49,478 nucleotides of DNA. Source: Candidatus Parcubacteria bacterium. GTDB lineage: Bacteria; Patescibacteriota; Minisyncoccia; Sungbacterales; SURF-37. A program made the translations under genes and the position numbers. Of the stretch, positions 1 through 49,478 are shown piece by piece (position 1 is the first letter of the stretch; every line of letters starts with the position of its first letter). The notes under the pieces were generated by a model. That model saw only the letters and a list, made by a program, of their open reading frames with translations, had not been told where the DNA came from and made no database searches. Where the stretch lies: positions 214,362 through 263,839 of the forward strand of contig QZJO01000009.1 of assembly GCA_003599755.1 (NCBI GenBank). Reading direction: 5' to 3'.

Positions 1-195
1 GGACGGAATGCGCTCGCACAGGAGCGACTCCACGCCTGCTTTCAAGGTCAGCTGCGACAGCGGGCAGCCGCGGCAGGTGCCGAGCAAGCGGACGCGCACC
101 ACGCCGTCCGATACGCCGACGAATTCGATATCCCCGGCGTGGCGCGCGAGGAGCGGACGGATTTCAGCCAATGCGTGTTCGATCTGTTCTTCCAT
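1..195 (-). CDS. NifU C-terminal-domain protein (partial, runs off left edge)
   Basis: The reading frame starts at an ATG at 195 and continues off the window, giving 65 residues. It reads MEEQIEHALAEIRPLL followed by GTCRGCPLSQLTLKAGVE. That is the NifU-type Fe-S scaffold domain with its CxxC cluster motif (CRGC). Known members assemble and pass on [4Fe-4S] clusters. Here the domain stands alone, while the IscU-like half of NifU is a separate gene about 1.8 kb away on the same strand, beside the cysteine desulfurase. It was absent from the ORF track because it is cut by the window edge. The family call is firm; the exact C-terminus is not visible. Confidence 0.9.
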   Translation of the reverse strand, partial: MEEQIEHALAEIRPLLARHAGDIEFVGVSDGVVRVRLLGTCRGCPLSQLTLKAGVESLLCERIPS

Positions 196-209
196 GAATC
201 CCGACGATC

Positions 210-449
210 TTAGGATAACGAAGGACTGAAGCGGGCAAGCAGCATGAGCGCGATGAGACCCCATGCACACGCGAAGACGGTCACCACCCGCCCCTCTTTC
301 CGCAGATCCGGCTCAGAAAGCATCAATAATCCGACAATGATACCGCCGAATATGGGATTCAGCGTGGCAATCACCACGGCCCAGAAGAACCAGCGATTCT
401 TCCGAATGGATGCGCGTTCCCCGGCTGCGTGCTCCTGTTGATCTACCAT
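210..449 (-). CDS. small two-helix membrane protein
   Basis: This 79-residue protein starts at MVDQQEHAAG, not at the longer track start, which would overlap the superoxide dismutase gene. Two hydrophobic segments are visible: FFWAVVIATLNPIFGGIIVGLLML and VVTVFACAWGLIALMLLA. A short charged stretch (SEPDLRKEGR) lies between them, so it is probably a helical hairpin in the inner membrane. It lies 16 nt downstream of the superoxide dismutase gene on the same strand and 14 nt upstream of the NifU-type gene. No family was recognised; it may be a conserved patescibacterial hypothetical. Confidence 0.7.
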   Translation of the reverse strand: MVDQQEHAAGERASIRKNRWFFWAVVIATLNPIFGGIIVGLLMLSEPDLRKEGRVVTVFACAWGLIALMLLARFSPSLS

Positions 450-465
450 ACCGATGATGCATTGG

Positions 466-1044
466 TTACTGCGCCAGGCGGCCTGCGACGACTTGCCAAT
501 CGATCGCTTTGAAAAATGCTTCGATGTAATCGGCGCGCTTAATGCCATAGTCCAGCATATACGCGTGTTCGAACACATCAAGAATCAGAAGCGGCGTGCA
601 TCCGGCCAGATGCCCCATATCGTGCTCGTTTACCCAGACATTGAACACCTGCTTCCCCACCGGATCAAAATACAGCACTGCCCAGCCGATGCCGCGCATC
701 GCGCTTACTGCGCGGAAATCTTTCTCCCATTGCTCGAAGGAACCATAGGTGCGCATCAGTTCGGTTTTGAGCACGCCGTCGGCGAACGATGTGCCGGTTT
801 TTGCCATATTGCCGAAATAGAGCTCATGCAGGCGCACGCCATTCCATTCCCAGCCGAATCGCCGCTTTATCTCCGCATAGGCCTGCGTCCCCGCCTTTCC
901 TTCCTTCACCAACGCATCCAAATCTTGGAGCATGGTGTTCACGTTTTTCACATAGCCCTGGTACAGCGTGAAATGGTTTTGCAACAGCTGATCGCTGAAA
1001 CCGGGCGTGCCGAGCAGATGATCGAAATTTTTCGGTTCGTACAT
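466..1044 (-). CDS. sodA: Fe/Mn superoxide dismutase
   Basis: It dismutates superoxide to oxygen and hydrogen peroxide in the cytoplasm. The 192-residue protein begins MYEPKNFDHLLG. The longer track start adds only MATKSLTSA, which is not family-like. Expected metal ligands are visible: the N-terminal His in QNHFTLYQGYV, and Asp and His in LDVFEHAYMLDYG, close to the usual DVWEHAYY signature. WVNEHDMGHLAG is an additional recognisable block. Length is typical. Metal preference (Fe or Mn) cannot be read from sequence, so the symbol is provisional. Clustering with Fe-S assembly genes suggests a local oxidative-stress group. Confidence 0.93.
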   Translation of the reverse strand: MYEPKNFDHLLGTPGFSDQLLQNHFTLYQGYVKNVNTMLQDLDALVKEGKAGTQAYAEIKRRFGWEWNGVRLHELYFGNMAKTGTSFADGVLKTELMRTYGSFEQWEKDFRAVSAMRGIGWAVLYFDPVGKQVFNVWVNEHDMGHLAGCTPLLILDVFEHAYMLDYGIKRADYIEAFFKAIDWQVVAGRLAQ

Positions 1045-1104
1045 AGCACTCGTTAATGACTTAGTAGCCAATGACTCACTACCTTAAATGACGCAATGAC
1101 TCGC

Positions 1105-1401
1105 CTACGGATACAGCTGATTCCCTTCGTCATCGTATAAGTAAATCGCCTGCGTAGGGCAGGATTGCGCGGCGAGCATCAGGGTATCGTCGTCGATCGC
1201 CTGGTCTTCCAGTTCTTCGCGCTTGGTTTCATCCGAGGTCGGCGGCGCTTGCTTGCGGCGCAGCACGGCTTTGTTCTCGGCATCGAGCTCGAAGGTTGAG
1301 GGCGCGACTGCCACGCACGAGGCAGCGCCGATGCACAAATCCCGGCGCACGACCAGTTTCGCTACGCGCGATTTCTTTTGTCCGTTGGCTTGATTTTCCA
1401 T
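1105..1401 (-). CDS. ferredoxin with a three-cysteine cluster site
   Basis: This is a small electron-transfer protein of about 98 residues. The motif CIGAASCVAVAPSTF near the start and a distal SCPTQAIYLYD form one cluster site. The usual C-x2-C-x2-C has alanine in place of the second cysteine, so only three cysteines remain. That arrangement suits a [3Fe-4S] cluster or a [4Fe-4S] cluster with an outside ligand. I prefer the ATG at 1401 (MENQANGQKKS). The GTG at 1434 lies inside the SD region of the opposite gene and has no SD of its own. The C-terminal DDEGNQLYP is typical of small bacterial ferredoxins. Confidence 0.85.
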   Translation of the reverse strand: MENQANGQKKSRVAKLVVRRDLCIGAASCVAVAPSTFELDAENKAVLRRKQAPPTSDETKREELEDQAIDDDTLMLAAQSCPTQAIYLYDDEGNQLYP

Positions 1402-1454
1402 CTGATTCGGGGAAATATGATTGCGGCTGTTCACTTCAGATTTGAGGAGGGCAC

Positions 1455-1844
1455 ATGCCCCTGCTGAGCGAAGTACTCGGTTTCGTCGCGATCGTCGCCG
1501 TGGTGGTCGGACTCGGAAACGTGCAGCTCCTGATCCGCGCGGTCATCTGCGGCATGAGCTTGGTCATCGTCGGCTTCATCCTCGCCAGAACCCATCGCCT
1601 CGCCGAGCCGCATCTCCGGAAGCTCTTGACCGTTCGCGGCATGCCCACGCGCCTGCAACTCGTCGTCCTCGTGCCGCTCAATCTCGCTCTGATCGCCATC
1701 CCGAGTATCGGCGATGCGATCCTGGCGTGCCTCGTCGGACCATTCTACACGATGAGACTGCTGTACGCGTCGATCCGGTTCTGGCTGGCAACCGCCGGCA
1801 AGCAACTGGCGCGCACCGCGCTTTCCGTCCGCACCTGGCTCTAG
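1455..1844 (+). CDS. three-helix membrane protein, unknown
   Basis: The protein has 129 residues and a strong SD (gaggagg, five bases before ATG). Hydrophobic segments appear at about residues 5-45 (FVAIVAVVVGLGNVQLL and VICGMSLVIVGFIL) and 68-95 (LQLVVLVPLNLALIAI). It is transcribed divergently from the ferredoxin gene and followed by a clear hairpin terminator, so it is probably a one-gene unit. No family was recognised. The SD plus terminator arrangement recurs at other orphan genes in this window. Confidence 0.7.
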   Translation: MPLLSEVLGFVAIVAVVVGLGNVQLLIRAVICGMSLVIVGFILARTHRLAEPHLRKLLTVRGMPTRLQLVVLVPLNLALIAIPSIGDAILACLVGPFYTMRLLYASIRFWLATAGKQLARTALSVRTWL

Positions 1845-1878
1845 GAACGCCGTGTTCCCGGGGCTCCCTCCTCCGCTC

Positions 1879-1910
1879 GCGACCCTTCAGCCGAAGGGTC
1901 GCGTATCTTT
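1879..1910 (+). terminator. intrinsic terminator after membrane-protein gene
   Basis: A perfect 10-bp stem GCGACCCTTC/GAAGGGTCGC with loop AGCC is followed by a short T-rich tail (gtatctttt). It lies 34 nt after the stop at 1844. Confidence 0.75.
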
Positions 1911-1977
1911 TAAGAACTATCCGTAGTATTTCTCCGTCGCCCCGTTCCGGCACTCCCCTTGCGGGAACATAGTATGG

Positions 1978-2652
1978 CTAACCATAATACTTTTCCTTAT
2001 AAAACCGGATCAGCTGTTCGATCTCCGGGATCAGGTCCGGCGAACCGATGCCGACCTTCAATTTCTTCTGTACGGCATCCAAGTCCGTCGCGCCCTCTAG
2101 TACCGCTTCTTCAATGTCATGATCGGTAATGTTCAGCGTAGGGTCAATGACGCGCGCACCCTCCACAATCACCCGCTCATGCTGCCCGCTGCGATGGAAA
2201 TAGTCGTTGGCCGCTTTGCGAAACGCCTTGTCCGCGAGCACCGAGCAATGGATCTTCCGGTTCGGCAGTCCGCCGAGGCGCTTCATGATGTCTTGCGGCT
2301 TAACCTTGAGCGCATCGGCGATCGGCAAGCCGCCGTTCTCGGTCACCATCACGGAAAACATCGACGTCGCGGCAATGGCCGAGGCGCAGCCGAACGTGCG
2401 CCACTTCAGATTCTCAACGCGCTCGGTCCCCGAATCGATCTTGAGCCAAATTTTCATCATGTCGCCGCATGCCGGCGAGCCGACCATGCCGATGCCGTTG
2501 AACTGCGCCTCGTCCGGATCCTCTAACATAAGATTTTGCGGATTGAAAAAGTGTTCTTTGACGATGTCGCTGTAGTACCATCGTTCACCGGTGTACTGAT
2601 TCATTACATCGGCCGGCTGTTTTACTTCTTTTTTCTGCGATGGGCTTGACAT
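1978..2652 (-). CDS. nifU: NifU-type Fe-S scaffold: IscU domain plus cysteine-free Bfd-like domain
   Basis: The first ~150 residues are an IscU-like scaffold with the three cluster cysteines in GSPACGDMM, TFGCASAIAATS and KIHCSVLADKA. It builds transient Fe-S clusters with sulfur from NifS. The tail (about 165-224), ITDHDIEEAVLEGATDLDAVQKKL then GSPDLIPEIEQLI, follows the spacing of the central Bfd-like [2Fe-2S] domain of NifU. However, every cluster cysteine is replaced: CxC is gone and CGSC reads SPDL. The third NifU domain is a separate gene at the left edge. It follows nifS on the same strand with one small gene between. The IscU call is firm; the Bfd homology is my inference from pattern. 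Confidence 0.9.
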   Translation of the reverse strand: MSSPSQKKEVKQPADVMNQYTGERWYYSDIVKEHFFNPQNLMLEDPDEAQFNGIGMVGSPACGDMMKIWLKIDSGTERVENLKWRTFGCASAIAATSMFSVMVTENGGLPIADALKVKPQDIMKRLGGLPNRKIHCSVLADKAFRKAANDYFHRSGQHERVIVEGARVIDPTLNITDHDIEEAVLEGATDLDAVQKKLKVGIGSPDLIPEIEQLIRFYKEKYYG

Positions 2653-2667
2653 GGAGGAATTTTTACC

Positions 2668-3039
2668 TTAAGTATTCGTGCATGGGGCGAGAAAGTCGTG
2701 AGGTGTAGTACCGTGGAAGTCATCAAGGAGATCCGAGTCACTGTTCTCGACGGTCCGCCGGAGCTTCATCTGCAGATCGAGAGCGGCCTGGCTGCATGTC
2801 CAGGCCTCCCGCGGCCGGAACAGCCGCCATCGGTCTACCGGACCCAGCACATCCGGGTTCCCGAGCATCGGCTCGAGGAGGTCCTCGCTGTCATCAGGAG
2901 GAAGCAGAACGCGGTTCCCGGTCGCCACCACGCCCAGATAACCGTCGTGGACGCGCCCGTCCCAGTCCCAACCTCTTACCCTCACCCCGTTCTTCCCGCT
3001 CTTCAGGAGCTGCCCCGCGCCGCGTAGCACGCTGCGCAT
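2668..3039 (-). CDS. hypothetical protein between nifS and nifU
   Basis: The product has 123 residues and is not recognised. I chose the minus strand over the overlapping plus ORF 2698-3027. A GGAG sits eight bases before this ATG, the gene lies in line with nifS and nifU, and its product has a normal composition (for example VRVRGWDWDGRVHDGYLGVV). The plus ORF is rich in Pro and His. A WDWDG/VHDGYLG stretch may be a small beta barrel. The stop lies 15 nt before the nifU start, so it could be co-transcribed. Function unknown. Confidence 0.55.
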   Translation of the reverse strand: MRSVLRGAGQLLKSGKNGVRVRGWDWDGRVHDGYLGVVATGNRVLLPPDDSEDLLEPMLGNPDVLGPVDRWRLFRPREAWTCSQAALDLQMKLRRTVENSDSDLLDDFHGTTPHDFLAPCTNT

Positions 3040-3049
3040 CCCTTTTGCT

Positions 3050-3083
3050 CCGCCTCGGCCCGTGCGCCGGGGCGGACTTTTTT
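3050..3083 (+). terminator. GC-rich hairpin with T-run, plus orientation
   Basis: The stem CCGCCTCGG/CCGGGGCGG (one wobble pair) is followed by ACTTTTTT on the plus strand. No plus-strand gene obviously ends here. On the minus strand the hairpin sits in the nifS to downstream-gene spacer without a T-run after it, so its role there may be mRNA processing or stability. Confidence 0.5.
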
Positions 3084-3085
3084 AA

Positions 3086-4354
3086 TTATTTGTACGTGCG
3101 GCCGCCGACTTTTATCTTTGAGCCTTGTCCGGCAAACGCTTCGGGGTGCGATACTTCCGTTTGGCCGACTTCCATTTTGATCGGACTGATCGCGCGAAGC
3201 TTCTCGACGATCTCCGGAAACACGTCCATCAGATAATCCAAATCCTCTTTCGCAGTCGAGCGGCCGAGCGTAAAGCGCAGGGAGCTGTGCGCATACTCAT
3301 ACGGCCGGCCGATCGCGAGAATCACATGCGACGGATCGAGCGTGGTCGAAGTGCAAGCCGAGCCGGTCGAGATCGCGATGCCCTTGGCGTCCAAATACAG
3401 AATCACGGCCTCGCCCTCGATATCGAGCACCGACACGTTGATGTTGGACGGCAGACGCGTGGTCGGGTGCCCGTTCAGCACGGTTTTCGGAATTTCGGTC
3501 GTAAGCCGCTGGATCAGATAATCGCGCAATTCCGTCAGGCGCGCAGATTCAGCTTCGCGCTCGGCCTCGGCGATTTCCAGCGCCTTGGCAAAGCCCACGA
3601 TCAGCGGCACGTTTTCCGTGCCCGAACGCAAATTCTGCTCCTGCCCGCCGCCCTGGAATATCGGCTGCAATCGCGTACCCGAGCGGACATACAAGCATCC
3701 GGATCCTTTCGGTCCGTAGATTTTGCCGCCGTTGACGCTCATGAGATCCACGCCGAGCGCTGCGGTCGAGAGCGGCAGGAAGCCCGCTGCCTGCGATGCG
3801 TCGCAGTGAAACGAAATCGGCAGCACGCCGCCGCCCTGCGCGCGTTCATTTCGGACTCGTTTGACGATCGCGCCGATCTCGGCGATCGGCTGGATCGTGC
3901 CGATCTCGTTGTTCGCATACATCACCGAGACGAGCACCGTGTGCGGCCGGATGGCTTTCTCGACCGCCTTGGGATCCACGATACCGTCTTCGCCGATCGG
4001 CAAAAACGTTACTTCCCAGCCGTCGCGCTCCAGCGCTTCGAACGAACGGAGCCCCGCGTGGTGTTCGAACGCCGTGGTGATCAGATGCTTCCCCGGATGC
4101 AGCCGCGCGGTGCCGAGGATCGCGATGTTATCTGCCTCGGTTCCGCCGGCGGTAAATATGATTTCGCTCGGCCGCGAGCCGAAAATCTTGGCCACGGTTT
4201 CGCGGGCCTCATCCACGGCGGCTTTCGCAAGCCGGCCCTGGCGATAGAGCGCCGCGGGATTGCCGTAGCGCGCGTCCCAAAACGGCTCCATCGCGGCTTT
4301 GACGCGCGGATCCATCGGGGTTGCGGCGGCATGATCGAGATAAATTTCTTTCAT
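3086..4354 (-). CDS. nifS: cysteine desulfurase, NifS/IscS family
   Basis: This PLP enzyme removes sulfur from cysteine and passes it to the NifU/IscU scaffold. The N-terminus MKEIYLDHAAATPMDP is classical. Other visible motifs are TAGGTEADN, FEHHAGL (His stacking on PLP), MYANNEIGTIQP, the PLP-lysine region NGGKIYGPKGSG, RSGTENVP, and the sulfur-carrying cysteine loop STGSACTS. Its 422 residues include about 20 extra at the C-terminus (QTEVSHPEAFAGQGSK). The start codon overlaps the stop of the upstream Rrf2 gene by four bases (ATGA), so the two are probably translationally coupled. Confidence 0.96.
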   Translation of the reverse strand: MKEIYLDHAAATPMDPRVKAAMEPFWDARYGNPAALYRQGRLAKAAVDEARETVAKIFGSRPSEIIFTAGGTEADNIAILGTARLHPGKHLITTAFEHHAGLRSFEALERDGWEVTFLPIGEDGIVDPKAVEKAIRPHTVLVSVMYANNEIGTIQPIAEIGAIVKRVRNERAQGGGVLPISFHCDASQAAGFLPLSTAALGVDLMSVNGGKIYGPKGSGCLYVRSGTRLQPIFQGGGQEQNLRSGTENVPLIVGFAKALEIAEAEREAESARLTELRDYLIQRLTTEIPKTVLNGHPTTRLPSNINVSVLDIEGEAVILYLDAKGIAISTGSACTSTTLDPSHVILAIGRPYEYAHSSLRFTLGRSTAKEDLDYLMDVFPEIVEKLRAISPIKMEVGQTEVSHPEAFAGQGSKIKVGGRTYK

Positions 4355-4755
4355 GAAAGTTTCGCGACCGTCATTTTATTGAGTGCCGATTCAACGTCGC
4401 GCGCGACGCGCTCCCATGCCGCGCGCGTGTCGCACGAGGCATCATCCGGGCAAGGACAGAGCTGCTCGGAGCGCAGGCATCCGAGCGCGAGCGGCTGCTC
4501 GCCGAAGAGCTTCGCCACCCCGCCGAGCGAAAGCTTCTTCGGGTCGCGGAGCAATCGGTATCCCCCGGCGGCGCCCGCTTTGGCGCCGATAATATTCTTT
4601 TTGCGGAGCGTCCCCGCGACTTTTTCCAAAAACGGCAGCGGCAGGCGCTCTTTGGCCGCGATCGCGCGCAGCGAAACATGCTTCCCCGAGGCAAAGCTCG
4701 GCTTAAGCGCGGCAAGGAGGATGCAGGCGTAATCGATTTTACGCGAAATGCGCAT
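4351..4755 (-). CDS. Rrf2-family regulator with cysteine cluster (IscR-like)
   Basis: The 134-residue winged-helix repressor starts MRISRKIDYACILLAAL, as Rrf2 proteins do, with the wing at KAGAAGGYRL. The C-terminal region LGCLRSEQLCPCPDDASC carries enough cysteines to bind an Fe-S cluster, as IscR does. It probably senses cluster status and controls the nifS operon that it heads and overlaps. A 25-bp inverted repeat lies 10 nt upstream of its start and would serve for autoregulation. The family is certain; the sensed signal is inferred from context. Confidence 0.92.
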   Translation of the reverse strand: MRISRKIDYACILLAALKPSFASGKHVSLRAIAAKERLPLPFLEKVAGTLRKKNIIGAKAGAAGGYRLLRDPKKLSLGGVAKLFGEQPLALGCLRSEQLCPCPDDASCDTRAAWERVARDVESALNKMTVAKLS

Positions 4756-4765
4756 GGGCTCGGAT

Positions 4766-4790
4766 AATTCGGATCGCTATGGTCCGAATT
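4766..4790. promoter_or_regulatory. candidate Rrf2/IscR-type operator
   Basis: AATTCGGA - 9 nt - TCCGAATT is a perfect 8-bp inverted repeat spanning 25 bp, immediately upstream of the Rrf2 gene. IscR type 1 sites are also palindromes of about 25 bp, so autorepression is likely. Confidence 0.65.
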
Positions 4791-4959
4791 CCAGCATAAT
4801 CCTCTGCATTGCACGGTCAAGTTGACGCATGCTCTGACGCGCGAAATCGCTGCAAGGGGATCAGCCATACATCCGTCGTCTCTGCGGCGAAACAGAATCG
4901 CATCGTCGCCGGTACCACATGCGGCGAGCGAAAAACGGTTCTTTCGGAAAGGAGAGTCC

Positions 4960-5640
4960 ATGAAGCTTCGGGATGTAACGACGCTGCCGCGGAACATCGG
5001 CCGAGCAGCGCTGGAGTTCAGCGTCCGACCTCATGCGCCCCTGGCCGTGGGGCAGGTCATCACGCTGCCGTATGAAGACGACGCCGAGCTCCTGCCGTTC
5101 GGCAGCCGTGGCGAATTCTTTTACGTGCGCCCGCGGTTTCGCGCGGTCTACTACGGCTCCGGCGGCGGGGCCGCGCCGTTCGTGGCCTATATCCCGCGCG
5201 GATTCCTTCGCGTCTTCCGCCAATGGGGCGAACAGCGATTCCGCGCCCTGCTTGCGGCCGTGCGCGAACCTTTCGTCATCCGGGCCGCACAAGAGCGCTG
5301 GGGTACGCAAAAGACCCTCGTCTACGGCGACGTCTACGCTTACCCCCTCCCCTGGCTCTGGGATAAGTTTCTCGAGCTGGGTTGGCATGAGCTCGGAACC
5401 GCCTGCAACGCCGGCAAAGACCAGATACACCGGACTCTCGACGATACGCGCTGGATGGTGGTCGGCTGCTCGGCACGCATCAAGGATGCCGATCGCAAAT
5501 TCATCACCCAGGGCGCCGGAGAGTTTCTCGTGTTCTCAGGCTCGCTCCGGCGCGCGGGCATAACCGCGGAATACCTCGAAGGACCGCACATCATCGCCGT
5601 GGCGCGCATCGTGTTCGAGCCGCCAATCAAGTACGCGTAG
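4960..5640 (+). CDS. hypothetical protein, 226 aa
   Basis: The start MKLRDVTTLPRN is set by a strong SD (ggaaaggag), overriding the longer track ORF. The protein is soluble, rich in aromatic residues and glycine (FYVRPRFRAVYYGSGGG, PLPWLWDKFLELGWHELG). It shows no membrane segment and no motif I can assign. A perfect hairpin terminator follows, so it is probably monocistronic. It is divergent from the Rrf2 operon, with about 200 nt between that contain the palindromic operator. Confidence 0.7.
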   Translation: MKLRDVTTLPRNIGRAALEFSVRPHAPLAVGQVITLPYEDDAELLPFGSRGEFFYVRPRFRAVYYGSGGGAAPFVAYIPRGFLRVFRQWGEQRFRALLAAVREPFVIRAAQERWGTQKTLVYGDVYAYPLPWLWDKFLELGWHELGTACNAGKDQIHRTLDDTRWMVVGCSARIKDADRKFITQGAGEFLVFSGSLRRAGITAEYLEGPHIIAVARIVFEPPIKYA

Positions 5641-5651
5641 ACAACGCAATT

Positions 5652-5688
5652 CCCCGGTCTGCCCAGAGCGGACCGGGGATCGCTTTTT
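5652..5688 (+). terminator. intrinsic terminator
   Basis: CCCCGGTC/GACCGGGG stem with an 11-nt loop, then atcgcTTTTT. It lies 12 nt after the stop at 5640. Confidence 0.85.
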
Positions 5689-5700
5689 GGCATCGCCGGA

Positions 5701-6255
5701 TCAGACCGGTATGGTGGCGATCGTCATGTAGCGCGCGCCACCCGGCGCGCGCTCGGATTCCATCACGCTGACCTCCCCCACTGGCGCGACCAGGCGCACC
5801 TCCTCGAGCACGTTCATTTTTACTTCGAGCTCGGTCAGCGCGCCGGGCTCAAATCGCGCAAGCGTCACATGGGCATTCCGCTCACGCTCGTCCGCTTCGA
5901 ACGGCGGCATGCCGGACGTTTCCTTCCATATTTCGCCGATACGCTCGGCTAGCTTCCCAAGTTCCGGCGGCGTGGGGCCGGAAAGCCATATCATGCGGCT
6001 CGGCTGGTTCGGCGGCGCGAGCATGATTTTATCGAACCGAAAAGAAAACGCCCCGCCGAGGCGCGCGTTGCGCAGCGCGGCGACCAAAGCATCGCATTGG
6101 GCATCATCCAAACCGACGGGCGGGATGACCGTCACGTGCCACTGTTCTTCCGGAATCCACCGCAACGGCAGCCAGCGCCATTGCTGAATAAGCTCGGCGA
6201 GCTTGGCTTTCAGATCTGGGGGAAGCTCGATGGCGATGAAAATCCGGCGCTCCAT
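5701..6255 (-). CDS. thpR: RNA 2',3'-cyclic phosphodiesterase (2H family)
   Basis: This 184-residue 2H phosphoesterase opens 2',3'-cyclic phosphates and was earlier called 2'-5' RNA ligase. It starts MERRIFIAIELPPDLKAKL, a classical ThpR start. Both catalytic HxT motifs are present: WHVTVIPPVG near residue 40 and AHVTLARF near residue 130. A -10-like TACGAT ends six bases before the ATG and no SD is visible, so the transcript may be leaderless. Confidence 0.92.
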   Translation of the reverse strand: MERRIFIAIELPPDLKAKLAELIQQWRWLPLRWIPEEQWHVTVIPPVGLDDAQCDALVAALRNARLGGAFSFRFDKIMLAPPNQPSRMIWLSGPTPPELGKLAERIGEIWKETSGMPPFEADERERNAHVTLARFEPGALTELEVKMNVLEEVRLVAPVGEVSVMESERAPGGARYMTIATIPV

Positions 6256-6281
6256 GGATAGATCGTAGCATGGCGTCTCAT

Positions 6282-6320
6282 CAAAAAGTGAAGACCGCTC
6301 GGCTGCTGCCGAGCGGTCTT
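6282..6320 (-). terminator. intrinsic terminator after the 63-aa gene
   Basis: A perfect 13-bp stem AAGACCGCTCGGC/GCCGAGCGGTCTT with a 4-nt loop. On the minus strand it is followed by cacTTTTTGA. It lies about 100 nt after the small gene 6417-6608. Confidence 0.85.
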
Positions 6321-6416
6321 GAAAATGCAGGGTTGGTGTCTACGGAGCGCCGAGATTAAAATCGAACCGCTCCGAGCTATCGAGCCGCGGAGCGGTGAAC
6401 GCTGCCCTGATCTTCC

Positions 6417-6608
6417 CTATCGATCGCGAAGGATCGCCTCGACGATAGCGGGATCTTCCTTGTCGATCCACCTTCTTTCGCCTCGATCGTCGCAGACGAA
6501 GTACTTCGTTGACGTCTCATCGATGACTCTCCAGTCGTGGAGACTGGCATGTTTTCGGTCATCAACGTCCGTGTCGTACATCACATCGTAACGGACGAAA
6601 CGCGCCAT
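6417..6608 (-). CDS. small hypothetical protein, 63 aa
   Basis: The start MARFVRYDVMYD is fixed by AGGAGG five bases upstream. The product is acidic and hydrophilic (DTDVDDRKH, CDDRGERRWIDKEDP) with no membrane segment. It has its own SD and terminator, so it is a self-contained unit. Not recognised. Confidence 0.7.
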   Translation of the reverse strand: MARFVRYDVMYDTDVDDRKHASLHDWRVIDETSTKYFVCDDRGERRWIDKEDPAIVEAILRDR

Positions 6609-6648
6609 CGGCACCTCCTGCTACGGTTTGATATACTGCATCAACTCC

Positions 6649-7305
6649 TTACGGCACAATCTGCAGCGCCAGTTCTTCGAGGTGGTCAACCACGAGCGCC
6701 GCGCCCGCTTCCGTGAGCACGTCGCGCGTATCATACCCGCGCGTCATGCCGATCGGGATGAGCCCCGCGGCGCGCGCGTCTTGCATGTCGCAGGCAAGAT
6801 CGCCGACGTAGCAAGCCGCGCGGAACGGGATGGCGAGCGCGAGGCAGGCGTCTTCGAGCAGCCGCACTTTCGGCCTGCCGAAGCTCGAGACGACGTGCGC
6901 GAAGTACTCGTGGATGCCGTGCTTCACGAACCACTCGAACTGCAGCTGGATGCGCACGCCGCTGACGACGAACGCGGGAAGCCCGCAGGTATCGATGTAC
7001 GCGAGGAACGAAGCCACGTCATCGAACGGCGCGGTCGCGTCCTCGGCATACTGCAGAATGCCGCGGTACACTTCGGTGATTCGTTCGACCGTATGGCTGA
7101 CGCCGCAAGAGCGGTAGAATCCGAGAAAGTCGTGCGAATACTGCCGCACCCACTGCACGTAGCTTGGCGGCGTACCGCCGAGCGTTACGATGGTCTGAGC
7201 CAGCGTCCGATACGCCAGATACGCCGTATCCCGCTGCACGCCGTCGATGTCCAACCCGACGGCGCAAATCTCGACCGGACCTTCGGGCAAGAACAGTGTT
7301 GGCAC
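6649..7305 (-). CDS. HAD-superfamily phosphatase-like protein
   Basis: The protein has 218 residues and a GTG start with a near-perfect SD (aaaggagg). HAD motifs are visible: motif I GLDIDGVQRDT (nucleophile Asp and DxD), motif II VVSG, a conserved lysine in FGRPKVRLL, and motif IV YVGDLACDMQDARAAG. An alpha-helical cap lies between motifs I and II, as in phosphoglycolate phosphatase-type enzymes. Substrate unknown. Motif I lacks the usual Thr/Val after DxDG (it reads DGVQRDT), a mild departure. The call to superfamily is secure, not to reaction. Confidence 0.85.
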   Translation of the reverse strand: MPTLFLPEGPVEICAVGLDIDGVQRDTAYLAYRTLAQTIVTLGGTPPSYVQWVRQYSHDFLGFYRSCGVSHTVERITEVYRGILQYAEDATAPFDDVASFLAYIDTCGLPAFVVSGVRIQLQFEWFVKHGIHEYFAHVVSSFGRPKVRLLEDACLALAIPFRAACYVGDLACDMQDARAAGLIPIGMTRGYDTRDVLTEAGAALVVDHLEELALQIVP

Positions 7306-7472
7306 GGTGGCCTCCTTTCGCTGATTTGGTTATTGGAGTTGCTTGGCCGCAGCTGAACGCAACGCGTGCGTGCAATTGGGGCCAAAAAAACCGATGAAAA
7401 GAGCAGTGCTAAAGTAGCATGTTTTGCTGATAAGTCAACCCGAGCTGCTGCAAACTTATATAAATATTGTAA

Positions 7473-7497
7473 CCGCCCCGTGCAGCGCACGGGGCGG
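7473..7497 (-). terminator. hairpin terminator after gene 7516-7944
   Basis: An 11-bp perfect stem CCGCCCCGTGC/GCACGGGGCGG with loop AGC. On the minus strand it is followed by ttacaatatttat, a weak U-tract. Confidence 0.65.
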
Positions 7498-7515
7498 AGT
7501 GATGCCGAACGAACT

Positions 7516-7944
7516 TCAGTTGCGGGCCCAGATGTCCGCGTTCTCGCCCTTGGGCCAGAGGGCCACGAAACACCGATCGAGATGCAGCGGCGGGTTCCAG
7601 TCCGAGTACTCGAACGTGATACGGGTCCTGCGCTCGAGCTTCCCGATCATCCGAAGCTCGATGGTGAGCTCCGCCTGATCCGCGAGGTACTGCCACCGCT
7701 CGAGCCGATCACGGTTCCGCCGCCGCAGGTTCGCGACGCGGAACACGCAGTTCTCGCCTTCGCACTCGACCGCACGGATCTCGGCCAGCACCTGCACCGA
7801 CTCACGGCCGCGCGCGTGCTGGATGAACTGGATCTGGCCGCCGATGTAGTCCGGCGCCCACCGACGGAAGTCGGCGTAGCGCTCGCGACGGATGCGATCG
7901 AGGTCAGCGACGGTGTGGCGCGGGTAGCGGTTGAAGCGACCCAT
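7516..7944 (-). CDS. hypothetical protein, 142 aa
   Basis: The start MGRFNRYPRHTVADLDRI is set by aaggagg seven bases before the ATG. The protein is rich in Arg and aromatics (RERYADFRRWAPDYIGGQIQF, RRRNRDRLERW), likely soluble, perhaps nucleic-acid binding, with ECEGENC as a cysteine pair. Not recognised. It has a very strong promoter about 150 nt upstream, a five-codon leader ORF in the leader, and a hairpin terminator after it. Confidence 0.65.
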   Translation of the reverse strand: MGRFNRYPRHTVADLDRIRRERYADFRRWAPDYIGGQIQFIQHARGRESVQVLAEIRAVECEGENCVFRVANLRRRNRDRLERWQYLADQAELTIELRMIGKLERRTRITFEYSDWNPPLHLDRCFVALWPKGENADIWARN

Positions 7945-8046
7945 GACTTCCTCCTTCGAGGCGGTGTGCGGTTCGTGCCGCACCCCTCTCTCGGAAGAGA
8001 GCCATGTACTGCATGAGTGCGACGTCAGTTCTTCAAGAATGAGTCG

Positions 8047-8064
8047 CTAACGTTGGTAATGCAT
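8047..8064 (-). CDS. possible leader peptide MHYQR
   Basis: A five-codon ORF (ATG ... TAG) sits behind the strongest SD in the window (aaggaggaaagctc ATG), about 25 nt downstream of a consensus promoter. The next gene in the transcript starts about 100 nt later. It may be a translated leader controlling gene 7516-7944. The evidence is only the SD and position. Confidence 0.4.
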   Translation of the reverse strand: MHYQR

Positions 8065-8087
8065 GAGCTTTCCTCCTTTCTAATTAT

Positions 8088-8115
8088 ATTATATACTTTT
8101 ACAATAAATAGTCAA
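8088..8115 (-). promoter_or_regulatory. sigma70-type promoter
   Basis: TTGACT - 16 nt - TATAAT on the minus strand, in an AT-rich island between GC-rich genes. It drives the leader ORF and gene 7516-7944. Confidence 0.75.
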
Positions 8116-8185
8116 TATATCGCCTCTGTCGAGTTTGAAAGACGGCAAGCGATATTCTATAGTAGCTAAGCTGCGAAATTGATAT

Positions 8186-8256
8186 TCCGGGATCGTCTAG
8201 TGGTAGGACGCCGCGCTCTGGACGCGGAAACTGGGGTTCGAGTCCCTGTCCCGGAG
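8186..8256 (+). tRNA. tRNA-Gln(CTG)
   Basis: Acceptor TCCGGGA/TCCCGGA, D-arm GTC/GAC with TAGTGGTA loop, anticodon stem CCGCG/CGCGG with loop CTCTGGA (anticodon CTG), T-loop TTCGAGT, discriminator G as expected for Gln. CCA is not encoded. Its 3' part is the attachment site of mobile element 1, and it overlaps the antisense 3' end of the recombinase gene by about 60 bases. Confidence 0.93.
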
Positions 8257-9906
8257 GAGAAGGCGTGATTTCGGGTCAGAATCCCGGAATCGTGCCTTAG
8301 CAAGAGGGTTTCTGGAGGTTCGAATTTTCTTTCGAGGCTCCTGTGACTCCATGATAGATTTATCGGGCGCTGTTACAGCAACGCCAGACAGGACGCCCTT
8401 TTCGGGGGTGTTTTGTGTTGGTTCGAATTTTTCGGCATCCAGCTTCTCTTGTACGCGCCTCGCAAGGCGTTCTACTGGCTCCGAGAGAGTATACGCAACC
8501 TTCTTATCCTTCAGCATCAAGGCGGAAAAGATGTAGCCAAGCAGGAGTCGCCGTTCGTCTGGTGTGCGTTTTTCATAGATTTCCCTAGCCCGGCGGGCTA
8601 AATCGATTACATCGAGCCAAAGTTCAAAATAGCGTGACTCCTCGGATTTGAGACGAGTCATCTGCTCACGGATTTGCTCTTGCTCATTATTAATTTCACC
8701 TTCTTTCCGTTTCCATACCTCATTCGAGACGCCATCATCTAGTCGAATTTCGAAAAGGCGGTCGAGTCTCTTCTGCAAACTTTCGTATCGAGCAGAGAGT
8801 GCGCGTAAAGCATTTTCCTTGTATTCAATCTCCTCTGCGTGGTCAGCCTTGATGCCGTTTCGTATAGCGTCTGCCTCCGCTGGCGTGATTGCTTCGAAGA
8901 GTTCGAATACCCCCTTAATTTGACCCTCGATTTCTTCCTCACGCACAAATGCCGTCTGCTTACATCCGCGATAATGATTGCAGTGGTAGTAAACGTGGCC
9001 TTTTTGAATTTCACCTGTGATAGTTCCACCACATTCGCTACAAGTCAAAGTTTTCTTGAAAGCAAAAATATGTTTTCGGTACTTGGGGCCTCCTCCGCGG
9101 ACAAGACGTTGTTGAACAACATCAAAAAGCTCCTTCGTGATAAGTGCCGTATGCTTGCCATTTGGATGAACTTCACCATTCCAGCGCATAGCCCCATAGT
9201 AAAAAACTTCTTTCAGCAACCTTTCGATTGCACTCTTTACTACCATCCTTCCAGAGCGGGCGCGAAAACCTTCAGTGTATAATTTTTCCGTCAAAGATTT
9301 CAGCGAATAATTCCCCGAGGCATATAACTCAAAAGCCATCCTCACAAACGGTGCGCGCTCATCGTCTATGATGTGTTCTTTATGACCCCTGTCGCCCGTG
9401 GTTTTATAACCAATTGGCGGCTCTGCGGGCAACCATCCCTGTTCTAGTTTTTCACGATGACCCTTTCTCACCTCTTCAGATAGGTTTGTAATCTGTTTCT
9501 TTGCCAAAACAATCTCGATGTCCCAACGAAACTTTTCGTCGGAGGTAGCATTTCGATGTATAACCAAATTCTGTTTCACAAAATGAACTTGGCGTTCTGG
9601 AGCAATTTCTATCCAATCATTCACTACGACCGCTTCTTTCATATTACGCGTGAGTCGGTCAACTTTTTCGCAAAGCAAATTTTGGATTTGGTAGTCTTCA
9701 ATATACTCCATCATCGCAGAGAAAACTTGGCGTTGCTTTCTTCCGCTAGCAGATTCTGATATTGAGAAGATATTCGCAACTTTGAATCCTTTTCGTGCGG
9801 CATAATCTTTGAGTAATCTTTCTTGCGCTGGAAGCGAATAACCAGTTTCCTCTTGCTCGCGCGAGGAGACGCGACAGTAGAGAACTGCGCCGTTGTTTTT
9901 ATTCAT
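8197..9906 (-). CDS. large serine recombinase (integrase of element 1)
   Basis: The 569-residue protein starts MNKNNGAVLYCRVSSREQE; the catalytic serine lies in RVSS. The resolvase domain (EKVDRLTRN) is followed by the recombinase domain (PPIGYKTTGDRG), the zinc ribbon (CSECGGTITG ... YYHCNHYRGC) near residues 285-315, and a long coiled coil (residues ~355-430). It integrates and excises the element at tRNA-Gln. The last ~20 residues (RDRDSNPSFRVQSAASYH) are translated from the antisense strand of the tRNA itself, so the host target supplies the stop codon. After excision the tail would differ. Confidence 0.95.
   Translation of the reverse strand: MNKNNGAVLYCRVSSREQEETGYSLPAQERLLKDYAARKGFKVANIFSISESASGRKQRQVFSAMMEYIEDYQIQNLLCEKVDRLTRNMKEAVVVNDWIEIAPERQVHFVKQNLVIHRNATSDEKFRWDIEIVLAKKQITNLSEEVRKGHREKLEQGWLPAEPPIGYKTTGDRGHKEHIIDDERAPFVRMAFELYASGNYSLKSLTEKLYTEGFRARSGRMVVKSAIERLLKEVFYYGAMRWNGEVHPNGKHTALITKELFDVVQQRLVRGGGPKYRKHIFAFKKTLTCSECGGTITGEIQKGHVYYHCNHYRGCKQTAFVREEEIEGQIKGVFELFEAITPAEADAIRNGIKADHAEEIEYKENALRALSARYESLQKRLDRLFEIRLDDGVSNEVWKRKEGEINNEQEQIREQMTRLKSEESRYFELWLDVIDLARRAREIYEKRTPDERRLLLGYIFSALMLKDKKVAYTLSEPVERLARRVQEKLDAEKFEPTQNTPEKGVLSGVAVTAPDKSIMESQEPRKKIRTSRNPLAKARFRDSDPKSRLLLRDRDSNPSFRVQSAASYH
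8240..8256 (+). repeat. attL core of element 1
   Basis: GAGTCCCTGTCCCGGAG, the 3' end of tRNA-Gln. It is identical to 16169-16185. Confidence 0.85.
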
Positions 9907-9907
9907 C

Positions 9908-10315
9908 TCAATAAATTTTTATATTACCAAGCGCATTGACCTCACCGACGACCCTACCGCTCGTGTAATCACGCGCTTTGAGCAGAAAATTACCAGTGGC
10001 GGTGCGGTGTAAGGTTGATATCGCCGATAATGTTTTGGTTTTCTGTTCATAGGTAAGTAGATACCAGTCCGGCCCGACGAGGATTTCGAAACTCGACGTT
10101 CCAATGTCTTTCACATTCGTGATTACGTCATCCTCCGCAGCAGCCTCGAGCAACCTTTTTAATTCACTACTCGCCGCTACTTTTGCCTCGGGCGATGCCT
10201 CCTTCTGCGAGGAACTAATATAGACGCCAACCACGATAAGCGAGAGAACTAATATACCGACCAGAAGCGGCAACTTGCTTTTGCTTGCCGCCGCACCGAT
10301 TGTTTTTTCGTCCAT
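9908..10315 (-). CDS. membrane-anchored protein of element 1
   Basis: The 135-residue product starts MDEKTIGAAASKSK and has one transmembrane segment (LPLLVGILVLSLIVVGVYI) and an extracytoplasmic domain of about 95 residues ending GEVNALGNIKIY. The long track ORF to 10645 is rejected because it crosses a structured palindromic region. The stop is adjacent to the recombinase start (1-2 nt), suggesting co-transcription. Not recognised. Confidence 0.65.
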   Translation of the reverse strand: MDEKTIGAAASKSKLPLLVGILVLSLIVVGVYISSSQKEASPEAKVAASSELKRLLEAAAEDDVITNVKDIGTSSFEILVGPDWYLLTYEQKTKTLSAISTLHRTATGNFLLKARDYTSGRVVGEVNALGNIKIY

Positions 10316-10351
10316 AGATATTTTTATGAATAACAAAAAGGGACAGCCGAC

Positions 10352-10480
10352 CTGCAACCCACATCTTGGAAGCGGTGAAGCCCTCAATTGTGGAGGTACG
10401 ACTGCCCCTTGCTGCCCGCAATTGGGCAAAGAAGCTAGTCGCTTCACCGCTGAATAAATAAAATAAGATGTGGGTTGCAG
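10352..10480 (-). ncRNA. large multi-stem structured element, unknown class
   Basis: A perfect 16-bp outer stem (CTGCAACCCACATCTT/AAGATGTGGGTTGCAG) encloses a perfect 11-bp stem (AGCGGTGAAGC/GCTTCACCGCT). Inside are two smaller hairpins, CCTC/GAGG and GACT/AGTC with TGCCC/GGGCA. Both inner loops contain the self-complementary CAATTG, which could kiss. On the minus strand a T-rich tail (CCCTTTTTG) follows. It lies in the 5' leader of the membrane-protein gene. It may act as RNA or as a DNA cruciform; no known family was recognised. Confidence 0.5.
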
Positions 10481-10634
10481 ATAAATTATAGCATAACTAC
10501 AAGCATTTTGAAGGGGTGACACTTTGGATTGCGATTGCCTTTTCGCAACATTCTCCAAACTCTTATATCCATACATCTGGGATGTATGTACTAACTCCGA
10601 GGTCCTATTACACGCTTTATCTCTTAGAAGAAGA

Positions 10635-11156
10635 TTATTCTTCATAGGGAGTCTTATTAGTGGTTGATTCTGACATTATCGGCGATGTAGATTCGGCACT
10701 ATCTAGCGACTCGCTCTGAACGGACACCAGAAACATAAACTCGTCGTACTGCCGCTGAGTTATTTTGCCCGTCTGGAGCAGTGCCAATTTTTCACTATCA
10801 ATAATGGCCTCCAATTTGCGCCACAAGCCATCGAGGTCGTAAACATAGGTGTGATATGGACGACCCGCTAAACGGCGAACAGAGAGGTACCCTAGGCGCT
10901 TCAGGTGTTCTTTAGAACGAAAGATGGTCCGTCGAGTTATCCCACTCTCTCGGCTCATCCGCTTAATACTTGGAAAAATTTCACCGTTTTGTCTTTTATA
11001 CGAAAGCAGATGTGAAAGAAAAACAAAATCTGACGAGCGTAATCCCAATGCTTTCGTGTTCCTCAAAAGGGCATTAGGAATCATCGTAAAACCGCTATGA
11101 GAAATCCGGTAACGGTACAATTTTCCAAATTTTTCCTCACTCGGATTTTTGTTCAT
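10635..11156 (-). CDS. helix-turn-helix protein (HTH_36-like) of element 1
   Basis: The product has about 173 residues and starts MNKNPSEEKFGKLYRYRI, overlapping the end of the small upstream ORF. The core SGFTMIPNALLRN ... LGLRSSDFVFLSHLLSYKRQNGEIFPSIKRMSRESGITRRTIFRSKEHLKRLGYL is a winged helix of the kind found in plasmid replication initiators and phage regulators. The tail is Ser/Thr-rich and probably disordered. An analogous HTH gene precedes the recombinase in element 2. Its role could be regulation of the integrase or replication of the excised circle. Confidence 0.8.
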   Translation of the reverse strand: MNKNPSEEKFGKLYRYRISHSGFTMIPNALLRNTKALGLRSSDFVFLSHLLSYKRQNGEIFPSIKRMSRESGITRRTIFRSKEHLKRLGYLSVRRLAGRPYHTYVYDLDGLWRKLEAIIDSEKLALLQTGKITQRQYDEFMFLVSVQSESLDSAESTSPIMSESTTNKTPYEE

Positions 11157-11286
11157 TCCCCATTTTCTGATTCCGATTGTCCTCAGAATCAAAACGCGCT
11201 AAGAGGTCGAAAAATCCGACAAGAGCTTCGACAATACGCTTGTCTGCAAGTGGAGTTTCTTCTTTTTTCGTTTCGTCTCGAGGCAT
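11137..11286 (-). CDS. small ORF heading the element 1 integrase operon (49 aa)
   Basis: This ORF is too short for the track. It reads MPRDETKKEETPLADKRIVEALVGFFDLL and ends QKMGNEQKSE. It is charged with a predicted amphipathic helix. Its end overlaps the HTH gene start by about 20 bases. A comparable small ORF (SDAEAQQIFEALSQLADLVL ... SNEQKKK) occupies the same place in element 2. The paired position supports reality; the sequence similarity is weak. Confidence 0.55.
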   Translation of the reverse strand: MPRDETKKEETPLADKRIVEALVGFFDLLARFDSEDNRNQKMGNEQKSE

Positions 11287-11291
11287 AAAAA

Positions 11292-11360
11292 TCCGCTAAT
11301 CGCTGGACGGGTTCAATGGGGAAGCGGACCCGTCAAGCGATTAACGGACACCCCCATTGA
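11292..11360 (-). promoter_or_regulatory. pseudoknot-like leader before the element 1 operon
   Basis: Arm a (11292-11312, tccgcTAATCGCTGGACGGGT) pairs with a' (11328-11348) over 21 bp with two mismatches. Nine bases of its loop (TCAATGGGG, 11313-11321) pair perfectly with 11352-11360 (CCCCATTGA), giving an a-b-a'-b' topology. On the minus strand the long stem is followed by ATTTTT and then the ATG of the small ORF. It could act as attenuator, translation control or DNA origin. The same topology occurs in element 2. Confidence 0.6.
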
Positions 11361-11372
11361 TTTACCGCACGC

Positions 11373-11400
11373 GAAAAAACCGCAGTCTCACGACTGTGGT
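11373..11400 (-). terminator. intrinsic terminator
   Basis: On the minus strand ACCACAGTC-GTGA-GACTGCGGT (9 bp, one wobble) is followed by TTTTTT. It stops leftward transcription before the pseudoknot leader. Confidence 0.75.
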
Positions 11401-11407
11401 GCTAAGC

Positions 11408-11457
11408 AAAATGGCTGCCACGCACCCCACACTCGTGAGATAAGTGGCAGCCATTTT
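11408..11457. repeat. 14-bp inverted repeat
   Basis: AAAATGGCTGCCAC and GTGGCAGCCATTTT, 22 nt apart, perfect. It may be a second, bidirectional terminator hairpin. Confidence 0.6.
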
Positions 11458-11767
11458 CCTGCCGTTCGCCCCCGTCAAAGGGTAGCGACTCAAAGGAGGT
11501 TCCCATCCTCCGGTAACACGCACTCTAACTTGGAGAGTAGCGTTCTCTGAATCAGTAATCCCTCCCACGGAGGAGATTGCTTTTGAACCGAATCGGATTC
11601 AGAGTAGGTGACTAAATTTTATTCCTCTAAAATGCTCTGTCAAGCACAATCCGATTTCGTCGAATTTCAGATTTTTATGCCACCGTTGCTTCACCGCGAG
11701 CGAAGCATTTTTTAACTTTTGGCGTATTTGCTTACATTTTGAAAATCGCCATACCACCAAGAATTTT
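11458..11767. other. 310-nt gap with no convincing gene
   Basis: Short ORFs here (for example 11362-11568 minus) lack an SD and run through hairpins. The sequence contains repeated ggagg/cctcc blocks (11490-11575) that could fold. A non-coding RNA transcribed leftward into the terminator at 11373 is possible, but I see no proof. Confidence 0.4.
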
Positions 11768-12160
11768 TTAGTCGTATGCGATGTGGCAGATAGACACGCC
11801 GTGCTCCCAAAGCGCTGGTTCAAGGACGGTATATCGGTGGCAACGACGTGGGTCTGCCTCCGCACACATCACGCAAACCCTAACTCCGTTCCTAGTCATT
11901 CGGACGAGTTCGCGAATGGCACCCTCGAAATTATTGTTTACGCCGCGACCACCGAGGTTTCGTCCTCGGATGAGGTATTGGATGTTTTCCGCTACAAGTG
12001 CTCTACCAAGGGGCATAGCGTTGAAATGCGGAGAGAAGCGTGAGGAGGGATAGGTGCGGACATCCACTAGGATGGCGATTCTGTATTCTTTCAGCTTTTC
12101 GAGAAACACCAGGAGTGTTTTGTTACTATGACCGATAGAAAAGGCAAGTGGTTTATCCAT
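11768..12160 (-). CDS. DUF488 family protein
   Basis: The 130-residue protein starts MDKPLAFSIGHSNKTLLVFLEKLKEYRIAILVDVRTYPSSRFSPHFN and later has CAEADPRRCHRY. Both are hallmark blocks of DUF488. The biochemical role is unknown; members often sit in accessory and defence loci. It is divergent from the ATPase gene with about 110 nt between, which must hold both promoters. Confidence 0.92.
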   Translation of the reverse strand: MDKPLAFSIGHSNKTLLVFLEKLKEYRIAILVDVRTYPSSRFSPHFNAMPLGRALVAENIQYLIRGRNLGGRGVNNNFEGAIRELVRMTRNGVRVCVMCAEADPRRCHRYTVLEPALWEHGVSICHIAYD

Positions 12161-12272
12161 ATTGTCTGGAACCTATCCAGAGCGCGAGGCCAAGTCAAAC
12201 AATCCAAAAAACGCTTGAAATTTTAAGCATTTCGCTGCATAATCGCAGAAACACCAGAACTAATGGATGGGG

Positions 12273-14063
12273 ATGAAATATACAAACTTTCGAGTCGAAA
12301 ACTTCAAAGGAATTCAGTCGCTCGAACTCAATTTAGCCCCGGAACGCGATTTAAAAATCTTTACTCTAGTGGGGTTAAATGAGAGTGGCAAAACTACCAT
12401 TCTCGAGGCTATAAACTTTTTTCAAAATGACATCCCAGAGGATAAGCGCCATACACTTATTCCTAAAAGTAAAAAATCAAATTTCAATGGTGCTGTTAGT
12501 GTTGAGGCAATACTCGTTCTAGATGCCGAAGACGAAGAATCTATAAAAATTTTCTCTAAAAATAATGGGTTTATCATCACGCAGGACATTAAAAGTATAA
12601 CCCTCACTAAGAAATATGTTTTCCTCCGTTCCGAATTTCAGAAAGTCGAGTGGTATTGGAAGGCACAAATCATCGGGAAGAAAAAGCGCTCAAATCAAAT
12701 AAAAGCCCTTTCTGCTACAGGACCGACGTTTCTTCTGATTGCTCAAAACCATATCCGGAAGTTATTACCAAGATTGGTATACTACCCAAATTTTCTATTC
12801 GACTTCCCTAATAAAATTTATTTGGAGGAGGCGGAAGGAGAATCCCAAGAGCAGCAGTTTTACCGTCAAGTTTTTCAAGATATTTTAGACTCATTAGACG
12901 GTGGCCTTCGACTCGATGAGCACGTTTTGAATCGCCTAAAATCCAGCACAGAGCAAAATCGAGAAGCTCTCGATTCGACCATTAACCAGATGGGTTCCAA
13001 GATAACGAAAACTGTCTTTAAGGCCTGGGAAGAATTATTCAAATCACGCGGAAAAGAAATAATCATCAAACCAGATTTTGAGACTATCGAAGGCGGCGAG
13101 AAAAAGTATTTTATCGAACTTAAATTAAAGGCTGGCTCGGAACAGTATCAGATTTCGGAAAGGAGTCTCGGCTTCAAATGGTTTTTTGCTTTCTTACTCT
13201 TCACTGAATTTAGAAAAAATAGGGCTGCCGATAAGGGGGAGATTTTATTCCTCCTAGATGAACCGGCTTCAAATTTACACTCGACCGCACAAATGAAATT
13301 GGTGAAAACATTTCAGGAACTCGTAAGCAAAAGTAAACTTATCTATACAACACACAGTCATCACTTGATAAATGGCGATTGGCTGGAAGGCGCTTTTATT
13401 GTTCGGAATAGAGCGCTGGATTATGAAAATGAATTTAACTACGACGCCTCTCAAACTGACATAAGTGCGGTTCCTTACAAACAGTTTGTTGCAAAGCATC
13501 CAGAGCAACAGACTTATTTTCAGCCGATACTGGATAGTCTTGATTACAAGCCGAGTTCCCTCGAGATGGTTCCGGATATAGTCATCGTTGAAGGGAAAAA
13601 TGATTTTTATACCTTCAAATACCTAAATGAGGTTATTCTGAATAGGAAATTTACGCTCAACTTTTACCCAGGTAACGGCGCGGGGAAAAATGGTCAGGTC
13701 ATTAAATTGTACCTCTCTTGGGGTAGAAAATTTGTGGTCATTATGGATTCCGATGTAGCAGGGAGAGAGGCAAAAGAAAAGTATCTCTCAGATTTTGGTA
13801 AAATCATTGATGGCAGAGTATTTACGCTCGCAGACGTTAATTCACGGTGGAACAAAATTGCTACAGAGGGGATGTTTGCGAAACGGGAGCGAATAAAAGT
13901 TATCCAAACTCTGGACGATAAGTTCAAGCAGGATAGCAAACAGAAGTTCAATTTGGCTATGCAAAATTTAGTATTTTTTGGGAGACCGATGGTCTTCGGT
14001 GATACGACAAAAAAGAAATTTGAAGATTTGTTCAATTTCTTAACAACTAAACTTCAATCGTGA
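12273..14063 (+). CDS. OLD-like ABC ATPase with C-terminal TOPRIM domain
   Basis: The product has about 596 residues. The N-terminal SMC/ABC-type ATPase begins MKYTNFRVENFKGIQSL, with Walker A GLNESGKTTILEA near residue 36, a signature-like ISERSLGFKWF, Walker B ILFLLDEPASNLH and H-loop TTHSHHLI. The C-terminus has TOPRIM features IVIVEGKNDFY (Glu) and VVIMDSDVAGREA (DxD). OLD, GajA and fused PARIS proteins share this plan; which group is closest cannot be told by eye. Its stop overlaps the next gene's GTG start by four bases, so it is translationally coupled to the restriction enzyme. Confidence 0.85.
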   Translation: MKYTNFRVENFKGIQSLELNLAPERDLKIFTLVGLNESGKTTILEAINFFQNDIPEDKRHTLIPKSKKSNFNGAVSVEAILVLDAEDEESIKIFSKNNGFIITQDIKSITLTKKYVFLRSEFQKVEWYWKAQIIGKKKRSNQIKALSATGPTFLLIAQNHIRKLLPRLVYYPNFLFDFPNKIYLEEAEGESQEQQFYRQVFQDILDSLDGGLRLDEHVLNRLKSSTEQNREALDSTINQMGSKITKTVFKAWEELFKSRGKEIIIKPDFETIEGGEKKYFIELKLKAGSEQYQISERSLGFKWFFAFLLFTEFRKNRAADKGEILFLLDEPASNLHSTAQMKLVKTFQELVSKSKLIYTTHSHHLINGDWLEGAFIVRNRALDYENEFNYDASQTDISAVPYKQFVAKHPEQQTYFQPILDSLDYKPSSLEMVPDIVIVEGKNDFYTFKYLNEVILNRKFTLNFYPGNGAGKNGQVIKLYLSWGRKFVVIMDSDVAGREAKEKYLSDFGKIIDGRVFTLADVNSRWNKIATEGMFAKRERIKVIQTLDDKFKQDSKQKFNLAMQNLVFFGRPMVFGDTTKKKFEDLFNFLTTKLQS

Positions 14064-14767
14064 AAAGTTCACCACTGCGTAACCTCGATGTAATAAAGAC
14101 CTGGGTTAAGGATATATACGCTGATTTTGCGTTTGATATCATTGGATTTGCCACGAAAAGCGGCAAGGCAATCCCCCTGAACCTAGAGCCGGGTACACTA
14201 GGGAATGTAATCGAGGGCGTTCTCATCGCGCACCTAAATCAAAAAGTGAACGGGGATACAAATATCTCGGTTACAGAAGGGGGTTTCCGATACTACCCAG
14301 ACCTCGAACTCACGGGACCTTTATTTGACAACCAATTAATAGCACTTGATATAAAAGCGGCTCGCCGAAGCGAGAGAAACCAAAACCGAACACAATCTCG
14401 AATCACACTTTACAGTTTTGGAACTTATCTTAAATTTCAGGATAAAAAATTCCCGCAGACCATAAGGCCGTTTGCAGATTATAAATATCACCTTGACCTC
14501 ATCGCGATTTTCGATGTGAACCCAAAGGAGAAAAGCGTTGGCAACTTTGAGTTGCTAATTGTAGAACCCTGGAAGATTGCTTCCAAAACTGCCTCTAGCG
14601 CTACCAGAGACTATGTAGGAGCAATTATGGAGATTGATAAAATAAAGAATGAAACAGGCGGCGAGTTTAAAACCCAGAAGGAATTTTATGATTTCTGGGC
14701 TTCAATCCCTCGTCGTGGTCAAGCGGCGAAGGAGCGTGGAATAGATTCTACGCAAGCTGCTCCTTAA
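14060..14767 (+). CDS. EcoRV-like type II restriction endonuclease
   Basis: The 235-residue protein has a GTG start. The PD-(D/E)XK core reads RYYPDLELTG ... LIALDIKAA, matching the EcoRV order PD-x(n)-DIK. Other EcoRV-like landmarks are FDIIGFATKSGKAIPL near the N-terminus, RPFADYKYHLDLIAIFDV, and a C-terminal KTQKEFYDFWASI resembling EcoRV DSEDEFLDYWRNY. It would cut unmodified DNA, with the convergent C5 methyltransferase as the presumed protector. EcoRV's own partner is an adenine methyltransferase, so the target here probably differs. The family assignment is from recalled sequence similarity. Confidence 0.8.
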   Translation: MKSSPLRNLDVIKTWVKDIYADFAFDIIGFATKSGKAIPLNLEPGTLGNVIEGVLIAHLNQKVNGDTNISVTEGGFRYYPDLELTGPLFDNQLIALDIKAARRSERNQNRTQSRITLYSFGTYLKFQDKKFPQTIRPFADYKYHLDLIAIFDVNPKEKSVGNFELLIVEPWKIASKTASSATRDYVGAIMEIDKIKNETGGEFKTQKEFYDFWASIPRRGQAAKERGIDSTQAAP

Positions 14768-15812
14768 CAGCCATACCGAGTACCTCGCTCAATCTAGCAG
14801 GAACTGCATTGCCGATTTGTCGTTGGACAGATGATGCCTTCCCAGCGAACTTGTAATTATCTGGGAATGTTTGAATCCTCTTTTTTTCTTCGAAGGTCAA
14901 ACGTCTATTTTCCCAATGGAATGGCCCAACATAAGGTCCGGGCTGTGCCTGTATCGTCCAAGATGGTTTATTGGGAGAGAGTTTTAATAAAAATGTCCAG
15001 TACCTCGAGCGCCATTCAAACAAGGGATTGGGATGTCCCCTTTTTCTAGTGAAGTAGAGGTAATTTTCTCCGGGTGGAACCTCGGATAATAGATGCCCCC
15101 ACTTACCACCAACGAGAAGTTCCTTCGGAGTATCTCGCCAGAAGTGCCTAAGGCCATCGAAGGCCTGGCGGGCAGTCACGAACGGGACTAATTTTTGCGC
15201 AAATAAATTGCCAGAGCCAACATTTTTTGAAGAATCAACGTGAGTAGTTTTAGGAAATTCTAACCTTTTCTTTTGGGACCCTAGTATTATTAATCTCTGT
15301 CTGATTTGTGGAACCCCATACTCTGCCGTGTTTACAACCTGATATGTAATTTCGTACCCGAGTTTATCAAACCCCCCTCTTAAAAATTCAAATGCGTCTT
15401 GGTTGTTTTTATAGGCGAGGCCAAAAACATTTTCCAAGAGAAAGGCGCGTGGTTTTGTCTCTTTCAACACTCTTATATATTCGCGTAAGGTCACCGCACG
15501 CGGGTCTTTTAGCCCCTGGGAACCATTCCAGAACGCCGATTTAGAGAATGGCTGGCAGGGCGGGCCACCAACTAGGAAATCCACTTCCCCTTTCTTTAGA
15601 TTTCCCGCTTCGAGAATTTTTTTTGTTGATATTTTAGTTATATCGCCTTCCAAAACGGCAGTGTCTGGAAAGTTTGCGCGAAGGGTCTCGCAACTGTCGT
15701 GGTCGAAATCCAGAGCGACGGCAATATCGAAACCGGCTCGTTTGAGACCAATATCAAGACCCCCAGCACCAGAATATAAACTTATAACCTTTGGCTTACT
15801 ACCCTTCTTCAT
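14748..15812 (-). CDS. C5-cytosine DNA methyltransferase
   Basis: The 354-residue protein carries the ordered m5C motifs: I (VISLYSGAGGLDIGL), IV with catalytic Cys (VGGPPCQPFSKS), VI (ENVFG), VIII (QIRQRLI), the target-recognition region (about 190-300), and IX/X (QRQIGNAVPARLSEVLG). It is convergent with the endonuclease gene, overlapping 20 bases at the 3' ends. It would methylate cytosine in the endonuclease target to protect the host. No control (C) protein was seen; a -10-like TAAAAT lies about 12 bases before its ATG. Confidence 0.95.
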   Translation of the reverse strand: MKKGSKPKVISLYSGAGGLDIGLKRAGFDIAVALDFDHDSCETLRANFPDTAVLEGDITKISTKKILEAGNLKKGEVDFLVGGPPCQPFSKSAFWNGSQGLKDPRAVTLREYIRVLKETKPRAFLLENVFGLAYKNNQDAFEFLRGGFDKLGYEITYQVVNTAEYGVPQIRQRLIILGSQKKRLEFPKTTHVDSSKNVGSGNLFAQKLVPFVTARQAFDGLRHFWRDTPKELLVGGKWGHLLSEVPPGENYLYFTRKRGHPNPLFEWRSRYWTFLLKLSPNKPSWTIQAQPGPYVGPFHWENRRLTFEEKKRIQTFPDNYKFAGKASSVQRQIGNAVPARLSEVLGMAVKEQLA

Positions 15813-15973
15813 AGTCCTAGGCCTATTTTAATGCATCCGTAGCATTTTTTAAAGCAAGAAGGTGCTTTGCCTAAGAGCCTAAAAGCTGCTTAATTTGAGT
15901 TGAGGCAGTCGAAGGGAAAGGATAGACTTCTTCCCATTTGATGGTTCGAAAATCGTCCCTAAGAGTGAGTTCG

Positions 15974-16016
15974 GAAATTCAAATACCCTCCCGGCGGAGG
16001 GTTTTTGAATTTTCGA
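15974..16016 (+). terminator. strong hairpin near the right end of element 1
   Basis: GAAATTCAAA-tACCCTCC-cggc-GGAGGGTTTTTGAATTTTC is an extended stem with an internal T-run. It may insulate the element from the flank; it works in either direction. Confidence 0.7.
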
Positions 16017-16028
16017 TGAACGCGGGCA

Positions 16029-16046
16029 ACAGGGACTCGAACCCGG
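16029..16046 (-). repeat. inverted copy of the tRNA-Gln attachment core
   Basis: On the minus strand it reads CCGGGTTCGAGTCCCTGT, matching the tRNA-Gln T-arm and acceptor region (ggGGTTCGAGTCCCTGT). It is probably a remnant of another insertion end. Confidence 0.6.
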
Positions 16047-16168
16047 GAAAGGGGTCGGGGAAACGGTAGTTTTCCCGCGGTGGAAGTATTGAAACCGCAA
16101 GGTTTCAAGGAGCGGTGTTAGCGCACGCAGGTGCGCGTGCCGCGACGGGTTCTAGGCGCGTAGCGCCG

Positions 16169-16185
16169 GAGTCCCTGTCCCGGAG
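16169..16185 (+). repeat. attR core of element 1
   Basis: GAGTCCCTGTCCCGGAG, an exact 17-nt copy of the tRNA-Gln 3' end at 8240-8256. Confidence 0.85.
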
Positions 16186-16193
16186 TTGCAGAA

Positions 16194-16223
16194 ACAAAAT
16201 GCCCCTTGCGGGCATTTTTTGTT
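16194..16223 (+). terminator. probable original terminator of tRNA-Gln, displaced by the insertion
   Basis: AACAAAATGCCC-cttgc-GGGCATTTTTTGTT lies 9 nt after the attR core, where the tRNA terminator would sit in the empty site. Confidence 0.75.
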
Positions 16224-16501
16224 TTCTGTGGAATCTTTGAAACAGGGGCGAGAAGGGAATGCCAGTCGGCATTCCCAGGGCTTTTGCGAGGGGCAAAAGG
16301 AGTCCCTGTCTTCCTTCAGGAATTGCGGCGACGGTTCTAGGCGCGCAGCGCGGGAGTCCCTGTCCCGAAGATTTTGGTTTGACTCTGGGACAGGGACTCG
16401 ATCTGTCTGAAACCACCTATATCGTATAACGGTAATAATTTATTGATATACAATATAACTTCCGCTAAGCTGTAAACATTAGTATCAAGGACGCAATTTC
16501 T

Positions 16502-16990
16502 ATGAAAAAGGGCTCCACAGTATTTCTTCAGATAGTCATTGCGCTCATCGGCATCGGCGTTCTCGCTCTCATGCTTTGGGAGCCCCATCTTGAGGGCGTA
16601 AACGCCGAGGCCACCACGCTCTATGAGATATATTTCGACGATCCCTTCTTGGCCTATGCGTATATAGGATCCGTCCCTTTTTTCGTGGCGCTCTATAAAG
16701 CGCTCAAGGTATTGGGCTACGTGAGACAAAACAAGACATTCTCGCAGGCAACCGTGAATGCGTTGCGGATTATCAAATACTGCGCGCTCATGACCGCGGG
16801 TGCTATCGTGGCGGCAGATGCTTTCCTCATGATAAATACGCGCAGCACGGGAGAGGATGCCGCAGGTGCGGTTGCACTGGGTATCATGGCCACCTTCGCT
16901 TCGATCATTATCGCCACTGCAGCAGCGGTATTTGAACGGGTTTTGCAGAATGCCGTGGATATAAAGTCCGAGAACGACTTAACGGTTTAG
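16502..16990 (+). CDS. DUF2975-type membrane protein
   Basis: The 162-residue protein has four hydrophobic segments (FLQIVIALIGIGVLALMLW, LAYAYIGSVPFFVALYKAL, ALMTAGAIVAADAFLM, AVALGIMATFASIIIATAAAVF). Topology and the downstream small HTH partner match the widespread DUF2975/YozG-like pair, thought to be a membrane sensor with a Cro-type regulator. The gap to the HTH gene is 5 nt. It lies just outside the attachment array, so it could be host or relic cargo. Confidence 0.8.
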   Translation: MKKGSTVFLQIVIALIGIGVLALMLWEPHLEGVNAEATTLYEIYFDDPFLAYAYIGSVPFFVALYKALKVLGYVRQNKTFSQATVNALRIIKYCALMTAGAIVAADAFLMINTRSTGEDAAGAVALGIMATFASIIIATAAAVFERVLQNAVDIKSENDLTV

Positions 16991-16995
16991 TTGGC

Positions 16996-17208
16996 ATGGC
17001 AATCATCATCAACATCGATGTCATGTTGGCGAAGCGGAAAATGAGCGTCACCGAGCTCGCCGAGAAAGTCGGCATCACGATAGCCAACATTTCCGTCTTG
17101 AAAAACGGCAAGGCAAAAGCTATTCGATTATCGACGTTGGACGCTATCTGCAAGGCCTTGGAATGCCAACCGGGAGATATTCTGGAGTATAAGAGCAGGC
17201 CAGCATAA
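16996..17208 (+). CDS. XRE/Cro-type HTH regulator (YozG-like)
   Basis: The 70-residue protein MAIIINIDVMLAKRKMSVTELAEKVGITIANISVLKNGKAKAIRLSTLDAICKALECQPGDILEY is a full small Cro/CI HTH. It probably regulates its operon with the upstream DUF2975 protein. Start ATG follows the upstream stop by 5 nt. Confidence 0.9.
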   Translation: MAIIINIDVMLAKRKMSVTELAEKVGITIANISVLKNGKAKAIRLSTLDAICKALECQPGDILEYKSRPA

Positions 17209-17237
17209 CAATGCTGAACTCGTTCTATCCGAGAGGC

Positions 17238-17277
17238 ACCAAAAACTATCGTTCACTATCGAGCGATAGTTTTTGGT
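17238..17277. terminator. bidirectional terminator
   Basis: A perfect 14-bp stem ACCAAAAACTATCG/CGATAGTTTTTGGT with a 12-nt loop. The A/T arms give U-tracts on both strands. It serves the HTH gene and the convergent gene 17291-17836. Confidence 0.85.
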
Positions 17278-17290
17278 ATGAGCACAAAAC

Positions 17291-17836
17291 TTACCGCATC
17301 GTCGAGAGTACAGAATCCAATTCCGGTTGCTCGCGAAAGACAATAAGATGCATAACCCTAATTCCGCCGCTATCTAGATACGAGAAGATATAATACCCCC
17401 TTCCCGGCCCCATTCCAACTTCGTCCGGATTTTTGTACCAAAAAATTTTGAATCCATTCGAATTGGGAATTTCAATCGCTTGCTTATTCTTCAATAAAGA
17501 ATCTCTGAGCTCTGATAAATCTCCCTCACCATTTTGGCGACCGTAATATTGGAGCTGCGCAAATTTTTCAGTTTTCCCAGCAAGTGCAAAATTAATATCT
17601 CCAATGGCCTCTTGATCAAGCGGTCCTGCATCCAAAGTATCGCTTATTGTCCACGTATCAGGATAATCAAAAGTGATCTGGTATTGCCTATTACTAAATG
17701 TTTTCCAATTTTCAGGCGGTTGAAATGCTTTAGATTCCTCGCTAATCGAATTGGTATAGAGATAATAACCACCACCCAATATCGCAAGAATAGCCGCAAA
17801 GCCTATCACTCCAGCAGCGCCGCTTATTTTTTTCAT
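17291..17836 (-). CDS. anchored extracytoplasmic protein with PsbP-like fold signature
   Basis: The 181-residue protein starts MKKISGAAGVIGFAAILAILGGGYYLY (signal anchor). The domain SNRQYQITFDYPDTWTISDT ... GGIRVMHLIVFREQPELDSVLSTM resembles PsbP/Mog1-like lipoprotein domains common in candidate phyla. Function unknown. The track start is a TTG three codons earlier; the ATG is preferred. Confidence 0.75.
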   Translation of the reverse strand: MKKISGAAGVIGFAAILAILGGGYYLYTNSISEESKAFQPPENWKTFSNRQYQITFDYPDTWTISDTLDAGPLDQEAIGDINFALAGKTEKFAQLQYYGRQNGEGDLSELRDSLLKNKQAIEIPNSNGFKIFWYKNPDEVGMGPGRGYYIFSYLDSGGIRVMHLIVFREQPELDSVLSTMR

Positions 17837-17970
17837 ATTGAACAAACTATATAATATTTCTCCAATGCGACTAACGGTTTTTATTCACTGCGCGAAGACA
17901 CAGATTTCTGCTTTCAGCGATGGGAACTAGATCAAACGTGCATATGCATGCTGTATATACAATTTTATAT

Positions 17971-20427
17971 TTACACCCCTGTTTCTTCGGCCGGCGGCGC
18001 TTCCGGCACTGGCGGCTCCAATGCAATCGTCTCCCCTTTCTTATACTTGCCCGCGATGATGTCTTTGGCCAACGGCGCCTCGATCTTATCCTGAATGACG
18101 CGCCGCAATTCGCGCGCGCCGAAAGTCGCCGAATAGCCGGTCTTCGCGAGCCATGCAAGCTCGGCATCAGACCACGACAAGCCGTAGCCCTCTTCTTCCA
18201 AACGCGCCCGCAATTTGCCAAGCATGAGTGCGGCAACTTGCTTTACTTCGTCGAGCTTGAGCGGCGCATAGGCGATCACCGCATCGAAGCGATTAACGAA
18301 TTCCGGTCGGAAAATATTTTGCCGGAATATTTCGTCGATCAGTTTTTTCTGCAGCGCGGCATAATCCATGCCCGCATCGAGCGATTCGCGGATCAATTCC
18401 GAGCCGGCGTTGGACGTCGCGATGATAAACGTATTCGTAAAATCGATCGGCTTGCCGAACGCGTCGGTCGCGCGGCCTTCGTCGAGCACGCGCAGGAACA
18501 GGTTGAGCACGTTGGGATTCGCTTTTTCGATCTCATCGAACAACAAGAGCGAAAACGGTTTGGCCCGCACGCGCTCGGCAAGCAGGCCGATAGTTTTGGC
18601 GGCGGCCGATCCAATGAGCCGCTCGATATCCCCCGGATTCTGGTATTCGGTCATATCGAAGCGGATCATGGCGTCCTCGGAGCCGAAATATATGGCCGCA
18701 AGCGCCTTGGCTGTCTCGGTTTTGCCCACGCCGGTCGGGCCGAGGAACAAAAACGATGCGATTGGCTTGGATCCGGCCGCCACGCCGGTGCGCTTGCGGC
18801 GCACGGCATCCGCAATGGCATTCAAGGCGGCATCTTGCGCGATGACGCGCTCGTGCAGCGACGCTTCCAAATTTTCCAACAGTTTCTTTTCGCGCTCGTC
18901 AAGGCCGCCGACCACGGCGCCGAATTTATCGCGCAGCACCCCTTCGACCGCCTCGGGTTCGAGCTCGCGATTGCCTTTGGCCGCGGCCGCGATCGCCGCT
19001 TCTTCGAGCAACGTGACGGCTTTAGCGGGAAACGGCTCGGCTGCGAGATATGACTTTGAAAGTTCGTACACGCGCTTCAGGGTTTGGAAGCGCACGAAGC
19101 AGCCGTAGCGGCCTTCGAGTACGAGCGCGACATCCGCGAGAATCTTCATGACCGTCTCTTCGTCCGGCTCAACAAGCTGGATCGCATGGAAGAGCGACGA
19201 GGCGGCCGGATATGCCGTAGTCATCGCCGCGTAGCCCTCGGGCGTGGTCAGGCCGATAACGTGCACGCGCGGCGAACGGAAGAACGGCAGCAAAAGATCG
19301 GCCACGCTTGTTGAGCGGCCGGGTACTACATACAGCTCCAAATCCTCGATCACGAGAATAAGATTTCCAGCGCGCTCAACGTCCTGGAAAATCCGCTCGA
19401 AGGTTGCGGCCGCATTGCCGCCCTGCTCGCCGAGAATCTCGCCCATGGAAAGGCGCACGACGCGATCCCAGTTCAGTTCGGGACGCGAACGGCCGGTGCG
19501 CGCCCGCACGGCAAATCCTTTGATTACGGTCAGTTTCCCGACGCCGGGCGGGCCGACGAGGATGGCGTTCGCCGACGTAGAGCGCAGGAGCGCTTCCTCG
19601 AGCTCGCGGATGGCATTTTGATGCGTGACGACATGCAATTCATCCTCGCGCATGCGGCCGAGCGGTTCGCTGCGGCTGTCGAGAAACACGGTAAACCCGA
19701 AATGCCAATCCTTCCCAATGCCTGGGCTTGCCAGAAGGCGCTCGACGAAATGCGGCGCGCGATGGTGCTCGGCGAGAATATCGAGCCAGTGCGAAATATG
19801 GTCCAGATCGCGCGGCGAAAGGTCCCGCGCGCGAAGCGAGCGCTGGAGCGCGGGATCGGCCGCGGCAATCGCGCTCAAGAGGTCGGCCGGCCGGATCGCG
19901 GCGTGCTTGCGCTCGATCGCGATTTTCGCCGCGCGGCGCGCGAGCTCGGCGACCGGCATGCGCGGCCCGACTTCGCCGCCCAATCCATCCATAAGATCGC
20001 CGACCGCGATGCCGGTACGCTCGGTAAAAAATTTGCCCATGGACGAGCTGAAAATTCCCTTTAATACGGCATGCGCATCATCAGGGTCGCCGACCGTCGT
20101 TAAGAGCGCGGCCGCGGAAAATTCGAGGTACGCGGGCCATTCGGCCTCGAACGGAATTTTTTCCCATGCCACGATATCGCCCGGCAACGGCGTGATGCTG
20201 CGGCCGATATAGTAGCCGATAAACCCCGCACACCACGCGACCGGGATGAAAAACGCGAAGATCAACAGCGCGACGCCGAGCCACGCGGCCGATCCGGTCG
20301 CCACGGCCAGTACGACGAACAAAAGCGCGGTGCCGCCCAGAAGCAGCCGCGCGGCGGCAAGGTCTTCTGCCGCGATGACGCGCTCGAGCGCGGCAGCTTC
20401 GAACAGCGGGTGCCGAGGAAATCGCAT
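17971..20427 (-). CDS. membrane-anchored double-AAA+ Clp-like ATPase
   Basis: The 818-residue protein has two transmembrane helices at about residues 26-70 (LLLGGTALLFVVLAVATG; ALLIFAFFIPVAWCAGFIGYYI), a Clp-N-like helical region (~110-230), a first AAA module (Walker A GPPGVGKLTVIKG, Walker B LILVIEDLEL), and a second AAA module of ClpA/B/C type (GPTGVGKTETAKALA, LLLFDEIEKA, GARELRRVIQDKIE). It presumably unfolds proteins at the membrane. NBD1 has Leu where the Walker A Thr/Ser belongs and IED in place of DE, so hydrolysis there may be lost. The next gene upstream (2-nt gap) is a small membrane protein. Confidence 0.9.
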   Translation of the reverse strand: MRFPRHPLFEAAALERVIAAEDLAAARLLLGGTALLFVVLAVATGSAAWLGVALLIFAFFIPVAWCAGFIGYYIGRSITPLPGDIVAWEKIPFEAEWPAYLEFSAAALLTTVGDPDDAHAVLKGIFSSSMGKFFTERTGIAVGDLMDGLGGEVGPRMPVAELARRAAKIAIERKHAAIRPADLLSAIAAADPALQRSLRARDLSPRDLDHISHWLDILAEHHRAPHFVERLLASPGIGKDWHFGFTVFLDSRSEPLGRMREDELHVVTHQNAIRELEEALLRSTSANAILVGPPGVGKLTVIKGFAVRARTGRSRPELNWDRVVRLSMGEILGEQGGNAAATFERIFQDVERAGNLILVIEDLELYVVPGRSTSVADLLLPFFRSPRVHVIGLTTPEGYAAMTTAYPAASSLFHAIQLVEPDEETVMKILADVALVLEGRYGCFVRFQTLKRVYELSKSYLAAEPFPAKAVTLLEEAAIAAAAKGNRELEPEAVEGVLRDKFGAVVGGLDEREKKLLENLEASLHERVIAQDAALNAIADAVRRKRTGVAAGSKPIASFLFLGPTGVGKTETAKALAAIYFGSEDAMIRFDMTEYQNPGDIERLIGSAAAKTIGLLAERVRAKPFSLLLFDEIEKANPNVLNLFLRVLDEGRATDAFGKPIDFTNTFIIATSNAGSELIRESLDAGMDYAALQKKLIDEIFRQNIFRPEFVNRFDAVIAYAPLKLDEVKQVAALMLGKLRARLEEEGYGLSWSDAELAWLAKTGYSATFGARELRRVIQDKIEAPLAKDIIAGKYKKGETIALEPPVPEAPPAEETGV

Positions 20428-20429
20428 AG

Positions 20430-20813
20430 TTAGCGAAACGCGTCAGCAACGAGTATCACGCCCCAGGCGGCGATCGCCGGCACTGCGGCGGGCAAGAAGA
20501 GCCAAATGCCGAGCCACGCCGCGCCGATAACGGCCGAAACAACGGTCGCCGCGAGGCCGAACGCGATAACGAAGATCCGCACGATCGCGCCGGCCAGGCG
20601 CGATACGAAATTTTCGCCGATCGCGGTGAAGAATGCCGCCGGATCGAATCCCCGGCCGCGCGGCGTAAGAATGCGATGCCACGGCGCCAGAAGCGTGCGC
20701 GTAAGCGTGGCAACAGAAAAGTAGCGAAACATGCCCACGGGCAAATACAGGGCATTGGACGCGGTAAAGCGGAGCCCGGGACCGTAGTGCCACGCGATCA
20801 GAGTGAAGAACAT
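20430..20813 (-). CDS. small membrane protein, partner of Clp-like ATPase
   Basis: The 127-residue protein MFFTLIAWHYGPGLRFTASNALYLPVGMFRYFSVATLTRTLLAPWHRI is followed by two strong helices (IVRIFVIAFGLAATVVSAVIGAAWLGIWLFLPAAVPAIAAWGVILV). The LLAPWHRI block recurs, to my recollection, in patescibacterial hypotheticals. Two bases separate it from the ATPase gene; a shared membrane complex is likely. Confidence 0.8.
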   Translation of the reverse strand: MFFTLIAWHYGPGLRFTASNALYLPVGMFRYFSVATLTRTLLAPWHRILTPRGRGFDPAAFFTAIGENFVSRLAGAIVRIFVIAFGLAATVVSAVIGAAWLGIWLFLPAAVPAIAAWGVILVADAFR

Positions 20814-20890
20814 AGCTAAGCCGAAGTGCTTTCAGTATACCCCGGCCGTGCGCTCGTATTTAAATCATTTATGCGCAGCGCCCGGAAGAT

Positions 20891-20926
20891 TAAAATAGAA
20901 GGGACCGGCGTGCTCGCCGGTCCCTT
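20891..20926 (-). terminator. intrinsic terminator after gene 20934-21347
   Basis: A perfect 12-bp stem AAGGGACCGGCG/CGCCGGTCCCTT; the minus-strand tail is CTATTTTAATC. Confidence 0.8.
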
Positions 20927-20933
20927 GAACTTC

Positions 20934-21347
20934 TCAAGCGGGTACTGCGTCCGTCTCTGCGTGTCGCCGCAGCATGTGACCGTTCTGCCCGTTGCGCCTC
21001 CCGCGCAGCATGCGACTCATGAACTCGTCGTACGGTTCACCCTTCTTCGGGCTATAGAAGAGCGGCGCCGGCTCGATATGCGTCGACGTGCAGCTGCCGC
21101 AGCGCTGCGGAGCGCTCGACATGTACGTTCCCGCGCCGCAGACGCAGATGAAGATGCGCCAGGGGTCGGGAATGATGATGGGTTCTTCTGCCCGATACTG
21201 GCTGAGCTCGTAGAACGTCACGGATCGGGCCCAGGCGTCCCGGAACGGCCGGCACAGCTGCCGGATGGGGCTCTGCACGATCTTCTCGAACCACCGCGAT
21301 ATCCACTGAACGAACCGGTTGCGGCGCTTCCTCGAAGGTTTCCTCAC
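20934..21347 (-). CDS. zinc-ribbon-like hypothetical protein
   Basis: The 137-residue protein has a GTG start behind GGAGGAG. The N-terminus is very basic (MRKPSRKRRNRFVQW). CVCGAGTYMSSAPQRCGSC gives a CxC ... CxxC potential zinc knuckle near residue 70-90. It is otherwise unrecognised. A strong promoter lies upstream and a terminator after, so it is a stand-alone unit. Confidence 0.65.
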   Translation of the reverse strand: MRKPSRKRRNRFVQWISRWFEKIVQSPIRQLCRPFRDAWARSVTFYELSQYRAEEPIIIPDPWRIFICVCGAGTYMSSAPQRCGSCTSTHIEPAPLFYSPKKGEPYDEFMSRMLRGRRNGQNGHMLRRHAETDAVPA

Positions 21348-21387
21348 TGACTCCTCCCCTACCTACAAAGATGTGCTACGACTGTAT

Positions 21388-21415
21388 ATTTTACATATTA
21401 TTTATATTATGTCAA
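21388..21415 (-). promoter_or_regulatory. sigma70-type promoter
   Basis: TTGACA - 16 nt - TAAAAT on the minus strand, in an AT-rich island upstream of 20934-21347. Confidence 0.7.
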
Positions 21416-21494
21416 ACTATCGTTAACTACGAGAAATGCCGCGAGGAATTGATTGCCAAGCAAATCGATTCTGATATACTTTTCCTGCAATAAT

Positions 21495-21567
21495 GCCTGC
21501 GTAGCTCAGTGGTAAGAGCGTGGCACTCATAACGCCAAGGTCGGTGGTCCGATTCCACCCGCAGGCA
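21495..21567 (+). tRNA. tRNA-Met(CAT), elongator type (or Ile2)
   Basis: Acceptor GCCTGCG/CGCAGGC, T8-A9, D-arm GCTC-AGTGGTAA-GAGC, anticodon loop CTCATAA, T-stem GGTGG/CCACC, discriminator A. CAT anticodons also serve tRNA-Ile2, which cannot be excluded. CCA is not encoded. Confidence 0.9.
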
Positions 21568-21578
21568 CTTTCGAAGAA

Positions 21579-21610
21579 CAAAAACGGTCCGCCCAAGGCG
21601 GCCCGTTTTT
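21579..21610 (+). terminator. tRNA-Met terminator
   Basis: AAAACGG-tCCGCC-caa-GGCGG-cCCGTTTTT, about 12 nt after the tRNA. Confidence 0.85.
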
Positions 21611-21632
21611 GCGATACTCAGATACTTACGCG

Positions 21633-22544
21633 CTAGCGCAGATCCATATTCCGGATGACGCCCGCATCAATGGTAGTGCCGTCGGCAACGCCGTAGACGC
21701 GAATATGATGGCCGGATTGGAAGTTCGAAAGATTCGTCAGTTCCAGCCAACTACGCGTATAGATTTTCGTGTCGGTTTCCACCTTGACCGTGTATTCGCG
21801 GTTGCCGAAGCGCACGACCATCGTGGTTGGCGGCGTTGTGGACGACGACAGCGACTGAAGCCGGCCGTTTTCGAACGTGCGCCGCTCTTCGACGTAGATC
21901 TTCACCTGCTCAGCGTTCAGCGTGTTGGAGCTTTGGTCCCAGACGCCGGATACCGTAACAAGATCATTTACCTTGAGCGTCGAAAAAGTCGTGGTCGCGC
22001 TGCCGGCTTTCATAAACGTGGTCGAATCCGATACCGCGACGGTGACATTGCCGCGATCCCGCTGATCCGCTTCCACGACGAACCTCTTGGCGCCCGCGTC
22101 GATGGATATCACTCTGCCGAGCTGATTGATCCGAACCCGCTGGAGCGACCAGCTGCGGATCACGTCCGGATCCACCGTGAATGGCGACGCGGTGTTTTGC
22201 ACCACATTGCCGCTGAAGCTGATGATATGGCCGACTTGAATATCCCCGATTCCGCCGCGGCCGCCGTTATAGCGGACGAATTCCGTGCCGCCGTCGTGCT
22301 GCAAGGTCCAGACGATTTGGGCCGAGCCCCATTTGGACGCGGCGGTAACGGTGCTCGAAGCGACCGATGTCACTTCCGCGCCGCGAACCAGAATCTTTCC
22401 ATTATTATTAATGCTTACCGATGCCGGCGGCGTAGGAATGCGCTTGAACACCCCATTCTGAGCTCCCGCGGCCAGCGTTACCGCAACTAATGCCGCCGCT
22501 ATGACACCCGTTCCGATAATACGATTCCGTAATACAGTACTCAT
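21633..22544 (-). CDS. secreted DUF5666-domain protein
   Basis: The 303-residue protein has a signal sequence (MSTVLRNRIIGTGVIAAALVAVTLAAGAQNG). Repeated beta modules of the form GRVISIDAGAKRFVVEA ... TLKVNDLVTVSGVWDQSSNTLNAEQV fit DUF5666/OB-like units found in secreted proteins. It ends HHIRVYGVADGTTIDAGVIRNMDLR. Probably extracytoplasmic, binding partner unknown. Confidence 0.8.
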   Translation of the reverse strand: MSTVLRNRIIGTGVIAAALVAVTLAAGAQNGVFKRIPTPPASVSINNNGKILVRGAEVTSVASSTVTAASKWGSAQIVWTLQHDGGTEFVRYNGGRGGIGDIQVGHIISFSGNVVQNTASPFTVDPDVIRSWSLQRVRINQLGRVISIDAGAKRFVVEADQRDRGNVTVAVSDSTTFMKAGSATTTFSTLKVNDLVTVSGVWDQSSNTLNAEQVKIYVEERRTFENGRLQSLSSSTTPPTTMVVRFGNREYTVKVETDTKIYTRSWLELTNLSNFQSGHHIRVYGVADGTTIDAGVIRNMDLR

Positions 22545-22824
22545 ACTCGCAAAACCTTAGTGATGAATGTCCTCTCAGGGCTGACGACCATGCCGCCCAA
22601 ACGGCGCGCCCGCGCGGGGCGCTGCCTATCTTTACTGATAGTACGAGAATCCGGCCTTTTCGCTACAGCGGCAATCCACCCGCCACTGCAGCCCCATTAT
22701 ACGGACGGTACGTCAACAGAGGTCTTACACGCTCTTACTTGCGCCGCAAAATAGTTAAGATGATCGTCTTAACTAATCAAAGAGCGCATACCCGCCTTGC
22801 TATTCCCGCTCTATAATAGCTGGA
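22545..22824. other. intergenic, no gene seen; contains a palindrome
   Basis: The 280-nt spacer lies between divergent genes. AGTTAAGA-tGATCg-TCTTAACT (22753-22774) is an operator-like 22-bp palindrome. TATAAT ends 7 nt before the ATG at 22825. The small plus ORF 22560-22754 has no SD or recognisable product. Confidence 0.5.
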
Positions 22825-23103
22825 ATGGACTCCTTCACCCGCTTCAATTTTATCGAAGGATCGGTCTGGATCGTATTTAGCGCAATCAGTTGGATCGCGA
22901 GCGATCTGGTACCCAAGCACTATCGCCGCTTCGCGTGGATTGCCGCGCTGACGTTCGTACTCTTCGGCATCTCGGATCTTCTCGAGATACGTACGGGTGC
23001 CTTCTTTCTTACTCCCTGGCTTTTCGCGTTGAAGATTATCTGCGTCGCGACGCTCGCCGCGCTCGTGGTGTGGTATATCCGCCTGCGCGCCCAATCAATT
23101 TGA
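22825..23103 (+). CDS. three-helix membrane protein
   Basis: The 92 residues have hydrophobic stretches IEGSVWIVFSAISWIA, FAWIAALTFVLFGISDLL and FALKIICVATLAALVVWYI. The -10 box TATAAT lies seven bases before ATG with no SD, so it is probably leaderless. The 3' end overlaps the convergent DUF1653 gene by 68 bases. Confidence 0.75.
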   Translation: MDSFTRFNFIEGSVWIVFSAISWIASDLVPKHYRRFAWIAALTFVLFGISDLLEIRTGAFFLTPWLFALKIICVATLAALVVWYIRLRAQSI

Positions 23104-23305
23104 ACCGCGGCCCGCGATAGTGATATTCGGGCTTCACCACGCGTTCGAGAAACATCCTCTTCGGCCGCACCTCCAAGCGAAAACTTGCATAGAGCCGCGT
23201 ATAAAGCACCATCGTTTCTGGCGTTTCGGAATGAATCGCCTCTCCGAGCACGAGATACTCGTTTCCTTTGTAGTGGCGGTACACGCCCGGCCGGATTGAT
23301 TTCAT
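23036..23305 (-). CDS. DUF1653 protein
   Basis: The 89-residue protein MKSIRPGVYRHYKGNEYLVLGEAIHSETPETMVLYTRLYASFRLEVRPKRMFLERV matches the compact SH3-like DUF1653 pattern (GxYxHYKGxxY ... RPxxMFxE). A basic tail follows. An SD (gaggag) upstream actually faces an out-of-frame ATG 17 bases earlier (frame 22920-23315), a possible short overlapping start. Confidence 0.88.
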   Translation of the reverse strand: MKSIRPGVYRHYKGNEYLVLGEAIHSETPETMVLYTRLYASFRLEVRPKRMFLERVVKPEYHYRGPRFKLIGRAGGYTTPRARRASRRR

Positions 23306-23341
23306 ATATCTGCATCTTAGCTCCTCTGTATTTAAATGCGT

Positions 23342-23366
23342 GAGCCCCGGCCGCTGGCCGGGGCTC
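23342..23366 (-). terminator. hairpin terminator after the 29-aa gene
   Basis: GAGCCCCGGCC-gct-GGCCGGGGCTC, perfect 11-bp stem; weak U-tract (acgcattt) on the minus strand. Confidence 0.65.
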
Positions 23367-23377
23367 GTGAGTCGTTG

Positions 23378-23467
23378 CTACTTGCCGGGAGCCAGAAGAA
23401 CCGGAAGCGAAACGCCATCCGGGCGGAGCTCGATACGCAGCCTGCCCACGAGCAACCGCACCACCAT
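23378..23467 (-). CDS. 29-residue peptide gene
   Basis: This gene is too short for the track. It has a textbook SD (AAGGAGG, five bases before ATG), and a perfect hairpin follows the stop by about 11 nt. The peptide begins MVVRLLVGRLRIELRPDG and ends VLLAPGK: an alternating hydrophobic/basic first half, cationic overall. It could be a leader, regulatory or antimicrobial-like peptide; there is no recognised match. Confidence 0.55.
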   Translation of the reverse strand: MVVRLLVGRLRIELRPDGVSLPVLLAPGK

Positions 23468-23501
23468 ACGCGCCTCCTTATTAGCGTCTATCGATAAAAC
23501 A

Positions 23502-23528
23502 ACAAAAGCGCCCTTGAGGCGCTTTTGT
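23502..23528 (-). terminator. tRNA-Asp terminator
   Basis: ACAAAAGCGCC/GGCGCTTTTGT perfect stem; the minus-strand tail is TGTTTTATC. Confidence 0.8.
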
Positions 23529-23542
23529 CAATTCATTTGATG

Positions 23543-23618
23543 CGCGGGCGACCGGATTCGAACCGGCGATCTCCACAGTGACAGTGTGGCGCTTTAAACC
23601 GGACTAAGCTACGCCCGC
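23543..23618 (-). tRNA. tRNA-Asp(GTC)
   Basis: On the minus strand: acceptor GCGGGCG/CGCCCGC, anticodon arm CCACA-CTGTCAC-TGTGG (GTC), T-arm CCGGTTCGAATCCGG, discriminator G as expected for Asp. Confidence 0.94.
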
Positions 23619-23652
23619 TTATTTGCGAGGCTCGCCCACAGGGCGGCCCGCA

Positions 23653-23820
23653 TTATTTCTTTCGAGGCCGTCGGCGGATATTCGGATGCTTTGCAGCGTA
23701 CTTGAAAAATTCCACCTGGCGCAATCGCTTCTTAGCCTCGGCCAAGGTCTTGTAGCTGCCGAATGATCGGCCGGTGCTCTCCGAGAGGACAACGTACTTG
23801 CCTTTGATCTTTTTGATCAT
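23653..23820 (-). CDS. small basic protein, 55 aa
   Basis: It starts MIKKIKGKYVVLSESTGRSFGSYKTLAEAKKRLRQVEFFKY and ends RRRPRKK. The YVVLSESTGRxFGSYKTxAEAKKRL pattern resembles small patescibacterial conserved proteins; function unknown, possibly RNA binding. It is the first gene after tRNA-Asp on the same strand. Confidence 0.75.
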   Translation of the reverse strand: MIKKIKGKYVVLSESTGRSFGSYKTLAEAKKRLRQVEFFKYAAKHPNIRRRPRKK

Positions 23821-23922
23821 AAGCACCGCTAGTTTACGCAATTTATGGCAACAGGGCAACCGTTAAATGATTCGAGCCGCGACCTCGCTGGGCCGCGGCT
23901 CCGAAGCTCCTGGGTGTCTTGT

Positions 23923-24177
23923 TCAGGACGCCCGTCGCTGCGCTTGCTGCTCTTCGTCGAGCTTCTTGCGCAGCTCGCGGATGTGGAACGGAGACGTGCC
24001 AAGCTGGAATTCGTATGGGTGCCGCTTCTGGATATCCTGGATCTCAGCGAGAAGCCTAAGGAGTGAAGCCTCGGGATCTTGCCGTGCGATTCCCCGCCGT
24101 TCTTCTGCGCGTCGAGGATCGCCAGAGGTAGCGAAGATATCTTCGAGCAGTTTTTGTACTTTCGGCGACAGTTCCAT
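23923..24177 (-). CDS. small helical protein, 84 aa
   Basis: MELSPKVQKLLEDIFATSGDPRRAEERRG is followed by helices (ASLLRLLAEIQDIQKRH; FHIRELRKKLDEEQQAQR). An SD-like AAGGGG precedes the ATG. It lies 9 nt downstream of gene 24187-24966 and is probably co-transcribed. A GC hairpin (GAGCCGCG/CGCGGCTC, 23874-23901) follows. Not recognised. Confidence 0.6.
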   Translation of the reverse strand: MELSPKVQKLLEDIFATSGDPRRAEERRGIARQDPEASLLRLLAEIQDIQKRHPYEFQLGTSPFHIRELRKKLDEEQQAQRRAS

Positions 24178-24186
24178 GATCACCCC

Positions 24187-24966
24187 TTACCGCGCGGTTT
24201 CTTCCACGCGCTTGACGATGTTGAGGTGCGCGTTCCAGAAGCTGACGGCCCAGATCTCTTCCTCGCGCAGCTGGCGCGTGACTACCACTTGCCAGAAGCG
24301 GCGGATGAGGTAGCCAAAGACGAATAGGCCGGTATCGTCCACCCACTTCTGGACTTCCTTGGCGAGCGCCTCATAGTGCTGTTCCGCAAAGGCGCGCTTG
24401 GCGGCAGGCCACTGGCCATGTTGTGCAAAGAACCTAGATTGCTCGCCCTGACTCCACGGCAGTATACCGTTCACTCGCGGCATGTCCATGACCCAGCGGA
24501 TGATGACTTGCAGGACATCGCTGCATTCGGCCGCTCGCGCGACTTCCGTGAAAGAACTTTCAAGCCGGAAGATGAGGCGGATGACCTGCGTTCGCTCGTC
24601 ATATACCTGGCCGGTCTCTTCACTTGAAAACACGCCGTCCGCTTCGTACATAGACCAGCCGCGGAAGTGGGACTGATACATCGCCACACGCTGGAGCGCC
24701 TGCTCTTCCGTGATCACTAGATCTTCGGACCATTCGTTCCGCTCGTATTGCAGAGGATCGAAGAGATGGCGATAATCGCGCATCTCTCTCATCAAGGCAT
24801 TGATATCTTCCTGAAGGTAGTCCTTCACTTTTTCCTCTGATAATCCGTTTTCAAGCGCCCCGTAGATTTCGCGCTGGTACACTACCTTCTTAGGGAACAA
24901 CACCTCGGCAAAGATGCTCTGCTGGCTGCGGGTGAACAGGTATGATGGCGACGGTGTCGTGGCCAT
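24187..24966 (-). CDS. hypothetical protein, 259 aa
   Basis: MATTPSPSYLFTRSQQSIFAEVLF, with SD ggagg seven bases upstream. The protein is soluble, mostly helical and aromatic-rich (HFRGWSMYEADGVFSSEETGQVYDERTQVIRLIFRLESSF). No motif was recognised. It heads a two-gene unit lying directly beside the initiator tRNA and element 2. Confidence 0.65.
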   Translation of the reverse strand: MATTPSPSYLFTRSQQSIFAEVLFPKKVVYQREIYGALENGLSEEKVKDYLQEDINALMREMRDYRHLFDPLQYERNEWSEDLVITEEQALQRVAMYQSHFRGWSMYEADGVFSSEETGQVYDERTQVIRLIFRLESSFTEVARAAECSDVLQVIIRWVMDMPRVNGILPWSQGEQSRFFAQHGQWPAAKRAFAEQHYEALAKEVQKWVDDTGLFVFGYLIRRFWQVVVTRQLREEEIWAVSFWNAHLNIVKRVEETAR

Positions 24967-24988
24967 TCCGATCCTCCCTCGTTTGCTT

Positions 24989-25021
24989 GTGCAGATTTCT
25001 CAGTGATGAGAAATCTTGCAC
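24989..25021. promoter_or_regulatory. stem-loop or operator upstream of gene 24187-24966
   Basis: GTGCAGATTTCTCA-gtga-TGAGAAATC-t-TGCAC is a 14-bp stem with one bulged base. It lies between a TTGACA (-35-like, on the minus strand near 25038) and the SD. Confidence 0.5.
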
Positions 25022-25091
25022 TAGAATTGCGGTTTGTCAAACGATGGTCTTGTGCAGTGCTTGCGTAAATACTCTAAATCTGATACGGTGT

Positions 25092-26663
25092 TTATGCGGG
25101 ATGGACGAGTAGTACGTCGGGGGGCTCATAACCCCCAGGCCCCGGTGCAATTCCGGGTCCCGCAACTAGACCGGACTCATTGCCTGTAAATCGTTGCGAA
25201 AGTTCGAAAACAGGCGACAGAACAGCGGTGCAAAATGCACCGGCTGTTTTGTCATATGTAAGCCCTTCCGGGAACACCACGTTTTGAATTCGCTGTTTAA
25301 CTTTGATATCTGTTGCTGCAACCCAATTATTGGAGATGTCCGCAATAAATCTCGTGCCGAAATTAACCACAGCCTCCGCATCGAGCTCGTCGATAGCACT
25401 TTCGTTCTGCGATATCCGAAGGCCGACTATCTGGTTTTCGATGGAATCCTTATTTGAAGTGAATTCTTCACGGCTTATCTCGCCGTTCATCCGCATTTGC
25501 AGCAAGCGGTCCTTGCGCATCTCCAGCCTCTTCATTTCCTGCTCGTAGAATTCCCGGGCCTTGGAAAGTGTCTGTCGCTGGTTTTCCCATCGATCTAACA
25601 GAATGATCCGGAAGGCTTGCAGGAAGCGTTCCTTGGGCGCAATTTGCCCCAGAAGGGCAACGAACATATCTTCCAGGTCTTCGCGGATGATATTCAGACC
25701 GCAGTTTCCGCAGGAACGATTTCGGCAGTTATAGTACGCGTACTTTCGAGATCGGCCCTTTCGCCAGCCACCCGTAAGCCGTACTCCGCACGTGCATTTT
25801 ATGAGTTTTCGGAGTGGGAAATCAGGATTGTCGCTCAGATGCGCCGCCCCTCGTTTGAACGATCCATTCTTTATCCCTTGAATCCGCTCAAAATCGTCCA
25901 GCGAGATCATCGCCTCATGTCGGCCTTGATATTCCTTGCCAGTCCATGGATCGACAAGCACACCCGCGTAAAATTTATCTCGGAGCATCGTTTCGACCAG
26001 CTGCTTGCGCATCGCCTTACCCGTACGCGTCCTCAGGCCCCAGTCGGTATACGTCTGTGTCAGACGCTCGATTGTGTAGCCGCCCTTGGAATACTCCAGT
26101 AGCCCTCGCTGGACTAAGAAAAACCGTTCAGGATCTGGCTCATCGGCGATCGTTTTCCTGCGGTCCAATCTTTTCTTAGAGTTAATGTACCCGATTGGCG
26201 GTTGCCATGGACGTATTCCTTCTTCGATGCGCCGTCGAAGACCGCCTTCGCATCGTTGGCGTCGGATGTCATTTTCGAACTGCGCGTAACCGGCCAAAAC
26301 AGCCTCCGTCATCTTGCCGATTGGATCATCGCTGATCGGTTCGGTCACGGAGTGGAGTCGTACACCGTATTTCGCCAACTGCGCTCGGAGCCCGTAGTGA
26401 TCCGTTGTATTCCGTGCGAATCGGTCAATCTTCCACACAATGAATCCCTCGATTTTCTGTTTGGATTCGCGGCAGAAATCAAGGGCCCGGATAAGTTCAG
26501 TCCGATTTGCCGCAGTCGCCGATTCTCCGCGCTCGACAAATACGCGAGCGATGTCTATTCCATGCGCGGCGGCATAGTCCGCGCATGCCCGTTTTTGATT
26601 TTCGAGAGATGTTCCGTGCGTTTGTTCTTGCGAAGAAACGCGTACGTAGACGATACCGTTCAT
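25092..26663 (-). CDS. large serine recombinase (integrase of element 2)
   Basis: The 523-residue protein MNGIVYVRVSSQEQTHGTSLENQKRAC has its catalytic Ser in RVSS, followed by the resolvase core (WKIDRFARN), recombinase domain (PPIGYINSKKRLDRR), zinc ribbon (CTCGVRLTGG ... YYNCRNRSCGNC) and coiled coil (QTLSKAREFYEQEMKRLEMRKDRLLQM). The C-terminal GLVAGPGIAPGPGGYEPPDVLLVHPA is the antisense translation of tRNA-Met. It resembles the element 1 enzyme in plan but is clearly diverged. Confidence 0.95.
   Translation of the reverse strand: MNGIVYVRVSSQEQTHGTSLENQKRACADYAAAHGIDIARVFVERGESATAANRTELIRALDFCRESKQKIEGFIVWKIDRFARNTTDHYGLRAQLAKYGVRLHSVTEPISDDPIGKMTEAVLAGYAQFENDIRRQRCEGGLRRRIEEGIRPWQPPIGYINSKKRLDRRKTIADEPDPERFFLVQRGLLEYSKGGYTIERLTQTYTDWGLRTRTGKAMRKQLVETMLRDKFYAGVLVDPWTGKEYQGRHEAMISLDDFERIQGIKNGSFKRGAAHLSDNPDFPLRKLIKCTCGVRLTGGWRKGRSRKYAYYNCRNRSCGNCGLNIIREDLEDMFVALLGQIAPKERFLQAFRIILLDRWENQRQTLSKAREFYEQEMKRLEMRKDRLLQMRMNGEISREEFTSNKDSIENQIVGLRISQNESAIDELDAEAVVNFGTRFIADISNNWVAATDIKVKQRIQNVVFPEGLTYDKTAGAFCTAVLSPVFELSQRFTGNESGLVAGPGIAPGPGGYEPPDVLLVHPA
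25095..25165 (+). tRNA. tRNA-Met(CAT), initiator-like, target of element 2
   Basis: Acceptor TGCGGGA/TCCCGCA, T8, D-stem GACG/CGTC with A11-T24, anticodon stem GGGGG/CCCCC with loop CTCATAA, discriminator A. The A11-U24 pair and consecutive G-C pairs are initiator hallmarks. It is unusual in having a short D-loop without GG and a T-loop TGCAATT lacking T55. Its whole length is antisense to the recombinase 3' end. It could be a partly rebuilt or decayed copy. Confidence 0.7.
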
Positions 26664-26760
26664 AACTATTACGTATACCTAATCCGTCCAAATTAAAAGC
26701 TAAGCCAGCGAGCGAAGCGAGCTGAAGTTAAGTTGGTGTCCTTCGTCGGTGTCCTTACGT

Positions 26761-27243
26761 TCATGTCCTTATCGTTTCATTTCGGCTACCGGGTGGTTCT
26801 GCCGCGGGTACGCCGGAGTTCTCCCGCGCTCCCTTCGGAATTTCAATCCTGTTACGAGGGCTAGGCATTAAGGCGCCATCATCAGCCGGACCAGTGAACG
26901 CAGATGTATCAACTTCTGGCCAATAATGGAGATCGTAGAACGTGCGCCCCGCTGCGTCCCGGAATTTATTGAGATACCCTTTTTGTTGTAAGTTACTCGA
27001 CAATCTCGATACGCTGGCTGCTTTTTGCAGGCCCATTAGCCGAGCCAATCGCCTGCGCGCGGGGAACACTAGGCTTTTCGACTTGAAGGCGAAGCAGGCC
27101 AAGATCATCCATAGGCGTCGTTCCGCCTCCGTAAGGCGTTGGTCCGCAAGCAACGCCTTAGGGATGCGGACGTAGAATTCATCATCGAACTGATCTTCCT
27201 CAAGGCGTCTGAGGAATGACCTGTAGCTGCGGACAGTGACCAT
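26761..27243 (-). CDS. winged-helix protein of element 2
   Basis: In this 160-residue protein, FYVRIPKALLADQRLTEAERRLWMILACFAFKSKSLVFPARRRLARLMGLQKAASVSRLSSNLQQKGYL is a winged helix of the plasmid-replication/HTH_36 type. The tail is Pro/Gly-rich and disordered. It occupies the same place as the HTH gene of element 1 (upstream of the recombinase). About 100 nt separate it from the recombinase; that spacer carries two GGACACC direct repeats. Confidence 0.75.
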   Translation of the reverse strand: MVTVRSYRSFLRRLEEDQFDDEFYVRIPKALLADQRLTEAERRLWMILACFAFKSKSLVFPARRRLARLMGLQKAASVSRLSSNLQQKGYLNKFRDAAGRTFYDLHYWPEVDTSAFTGPADDGALMPSPRNRIEIPKGARENSGVPAAEPPGSRNETIRT

Positions 27244-27245
27244 TT

Positions 27246-27425
27246 CTATTCAACTGCGTTCCTAATATCGATGGTCCAGATGTCGCCCTTGTTGGTCGCT
27301 TCATGGCCTAAGATGCGCGCGCCCAGGGCAAGCAAGGTGAAGCAGGTCTTCCAGTCGCGAACGAGAATGACTTCACTACCGATCCGTAGATATTCCAGTT
27401 TCGATGGTTTTTTTCTTTTGTTCAT
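27246..27425 (-). CDS. small protein, 59 aa
   Basis: MNKRKKPSKLEYLRIGSEVILVRDWKTCFTLLALGARILGHEATNKGDIWTIDIRNAVE. The start is within the upstream small ORF (50-base overlap), and the stop is two bases before the HTH gene. Unrecognised; a beta-rich small protein is likely. Confidence 0.55.
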   Translation of the reverse strand: MNKRKKPSKLEYLRIGSEVILVRDWKTCFTLLALGARILGHEATNKGDIWTIDIRNAVE

Positions 27426-27543
27426 TGGATTTTGGCAAGCTTCCCAAGACCAAATCAGCAAGCTGTGACAGGGCTTCGAATATCTGCTGTGCTTCGGCGT
27501 CAGAAAGATCGCCGGTTAGATTTTTGAGTTCGTCGAGGGTCAA
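27376..27543 (-). CDS. small ORF heading the element 2 integrase operon (55 aa)
   Basis: Not in the track because of its TTG start and size. It reads (M)TLDELKNLTGDLSDAEAQQIFEALSQLADLVLGSLPKSNEQKKK. GGGGGA lies about six bases before TTG. It is acidic and helical, and matches the element 1 small ORF in position and general character. A pseudoknot-like structure ends 7 nt upstream of its start. Confidence 0.5.
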   Translation of the reverse strand: MTLDELKNLTGDLSDAEAQQIFEALSQLADLVLGSLPKSNEQKKKTIETGISTDR

Positions 27544-27550
27544 ATTAAAT

Positions 27551-27624
27551 CCCCCTATTTCGAAGGCAGGCTTCTGATGCCGGATGGCACCTGCCCTCGA
27601 AATAAGGGGTAGTCGGCATCAGAA
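27551..27624 (-). promoter_or_regulatory. pseudoknot-like leader before the element 2 operon
   Basis: Arm a (27551-27570, CCCCCTATTTCGAAGGCAGG) pairs with a' (27590-27609) over 20 bp with two mismatches. The loop segment TTCTGATGCCG (27572-27582) pairs perfectly with CGGCATCAGAA (27614-27624). A second copy of GATGCCGGAT at 27638-27647 could compete for the same strand, giving a switch. The topology is the same as at 11292-11360, with unrelated sequence. Confidence 0.6.
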
Positions 27625-27672
27625 ATTTCTGCGTGCGGATGCCGGATAGGCGGGAATCGACCCTGAAAAAGG

Positions 27673-27761
27673 AAAACGGCTTCAATCCTTTCAACAGCAA
27701 TATATCCCAGGCCTCCTGGCCCGCTGGATGCATTGCCTCTCTGAGATTGAAGCCGTTTTTT
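27673..27761. terminator. long-loop bidirectional terminator-like hairpin
   Basis: A perfect 15-bp stem AAAACGGCTTCAATC/GATTGAAGCCGTTTT with a 57-nt loop that itself holds CCAGG/CCTGG. T-runs follow on both strands (TTTTTT on plus; TTTTCCTTTTT on minus). Confidence 0.65.
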
Positions 27762-27838
27762 AAGCGACGGCTGAACGCTCCTCGCGGAGACGCTGCTATT
27801 CAGTTGTCGCGCTTACCGTAGTACTCGCTTAGCGGCTG

Positions 27839-28183
27839 TCAAGTCTGAATATCCGAGTCTTTACGATCCCGTTCAAGCGCGTCGAAAAGGTCGCTTACGG
27901 AGAAGCCCGCCTGGATGGTTTGATCTACGCGCGCCTGGTCAGGAAAGATCTTCTGAAATATTGCGAGCAGCAGACGGTCGTTACCAGCGTGTGCGCGGCT
28001 GATCATCACGTCCTTGAGACTATACCTCCCGCTCGCCATTTTTGTCCGGATATCTTGGACCGACAGGTCATCGCGGAAGAGGTCCCATAGCAGGGCGGCA
28101 TCGGCGCGCTCTTGATAGGCTGATTTGCGTCCGCTTCGGCCCTTCGCACCGCTTCCATTCCTGTTGCCCAGTGGGGCTCCCAT
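27839..28183 (-). CDS. small DNA-binding-like protein with GAPxGNxN start
   Basis: The 114-residue protein starts MGAPLGNRNGSGAKGRSGRKSAYQERADAALLWDLF, which resembles the GxPxGNxNAxG...GRP opening of phage terminase small-subunit-like and DUF5681 proteins. A helical region and a short acidic tail follow (SVSDLFDALERDRKD). No large terminase is present, so packaging is unlikely here; DNA binding is the safest guess. It is divergent from the SRAP gene. Confidence 0.6.
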   Translation of the reverse strand: MGAPLGNRNGSGAKGRSGRKSAYQERADAALLWDLFRDDLSVQDIRTKMASGRYSLKDVMISRAHAGNDRLLLAIFQKIFPDQARVDQTIQAGFSVSDLFDALERDRKDSDIQT

Positions 28184-28251
28184 AGATAGAAATTAAATAT
28201 AATTCAGGCATATTCTATGCGAGCGATACACTCGCGCAACTGTGAATTAGT

Positions 28252-28920
28252 ATGTGTGGCCGATATATTCTCGTCGAAGAACCCCAAGAGCTAGAAGCGC
28301 GGTTCAGCGCGTCGATGGACGCTGTGCCTTATCGTCCTAACTACAACGCCGCACCGACCGAGGTGATGCCGGTAGTGTCGAGCTCCGATCCGGAAAAAAT
28401 TGTCGCGATGAAATGGGGAATTCGTCCGCCCTGGTTTCGCGGAACAAGAGGCAGAAGCGATGGTATTATCAATGTCCGAGCGGAAAATTTGTGGGATAAA
28501 CCAACGTTCAGACGCGCCCTAGCTGAGCGGCGATGCCTGGTCCCCGCCGACGGCTTTCATGAATGGCAGAAGACTTCAGGCGGCAAGAAGATCCCTTTTC
28601 GATTTTTCCGGAAAGATGAGGACATTTTCGCTTTTGCAGGTATATGGGAAGCGGACACGGCAAGTGACGGTTCGCTCGTACGGACGTTTGCGATACTTAC
28701 GACAGAGCCGAATGAATTGGTCGCGCCCGTTCACAATCGGATGCCCGTGATCCTACCGCTTGCTGCCGAGCGTCAGTGGCTTGATCCAGGTGAGCGTCCC
28801 AATGTTCTCTTGGACTTGCTCCGTCCCTATCCAGCCGCCGAGATGTTGAGCCATAGGGTTTCTCTTGCAGTGAATAAGGCTTCAAATAACGGTCCCGAAC
28901 TGATTAAGCGGATTAGCTGA
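28252..28920 (+). CDS. yedK: SRAP-domain protein (HMCES/YedK family)
   Basis: The 222-residue protein shields abasic sites in single-stranded DNA by forming a covalent link through Cys2. MCGRY (catalytic Cys after Met removal), NYNAAPT, INVRAENLWDKPTF, CLVPADGFHEWQ (Glu) and VHNRMPVIL are all present. It sits beside LexA and a Y-family polymerase, fitting a DNA-damage cargo. Its 3' end overlaps the convergent polymerase gene by 8 bases. Confidence 0.95.
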   Translation: MCGRYILVEEPQELEARFSASMDAVPYRPNYNAAPTEVMPVVSSSDPEKIVAMKWGIRPPWFRGTRGRSDGIINVRAENLWDKPTFRRALAERRCLVPADGFHEWQKTSGGKKIPFRFFRKDEDIFAFAGIWEADTASDGSLVRTFAILTTEPNELVAPVHNRMPVILPLAAERQWLDPGERPNVLLDLLRPYPAAEMLSHRVSLAVNKASNNGPELIKRIS

Positions 28921-30229
28921 CTTCCCCCATAAACATTGGGATACCGAGATGGCGGCGCCTGGACTCTCCTCTCAGGAGGGAGCTTTTTCTTTCTGGCGTA
29001 TCGCCGCGTTCGCCCACGTGTTGAGCAAACTTATTTGCATAGTGGCTAGAGCCGAGATATAGCGTATGTTTTCCAAACTTCGCCCGCATCTGGTCCACGG
29101 CGCGATAGAGTTTTTGCATTTTCTGTATTTCCACGGATGCGCCAAAAAGGTCCAGCTGCCCAGATTGGTCCGGCACTAAGTTAAAAAGGACAACGCCGGT
29201 GGAGCGGTACCACGATCCGGCGCGGAATAATCTTGGATAAACTACTTCGGCCATTTTGATGAAGTCGTTCGGCGCTGCGGTCGGGCGGGAAAGACGCACC
29301 TCCACGCCGTAGTCTTCAAATTGCTGCGTTCGAAGAAAAAATACCGCCTCTGCAGCCGCGAGTTTATATCGGCGCACTTTCATCGTGGCATTTTCGATGT
29401 TCTTGGACAGTTGTGAAAAAACAAACGCCGGATCATTGGAGGCCGGGCTGAATGTTTTCATTTTTTGAATCGATTCGTACGACTCTTTGGGTTTTGTATC
29501 GATCGGGATTACGTATTTCCCATGAAGCTCCTCCCAGATATCGAAGATGGGGCGGGGGAAATAGTGTCGGATCCATTCAGGCTGTCTGCGAGCGAATTGC
29601 AATGCCGTAAAAATATTTTGCTTAGCAAGAAAGGCGGTAGTTGCTGGTCCGATGCCCCATAGTTTATCGACAGAAAGATTTTCGATGTATTTATGGATTC
29701 GATTTCCTGGGATGGCGGTCAGGCCGGAGGGCTTCTTCCATTTCGAACCAATCTTGGCTACGACCTTATTGGGTCCAAGGCCGACAGAAAACGTAAATCC
29801 GAGTTCGGTATCCAGATCCCGCTTTATGGCCTCTGCGATTTTTATATACGGCATTCGGAACGGCCTTCGGAGGCCGGTCAGATCAGCAAAACATTCATCG
29901 ATGGAGTATTCCTCAACGTCCGGCGTGTAGCGTTTTACGATTGCGTAGAATCTTTTTGAAAGCAAGGAATAGGTTTCGTAGTCCGAGGGCAGCATGATGA
30001 GCTCTGGGCAGGCCTTTTTGGCCTCTAAGAGACGCATGGCGCGCGTTATGCCTAGCGCTTTGGCCTCATAGCTCATTGATGCAACGATACCCCGCTCCTT
30101 GCCGGTTATAAGGGGCTTTCCACGGTATTGGGGATTCCTCGACTGCTCGCAAGATGCGAAAAAAGCATCTCCATCGATATGGAGAATCGCTCGCGGAAAA
30201 TGGAAAATTGCCATCGGTTCGTTACCCAT
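28913..30229 (-). CDS. Y-family translesion DNA polymerase (DinB/UmuC type)
   Basis: The product has about 438 residues from MGNEPMAIFHFPRAILHIDGDAFFASCEQ. Catalytic carboxylates lie in HIDGDAFFA and YSIDECFADLTG. Palm/fingers, a thumb with helix-hairpin-helix (DKLWGIGPATTAFLAKQNI) and a little-finger domain follow. A QLDLFG sequence near the C-terminus looks like a beta-clamp binding motif. The start overlaps the nuclease gene by 8 bases, so it is co-translated in the LexA operon. The track's longer start (MKTTLK) lies in the upstream gene and is rejected. Confidence 0.94.
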   Translation of the reverse strand: MGNEPMAIFHFPRAILHIDGDAFFASCEQSRNPQYRGKPLITGKERGIVASMSYEAKALGITRAMRLLEAKKACPELIMLPSDYETYSLLSKRFYAIVKRYTPDVEEYSIDECFADLTGLRRPFRMPYIKIAEAIKRDLDTELGFTFSVGLGPNKVVAKIGSKWKKPSGLTAIPGNRIHKYIENLSVDKLWGIGPATTAFLAKQNIFTALQFARRQPEWIRHYFPRPIFDIWEELHGKYVIPIDTKPKESYESIQKMKTFSPASNDPAFVFSQLSKNIENATMKVRRYKLAAAEAVFFLRTQQFEDYGVEVRLSRPTAAPNDFIKMAEVVYPRLFRAGSWYRSTGVVLFNLVPDQSGQLDLFGASVEIQKMQKLYRAVDQMRAKFGKHTLYLGSSHYANKFAQHVGERGDTPERKSSLLRGESRRRHLGIPMFMGEVS

Positions 30230-31040
30230 GTCTCGCCTTCCGTGCCCCCGACCTATATTCAAATAAGATGCTATCTCCAATACTCCCTGCCTCTCTTTTA
30301 AATATTTCAAGCGAGCCTTCAAGGTGGTTTTCATCTATAACATCAATGAGAAAAAACTCATTTCTGCTGCGTGCCGCCTCTTTGTAAGCATAATTAACTT
30401 CCAGCTGGAATGGGTCTTTTATTTTTCCGATAATGTTTTCAGCATCGGAAATGCTCACCGAGAATAATTTATCGAAACTATTACAAACCACTAAAGGGTA
30501 TGGAAGTATCGTCTTTCGATGGGCATATCCCGAGTGTTGTGGGAAGAGGTCGCTGTCCTCTCGATGGTAAATTAGTCCGTTCAGAACCTGGTTGATCGCT
30601 TTTGCTATTGGCTCCGACTCTTCCCCTCGCTTTTTCTCGGATGCGAATAACTTCGCAACATTTGCAGTAGACAGGTAATGGTGTCCGCTATCTGTAAAGT
30701 TCCGCGGATCCAATCTCGTCATACTGAAAACTTTTTTGCGTGCTTCGCTTTCATTTCGATGATCAAACCAAAATATCGTCTCTTCTGTTATGTACTTACA
30801 CTCGATGAAAAGTCGTACATAAATTATCTCTAAAACCTCGTTCGTGATTTCGTGAATAGGAAATGGTTTCTGCGCAATAATATCTATCTCCCGCGGTTTT
30901 TCTGTAAAGCTATCATTGTAGTAAGGGCTTACCAGGACCTCCCACCTAAGATTCCGGAGGAGTTGGATGATTCGAACGTGAAAACTATGGCCGCTAGATG
31001 CAATTATTTCTCGCGCCTTTGATTTTGGCTTTTTGGTCAT
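30222..31040 (-). CDS. PD-(D/E)XK nuclease-like protein in the LexA operon
   Basis: The 272-residue protein has an N-terminal region GHSFHVRIIQLLRNLRWEVLVSPYY ... PREIDIIAQ ... VRLFIECKYI that fits the PD-(D/E)XK nuclease core (Asp in EID, Glu and Lys in ECK). The C-terminal half (LVVCNSFDKLFSVSI ... EFFLIDVIDENHLEGSL) is unassigned. It lies between lexA (11-nt gap) and the Y-polymerase (8-base overlap), so it would be induced by DNA damage. The specific family was not recognised. Confidence 0.75.
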   Translation of the reverse strand: MTKKPKSKAREIIASSGHSFHVRIIQLLRNLRWEVLVSPYYNDSFTEKPREIDIIAQKPFPIHEITNEVLEIIYVRLFIECKYITEETIFWFDHRNESEARKKVFSMTRLDPRNFTDSGHHYLSTANVAKLFASEKKRGEESEPIAKAINQVLNGLIYHREDSDLFPQHSGYAHRKTILPYPLVVCNSFDKLFSVSISDAENIIGKIKDPFQLEVNYAYKEAARSRNEFFLIDVIDENHLEGSLEIFKREAGSIGDSILFEYRSGARKARHG

Positions 31041-31051
31041 CTTTGGAGTGC

Positions 31052-31618
31052 TTAGTATTTCCTAATTACCGCCTTTACGATCGCCGCGACCTTAAGATCT
31101 TCCTTGGGGAAGATCGGCTTAAATTGTTTATTAGCTGGTTCCAAGAAAATTGAGCGGCCCTGCTTGCGGAAGTACTTCATCGTCCATTCTCCATCTACTT
31201 CGGCAATGACGATATCGCCGTCTTTCGGCTGTGGCCCTCGTTCAACGAGCACCATATCGCCTTCCAGAATACCCGCGTCGTGCATCGAATTCCCTTTTAC
31301 CTTCAGGATGTAGGTCGCCTCTTTATTTTGGATAAGAAATTCATCCAGGCTCATCGTATCGATGAGCTCCTCCTCCGCGGGGGACGGCCATCCCGCTTCC
31401 ACCGTTCCCAAGACACGCGCCTCGCCGTATGCCTGCTTCGGTATGAGGCGCCCGCGCGCATCTCGTTCGAGATATCCTGCTGAGATCATTTTCTCGGCAA
31501 GCTTCCGCGCAGCGGTCCGCGATTTAAATCCCACGAGCTTGGCAATTTCCGAATGCGTGGGCATACGGCGTTTCTGGCGATAGAACGAGAAGATTTTACC
31601 GAAGTAGAGGCTCGTCAT
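31052..31618 (-). CDS. lexA: LexA-like self-cleaving repressor
   Basis: The 188-residue protein MTSLYFGKIFSFYRQKRRMPTHSEIAKLVGFKSRTAARKLAEKM has an N-terminal winged HTH, cleavage bond Ala75-Gly76 (TVEAGWPS), catalytic Ser111 (GNSM) and Lys148 (TMKYF), and an S24 peptidase fold. The start at 31618 is preferred: the track's longer start runs through the promoter. It represses its own operon with the nuclease and polymerase. As it is carried on a mobile element, it may be an element-specific SOS switch. Confidence 0.94.
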   Translation of the reverse strand: MTSLYFGKIFSFYRQKRRMPTHSEIAKLVGFKSRTAARKLAEKMISAGYLERDARGRLIPKQAYGEARVLGTVEAGWPSPAEEELIDTMSLDEFLIQNKEATYILKVKGNSMHDAGILEGDMVLVERGPQPKDGDIVIAEVDGEWTMKYFRKQGRSIFLEPANKQFKPIFPKEDLKVAAIVKAVIRKY

Positions 31619-31627
31619 AGTACGGAC

Positions 31628-31657
31628 AGTATAGGTGTCCAAATGGACACCTGTCAA
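31628..31657 (-). promoter_or_regulatory. lexA promoter with palindromic operator in the spacer
   Basis: On the minus strand TTGACA - 18 nt - TATACT. The spacer is the palindrome AGGTGTCC-ATTT-GGACACCT (31633-31652). Repressor bound there would cover both promoter boxes. The ATG is nine bases after the -10 box, so the leader is nearly absent. Confidence 0.85.
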
Positions 31658-31771
31658 TAGGCAGCCGAAAATTTCATAGATCGAAACAAAAAATATCCCC
31701 GGGGATGGGGTGGCCATATACGGGGGTAGTGCCTTGACTCGAAATGAAAAACATTGTTGGATGAAACCAAT

Positions 31772-32089
31772 ATGGAGTGGCTCAAAAAATATGGCGCAGG
31801 AACGGCTCTTATCGCGCTGTTAGTTATCGGGGGCATCAGTTGGCTTACAGACGATGCACCTCAACCCGCGTCTGGTGTCAACTCGCTTCAAAACGCGAAG
31901 GGAACGTTTGAGCGCAACGACAACCCCGCAGTTGAGCGGTCCTACGCGCAGTATGGTGACCGGGACTGCACCGATTTTGCCACGCAAAATGAGGCGCAAG
32001 AATTCTTTGAAGATGCAGGCGGTCCGGGGTCCGACTATCACAATCTCGATCGTGATGGAGACGGCGTAGCATGCGAAACGCTGCCATAA
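31772..32089 (+). CDS. membrane-anchored Excalibur-domain protein
   Basis: The 105-residue protein [25 protein letters not shown] is a signal anchor followed by a C-terminal Excalibur domain [42 protein letters not shown], with the calcium-binding DxDxDGxxCE signature. Extracellular calcium binding is expected. It overlaps or abuts the next gene, so they are co-transcribed. Confidence 0.88.
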
Positions 32090-32091
32090 TA

Positions 32092-33231
32092 ATGCGCAAA
32101 GCCTGGTATTTTCTTATAGCCGCAACACTCGTTTGGGTGCTGATGCTGATTTCTGTTCCCGGCGATGCGGGCGCATTCGGTGAATGTGATCAATACGGAG
32201 TGATGTCACTCTTCGATCCGATTTCGAATAGTTGTAAATGTATGAGCGGTTATGTGTTCAGCGATGACTACTATGGGAACTCGACCTGTAAATTAGGAAG
32301 TTCCGTTTGCCAAGAAAAATATGGTCTATTTACTACCTATAACTCGTATAGCAAATCATGCGAATGCTCATACGGTTATACTTTCGGCAAAGGTATTCTT
32401 GGTGAAACTCAATGCGTTTCGCGCGATTCGCTTTGTCGCGATCAGCTTGGCATAAATTCGCGCTACAATTCCGCTTTCGATAAATGCGAATGTAGCTACG
32501 GCTACGTCATAGATGGAGGAAAATGTACTGACGGCGATCTTGTATGTCGCTCTCGGCACGGATATCGCTCTTCATTCGACGAATCTATTTCAAGGTGCGA
32601 ATGCGATATTGGATATACGTTTAATGACTCAAATCAATGTGTAGAAAAGCAGAATAACGTTTATTTCACTCTACGCGAGCTGGACACGGATGACCGAAAA
32701 GCAATCATCAGAAGTGACTATGACAGTCGGGACTACATCGTTGGATACGGGTACGGCTGTAACAGCACTTCCTTCCGTCGGTATCTTGGAGGAAGCATTG
32801 TAGTAAATCTCGGAACGGACTTTGACTTGGAGGTTTGGGATAAGATTGTCCTCCCGGACGAACATGAAGTTTGCGCTATCACGGATGTAGAGAGGGCGAA
32901 TTTAAGCTCAACACTTTTTGAGGAAGTAGAGGAAACAAACTTTCTTCCTGTTTTTTCGCCGTCACCAATCAATCCGCTTGCGCCAGTGCCCGCCCCTAAA
33001 GTAGTCCCGCCTCAGTCTACGCCTACTCCAAATAAGTCACTAACACCCAATCCGACTCCCCAAAGAGCTACGATAGACTTTAGATCCATGACTGCATTCG
33101 CGACCGAAGAAGCTACTGGCACGATAGCTGCTCAATCAACTAGCGTTGAAGAGAATAAGAACTCCGGACCAAGACTTTCGTGGATTCGGCGCATGGGTGC
33201 GATCTTGCTCAGCTTTCTCGGTATCCTTTGA
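32092..33231 (+). CDS. cysteine-rich cell-surface protein with four EGF-like repeats
   Basis: A signal sequence (MRKAWYFLIAATLVWVLMLISVPGDAGA) is followed by four repeats of about 35 residues, each with four cysteines (for example VCQEKYGLFTTYNSYSKSCECSYGYTF). Then come a globular beta-domain (~residues 190-275), a Pro/Thr-rich stalk (PSPINPLAPVPAPKVVPP ...) and a C-terminal hydrophobic anchor. It looks like an extracellular adhesin-type protein encoded on a mobile element. An alternative in-frame start at 32071 exists. Confidence 0.8.
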   Translation: MRKAWYFLIAATLVWVLMLISVPGDAGAFGECDQYGVMSLFDPISNSCKCMSGYVFSDDYYGNSTCKLGSSVCQEKYGLFTTYNSYSKSCECSYGYTFGKGILGETQCVSRDSLCRDQLGINSRYNSAFDKCECSYGYVIDGGKCTDGDLVCRSRHGYRSSFDESISRCECDIGYTFNDSNQCVEKQNNVYFTLRELDTDDRKAIIRSDYDSRDYIVGYGYGCNSTSFRRYLGGSIVVNLGTDFDLEVWDKIVLPDEHEVCAITDVERANLSSTLFEEVEETNFLPVFSPSPINPLAPVPAPKVVPPQSTPTPNKSLTPNPTPQRATIDFRSMTAFATEEATGTIAAQSTSVEENKNSGPRLSWIRRMGAILLSFLGIL

Positions 33232-33265
33232 TACGCGAGTATTTCAAGGGGGTAGGAGCTCGTTT

Positions 33266-33697
33266 ATGCAAAAATTCTACTCATACATCGAAGTTTGCTG
33301 GGTGGTCCTGCGGTCCAATCCATGGCCGTTTGTCTTTCTTCTCCTATTCGTTGGATGGGCAACAGCACCGTATGTAATTAGATCTCACTCCATAGAGGGA
33401 TATTTTGAGGATCCGCGGGACTACCGCGTCGTGCATCACGTACATCTTTATCCAGATGCAGGAGAAACAAGAAATTATCGGGTCGATGGCTTGGTCTCTA
33501 GACCAGAGGGCGAATGTAGTGACTTTGGTGAATACAACGACTGTTGGCGATATACCTGGCTACTCGAAGTAACATGGCCGAACGGTGGCAAGTCGTATTT
33601 CGATGATTGCGATCTGACCGAACGGAGTAATACTTGTTTTGATACTCAAGATCGCTATTGGCGCGTAGAACTCGGTGAAAGAATAGAATCAAAATGA
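33266..33697 (+). CDS. single-helix membrane protein with cysteine-containing ectodomain
   Basis: The 143-residue protein MQKFYSYIEVCWVVLRSNPWPFVFLLLFVGWATAPYVI has its start set by ggag eight bases upstream. The ectodomain is aromatic (WRYTWLLEVTWPNGGKSYFDDCDL) with cysteines that may pair. It overlaps the next gene by four bases. Unrecognised. Confidence 0.7.
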   Translation: MQKFYSYIEVCWVVLRSNPWPFVFLLLFVGWATAPYVIRSHSIEGYFEDPRDYRVVHHVHLYPDAGETRNYRVDGLVSRPEGECSDFGEYNDCWRYTWLLEVTWPNGGKSYFDDCDLTERSNTCFDTQDRYWRVELGERIESK

Positions 33698-33939
33698 TCT
33701 CCCAATGGATAGAGCAGCATCGAGTGTTAGTGGCAGTTCTATTCTGGGGCGCTTTTATCCTGCTCATAACCGTAATTGCTACCGTTCGTGATATTCGAGG
33801 AGACTACGATTATGCCGAATATTGCGGTCACCTCAAGGGCCTAGAAAGGGAGTTCTGTATTCAAGAGATGGACTTGGACAGGAACGCGCGCGATCGATAC
33901 TATGACTCTTCTGGAACAGGTCATCCCCTGTGGCCCTAG
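33694..33939 (+). CDS. small single-helix membrane protein
   Basis: The 81-residue protein MISQWIEQHRVLVAVLFWGAFILLITVIATVRDIRG is followed by a short polar tail with two cysteines (EYCGHLKGLEREFC). ATGA overlap with the upstream stop implies coupling. It is the last gene of element 2. Confidence 0.7.
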   Translation: MISQWIEQHRVLVAVLFWGAFILLITVIATVRDIRGDYDYAEYCGHLKGLEREFCIQEMDLDRNARDRYYDSSGTGHPLWP

Positions 33940-33988
33940 GTAAAACTCTAGCTTAGAAGCGAAAGGTCTCGGAGACTAGCAAGGACCT

Positions 33989-34001
33989 GGTGCAAATTCC
34001 G
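33989..34001 (+). repeat. candidate right attachment site of element 2
   Basis: GGTGCAAATTCCG, compared with GGTGCAATTCCG in tRNA-Met (25144-25155). CCGCAA follows further on, as in the tRNA 3' end, but with extra bases between. Confidence 0.45.
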
Positions 34002-34020
34002 TCCGACTTCCGCAATGTCC

Positions 34021-34054
34021 GACAAAAGCCGCTCGGTAATGGGCGGCTTTTGTC
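34021..34054 (+). terminator. strong intrinsic terminator right of element 2
   Basis: A perfect 12-bp stem GACAAAAGCCGC/GCGGCTTTTGTC. It is probably the displaced terminator of the target tRNA. Confidence 0.75.
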
Positions 34055-34093
34055 ATGCTCGCTTTCTTACGGGCAGCGCCCTACAATTCGGGC

Positions 34094-35242
34094 ATGGCTC
34101 AGGATTTCAATCAGATCAAAAAGAAGGCCCTCGCGCTACACAAAAAATCGCACGGCAAATTCGCGATTACCTCGAAGGTGCCGCTGCGCAACCGGGCCGA
34201 CCTCAATCTCGTCTATACGCCGGGCGTGGGCGCGGTGAGTTCCTACGTTGCCGCGCATCAAAAAGAAGCACGCGAATACACCATGAAGGGCAACAGCGTG
34301 GCCGTGGTGTCCGACGGCTCGGCCGTGCTGGGCTTGGGCAACATCGGGCCCTTGGGCGCGCTGCCGGTTATGGAGGGCAAGTGCCTGTTATTTAAGAAGT
34401 TTGCAAACATCGATGCCGTGCCGATCGTGCTCGCCGCACAGGACACCGAGGAGATCATCGCGACGGTCAAAGCCATCGCGCCTGCGTTCGGGGGCATCAA
34501 TTTGGAAGACATTTCTGCCCCGCGCTGCTTTGAAATCGAAGAGCGCCTCAAACAAGAGCTCGATATTCCGGTCATGCATGACGATCAGCACGGCACGGCG
34601 ATTATCGTGCTTGCCGGCCTGTTGAACGCGCTCAAAGTCGCGGAAAAGAATTTGAGTCGCGCAAAAATCGTGATCAGCGGCGCGGGTGCTGCCGGCGTTG
34701 CCATCGCGAAACTTTTGAAACAAGCCGGCGCGAAGAACATTCTTCTCACTGACCGCCAAGGAATCATCGTGGCCGGCCGCAAAGGGCTCTCCGGCATCAA
34801 AGCGGAATTGGCACGCATGACAAATCCCGCCCGAGAAAGAGGCGATCTTACTAATGCACTGCGGAGAGCCGACGTATTCGTCGGCGTCTCGGGGCCGAAC
34901 ATAGCGACCGATACCATGGTCCGCTCGATGAATGAGCGCGCAATTGTCTTCGCGCTTGCCAACCCCATTCCCGAGATCATGCCCGATGCGGCAAAACGCG
35001 CCGGAGCGCTCATGATTGCTACCGGCCGTAGCGATTTTCCGAACCAACTCAATAATTCGCAAGTGTTTCCCGGCGTGTTTCGCGGCGCGCTGGATCACCG
35101 CGTGCGCGCGATCACCGATACGATGAAACTCCGGGCTGCCGGCGCCATTGCCGCGCTCGTCCCCCGCCCGACGCCAACAAGTATCGTGCCGGATATGTTT
35201 GATCGGCGGCTTGTGCCCACGGTCGCTGCAGTAATCCGCTAA
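34094..35242 (+). CDS. malic enzyme (malate dehydrogenase, decarboxylating)
   Basis: The 382-residue short bacterial/archaeal-type malic enzyme converts malate to pyruvate and CO2 with reduction of NAD(P). YTPGVGAVSSYVA, VAVVSDGSAVLGLGNIGPLGALPVMEGK, INLEDISAPRCFEIE, HDDQHGTAIIVLAGLLNAL and the Rossmann IVISGAGAAGVAIAKLL are diagnostic. It starts MAQDFNQIKKKAL; TACAAT ends six bases before this ATG and there is no SD, so it is probably leaderless. Cofactor preference cannot be read reliably. Confidence 0.95.
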   Translation: MAQDFNQIKKKALALHKKSHGKFAITSKVPLRNRADLNLVYTPGVGAVSSYVAAHQKEAREYTMKGNSVAVVSDGSAVLGLGNIGPLGALPVMEGKCLLFKKFANIDAVPIVLAAQDTEEIIATVKAIAPAFGGINLEDISAPRCFEIEERLKQELDIPVMHDDQHGTAIIVLAGLLNALKVAEKNLSRAKIVISGAGAAGVAIAKLLKQAGAKNILLTDRQGIIVAGRKGLSGIKAELARMTNPARERGDLTNALRRADVFVGVSGPNIATDTMVRSMNERAIVFALANPIPEIMPDAAKRAGALMIATGRSDFPNQLNNSQVFPGVFRGALDHRVRAITDTMKLRAAGAIAALVPRPTPTSIVPDMFDRRLVPTVAAVIR

Positions 35243-35289
35243 AATATCGCTATTTTGGATGGGCCTCCGAAGCGGTCTGTCTTTTGCTA

Positions 35290-35318
35290 TTGACATAAAT
35301 ATAGTTTTTATGTATACA
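35290..35318 (+). promoter_or_regulatory. sigma70-type promoter
   Basis: TTGACA - 17 nt - TATACA in an AT-rich stretch. ATGTATACAT at the -10 is itself palindromic. It probably serves gene 35543-35884 with a ~220-nt leader in which I see no gene. Confidence 0.6.
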
Positions 35319-35542
35319 TTATTTTGGCTGGAAAAACGTCCTTTCCCTGTTTTGGTGTCCGCCTCCGCTATGGGGCGCGGGAATATAGGTTGCAGTTCAA
35401 TGAGGTCTATCTACTTTTTCTTCAGACCTTCAAAGATCTGATGACCTGCTCTGACATGGTGTCGGAGCGCCCCGCGAACCCCAGCCCCGTGCGCGCAAGC
35501 GCATGGGCGGTCCGGCGCAAGCTGGACCACAGGAGGCCCGCC

Positions 35543-35884
35543 ATGGCCACGACCTCGCCCGCCGTCCCCGCGAAGCTCGAGGGCGACCTCGCTTCCTTCG
35601 CCAACAACGCATCCGCCCGCTGGGTGGACGCGTCAGGCAAGGAGCGGACTCTCACGAGGGTGCGACTGGAGTATCGGCCGTACCTCGTCGGGACCGAGGG
35701 TGCCGATCGCGATGACGTTCCGCTCGGGAACGTCATCGCGATCGACGTCGACCGCGTGGGCGGCTGCGAGAATCCCTGGAGCCAGACCGAGTTCTGGCAC
35801 CGGCGATGCTCGCACTACCCGCTCGTGGTCGCCCACTGGCGCCGTGCGCCGTGGGGCGAGCTGATCCGGCTTCGGCCGGAGTAG
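35543..35884 (+). CDS. hypothetical protein, 113 aa
   Basis: MATTSPAVPAKLEGDLASFANNASARWVDASGKERTLTRVRLEYRPYLVG, with aggagg seven bases upstream, overriding the longer track ORF. The product is small, soluble and beta-rich, with two cysteines and tryptophans late (CENPWSQTEFWHRRC). Within the gene, CGATGACGTTCC/GGAACGTCATCG forms a perfect 12-bp hairpin. Unrecognised. Confidence 0.65.
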   Translation: MATTSPAVPAKLEGDLASFANNASARWVDASGKERTLTRVRLEYRPYLVGTEGADRDDVPLGNVIAIDVDRVGGCENPWSQTEFWHRRCSHYPLVVAHWRRAPWGELIRLRPE

Positions 35885-36181
35885 CTCGCACGTACAGGTC
35901 TTCGGAGAGCTACCTGATTCAAATGCTCTCCACCACACCGGCGAAGTCAGTGACTTCGCCCGCAGTTCCGAGTTTCTGGATCCGACAAGCTCACCAGAGA
36001 TTCGGAACTGCGATACTCTCTATATACGTATTTTCATATACGTATTTTCGAAACGATAAAATGTTCACGTACTATTACTACGCTATAGCGTAGTAATAGT
36101 ACGTGAACGATGACACGGTTTAGCACCGGGCATGGACGAAGTCGCTTTGTCGGAAAACGCATTTTTTATTACAATCGGCGC
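35885..36181. other. 300-nt gap full of nested and direct repeats before pheS
   Basis: It contains a 21-bp palindrome GGCGAAGTCA-G-TGACTTCGCC (35940-35960), a hairpin CGCAGTTCCGA/TCGGAACTGCG (35961-36012) with an inner TCTGG/CCAGA stem, two tandem ATATACGTATTTTC repeats (36022-36049) and a 46-bp perfect palindrome (separate entry). No gene seen. TACAAT ends six bases before the pheS ATG. Confidence 0.6.
36063..36108. repeat. 46-bp perfect palindrome
   Basis: GTTCACGTACTATTACTACGCTA followed at once by its exact reverse complement, no spacer. It can form a cruciform or a very stable RNA hairpin. A fold-back assembly artefact should be kept in mind. Confidence 0.8.
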
Positions 36182-37240
36182 ATGCATGACGAGCTCAAAC
36201 ACATCGAAAACGCGGCAGAAACCGAGATCCGCGCGGCCAAGACGCTGGACGAACTCGAGGAACGGCGCATCCAGTTCCTCGGCCGCGAACGCGGAGCGCT
36301 AACCCTGATCCTGCGCCAGCTCAAGAATCTCGCGCCAGCCGAGCGCGCGAACGTCGGCAACGAGGCCAATCGCCTCCGCGAAAAAGTTGAGCGCCTGATC
36401 GACGAACACGCCGCTGTTCTGCGGAGTTCCGCCCGCGAATCCATTTTGGAGCGCGAGCGCATTGACGTCTCGCGCCCCGGCAAGCGGCCGCCGCGCGGGC
36501 ATCTGCATCCGCTGACGAAACTCATCCGCGAGATCGAGCAGATTTTCCTCTCGCTTGGATTCGCCGTGGCCGAAGGGCCGGACGTAGAGACCGAGTGGTA
36601 CAACTTCGACGCCCTCAACATCCCGGCGCACCATCCGGCGCGGGATATGTGGGATACCTTCTGGCTGCGCCAGAAAATTCCAAGCACCAAGCACCAAGAT
36701 CCAAACAAATCAAAAATAAAAAATTTAGAAACACCACGGCTGCTCTTGCGGACGCATACGAGTCCGGTGCAAGTGCGCTATATGGAGAAACACCAACCGC
36801 CGTTGCGTATCATCGCGCCCGGCGTCGTGTACCGCTACGAAGCGACCGACGTGACCCATGAGATCCAATTCCATCAGCTCGAAGGCCTGATGGTCGACCG
36901 CGATATTTCGATCGCTAATTTCAGATACGTCATCGAGCAGTTCTTCACGCGCCTGTTTGGCAAGGCCATGGAAGTCCGCCTGCGGCCCAGCTACTTCCCC
37001 TTTACCGAGCCCTCGTTTGAAGTAGACATGCGCGCCAAGGGCTCTAAGGGCGCATGGCTCGAAATTTCGGGCGCGGGCATGGTGCACCCCAACGTTTTCA
37101 AAGCGGCCGGGCTCAACCCGAAGCAATGGCAGGGGTTCGCGTTCGGCATGGGCATTGAACGGCTTGCACTTTTGAAATGGAAGATTCCTGACGTGCGCTT
37201 GTTCCATAGCGGTGATATCCGGTTTTTAAAACAATTCTGA
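36182..37240 (+). CDS. pheS: phenylalanyl-tRNA synthetase alpha subunit
   Basis: The 352-residue class II synthetase subunit has the coiled-coil N-terminus MHDELKHIENAAETEIRAAKTLDELEERRIQFLGRERG and catalytic motifs HPARDMWDTFWL, LLLRTHTSPVQVRYM, VYRYEATDVTHEIQFHQLEG and the C-terminal FGMGIERLALLKWKIPDVR. Between TFWL and LLLRTHTS is an odd low-complexity insertion (QKIPSTKHQDPNKSKIKN). It is encoded by an AT-rich repeat also seen after gyrB. Probably leaderless (TACAAT six bases before ATG). pheT follows after one unrelated gene. Confidence 0.96.
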   Translation: MHDELKHIENAAETEIRAAKTLDELEERRIQFLGRERGALTLILRQLKNLAPAERANVGNEANRLREKVERLIDEHAAVLRSSARESILERERIDVSRPGKRPPRGHLHPLTKLIREIEQIFLSLGFAVAEGPDVETEWYNFDALNIPAHHPARDMWDTFWLRQKIPSTKHQDPNKSKIKNLETPRLLLRTHTSPVQVRYMEKHQPPLRIIAPGVVYRYEATDVTHEIQFHQLEGLMVDRDISIANFRYVIEQFFTRLFGKAMEVRLRPSYFPFTEPSFEVDMRAKGSKGAWLEISGAGMVHPNVFKAAGLNPKQWQGFAFGMGIERLALLKWKIPDVRLFHSGDIRFLKQF

Positions 37241-37266
37241 GGTCTCGAAACTGATTGAACGGAATT

Positions 37267-38058
37267 ATGGACATTTTTCTTCTCGCAGTCGCGGTTTTCG
37301 CTCCCGTTATTTTCTATCTCATCGTTCTCATATCTACTCGCCGGAGGGTGAATGCCGTAGGACACGATCTTATCCTTATTCCGATCTTGAGCGCCGTGGC
37401 CATGGTGGTCGGCATGCTTTTAATTCCGGACATCCGCGACGTACTGTCTTGCGGATCATTTACCGCAGAAGACATCTCCGCGTTTGTCCGCGAAACTACC
37501 GCCAAAACCTACGGCGGTTGGATACTCGTTGCGCTGGGCACGGGAACGTTTCTTGCCGCCCTTCTCTATGCGTGGATTATGTTCTTTCGCCGAAAAGACA
37601 GAATGTATCTCGCTATCGGTATCGCATTCTTGGGGCTCGCGCTATTATCTGCTCTCATGATGAGCTTGCTGCAGACGGCACGCGCATCGTCGCCTGACGC
37701 TCGGCGCATTTCGACGCTCAAGCAGGCGCAGTTAGCTCTGGAACTCTATGCGGATGATAACGACGGCATGTATCCTATCGTCATCGATGACACTACGGCA
37801 AACGCGCGTTGGCAGGCCCTCAGAGCGAATCTTACGCCTCATTACATCCCCGACCTTCCGGACGATCGGTGCTATGCGACGGCGCCCGGCAGGCAATATG
37901 ATTACCGCAGCGATGCGGCCGGCACTGCGTATGTACTCCGAGCGCTTCTGCAAGATCCAAATATGATTGCGTTGTCCATCAATGAGCTGGATGGTGACGT
38001 ACTCGATATGTGGTGCGGCGAACCAGAAAAAGAAATCGAATATTGCCTTGCGCCATAA
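37267..38058 (+). CDS. polytopic membrane protein with pseudopilin-like tail region
   Basis: The 263-residue protein has four hydrophobic segments in the first 150 residues (FLLAVAVFAPVIFYLIVLIS, ILIPILSAVAMVVGMLLI, WILVALGTGTFLAALLYAWIMFF, YLAIGIAFLGLALLSALMMSLL). The next part, ARRISTLKQAQLALELYADDNDGMYP, is like the N-terminal region of type II secretion/type IV pseudopilin ectodomains (GspG-like), followed by a short ectodomain. It sits between pheS and pheT, an unusual interruption. Confidence 0.7.
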   Translation: MDIFLLAVAVFAPVIFYLIVLISTRRRVNAVGHDLILIPILSAVAMVVGMLLIPDIRDVLSCGSFTAEDISAFVRETTAKTYGGWILVALGTGTFLAALLYAWIMFFRRKDRMYLAIGIAFLGLALLSALMMSLLQTARASSPDARRISTLKQAQLALELYADDNDGMYPIVIDDTTANARWQALRANLTPHYIPDLPDDRCYATAPGRQYDYRSDAAGTAYVLRALLQDPNMIALSINELDGDVLDMWCGEPEKEIEYCLAP

Positions 38059-38096
38059 ACGTTTACTCGAATGACGCGGCGAATCATTCTACAGCA

Positions 38097-40178
38097 ATGA
38101 AATTTTCCTACGCCTGGCTCAAGGAATTCGCGAAACTCAAAGAATCGCCCGAAGCGCTGGCGGAGTTTTTGACTCTACGCGCGTTCGAGGTTGAAACGAT
38201 CGCCAAGACCGGCAAGGATTGGGCCCTCGATATCAAGCTCCTTCCCAACCGCGCCGCGGATGCCTCCGGCCATGTCGGCATGGCGCGCGAGATCGCGGCT
38301 TTAAAAAATTCGAAATTTGCCGCGCCGACAACGAAAATCACCGAGGCGAAAGAGCCGGCAAAAAACGCAGTCGGCGTCCGCATCGAGAACAAAACCGACT
38401 GTCCCCGCTATACCGCGCGCGTCATGCGCGGCGTGAAGGTCGGGCCGTCACCCGCATGGCTCCGCGAACGCCTGGAAACGTGCGGCATCCAGAGCATCTC
38501 AAACGTCGTGGATGCGGCCAACTTCGTCATGCTCGAACTTGGCCAGCCGCTCCACGCGTTTGACGCGAAAAAGCTCAACGGCGGCATCACCGTGCGCCGC
38601 GCCAAACAAGGCGAGAAGCTCGAAGCGCTCGACGACAAAACCTACGCGCTGAATCCCGAAATCCTCGTGATCGCTGACGACGCGGGCGCGATCGCCATCG
38701 CCGGCATCAAGGGCGGCAAAGCATCGGGCGTGCACCAGGGTACGACCGACCTCGTGCTCGAATCCGCGAATTTCGATCCGGTGCGCATCCGCATCGCGTC
38801 CCAGCGGCTCAATCTCAAAACCGACGCGTCGTGGCGCTTTGAACGCGGCCAAGATCCGAATCAAACCGCGCTGGCAGTAGATCGGCTTGCCGCGCTGATC
38901 CAAAACATCGCCGGCGGCGATATTCTTACCGGCCGCGCGGATCAGTACCCCGCGCCCGCCAAACCAAAAACCATTCTTTTGCGCGCGGCGTATTTGGAAC
39001 GGCTTTCGGGCATGGTCATACCGGCTAGATTCATTGCCAATGCGCTCGGCCGCATCGGCTGCCGCATCAAGAAACAGTCCAAAGACGGCTGGATGATCGA
39101 AGCGCCGACCCAGCGGCAGGATCTGGCCATTGAAGAAGATCTCATCGAAGAGATCGTGCGCCTCTGGGGCTATGACAAGATCAAGGCCGTCGCTCCGCGC
39201 ATTCCCCTTGCTCCGAGCCCGCTTGCCGAGGAAGAGGCCGAAAGCCGGCAATGGCGCGAACGCGTCCGCGACCTCTTCGTTGCCGCGGGTTTTACCGAGA
39301 ACTACCAGTACCATTTCACCGGCGAAAAATTGCTCGCGGCCTTCGGCGTCTCTGCCGAGCGGCTCTTGGAGCTGGAGAATCCGGCCAGCGCCGAGTTCAC
39401 CCACCTGGCGAACCATCCGGCGCATCGCCTCGTGTGGCACGCGGCCGAAAATCTCCGCCATGCCGAGCGCGTCGCGCTCTTTGCCGTAACCAAAGGGTTC
39501 GAGCGCCGCGATAATCCGACGCCCGCCAAGCCCGCGGATGAAACGTCCTATCTCGCCGCCGTGATCGCGACCAAACAGGACCGCACGCCGCGCCAGGAAG
39601 AGGCGTTTCTCGGGCTCAAAGGCGCGCTCGATGAAGTCCTCGAACGACTCGGCATAGCTGACCATTGGTATGATGACGCGCTCACCGTCGGCGAGCGCGC
39701 GGCATTTCCCGCGATGCATCCCTACCGCGCGGCCAAGATCATGGCCGGCGAGCAGGCGGTGGGAATGTTCGCCGAATTGCATCCGGATGTCGCCGAACGG
39801 CTCAAACTCAAGGGCCGCGCCGCGTTTGCTCAGATCCGGCTTGATGCATTGGCCCGCGCGGCCGAAGAAGAATATTCCTTCACCGCACCGCCCAAATTCC
39901 CCGCCGTCGTGCGCGACTTGGCGGTGGTCGTGCCGTCCGACGTGCGCGCCGACGATGTGGAAGAAATCATCCAGGCCGCCGGCGGGAAGCTTCTGGCCGA
40001 TACCGACCTTTTCGATTACTTTGAGAGTGACGAGCTCGCGGCCGAAGGCAAAAAATCCCTCGCGTTCCACCTCGTATTCCAATCGCCCGAGCGCACGCTC
40101 ACCGACGCGGAAGTATCCAAAGCATTAGCCGCAATCAGCGCCGTACTGACCGAGAAGGACTGGGAAATGCGGACATAA
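38097..40178 (+). CDS. pheT: phenylalanyl-tRNA synthetase beta subunit, short form
   Basis: The 693-residue protein starts MKFSYAWLKEFAKLKESPEALAEFLTLRAFEVE. The EMAP-type tRNA-binding domain that normally follows is missing: DIKLLPNRAADASGHVGMAREIAAL comes directly after about 45 residues. B3/B4 editing (LDDKTYALNPEILVIADDAGAIAIAGIKGG), B5 and the C-terminal anticodon-binding FDX-ACB domain (FSYTAPPKFPAVVRDLAVVV-like) are present. It pairs with PheS to charge tRNA-Phe. Confidence 0.95.
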   Translation: MKFSYAWLKEFAKLKESPEALAEFLTLRAFEVETIAKTGKDWALDIKLLPNRAADASGHVGMAREIAALKNSKFAAPTTKITEAKEPAKNAVGVRIENKTDCPRYTARVMRGVKVGPSPAWLRERLETCGIQSISNVVDAANFVMLELGQPLHAFDAKKLNGGITVRRAKQGEKLEALDDKTYALNPEILVIADDAGAIAIAGIKGGKASGVHQGTTDLVLESANFDPVRIRIASQRLNLKTDASWRFERGQDPNQTALAVDRLAALIQNIAGGDILTGRADQYPAPAKPKTILLRAAYLERLSGMVIPARFIANALGRIGCRIKKQSKDGWMIEAPTQRQDLAIEEDLIEEIVRLWGYDKIKAVAPRIPLAPSPLAEEEAESRQWRERVRDLFVAAGFTENYQYHFTGEKLLAAFGVSAERLLELENPASAEFTHLANHPAHRLVWHAAENLRHAERVALFAVTKGFERRDNPTPAKPADETSYLAAVIATKQDRTPRQEEAFLGLKGALDEVLERLGIADHWYDDALTVGERAAFPAMHPYRAAKIMAGEQAVGMFAELHPDVAERLKLKGRAAFAQIRLDALARAAEEEYSFTAPPKFPAVVRDLAVVVPSDVRADDVEEIIQAAGGKLLADTDLFDYFESDELAAEGKKSLAFHLVFQSPERTLTDAEVSKALAAISAVLTEKDWEMRT

Positions 40179-40344
40179 TTCCGCTTGTATCCCGGTCCGA
40201 AATCTGCTACGCTAGAAACGTGTTCAATCGAGAAACGGGCGCTTAAATACTTGAAGTTTCACCATCCGTCCCGATCGTTCCGGGACGGCATTCGTGTTAA
40301 ATTCTGCGCAAGATTGAGAATCATAATCAGACGTATTAAAAGAG

Positions 40345-40434
40345 ATGGCTAAAGCGGAGGAAAACAAAGCAACGCTCGCAGGGCCTTCGGGCATCACCGG
40401 AAAAGCCAGCCCCGTTAGAAACTACCCCGCATAG
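40345..40434 (+). CDS. possible 29-aa leader ORF upstream of gyrB
   Basis: ATG to TAG: MAKAEENKATLAGPSG, ending ASPVRNYPA. It ends 23 nt before the gyrB ATG. Its codons for ASPVRN form one arm of a 15-bp inverted repeat whose other arm lies in gyrB codons 13-18. The SD is poor (aaaagag). It may be a regulatory leader or an accident of sequence. Confidence 0.35.
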   Translation: MAKAEENKATLAGPSGITGKASPVRNYPA

Positions 40435-40510
40435 ATCTACGAAATCCTAAGAACGCCATGGCTAATAAAGCCCAAGCAAAATCCAATATCGAAAAAGTTT
40501 CTAACGGGGC
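40409..40510 (+). promoter_or_regulatory. inverted repeat enclosing the gyrB start
   Basis: GCCCCGTTAGAAACT (40409-40423) and AGTTTCTAACGGGGC (40496-40510), perfect 15 bp, with the gyrB ATG in the 72-nt loop. In mRNA this would fold the translation start into a closed loop. Confidence 0.6.
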
Positions 40511-42527
40511 CAGCTACACCGCCAAGGACATCTATGTCTTGGAGGGGCTTGATCCTGTCCGCAAACGGCCGGGCATGTATATCGGCTCGACCGGCATCGA
40601 CGGGCTGCATCATTTGATTTGGGAAGTCGTGGACAACTCGATCGACGAGGCCATGGCCGGTTTTGCCAAGAACATCGCCATCACCCTGTTACCGCAAAAC
40701 CGCGTCATGGTAGTGGACGACGGCCGCGGCATCCCGGTCGAGACGCATGCCCAGACCAAAAAGTCAGCGCTCGAGACGGTCATGACCACGCTCCATGCCG
40801 GCGGCAAATTCGGCGGCGAATCGTATAAAGTCGCCGCAGGCCTTCACGGCGTGGGCGTATCGGTAGTCAACGCCCTTTCGACCTGGCTCAAGGCCGAGGT
40901 CTGCCGCGACGGCAACCAATACGTCCAAGAATACAAGCGCGGCAAGCCAGCGGGCGCGGTCAAGAAAGTCGGCAAATGCAAAGGCTCGGGCACGGCGGTG
41001 ACATTTGAGCCAGACCCGGAAATTTTCCACGAAATCCGCTTTGACTGGGACCGCATCCTCGAACGCCTCCGCCAGCAGGCGTATCTGACCAAAGGTATTA
41101 CCCTGATGCTCCGCGACGAGCGCGAGGCGGGCAAAGCCAAAGACGGCTCCCCGCTCGTTCCGTCCTATACGTTTTCATTCGAGGGCGGCATCGTTTCATA
41201 CGTTCAGTATTTGAATCGCAACGAAAAACCAAAGCACCAGAAAATTTTCTATGTGGAAAAGGAAACCGCGGTCAACGGCGGGCGCAAAATTCTCGTGGAA
41301 GCCGCATTCCAGTACACCGAAGACATCCAGGGCAAGGAGCTCTCGTTTGCGAACCACGTGCATACGCCCGAAGGCGGCATGCACCTGACCGGCTTTCGCA
41401 CCGCGCTGACGCGCATGCTCAACGACTATGCCAAGAAAAACAGCTACTTCAAGAAAGACGACGAAACGCTGACCGGCGAAGACGTGCGCGAAGGCATTAC
41501 CGCGGTCATCTCGGTAAAGCTCCAAGAAGCGCAGTTCGAAGGGCAGACCAAGGCCAAGCTCGGCAATCCTGAAGCCCGCACGGCCGTGGAATCCGTAGTG
41601 GCCGAAGCGCTCGAAGATTACCTTGAACAGAATCCTACGGATGCCGAGGCCATCATCGGCCAGGCACTCCTCGCTCAAAAAGCGCGCAAAGCCGCAAAGG
41701 CAGCCAAGGAAACGGTGCTCCGGAAAGGCGCCTTGGAAGGCATGACGCTGCCGGGCAAACTCGCCGACTGCCAGACGAAGAATCCCGAGGAAGCGGAACT
41801 CTTCATTGTCGAGGGCGACTCGGCCGGCGGATCGGCCAAATCCGCGCGCGACCGCAAGTTTCAGGCCATCCTGCCGCTGCGCGGCAAAATTTTGAATGTC
41901 GAAAAAGCACGCTTGGACCGAGCGCTCACCTTCGATGCCATCAAGGCGCTCATCATTGCGCTGGGCGCGGCGATCGGCGAGGAATTCGACGAGGCAAAAC
42001 TGCGGTACCACCGCATCATCATCGCGACCGATGCCGACGTGGACGGCGCGCACATCCGCACGCTCTTGCTCACGCTCTTTTTCCGCTATTTCCCGATTGT
42101 GATCGAACGCGGATTCCTCTATATCGCTCAACCGCCGCTCTACAAACTGCAGGCGGGGAAAACCATCCGCTACGCGTATTCGGATCCGGAAAAGGACCGC
42201 GTCATTGCCGAGCTGCAGAAACTGAAAAGCGCCAAGGGCCAAAAAGCCGAAGTCGAGGAGGCAAAAGACGAGTCGGCCGAAGATATTTCATCCGACCAAA
42301 AAATCAAAGGCATATCCGTGCAGCGGTACAAGGGCTTGGGCGAGATGAACCCGTCCGAACTCTGGGAGACGACCATGGATCCGACGCAGCGCGTCATGCG
42401 CCAGGTTGCAGTCGCGGATGCGGCCGAGGCCGACCGCATTTTCGATATTCTCATGGGCGATGAGGTGCTGCCGCGAAAGAAATTTATCGAGACGCATGCC
42501 AAGACGGTGAAGAATCTCGATATTTAG
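40458..42527 (+). CDS. gyrB: DNA gyrase subunit B
   Basis: The 689-residue ATPase subunit of the type II topoisomerase that introduces negative supercoils. GHKL ATPase: WEVVDNSIDEAMAG, VVDDGRGIPVE, GGKFGGESYKVAAGLHGVGVSVVNALS. TOPRIM: ELFIVEGDSAGGSAKSARDRKFQAILPLRGKILNVEKA and IIIATDADVDGAHIRTLLLTLFFR. C-terminal QRYKGLGEMNPSELWETTMDP. ParE cannot be fully excluded, but the sequence and length fit GyrB. GyrA is not in the window. Confidence 0.94.
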   Translation: MANKAQAKSNIEKVSNGASYTAKDIYVLEGLDPVRKRPGMYIGSTGIDGLHHLIWEVVDNSIDEAMAGFAKNIAITLLPQNRVMVVDDGRGIPVETHAQTKKSALETVMTTLHAGGKFGGESYKVAAGLHGVGVSVVNALSTWLKAEVCRDGNQYVQEYKRGKPAGAVKKVGKCKGSGTAVTFEPDPEIFHEIRFDWDRILERLRQQAYLTKGITLMLRDEREAGKAKDGSPLVPSYTFSFEGGIVSYVQYLNRNEKPKHQKIFYVEKETAVNGGRKILVEAAFQYTEDIQGKELSFANHVHTPEGGMHLTGFRTALTRMLNDYAKKNSYFKKDDETLTGEDVREGITAVISVKLQEAQFEGQTKAKLGNPEARTAVESVVAEALEDYLEQNPTDAEAIIGQALLAQKARKAAKAAKETVLRKGALEGMTLPGKLADCQTKNPEEAELFIVEGDSAGGSAKSARDRKFQAILPLRGKILNVEKARLDRALTFDAIKALIIALGAAIGEEFDEAKLRYHRIIIATDADVDGAHIRTLLLTLFFRYFPIVIERGFLYIAQPPLYKLQAGKTIRYAYSDPEKDRVIAELQKLKSAKGQKAEVEEAKDESAEDISSDQKIKGISVQRYKGLGEMNPSELWETTMDPTQRVMRQVAVADAAEADRIFDILMGDEVLPRKKFIETHAKTVKNLDI

Positions 42528-42533
42528 ATACCG

Positions 42534-42560
42534 AAGCACCAAGTACCAAACTGGGTTTGG
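42534..42560 (+). repeat. dispersed repeat copy after gyrB
   Basis: AAGCACCAAGTACCAAAC-tg-GGTTTGG. The first 18 bases match AAGCACCAAGATCCAAAC inside pheS (36689-36706) at 16 of 18 positions. A short hairpin CCAAAC/GTTTGG follows. Confidence 0.6.
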
Positions 42561-42638
42561 ATATTGGAATTTGGGATTTCCATAGCGTTGGTGATACGCT
42601 CGAAGCACGCGGTTTCGCGTTACCAGGAGGAAGAGGAA

Positions 42639-42995
42639 GTGGTGAAAGCAAAGGCCGTCTCACTCCCGGAGATCTACGTCGAGATCCTCCAGTTCGCCCG
42701 CCGATCGCCGGAGCGCATGAGAAGCGAACTCGTGCTCTTCGTCATCGCCGCCGGGTGCACCCTGCAGGACCGCAGCGGGGCCTGGGCTCCCCCGCTCAAC
42801 GCCGAGCGGGAACTGGTGGACTTTTGGCAGAACAAGATTCTGCCTCAGATCGACCGTCACGCGCTCTCGCCCGACGGCGCCCGCCGAACGATCCTCGAGC
42901 TCATGCGGCGCCTCATCGAGGTCCTTGAAGATCTCGACCGCGGGGCCCGCATCGCCAGCGCGACGGCCGGCAACGGCGCGCACGCGCTCACCTAG
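42639..42995 (+). CDS. hypothetical helical protein, 118 aa
   Basis: GTG start behind AGGAGG (8-nt spacing). (M)VKAKAVSLPEIYVEILQFARRSPERMRSELVLFVIAAGCTLQDRSGAW ... RRTILELMRRLIEVLEDLDRGARI. Soluble, helical, unrecognised. A perfect hairpin terminator follows. It is self-contained between gyrB and secE. Confidence 0.65.
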   Translation: MVKAKAVSLPEIYVEILQFARRSPERMRSELVLFVIAAGCTLQDRSGAWAPPLNAERELVDFWQNKILPQIDRHALSPDGARRTILELMRRLIEVLEDLDRGARIASATAGNGAHALT

Positions 42996-43003
42996 ATCCT
43001 CGC

Positions 43004-43039
43004 ACCCCGGCAGCCGCTGGCTGCCGGGGTCACATTTTT
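43004..43039 (+). terminator. intrinsic terminator
   Basis: ACCCCGGCAGCC-gct-GGCTGCCGGGGT, perfect 12-bp stem, then cacaTTTTT. Confidence 0.9.
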
Positions 43040-43059
43040 GGGGCAATACCCCCATCGTC

Positions 43060-43087
43060 TTGACACCTCCCTGGACGAGCGTATCAT
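43060..43087 (+). promoter_or_regulatory. secE-nusG promoter
   Basis: TTGACA - 16 nt - TATCAT, 43 nt before the secE ATG. Confidence 0.75.
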
Positions 43088-43092
43088 TGGGA

Positions 43093-43112
43093 AAAAGGCC
43101 TGCGGGCCTTTT
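43093..43112 (+). promoter_or_regulatory. leader hairpin before secE
   Basis: AAAAGGCC-tgcg-GGCCTTTT: a terminator-like hairpin inside the short 5' leader of the secE-nusG transcript. It could be an attenuator. Confidence 0.5.
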
Positions 43113-43129
43113 AAAAATTCAGAAACGCC

Positions 43130-43318
43130 ATGTTCGAGGGAGTACTCACGTATCTGCGCGAGGCGCGCACAGAGATCCGTAAGGTCTCGTGGCCGACGCG
43201 CCAGCAAACGATCCGTTACACGATCGCGGTGATTGTCATGAGTTTGGTCGTCGCCGCGTTCCTCGGCGGACTCGATTTCGTATTTAGAACCATATTGAAT
43301 CGCGTGCTGCTCCGCTAG
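43130..43318 (+). CDS. secE: preprotein translocase subunit SecE
   Basis: The 62-residue protein MFEGVLTYLREARTEIRKVSWPTRQQTIRYTIAVIVMSLVVAAFLGGLDFVF has the SecE hallmark (E-x-KKVxWPTR-like block KVSWPTRQQT) before a single membrane helix. It clamps the SecY channel. nusG follows 40 nt downstream, the usual pairing. Confidence 0.96.
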   Translation: MFEGVLTYLREARTEIRKVSWPTRQQTIRYTIAVIVMSLVVAAFLGGLDFVFRTILNRVLLR

Positions 43319-43358
43319 GGCCGTAGCCGAGCGGCGCCGAACGCGATTCCGCTTTTTT

Positions 43359-43904
43359 ATGCCAAAACAAACATCGGAATTCGGGCGCAACTGGTATGCG
43401 GTGCATACCTATTCGGGCTACGAGGACGCGGTCGCGCGGAATTTGCGCCAGCGCATCGAGTCCATGGGCATGGAGGACAAAATTTTCACGGTCCTGGTAC
43501 CGACCGAGAAAAAAATCCGCATCAAAAACGGCAAGCGCCGAGTCTTGGAGGAAAAGGTATATCCCGGCTATGTCCTCGTGGAAATGGTCGTGACGGACGA
43601 CTCGTGGTACGTGGTGCGCAATACCCCCCGCGTCACGGGATTCGTCGGCTCCGGCACGACGCCCACGCCGCTTTCGCCCGAAGAAATCGCCGATTTGCAA
43701 AAGCGCATGGGCGTTGAGGAGCCGAAATTCAAGCTCGATGTCTCGGTTGGCGACGCGGTAAAGATCACCGATGGACCGTTCAAGGATTTCGACGGCAAAA
43801 TTTCCGAATTCGACGAAGAAAAAGGCAAAGTGAAAGTACTCGTCTCCATGTTCGGCCGCAATACGCCGGTGGAGCTCGACTCGCTGCAGATCAAAAAGCT
43901 CTAG
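43359..43904 (+). CDS. nusG: transcription termination/antitermination factor NusG
   Basis: The 181-residue protein has an NGN domain (NWYAVHTYSGYEDAVARNLRQRIESMGMEDKIFTVLVPTE; YPGYVLVEMVVTDDSWYVVRNTPRVTGFVG) and a KOW domain (VGDAVKITDGPFKDFDGKISEFDEEKGKVKVLVSMFGRNTPVELDSLQI). It binds RNA polymerase and links it to the ribosome or Rho. Confidence 0.97.
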   Translation: MPKQTSEFGRNWYAVHTYSGYEDAVARNLRQRIESMGMEDKIFTVLVPTEKKIRIKNGKRRVLEEKVYPGYVLVEMVVTDDSWYVVRNTPRVTGFVGSGTTPTPLSPEEIADLQKRMGVEEPKFKLDVSVGDAVKITDGPFKDFDGKISEFDEEKGKVKVLVSMFGRNTPVELDSLQIKKL

Positions 43905-43969
43905 CGCACCACGCGGAAGTTTTCCCCGTCGCGCGCCGAATTTCAGTGCCGAAGGAGTATACTGGATCC

Positions 43970-45376
43970 ATGGATCCTGCGGCGTGGCTCGACATGCATA
44001 CGTGGGTGGAGGCACTTCGCTCGGGTGCTGTGATACAAACGCTTGGGCGCGGATTTTCCATCGTCTGGCACGCATTCAACGCCTTCCTCGGCGGATTCAC
44101 CGGTTTGTTTTTGTTCGCGAGCATCGTGCTCGCGATTTTTCTTATCCTCGCCCAGCGGCGCATGGGGACGCTCGCACGCGAACGCGGCCGGGAACACGCC
44201 TATATCCGGGCCGTACTCGCGAATCTTACCGATGGCGTGATCGAGTACGTACCCGGCGGGCAGATTATCTCGGCTAACCCCGCGGCCGAAAGGCTTTTGG
44301 GCCTGCCGATCGGCAGCATCGCCAAGAAGCAGCTGGGAGACCTCAAGCGCGATCCGATGTTTGCCTCGCTCGCCAAGGTCTTCCCCGATCCCGAGCCACC
44401 CGCATCTCCTTCGACGGGCTCAGGACAAGCCGGCCCGGGCGGCCCGCTTCGCCCGCCTAGACTCGGCGAGGCTGGCCAGAGCGTCAGCGAGGCGAGCGAT
44501 CCGGCGCGCGTCGAGATCACGCTTACCGAACCGGTGGAGCGGATCCTCACCGTCGCGACGATCCCGCTTCCCACGAGCCCGGGGGTGTGGCCGACGGCCA
44601 TCAAACTCATCCGCGACCATACCCGCGAACGGCTGCTCGACAAAATGAAATCGGAATTCATCTCTATTGCCGCGCACCAGCTGCGTACGCCGCTGTCGGG
44701 CGTGAAGTGGACGCTCCGGGCCCTTCTGGCGGGCGATCTGGGGAAGCTCGACGAGCTGCAAACCAAGTACATCCAGCGGGCCTGCGACTCGAACGAACGC
44801 ATGATCCAGCTCGTCGGCGACCTATTGGATGCGTCGCGCCAAGAGCAGGGCCGATTCGAGTATGAATTTGAAATCCGCGACTTCCCGGCGTTTTTGAAGG
44901 CGCTTGTCGAACAGCAGCGGCCGCAGTTCGAAGCCAAGGGTCTCGCGCTCGAGGCCGACATTCCCGACATTCACGTTCAGCTCTCCTACGACCCGGAACG
45001 CATGGCGCTGGTATTCAACAATCTTCTTGAAAACAGCTTACGCTATACCAACAAAGGCGGCCGCGTCAGCGTACGCCTCGCGGACGAAGAAAAACAGGTG
45101 CGGGTCGACGTTGCCGACACCGGCGTTGGCATCCCGAAGGATCAGATGCCGAAGCTCTTTACGAAATTCTTCCGCGCGGACAACGTCGTGCGCATGCAGA
45201 CCGAAGGCACGGGCCTGGGCCTCTTCATCGTCAAAAACATCGTCGCCGCGCACAACGGCGATATCGCGCTCCAGTCCCAAGAAAACGTCGGCACTACCAT
45301 CACCATTACCTTGCCGCATCTGCCCGACGAAGTGCTCCGCAAACAGCAATTCGTCCCCGTGCGCGACGGCGCGTAA
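43970..45376 (+). CDS. membrane sensor histidine kinase
   Basis: The 468-residue protein has one membrane helix near residue 40-62 (FTGLFLFASIVLAIFLILA) and a PAS-like domain (AVLANLTDGVIEYVPGGQIISANPAAERLLG). The DHp histidine lies in SIAAHQLRTPLSG (about residue 236). HATPase boxes are NNLLENSLRYTNKG, DTGVGIP and GTGLGLFIVKNIV. Between PAS and DHp is an insertion (SPSTGSGQAGPGGPLRPPRLGEAGQ) encoded by a repeat. TATACT ends six bases before ATG, with GAAGGAG overlapping it. The response regulator follows 46 nt downstream. Confidence 0.93.
   Translation: MDPAAWLDMHTWVEALRSGAVIQTLGRGFSIVWHAFNAFLGGFTGLFLFASIVLAIFLILAQRRMGTLARERGREHAYIRAVLANLTDGVIEYVPGGQIISANPAAERLLGLPIGSIAKKQLGDLKRDPMFASLAKVFPDPEPPASPSTGSGQAGPGGPLRPPRLGEAGQSVSEASDPARVEITLTEPVERILTVATIPLPTSPGVWPTAIKLIRDHTRERLLDKMKSEFISIAAHQLRTPLSGVKWTLRALLAGDLGKLDELQTKYIQRACDSNERMIQLVGDLLDASRQEQGRFEYEFEIRDFPAFLKALVEQQRPQFEAKGLALEADIPDIHVQLSYDPERMALVFNNLLENSLRYTNKGGRVSVRLADEEKQVRVDVADTGVGIPKDQMPKLFTKFFRADNVVRMQTEGTGLGLFIVKNIVAAHNGDIALQSQENVGTTITITLPHLPDEVLRKQQFVPVRDGA
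44408..44427 (+). repeat. dispersed repeat inserted in the kinase gene
   Basis: CCTTCGACGGGCTCAGGACA is close to the CTTCGACAGGCTCAGGA family of small repeats that I recall from many environmental genomes. It is translated here in frame as PSTGSGQ. Confidence 0.55.
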
Positions 45377-45422
45377 CCCGGTAAACCTTCACCCCTTCAT
45401 TCTACCCGTGGTATCGTAACCA

Positions 45423-45881
45423 ATGACTATGGACGCACCAGCATCATCGGGCGAATCCGCCCAGCCAACCCAACCGGCGGCCCCGAGCCCCGCGGCCCAG
45501 CCGTCGCGCGGCAGCATTCTCATCGTCGAGGACGACCGGCTGTTACGCGAGCTTCTAATGGAGAAGCTCACCCGGGCCGGCTTCAGCCCGCGCGAGGCGA
45601 TCGATGGCCAGCAGGCACTTGCGGCGATCGAAGCCCAGACGCCCGATCTTGTCCTGCTTGATCTGGTGCTGCCGGGCATGGACGGCTTCCAGATTCTGCG
45701 CGAAATCCGATCGCGGAAATCCCCCATTGCGGATATACCCGTATTCGTGCTATCCAATCTGGGTGATCGCTCCGATTTCCAGCGGGCAAAGGATCTCGGC
45801 GCGAACGAATATTTCATCAAGGCGCACTTCTCGCTCGACGAAATCGTCGATTCGGTGAAGTGGCGCCTCCAGCAATCCTAA
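45423..45881 (+). CDS. response regulator, receiver domain only
   Basis: A 152-residue CheY-type receiver after a Pro/Ala-rich leader (residues 1-30). SILIVEDDRLLRELL holds the acidic pocket, the phospho-Asp is about residue 80 (LLDLVLPGMDG), Thr/Ser is in VFVLSN, and the conserved Lys is in FIKAHFS. There is no output domain, so it acts through partner binding. It probably works with the adjacent kinase. Confidence 0.93.
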   Translation: MTMDAPASSGESAQPTQPAAPSPAAQPSRGSILIVEDDRLLRELLMEKLTRAGFSPREAIDGQQALAAIEAQTPDLVLLDLVLPGMDGFQILREIRSRKSPIADIPVFVLSNLGDRSDFQRAKDLGANEYFIKAHFSLDEIVDSVKWRLQQS

Positions 45882-45950
45882 TTAACGGCACCCCGCCCCA
45901 ATTTTGGTAAACAATGTCATGGCGAGGCGCTTCGCCCGGGGAGGGATGCG

Positions 45951-46043
45951 CTATTCGCGCACGCGCCTCGCGAGCAGATGCAGTACCTCTTGAATAACAT
46001 TTTCTATTTGCTCATAATCCCAAAATTGGAGCGGGATGCTCAT
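45951..46043 (-). CDS. possible 30-aa ORF, minus strand
   Basis: MSIPLQFWDYEQIENVIQEVLHLLARRVRE is a plausible amphipathic helix, but no clear SD is seen. Its ATG lies in the arm of an inverted repeat. Could be real, a relic or chance. Confidence 0.3.
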   Translation of the reverse strand: MSIPLQFWDYEQIENVIQEVLHLLARRVRE

Positions 46044-46079
46044 ATTTGTAGCTACTCGCTTCGCTCATAGACAAATATG
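46041..46079 (+). promoter_or_regulatory. inverted repeat covering the rplK start
   Basis: CATATTTGT (46041-46049) and ACAAATATG (46071-46079). The right arm includes the rplK ATG, so the start could be masked in mRNA. ACTCGCTTCGCT in the loop is a common spacer-type sequence. Confidence 0.45.
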
Positions 46080-46502
46080 GCAAAACCGATCAAAACCGTT
46101 CTCAAACTGCAGCTTCCCGCCGGAGCGGCCACGGCTGCCCCGCCGGTCGGCACCGCGCTCGGGCCCCACGGCCTCAACATCGGGGACTTCGTAAAGCGCT
46201 ATAACGAAGCTACCAAAGCGCAGGCCGGCGAAATCGTGCCGGTGGAAATCACGGTCTATGAAGACCGGACGTTTGATTTCGTATTGAAGACCCCGCCCGC
46301 GTCCGATCTTTTGCGCAAAGCGGCGGGCATCGAGAAAGGATCCGGCGTGCCCAATCGCGACAAAGTAGGCGCGGTAACGAAATCCCAAATCGCCGAGATC
46401 GCCAAAAAGAAAATGCCGGATCTCAACGCGACCGCACCCGAGATGGCCGAGCGCATTATCGAGGGTACGGCCCGCTCGATGGGCATTGAAGTGAAGAAAT
46501 AA
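46077..46502 (+). CDS. rplK: ribosomal protein uL11
   Basis: The 141-residue protein [76 protein letters not shown] is unmistakable. It binds 23S rRNA at the GTPase centre. The usual next gene rplA (L1) is absent: dcd follows directly. nusG lies two genes upstream, so the classical secE-nusG-rplK-rplA order is broken. Confidence 0.97.
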
Positions 46503-46537
46503 GAATCCCCTCCGGCACCGCGCGCGATCGAAGAACC

Positions 46538-47113
46538 ATGATCCTTTCCGACCGCGATCTCAAAGCCGCCATCCGCTCCGGGCGACTGAAATTTTCTCCC
46601 GAGCTGCTCCCTGCTCAAATCGGGCCGGCGTCTATCGACCTTCGCCTGTCTACTGATTTCAAAGTATTCAAGACGAGCTACGTCGCACTGTTGGATCCCA
46701 AAGAAGGATTTCCCGGCGACATCATGCTTGATGCCCGCCGCGTGCCCGCGACCAAACCCTTTATCCTGCATCCGGGCGACTTCGTGCTTGCCAGCACCAT
46801 GGAGCGCATCACCGTGCCTGACGACATGGTCGTGCGCGTGGAAGGAAAAAGTACGCTTGCCCGCATGGGAATCCTCGTCCATACCGCCGGATTCGTGGAT
46901 CCCGGATTTTCCGGCAATATCACGCTCGAGATTTCCAACCAATCGAACGTGGCCATCGCACTGTATCCGGGCATGTATATCTGCCAGGTCGCCGCGCACC
47001 GGTTGAGTTCGCCCGCCGAAGTCCCCTACAACAGGCGCAAGCGCTCGGCCTACCGCACGGCGAATGCCAAAGGCACGGTGGTTGCAAGCCCCAAAAACCT
47101 CTTCCCGAAATGA
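46538..47113 (+). CDS. dcd: dCTP deaminase
   Basis: The 191-residue protein makes dUTP from dCTP. MILSDRDLKAAIRSGRL, QIGPASIDLRLSTDF, FVLASTMERITVPDDMVVRVEGKSTLARMGILVHTAGFVDPGFSGNITLEISN (catalytic Glu) are diagnostic. It may be a bifunctional deaminase/dUTPase; this cannot be told by eye. It forms a dTMP-supply group with the next two genes. Confidence 0.94.
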   Translation: MILSDRDLKAAIRSGRLKFSPELLPAQIGPASIDLRLSTDFKVFKTSYVALLDPKEGFPGDIMLDARRVPATKPFILHPGDFVLASTMERITVPDDMVVRVEGKSTLARMGILVHTAGFVDPGFSGNITLEISNQSNVAIALYPGMYICQVAAHRLSSPAEVPYNRRKRSAYRTANAKGTVVASPKNLFPK

Positions 47114-47117
47114 CCCC

Positions 47118-47142
47118 CGAGTCCGCCCCGACGGACTCGTTT
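47118..47142 (+). terminator. hairpin between dcd and the thymidylate synthase gene
   Basis: CGAGTCCG-ccccga-CGGACTCG then TTT. The weak U-tract suggests partial termination. Confidence 0.55.
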
Positions 47143-47144
47143 GC

Positions 47145-47150
47145 TATACT
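47145..47150 (+). promoter_or_regulatory. -10 box placed for a leaderless transcript
   Basis: tgcTATACT-GGATCC-ATGG: an extended -10 ends six bases before the start codon. The same string TATACTGGATCCATGG precedes the histidine kinase gene (43958-43973). Confidence 0.6.
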
Positions 47151-47156
47151 GGATCC

Positions 47157-48701
47157 ATGGACCGGACGCTCTATCTTCCCGGGAAATATCGACTGGTCAC
47201 CGGCGGCGGCGGCGCCGGTTTTTGCACGATTTGGTCCGATCCCGACATTGTGCTCGCCCAAGCGCCCGAACTCAAAGAGCATGCGGCGCTGGTCGGCACG
47301 CTCTACAGCCGCGAAGGCGCCAATATTATCCTCCGCAACCTTGCGCTGAATCCCGACATCCGGCATCTCGTGCTCTGGGGCAACGCCCCGCTTTCGAAAA
47401 CGCCGTTCGGCCTTATGGGCAAAAGCGTAATTACCGCGCTCTGGGAACAGGGCTTCGACGCTGAAGGCAAAGTCATTGGCCAGAATTTTCCGCTGCATGC
47501 CGAATTCGATTTGAATGTCATCAAGATCATCACCAAAGAAGTCCAGCTTTTGGATCTTTCGGAGCAGCCGCTTGCCGAAGCGGTCGCCGCAGTACGTGCG
47601 CTTGAATCGCGCGAACCGTACATGGCGCCGCAGGATTTTCCCGAGCACAAGCTTGAAGAAGGCGCGCCGTTTCCGTCCGAACACATCGGATTCGTCGTGC
47701 GCGACCGGGGCATCATCGGTGCCTGGACTAAGGTCCTGGACCGCGTGATGCGCTACGGCGTGATCAAGGAAACCGAGTACGGCAACAGACAGCGCGAGCT
47801 CATCGCGCCGCAATGGGTCATTACCGAAGAATTGACGCCGCACGCGGCGTTCCCCGATTGGCCGGACGAGCTCAGGCAAGTCACCGGCGCTTCGCCCGCA
47901 GCAATCGAGCAATACTATCCGGAATTCATGTCGGCCGAGCTGCCGCCGGGCACCTCGTACACCTACGGCCAGCGCATTTGGGCCTATGGCGCCGCGCAAC
48001 AGGGCGGGCGCACGGTGTCGCAGATCGAAAAAGTCATTGAACACCTCAAAGATTCTCCGGTAACCCGCCGCGCCGTCGCTACCACGTGGGATCAATACAC
48101 CGATGCCGACAAAGCGACCAAAAACCCGCCCTGCTTCATCACAGTCCAATTCCTCCAGACCAACGGCCGGCTCCACGCCATGGCCGTGTTCCGCTCCCAC
48201 GATATATTCAAGGCGGCCATTCCCAACGCCTTCGGCCTCCGCCGGCTCCAGGAACACGTGGCGGCCGCGACGGGATTCGAAGTCGGGGCGCTTTCTATCA
48301 CCTCGAACTCGGCGCACATCTATGAGGAGGACTGGGATCAGGCCAAGAAGCTCCTCCAATGCGCCCTATGGGAGCGAGAGCCGAGTTTGACGTTCAACCA
48401 AGACACGGACGCCGACCCGCGGGGCATTGTCGTGATCCGCGTCGAGGGTCCGGAAATCGTCGCCGAAATCGGCGCGCCGGATGGGACCGCGCTCGTCGTC
48501 CTGCGCGGCAAAACTGCGAAGCACGTGTACAAGAAACTCGCCCAGCTCGAGCTCATGTCGCGGACCGATCACTTGCTCGACATCGGGGCTGAGCTGCAAA
48601 AAGCGGAGATCGCCGAGCGCCTGGGACTACCCTACAAGCAAGATCAGCCCCTCATCATCTCCCGACGCAATACAGCGGATAATCCAGAGACAAATAAATG
48701 A
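47157..48701 (+). CDS. thymidylate synthase with N-terminal archaeal-type domain
   Basis: The product has 514 residues. The first ~220 form a domain of the kind found fused to archaeal/candidate-phylum thymidylate synthases (HLVLWGNAPLSK, then beta-alpha repeats). The ThyA part has DSPVTRRAVATTW (phosphate-binding Arg), catalytic Cys in NPPCFITVQFL (about residue 325), and FRSHDIFKAAIPNAFGLRRLQEHVA for nucleotide binding. It methylates dUMP to dTMP, the step between dcd and tmk. The start codon follows the -10 box directly. The folate type used is uncertain. Confidence 0.88.
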   Translation: MDRTLYLPGKYRLVTGGGGAGFCTIWSDPDIVLAQAPELKEHAALVGTLYSREGANIILRNLALNPDIRHLVLWGNAPLSKTPFGLMGKSVITALWEQGFDAEGKVIGQNFPLHAEFDLNVIKIITKEVQLLDLSEQPLAEAVAAVRALESREPYMAPQDFPEHKLEEGAPFPSEHIGFVVRDRGIIGAWTKVLDRVMRYGVIKETEYGNRQRELIAPQWVITEELTPHAAFPDWPDELRQVTGASPAAIEQYYPEFMSAELPPGTSYTYGQRIWAYGAAQQGGRTVSQIEKVIEHLKDSPVTRRAVATTWDQYTDADKATKNPPCFITVQFLQTNGRLHAMAVFRSHDIFKAAIPNAFGLRRLQEHVAAATGFEVGALSITSNSAHIYEEDWDQAKKLLQCALWEREPSLTFNQDTDADPRGIVVIRVEGPEIVAEIGAPDGTALVVLRGKTAKHVYKKLAQLELMSRTDHLLDIGAELQKAEIAERLGLPYKQDQPLIISRRNTADNPETNK

Positions 48702-49345
48702 GAACGGCCGGATTTTTTATTGCATTCGAAGGCATCGATGGCAGCGGCAAATCGACCGCGATTGCCGGCCTGGTAAAACATCTCCATAGCCGCGGTATCG
48801 CGGCCCTCGTGACTGAGGAGCACACCGGCGGACCGATCGGCCGACGGATCGAGCGGATGCTGCATGGCCAGGAACCGATGGTGGAGCCCCGGGAACTCCA
48901 ACGCTTGTTCGTGCTGGATCGCAAAGATCATATGGTCAATATCATCGAGCCAGCGCTCGAAGAGCGCATGATCGTGATTACGGATCGGTTCTGGTTCTCG
49001 ACGCTTGCCTACGGGATGCTTACCGGCGCGCTCGAGGAATTCATCGCGCTGCATGAAACCATCCTCGGTCCGGGATTCCGAAAACCGGACCTTACCCTGC
49101 TGCTCGATATTCCCGCAAGCGTCGCCATGGAGCGGATTGGCCACAACCGTACGGATCGCACGTGGTTTGAAAAAACCGAAAAATTGGAACGCATTCGAGC
49201 CAACTATCTCCAGCTCGCTGCCGCGGGCCTCGCACCCGTCGAGATCATTGATGCCGCCGCGCCGCCCGAAACGGTCGTGCAGGCAATCGTCGAACTCATA
49301 GAACCCGCGCTGGATATACGCGGGTTCTCGTCCGTCCGAAACTGA
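48698..49345 (+). CDS. tmk: thymidylate kinase
   Basis: The 215-residue protein phosphorylates dTMP to dTDP. P-loop FFIAFEGIDGSGKSTAIAGL, VTDRF-like VITDRFWFSTLAYG (DR motif), and a lid region (GHNRTDRTWFEK). ATG overlaps the thymidylate synthase stop (ATGA), so the two are co-translated. Confidence 0.95.
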   Translation: MRTAGFFIAFEGIDGSGKSTAIAGLVKHLHSRGIAALVTEEHTGGPIGRRIERMLHGQEPMVEPRELQRLFVLDRKDHMVNIIEPALEERMIVITDRFWFSTLAYGMLTGALEEFIALHETILGPGFRKPDLTLLLDIPASVAMERIGHNRTDRTWFEKTEKLERIRANYLQLAAAGLAPVEIIDAAAPPETVVQAIVELIEPALDIRGFSSVRN

Positions 49346-49351
49346 TGGGGG

Positions 49352-49478
49352 CTATTGGAACGGATTCGGAAAATCAGTCGGGATAAATCCGGCCTCGCCG
49401 AACTCCCGGCGCCGGTCCCGAATGATTCCGGCCGCGCTCTGGATCATTTCTTCCCGCACGCGGATCGTCTCGGCACGA
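49352..49478 (-). CDS. C-terminal fragment of an unidentified gene (runs off right edge)
   Basis: An open minus-strand frame ends in TAG at 49352: RAETIRVREEMIQSAAGIIRDRRREFGEAGFIPTDFPNPFQ. It is convergent with tmk, 6 nt apart. Too short to identify. Confidence 0.55.
   Translation of the reverse strand, partial: RAETIRVREEMIQSAAGIIRDRRREFGEAGFIPTDFPNPFQ

Follow-up and report, generated by a model that had tools for sequence, protein, structure and literature searches.

What does a knotted structure do directly in front of the integrase operon of a mobile element from a Candidatus Parcubacteria bacterium, and is it kept there by selection? The window (the whole stretch of DNA that was analysed, 49,478 nucleotides) is part of a 0.93-Mb genome, and its element 1 carries on the minus strand a large serine recombinase (8197-9906), the 3' end of which overlaps tRNA-Gln (8185-8257). 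Going upstream from the recombinase on this strand come a short membrane-type protein, a winged-helix protein resembling DnaD and replication initiators (10635-11156, minus strand; domain matches HTH_36 and DnaD_N) and an ORF of 49 amino acids (11137-11286, minus strand), which the knotted leader abuts. The small ORF belongs to a family of 45-67 aa that is near universal in Patescibacteria serine-integrase elements, with 106 matches in 131 upstream regions; neither it nor its relatives gave a convincing match in Pfam or PHROG, or any known domain, and the family could be an excision factor. The tRNA-Gln 3' end recurs in five partial copies, in both orientations, at 16029-16401, together with a 38-bp direct repeat (16148-16185 and 16333-16370); this is probably the right attachment region, and its tRNA-Gln copies exceed what a single insertion needs.

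The initial annotation had described the leader as an H-type pseudoknot in which a 21-bp stem with two mismatches has nine loop bases paired to its flank, and which ends on the minus strand in TTTTT before the ATG of a tiny ORF. The pairing and the position were confirmed. The stem arms (11292-11312 and 11328-11348) have 21 nt each, with 19 Watson-Crick pairs and a 15-nt loop, and one of the two mismatches is a G.U wobble when read on the minus strand. Within the loop, 11313-11321 (TCAATGGGG on the plus strand) is perfectly complementary to 11352-11360. Read in the direction of the operon, all on the minus strand, the order is therefore S1a (11352-11360, the 5' arm TCAATGGGG, which contains an ATG), S2a (11328-11348, the 5' arm of the terminator-like stem), S1b (11313-11321, the loop bases CCCCATTGA that pair with S1a), S2b (11292-11312, the 3' arm of the stem) and the U-run TTTTT (11287-11291), which directly abuts the ATG of the 49-codon ORF (11286-11137). 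The folding z-score of this minus-strand RNA is -5.0, and none of 200 shuffles was equally stable. About 255 nt upstream of S1a, a predicted promoter, TTGACA-16-TAAAAT (11616-11643, minus strand), matches the consensus at 11 of 12 positions, a score reached by none of 200 shuffles.

When all 49.5 kb were scanned for hairpins whose loop pairs with a flank on either side, three matches were obtained: the element 1 leader, a region at 11386-11457, and a counterpart in element 2, which is organised like element 1 and adjoins tRNA-Met. In this counterpart, also on the minus strand, S1a (TTCTGATGCCG, 27614-27624) forms 11 bp with the loop bases S1b (CGGCATCAGAA, 27572-27582), S2a and S2b occupy 27590-27609 and 27551-27570, and the small ORF starts with TTG at 27543. 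The layout is thus that of element 1, while the sequence is different.

Relatives of these leaders (hereafter W1 for element 1, W2 for element 2 and L-numbers for related elements) were sought through their genes and their layout. Blastn with W1 and W2 among the loci gave no convincing relatives, and the small ORFs vary too much for their alignment to serve in a scan of viral contigs. Since the winged-helix protein alone as query found no relatives in the viral contigs or in the family, integrases were used as bait against GTDB genomes and viral contigs, yielding the 131 upstream regions of the main count. Most of the related elements belong to named Patescibacteria. A layout search recovered both arms on the coding strand in 13 further serine-integrase elements, making 15 in total (W1, W2, L034, L140, L080, L117, L135, L137, L144, L159, L160, L161, L168, L081 and L133), although these members were selected by requiring both arms, so that the features described below are partly those of the search, and the loci are partly non-independent. 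The reverse strand is no valid null for this search, because a knot passes the mirrored test when read from the other strand.

The structure is facultative and sporadic. About 10 of the 106 small ORFs are preceded by it, the other members preceding another leading gene. Small ORFs with another gene close upstream, or with only a plain hairpin in this place, lack it. Homologous operons lacking an arm had been named in advance as evidence against a selected structure. This applies in part: most of the 106 small ORFs stand in operons without the structure, but no case that lacked a single arm was seen in a search that required both.

Where leaders resemble one another, they do so in pieces. W1, L034 and L140 have ATGGGG/CCCCAT in S1 in common; W2, L161 and L168 share GGGCAGG/CCTGCC at the tip of S2, and their S1 differs throughout. 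L080 and L117, which are alignable and have the 5' arm TGACGTCATCRGGYAAAAGC in common, differ in S1 by compensating changes (GCGGTGA/TCACCGC in L080 versus CCCATGACG/CGTCATGGG in L117).

Geometry speaks against a literal, fully formed H-type pseudoknot. Classical H-type pseudoknots have coexisting helices and linkers that span the grooves. Across the members S2 measures 12-26 bp and S1 6-11 bp, while in nearly all of them the linker L1, which would have to cross S2, has 0-9 nt and the linker L3, which would have to cross S1, has 0-3 nt, both being longer in only one member, L081; in W1, 3 nt would have to span 21 bp and 0 nt would have to span 9 bp. The argument is one of geometry, drawn from general groove-crossing distances rather than from a three-dimensional model. 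With linkers of this length the two helices cannot form in full together, so that S1 and complete S2 are mutually exclusive, and we regard them as mutually limiting helices; it is possible that the upper part of S2 forms alongside S1.

Is the loop-flank pairing more than chance? Among the 163-167 hairpins upstream of the integrases (net score of 11 pairs or more, 14-nt 5' flank), 13 have a loop that pairs over at least 8 nt with the 5' flank, against 0.15 expected when loops and flanks are shuffled; ten of the 13 belong to this class, one to a second leader type, and two are other or AT-rich. Pairing of the same length with the 3' flank occurs once, and pairing with the 5' flank was found in none of 73 hairpins downstream of the integrases and in none of 105 hairpins at 76 unrelated viral integrase loci. 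The mismatches within S2 point to the level at which selection acts: on the coding strand those of the transition type are 18 G.U and 0 A.C (p = 8e-6), with a detection that scores both alike, and therefore selection is on the coding-strand RNA and not on the DNA. These results support a layout beyond chance and under selection. The existence of both helices, their strand and position, and the conservation of pairing without conservation of sequence thus come from sequence and statistics, and the original suggestion that pairing kept without sequence kept marks a selected structure is upheld by the 13 cases against 0.15 and by 15 elements with differing sequences.

S2 looks like an intrinsic terminator placed at a start codon. 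Its energies range from -14 to -35 kcal/mol, the 12 nt around the end of S2b hold 5.6 T versus 3.5, and several stems show the A-tract / GC / U-tract form of a terminator (for example AAAACCGCCAA..TTGGCGGTTTT in L137); some members have only short U-tracts (3 U in W2, L034 and L144). An intrinsic-terminator attenuator combines a stable stem and a U-rich tract ahead of an operon, which the leaders have, with actual termination and regulated read-through. A simple terminator scan did not list the W1 stem, whose loop has 15 nt versus the 8 nt allowed. In 12 of 14 members a start codon (of an ORF of at least 40 aa) lies at -4 to +9 of the S2b end, compared with 13% at random, and in L034, L140, L137 and L080 it lies within the stem. 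When RNAs are folded up to the end of S1b, S1 forms in 13 of 14 members, a count that is partly circular given that S1 was a selection criterion; in the full RNA, S2 folds and S1 is lost in all 14. Complete S2 is more stable than S1 by about 1-22 kcal/mol, so that S2 always wins at equilibrium, and any effect of S1 would have to be kinetic or rely on assistance. A strong predicted promoter lies upstream in W1, L135 (12/12) and L159, and the promoters of most other members are no better than chance.

We consider it somewhat more likely than not that the leader is a cis-acting RNA in which S1 gates the S2 terminator, and thereby controls the operon of the small ORF and the winged-helix protein upstream of the serine integrase. 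Transcription of the leader would run along the minus strand, probably starting at the promoter at 11616-11643, in the order S1a, S2a, S1b, S2b. S2 would be an intrinsic-terminator-like hairpin abutting the start codon, and S1 would join the terminator loop to the bases immediately 5' of the stem. Since both S1 arms precede S2b in transcription, S1 has the chance to fold earlier and enclose S2a in its loop. As long as S1 held, the lower half of S2, by the U-tract and the start codon, could not zip and polymerase would read through; if S1 opened or never formed, complete S2 would form and transcription would end. S1 could coexist with the upper part of S2 only, which makes it a candidate antiterminator without any bases in common with the terminator. 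On read-through messages complete S2 would also cover the start codon, so that control of translation by hiding it can act together with termination. Termination at S2, the polarity of the on and off states and any signal are what we infer here. The two competing folds suggest an on/off switch, so far undescribed, by which the element would control its own genes.

Several other explanations have to be weighed against a gated terminator. The initial annotation had offered an attenuator, a translational switch or a replication/nicking structure; as a leader of the small-ORF operon, either of the first two is plausible, while nicking fits poorly with the 18:0 ratio of G.U to A.C. The main rival is control of translation through a hidden start codon, in which complete S2 would bury the small-ORF start and the ribosome landing site, S1 would restrict S2 to its upper half and free the start, and termination would be minor. 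Start codons inside S2 or at most 9 nt from S2b in those 12 of 14 members, several of them in the stem, and the weak U-tracts of some members agree with it; however, there is no Shine-Dalgarno sequence in or near S2b, and the U-tract enrichment and the A-tract/U-tract stems suit a terminator better, which leaves this reading unlikely, yet one to be taken seriously. Tandem terminator-like hairpins precede the operon in many elements, and elements that lack S1 have plain hairpins adjoining the start codon, as would be expected if S2 were a constitutive insulator, a strong terminator excluding outside transcription from the integrase operon, with S1 only shaping or stabilising it. But S1 is strongly selected (the 13 versus 0.15) and topologically opposes S2, and in element 1 a strong promoter lies upstream of both hairpins, which places them inside its own leader; we think an insulator improbable.

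A leader peptide would work differently, translation of a short uORF from S1a opening S1 and masking S2a. An ATG or GTG is found in S1a of W1, W2, L034, L140, L117, L080 and L137, in W1 and L034 the uORF ends precisely where S1b does, and a frame reading MTSSGKS from such a start is common to L117 and L080 with synonymous differences, which hints at translation in that subgroup; against this, no Shine-Dalgarno sequence precedes the S1a starts, and L135, L144, L159, L161 and L168 have no such start. We think control by a leader peptide very improbable. The replication-initiator-like gene in the operon and the nested palindromes could also bring to mind a DNA-level element, with nested inverted repeats acting as a site for recombinase, replication or nicking. 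Such a structure should show no strand preference in its mismatches, whereas the coding strand has 18 G.U and no A.C; the partner of the loop lies almost always on the 5' side of that strand, and attachment-site-like copies are found at the end with tRNA-Gln and around 16 kb rather than at the leader. We give a DNA-level element hardly any credence.

Attenuation by alternative RNA helices is already known, and it is the layout and the host group that are new within the literature and families searched. In pseudoknot riboswitches that contain a terminator, such as the preQ1-I class, loop-flank pairing competes with the terminator, as it is proposed to do here; in contrast to these, the element leaders have no conserved ligand-binding core, and their S1 and S2 share no bases, the competition being topological. 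In plasmid rep attenuators such as those of pT181 and pIP501, alternative RNA helices likewise determine whether transcription stops before a replication gene, but they are driven by antisense RNA and have arms common to both helices, unlike S1 and S2. Closest in logic is the HMP-PP (thiS motif) riboswitch, a terminator with an alternative fold that opens the stem base: its sensing structure is embedded in an intrinsic terminator, and the alternative fold, possibly a pseudoknot, leaves the tip of the stem intact and disrupts its base by the U-run (PMC6478431). However, the aptamer loop of HMP-PP riboswitches is conserved and their genes are those for thiamin, whereas here loops and S1 are unconserved, the genes are those of a mobile element (small ORF, winged-helix protein, serine integrase) and no ligand is suggested. 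No Rfam 15 family, HMP-PP included, scored above its gathering threshold for the leader or the related loci, in keeping with the earlier remark that no described family with this layout is known. By sequence, ligand genes and Rfam score, then, the leader does not belong to the HMP-PP riboswitches. Terminators also control mobile-element gene expression in Tn916, where a terminator near an element end is reported to insulate, as opposed to a loop-gated terminator in an operon leader (PMC11658703).

Almost nothing is known about the control of integration and excision in Patescibacteria mobile elements, and a leader switch would give the integrase operons of this large bacterial group a concrete, testable point of control; being defined by layout rather than sequence, it would escape alignment-based RNA discovery.

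Element 1 carries two further loop-flank leaders, which counts in favour of a gated terminator. The third match of the scan belongs to a knotted structure at 11374-11457 (minus strand) that shares the leader with S1 and S2. Its helix 1 has the arms AAAATGGCTGCCAC (11444-11457) and GTGGCAGCCATTTT (11408-11421), and the 5' arm of its helix 2, TCTCACGAGTGTGG (11427-11440), is a candidate antiterminator arm; 11386-11399 doubles as the 3' arm of helix 2 and the 5' part of a predicted terminator, T1 (CCACAGTC-GTGA-GACTGCGG-TTTTTT, 11374-11399). As predicted from sequence, this is a classical antiterminator/terminator overlap.

Before the membrane-type gene and the integrase lies a further leader RNA, which we call class B (10338-10478, minus strand). 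It comprises P1 (10465-10478 / 10354-10367), P2 (10442-10451 / 10371-10380) and P3 (10399-10410 / 10338-10349), a helix between loop and 3' flank that is followed by a U-run; its long hairpin begins adjoining the -10 box of a predicted promoter with an extended -10 (TTCAAA-16-TATAAT, 10485-10512). The arrangement recurs directly upstream of the integrase in about 20 related elements, many with a AAGGGGCGGT-type sequence in the loop helix. Class B gave no match to Rfam 15 in the loci searched and is a candidate new RNA family; MAFFT misaligns its outer helix. Its predicted helices repeat the principle of S1 and S2, two that are mutually exclusive and of which the second is terminator-like. Somewhat short of an even chance, in our estimate, is the wider reading that serine-integrase elements of Patescibacteria share an undescribed leader class, with a terminator gated topologically by a loop-flank helix, fast-evolving sequence and conserved layout, several copies per element (small-ORF operon, integrase operon) and perhaps one trans-acting factor. 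Some related elements also carry LOOT RNA (RF03000), on the strand opposite to the integrase (L080:5329-5444, L087:4026-4147, L092:5577-5696, L135:4934-5059 and L137:1694-1812).
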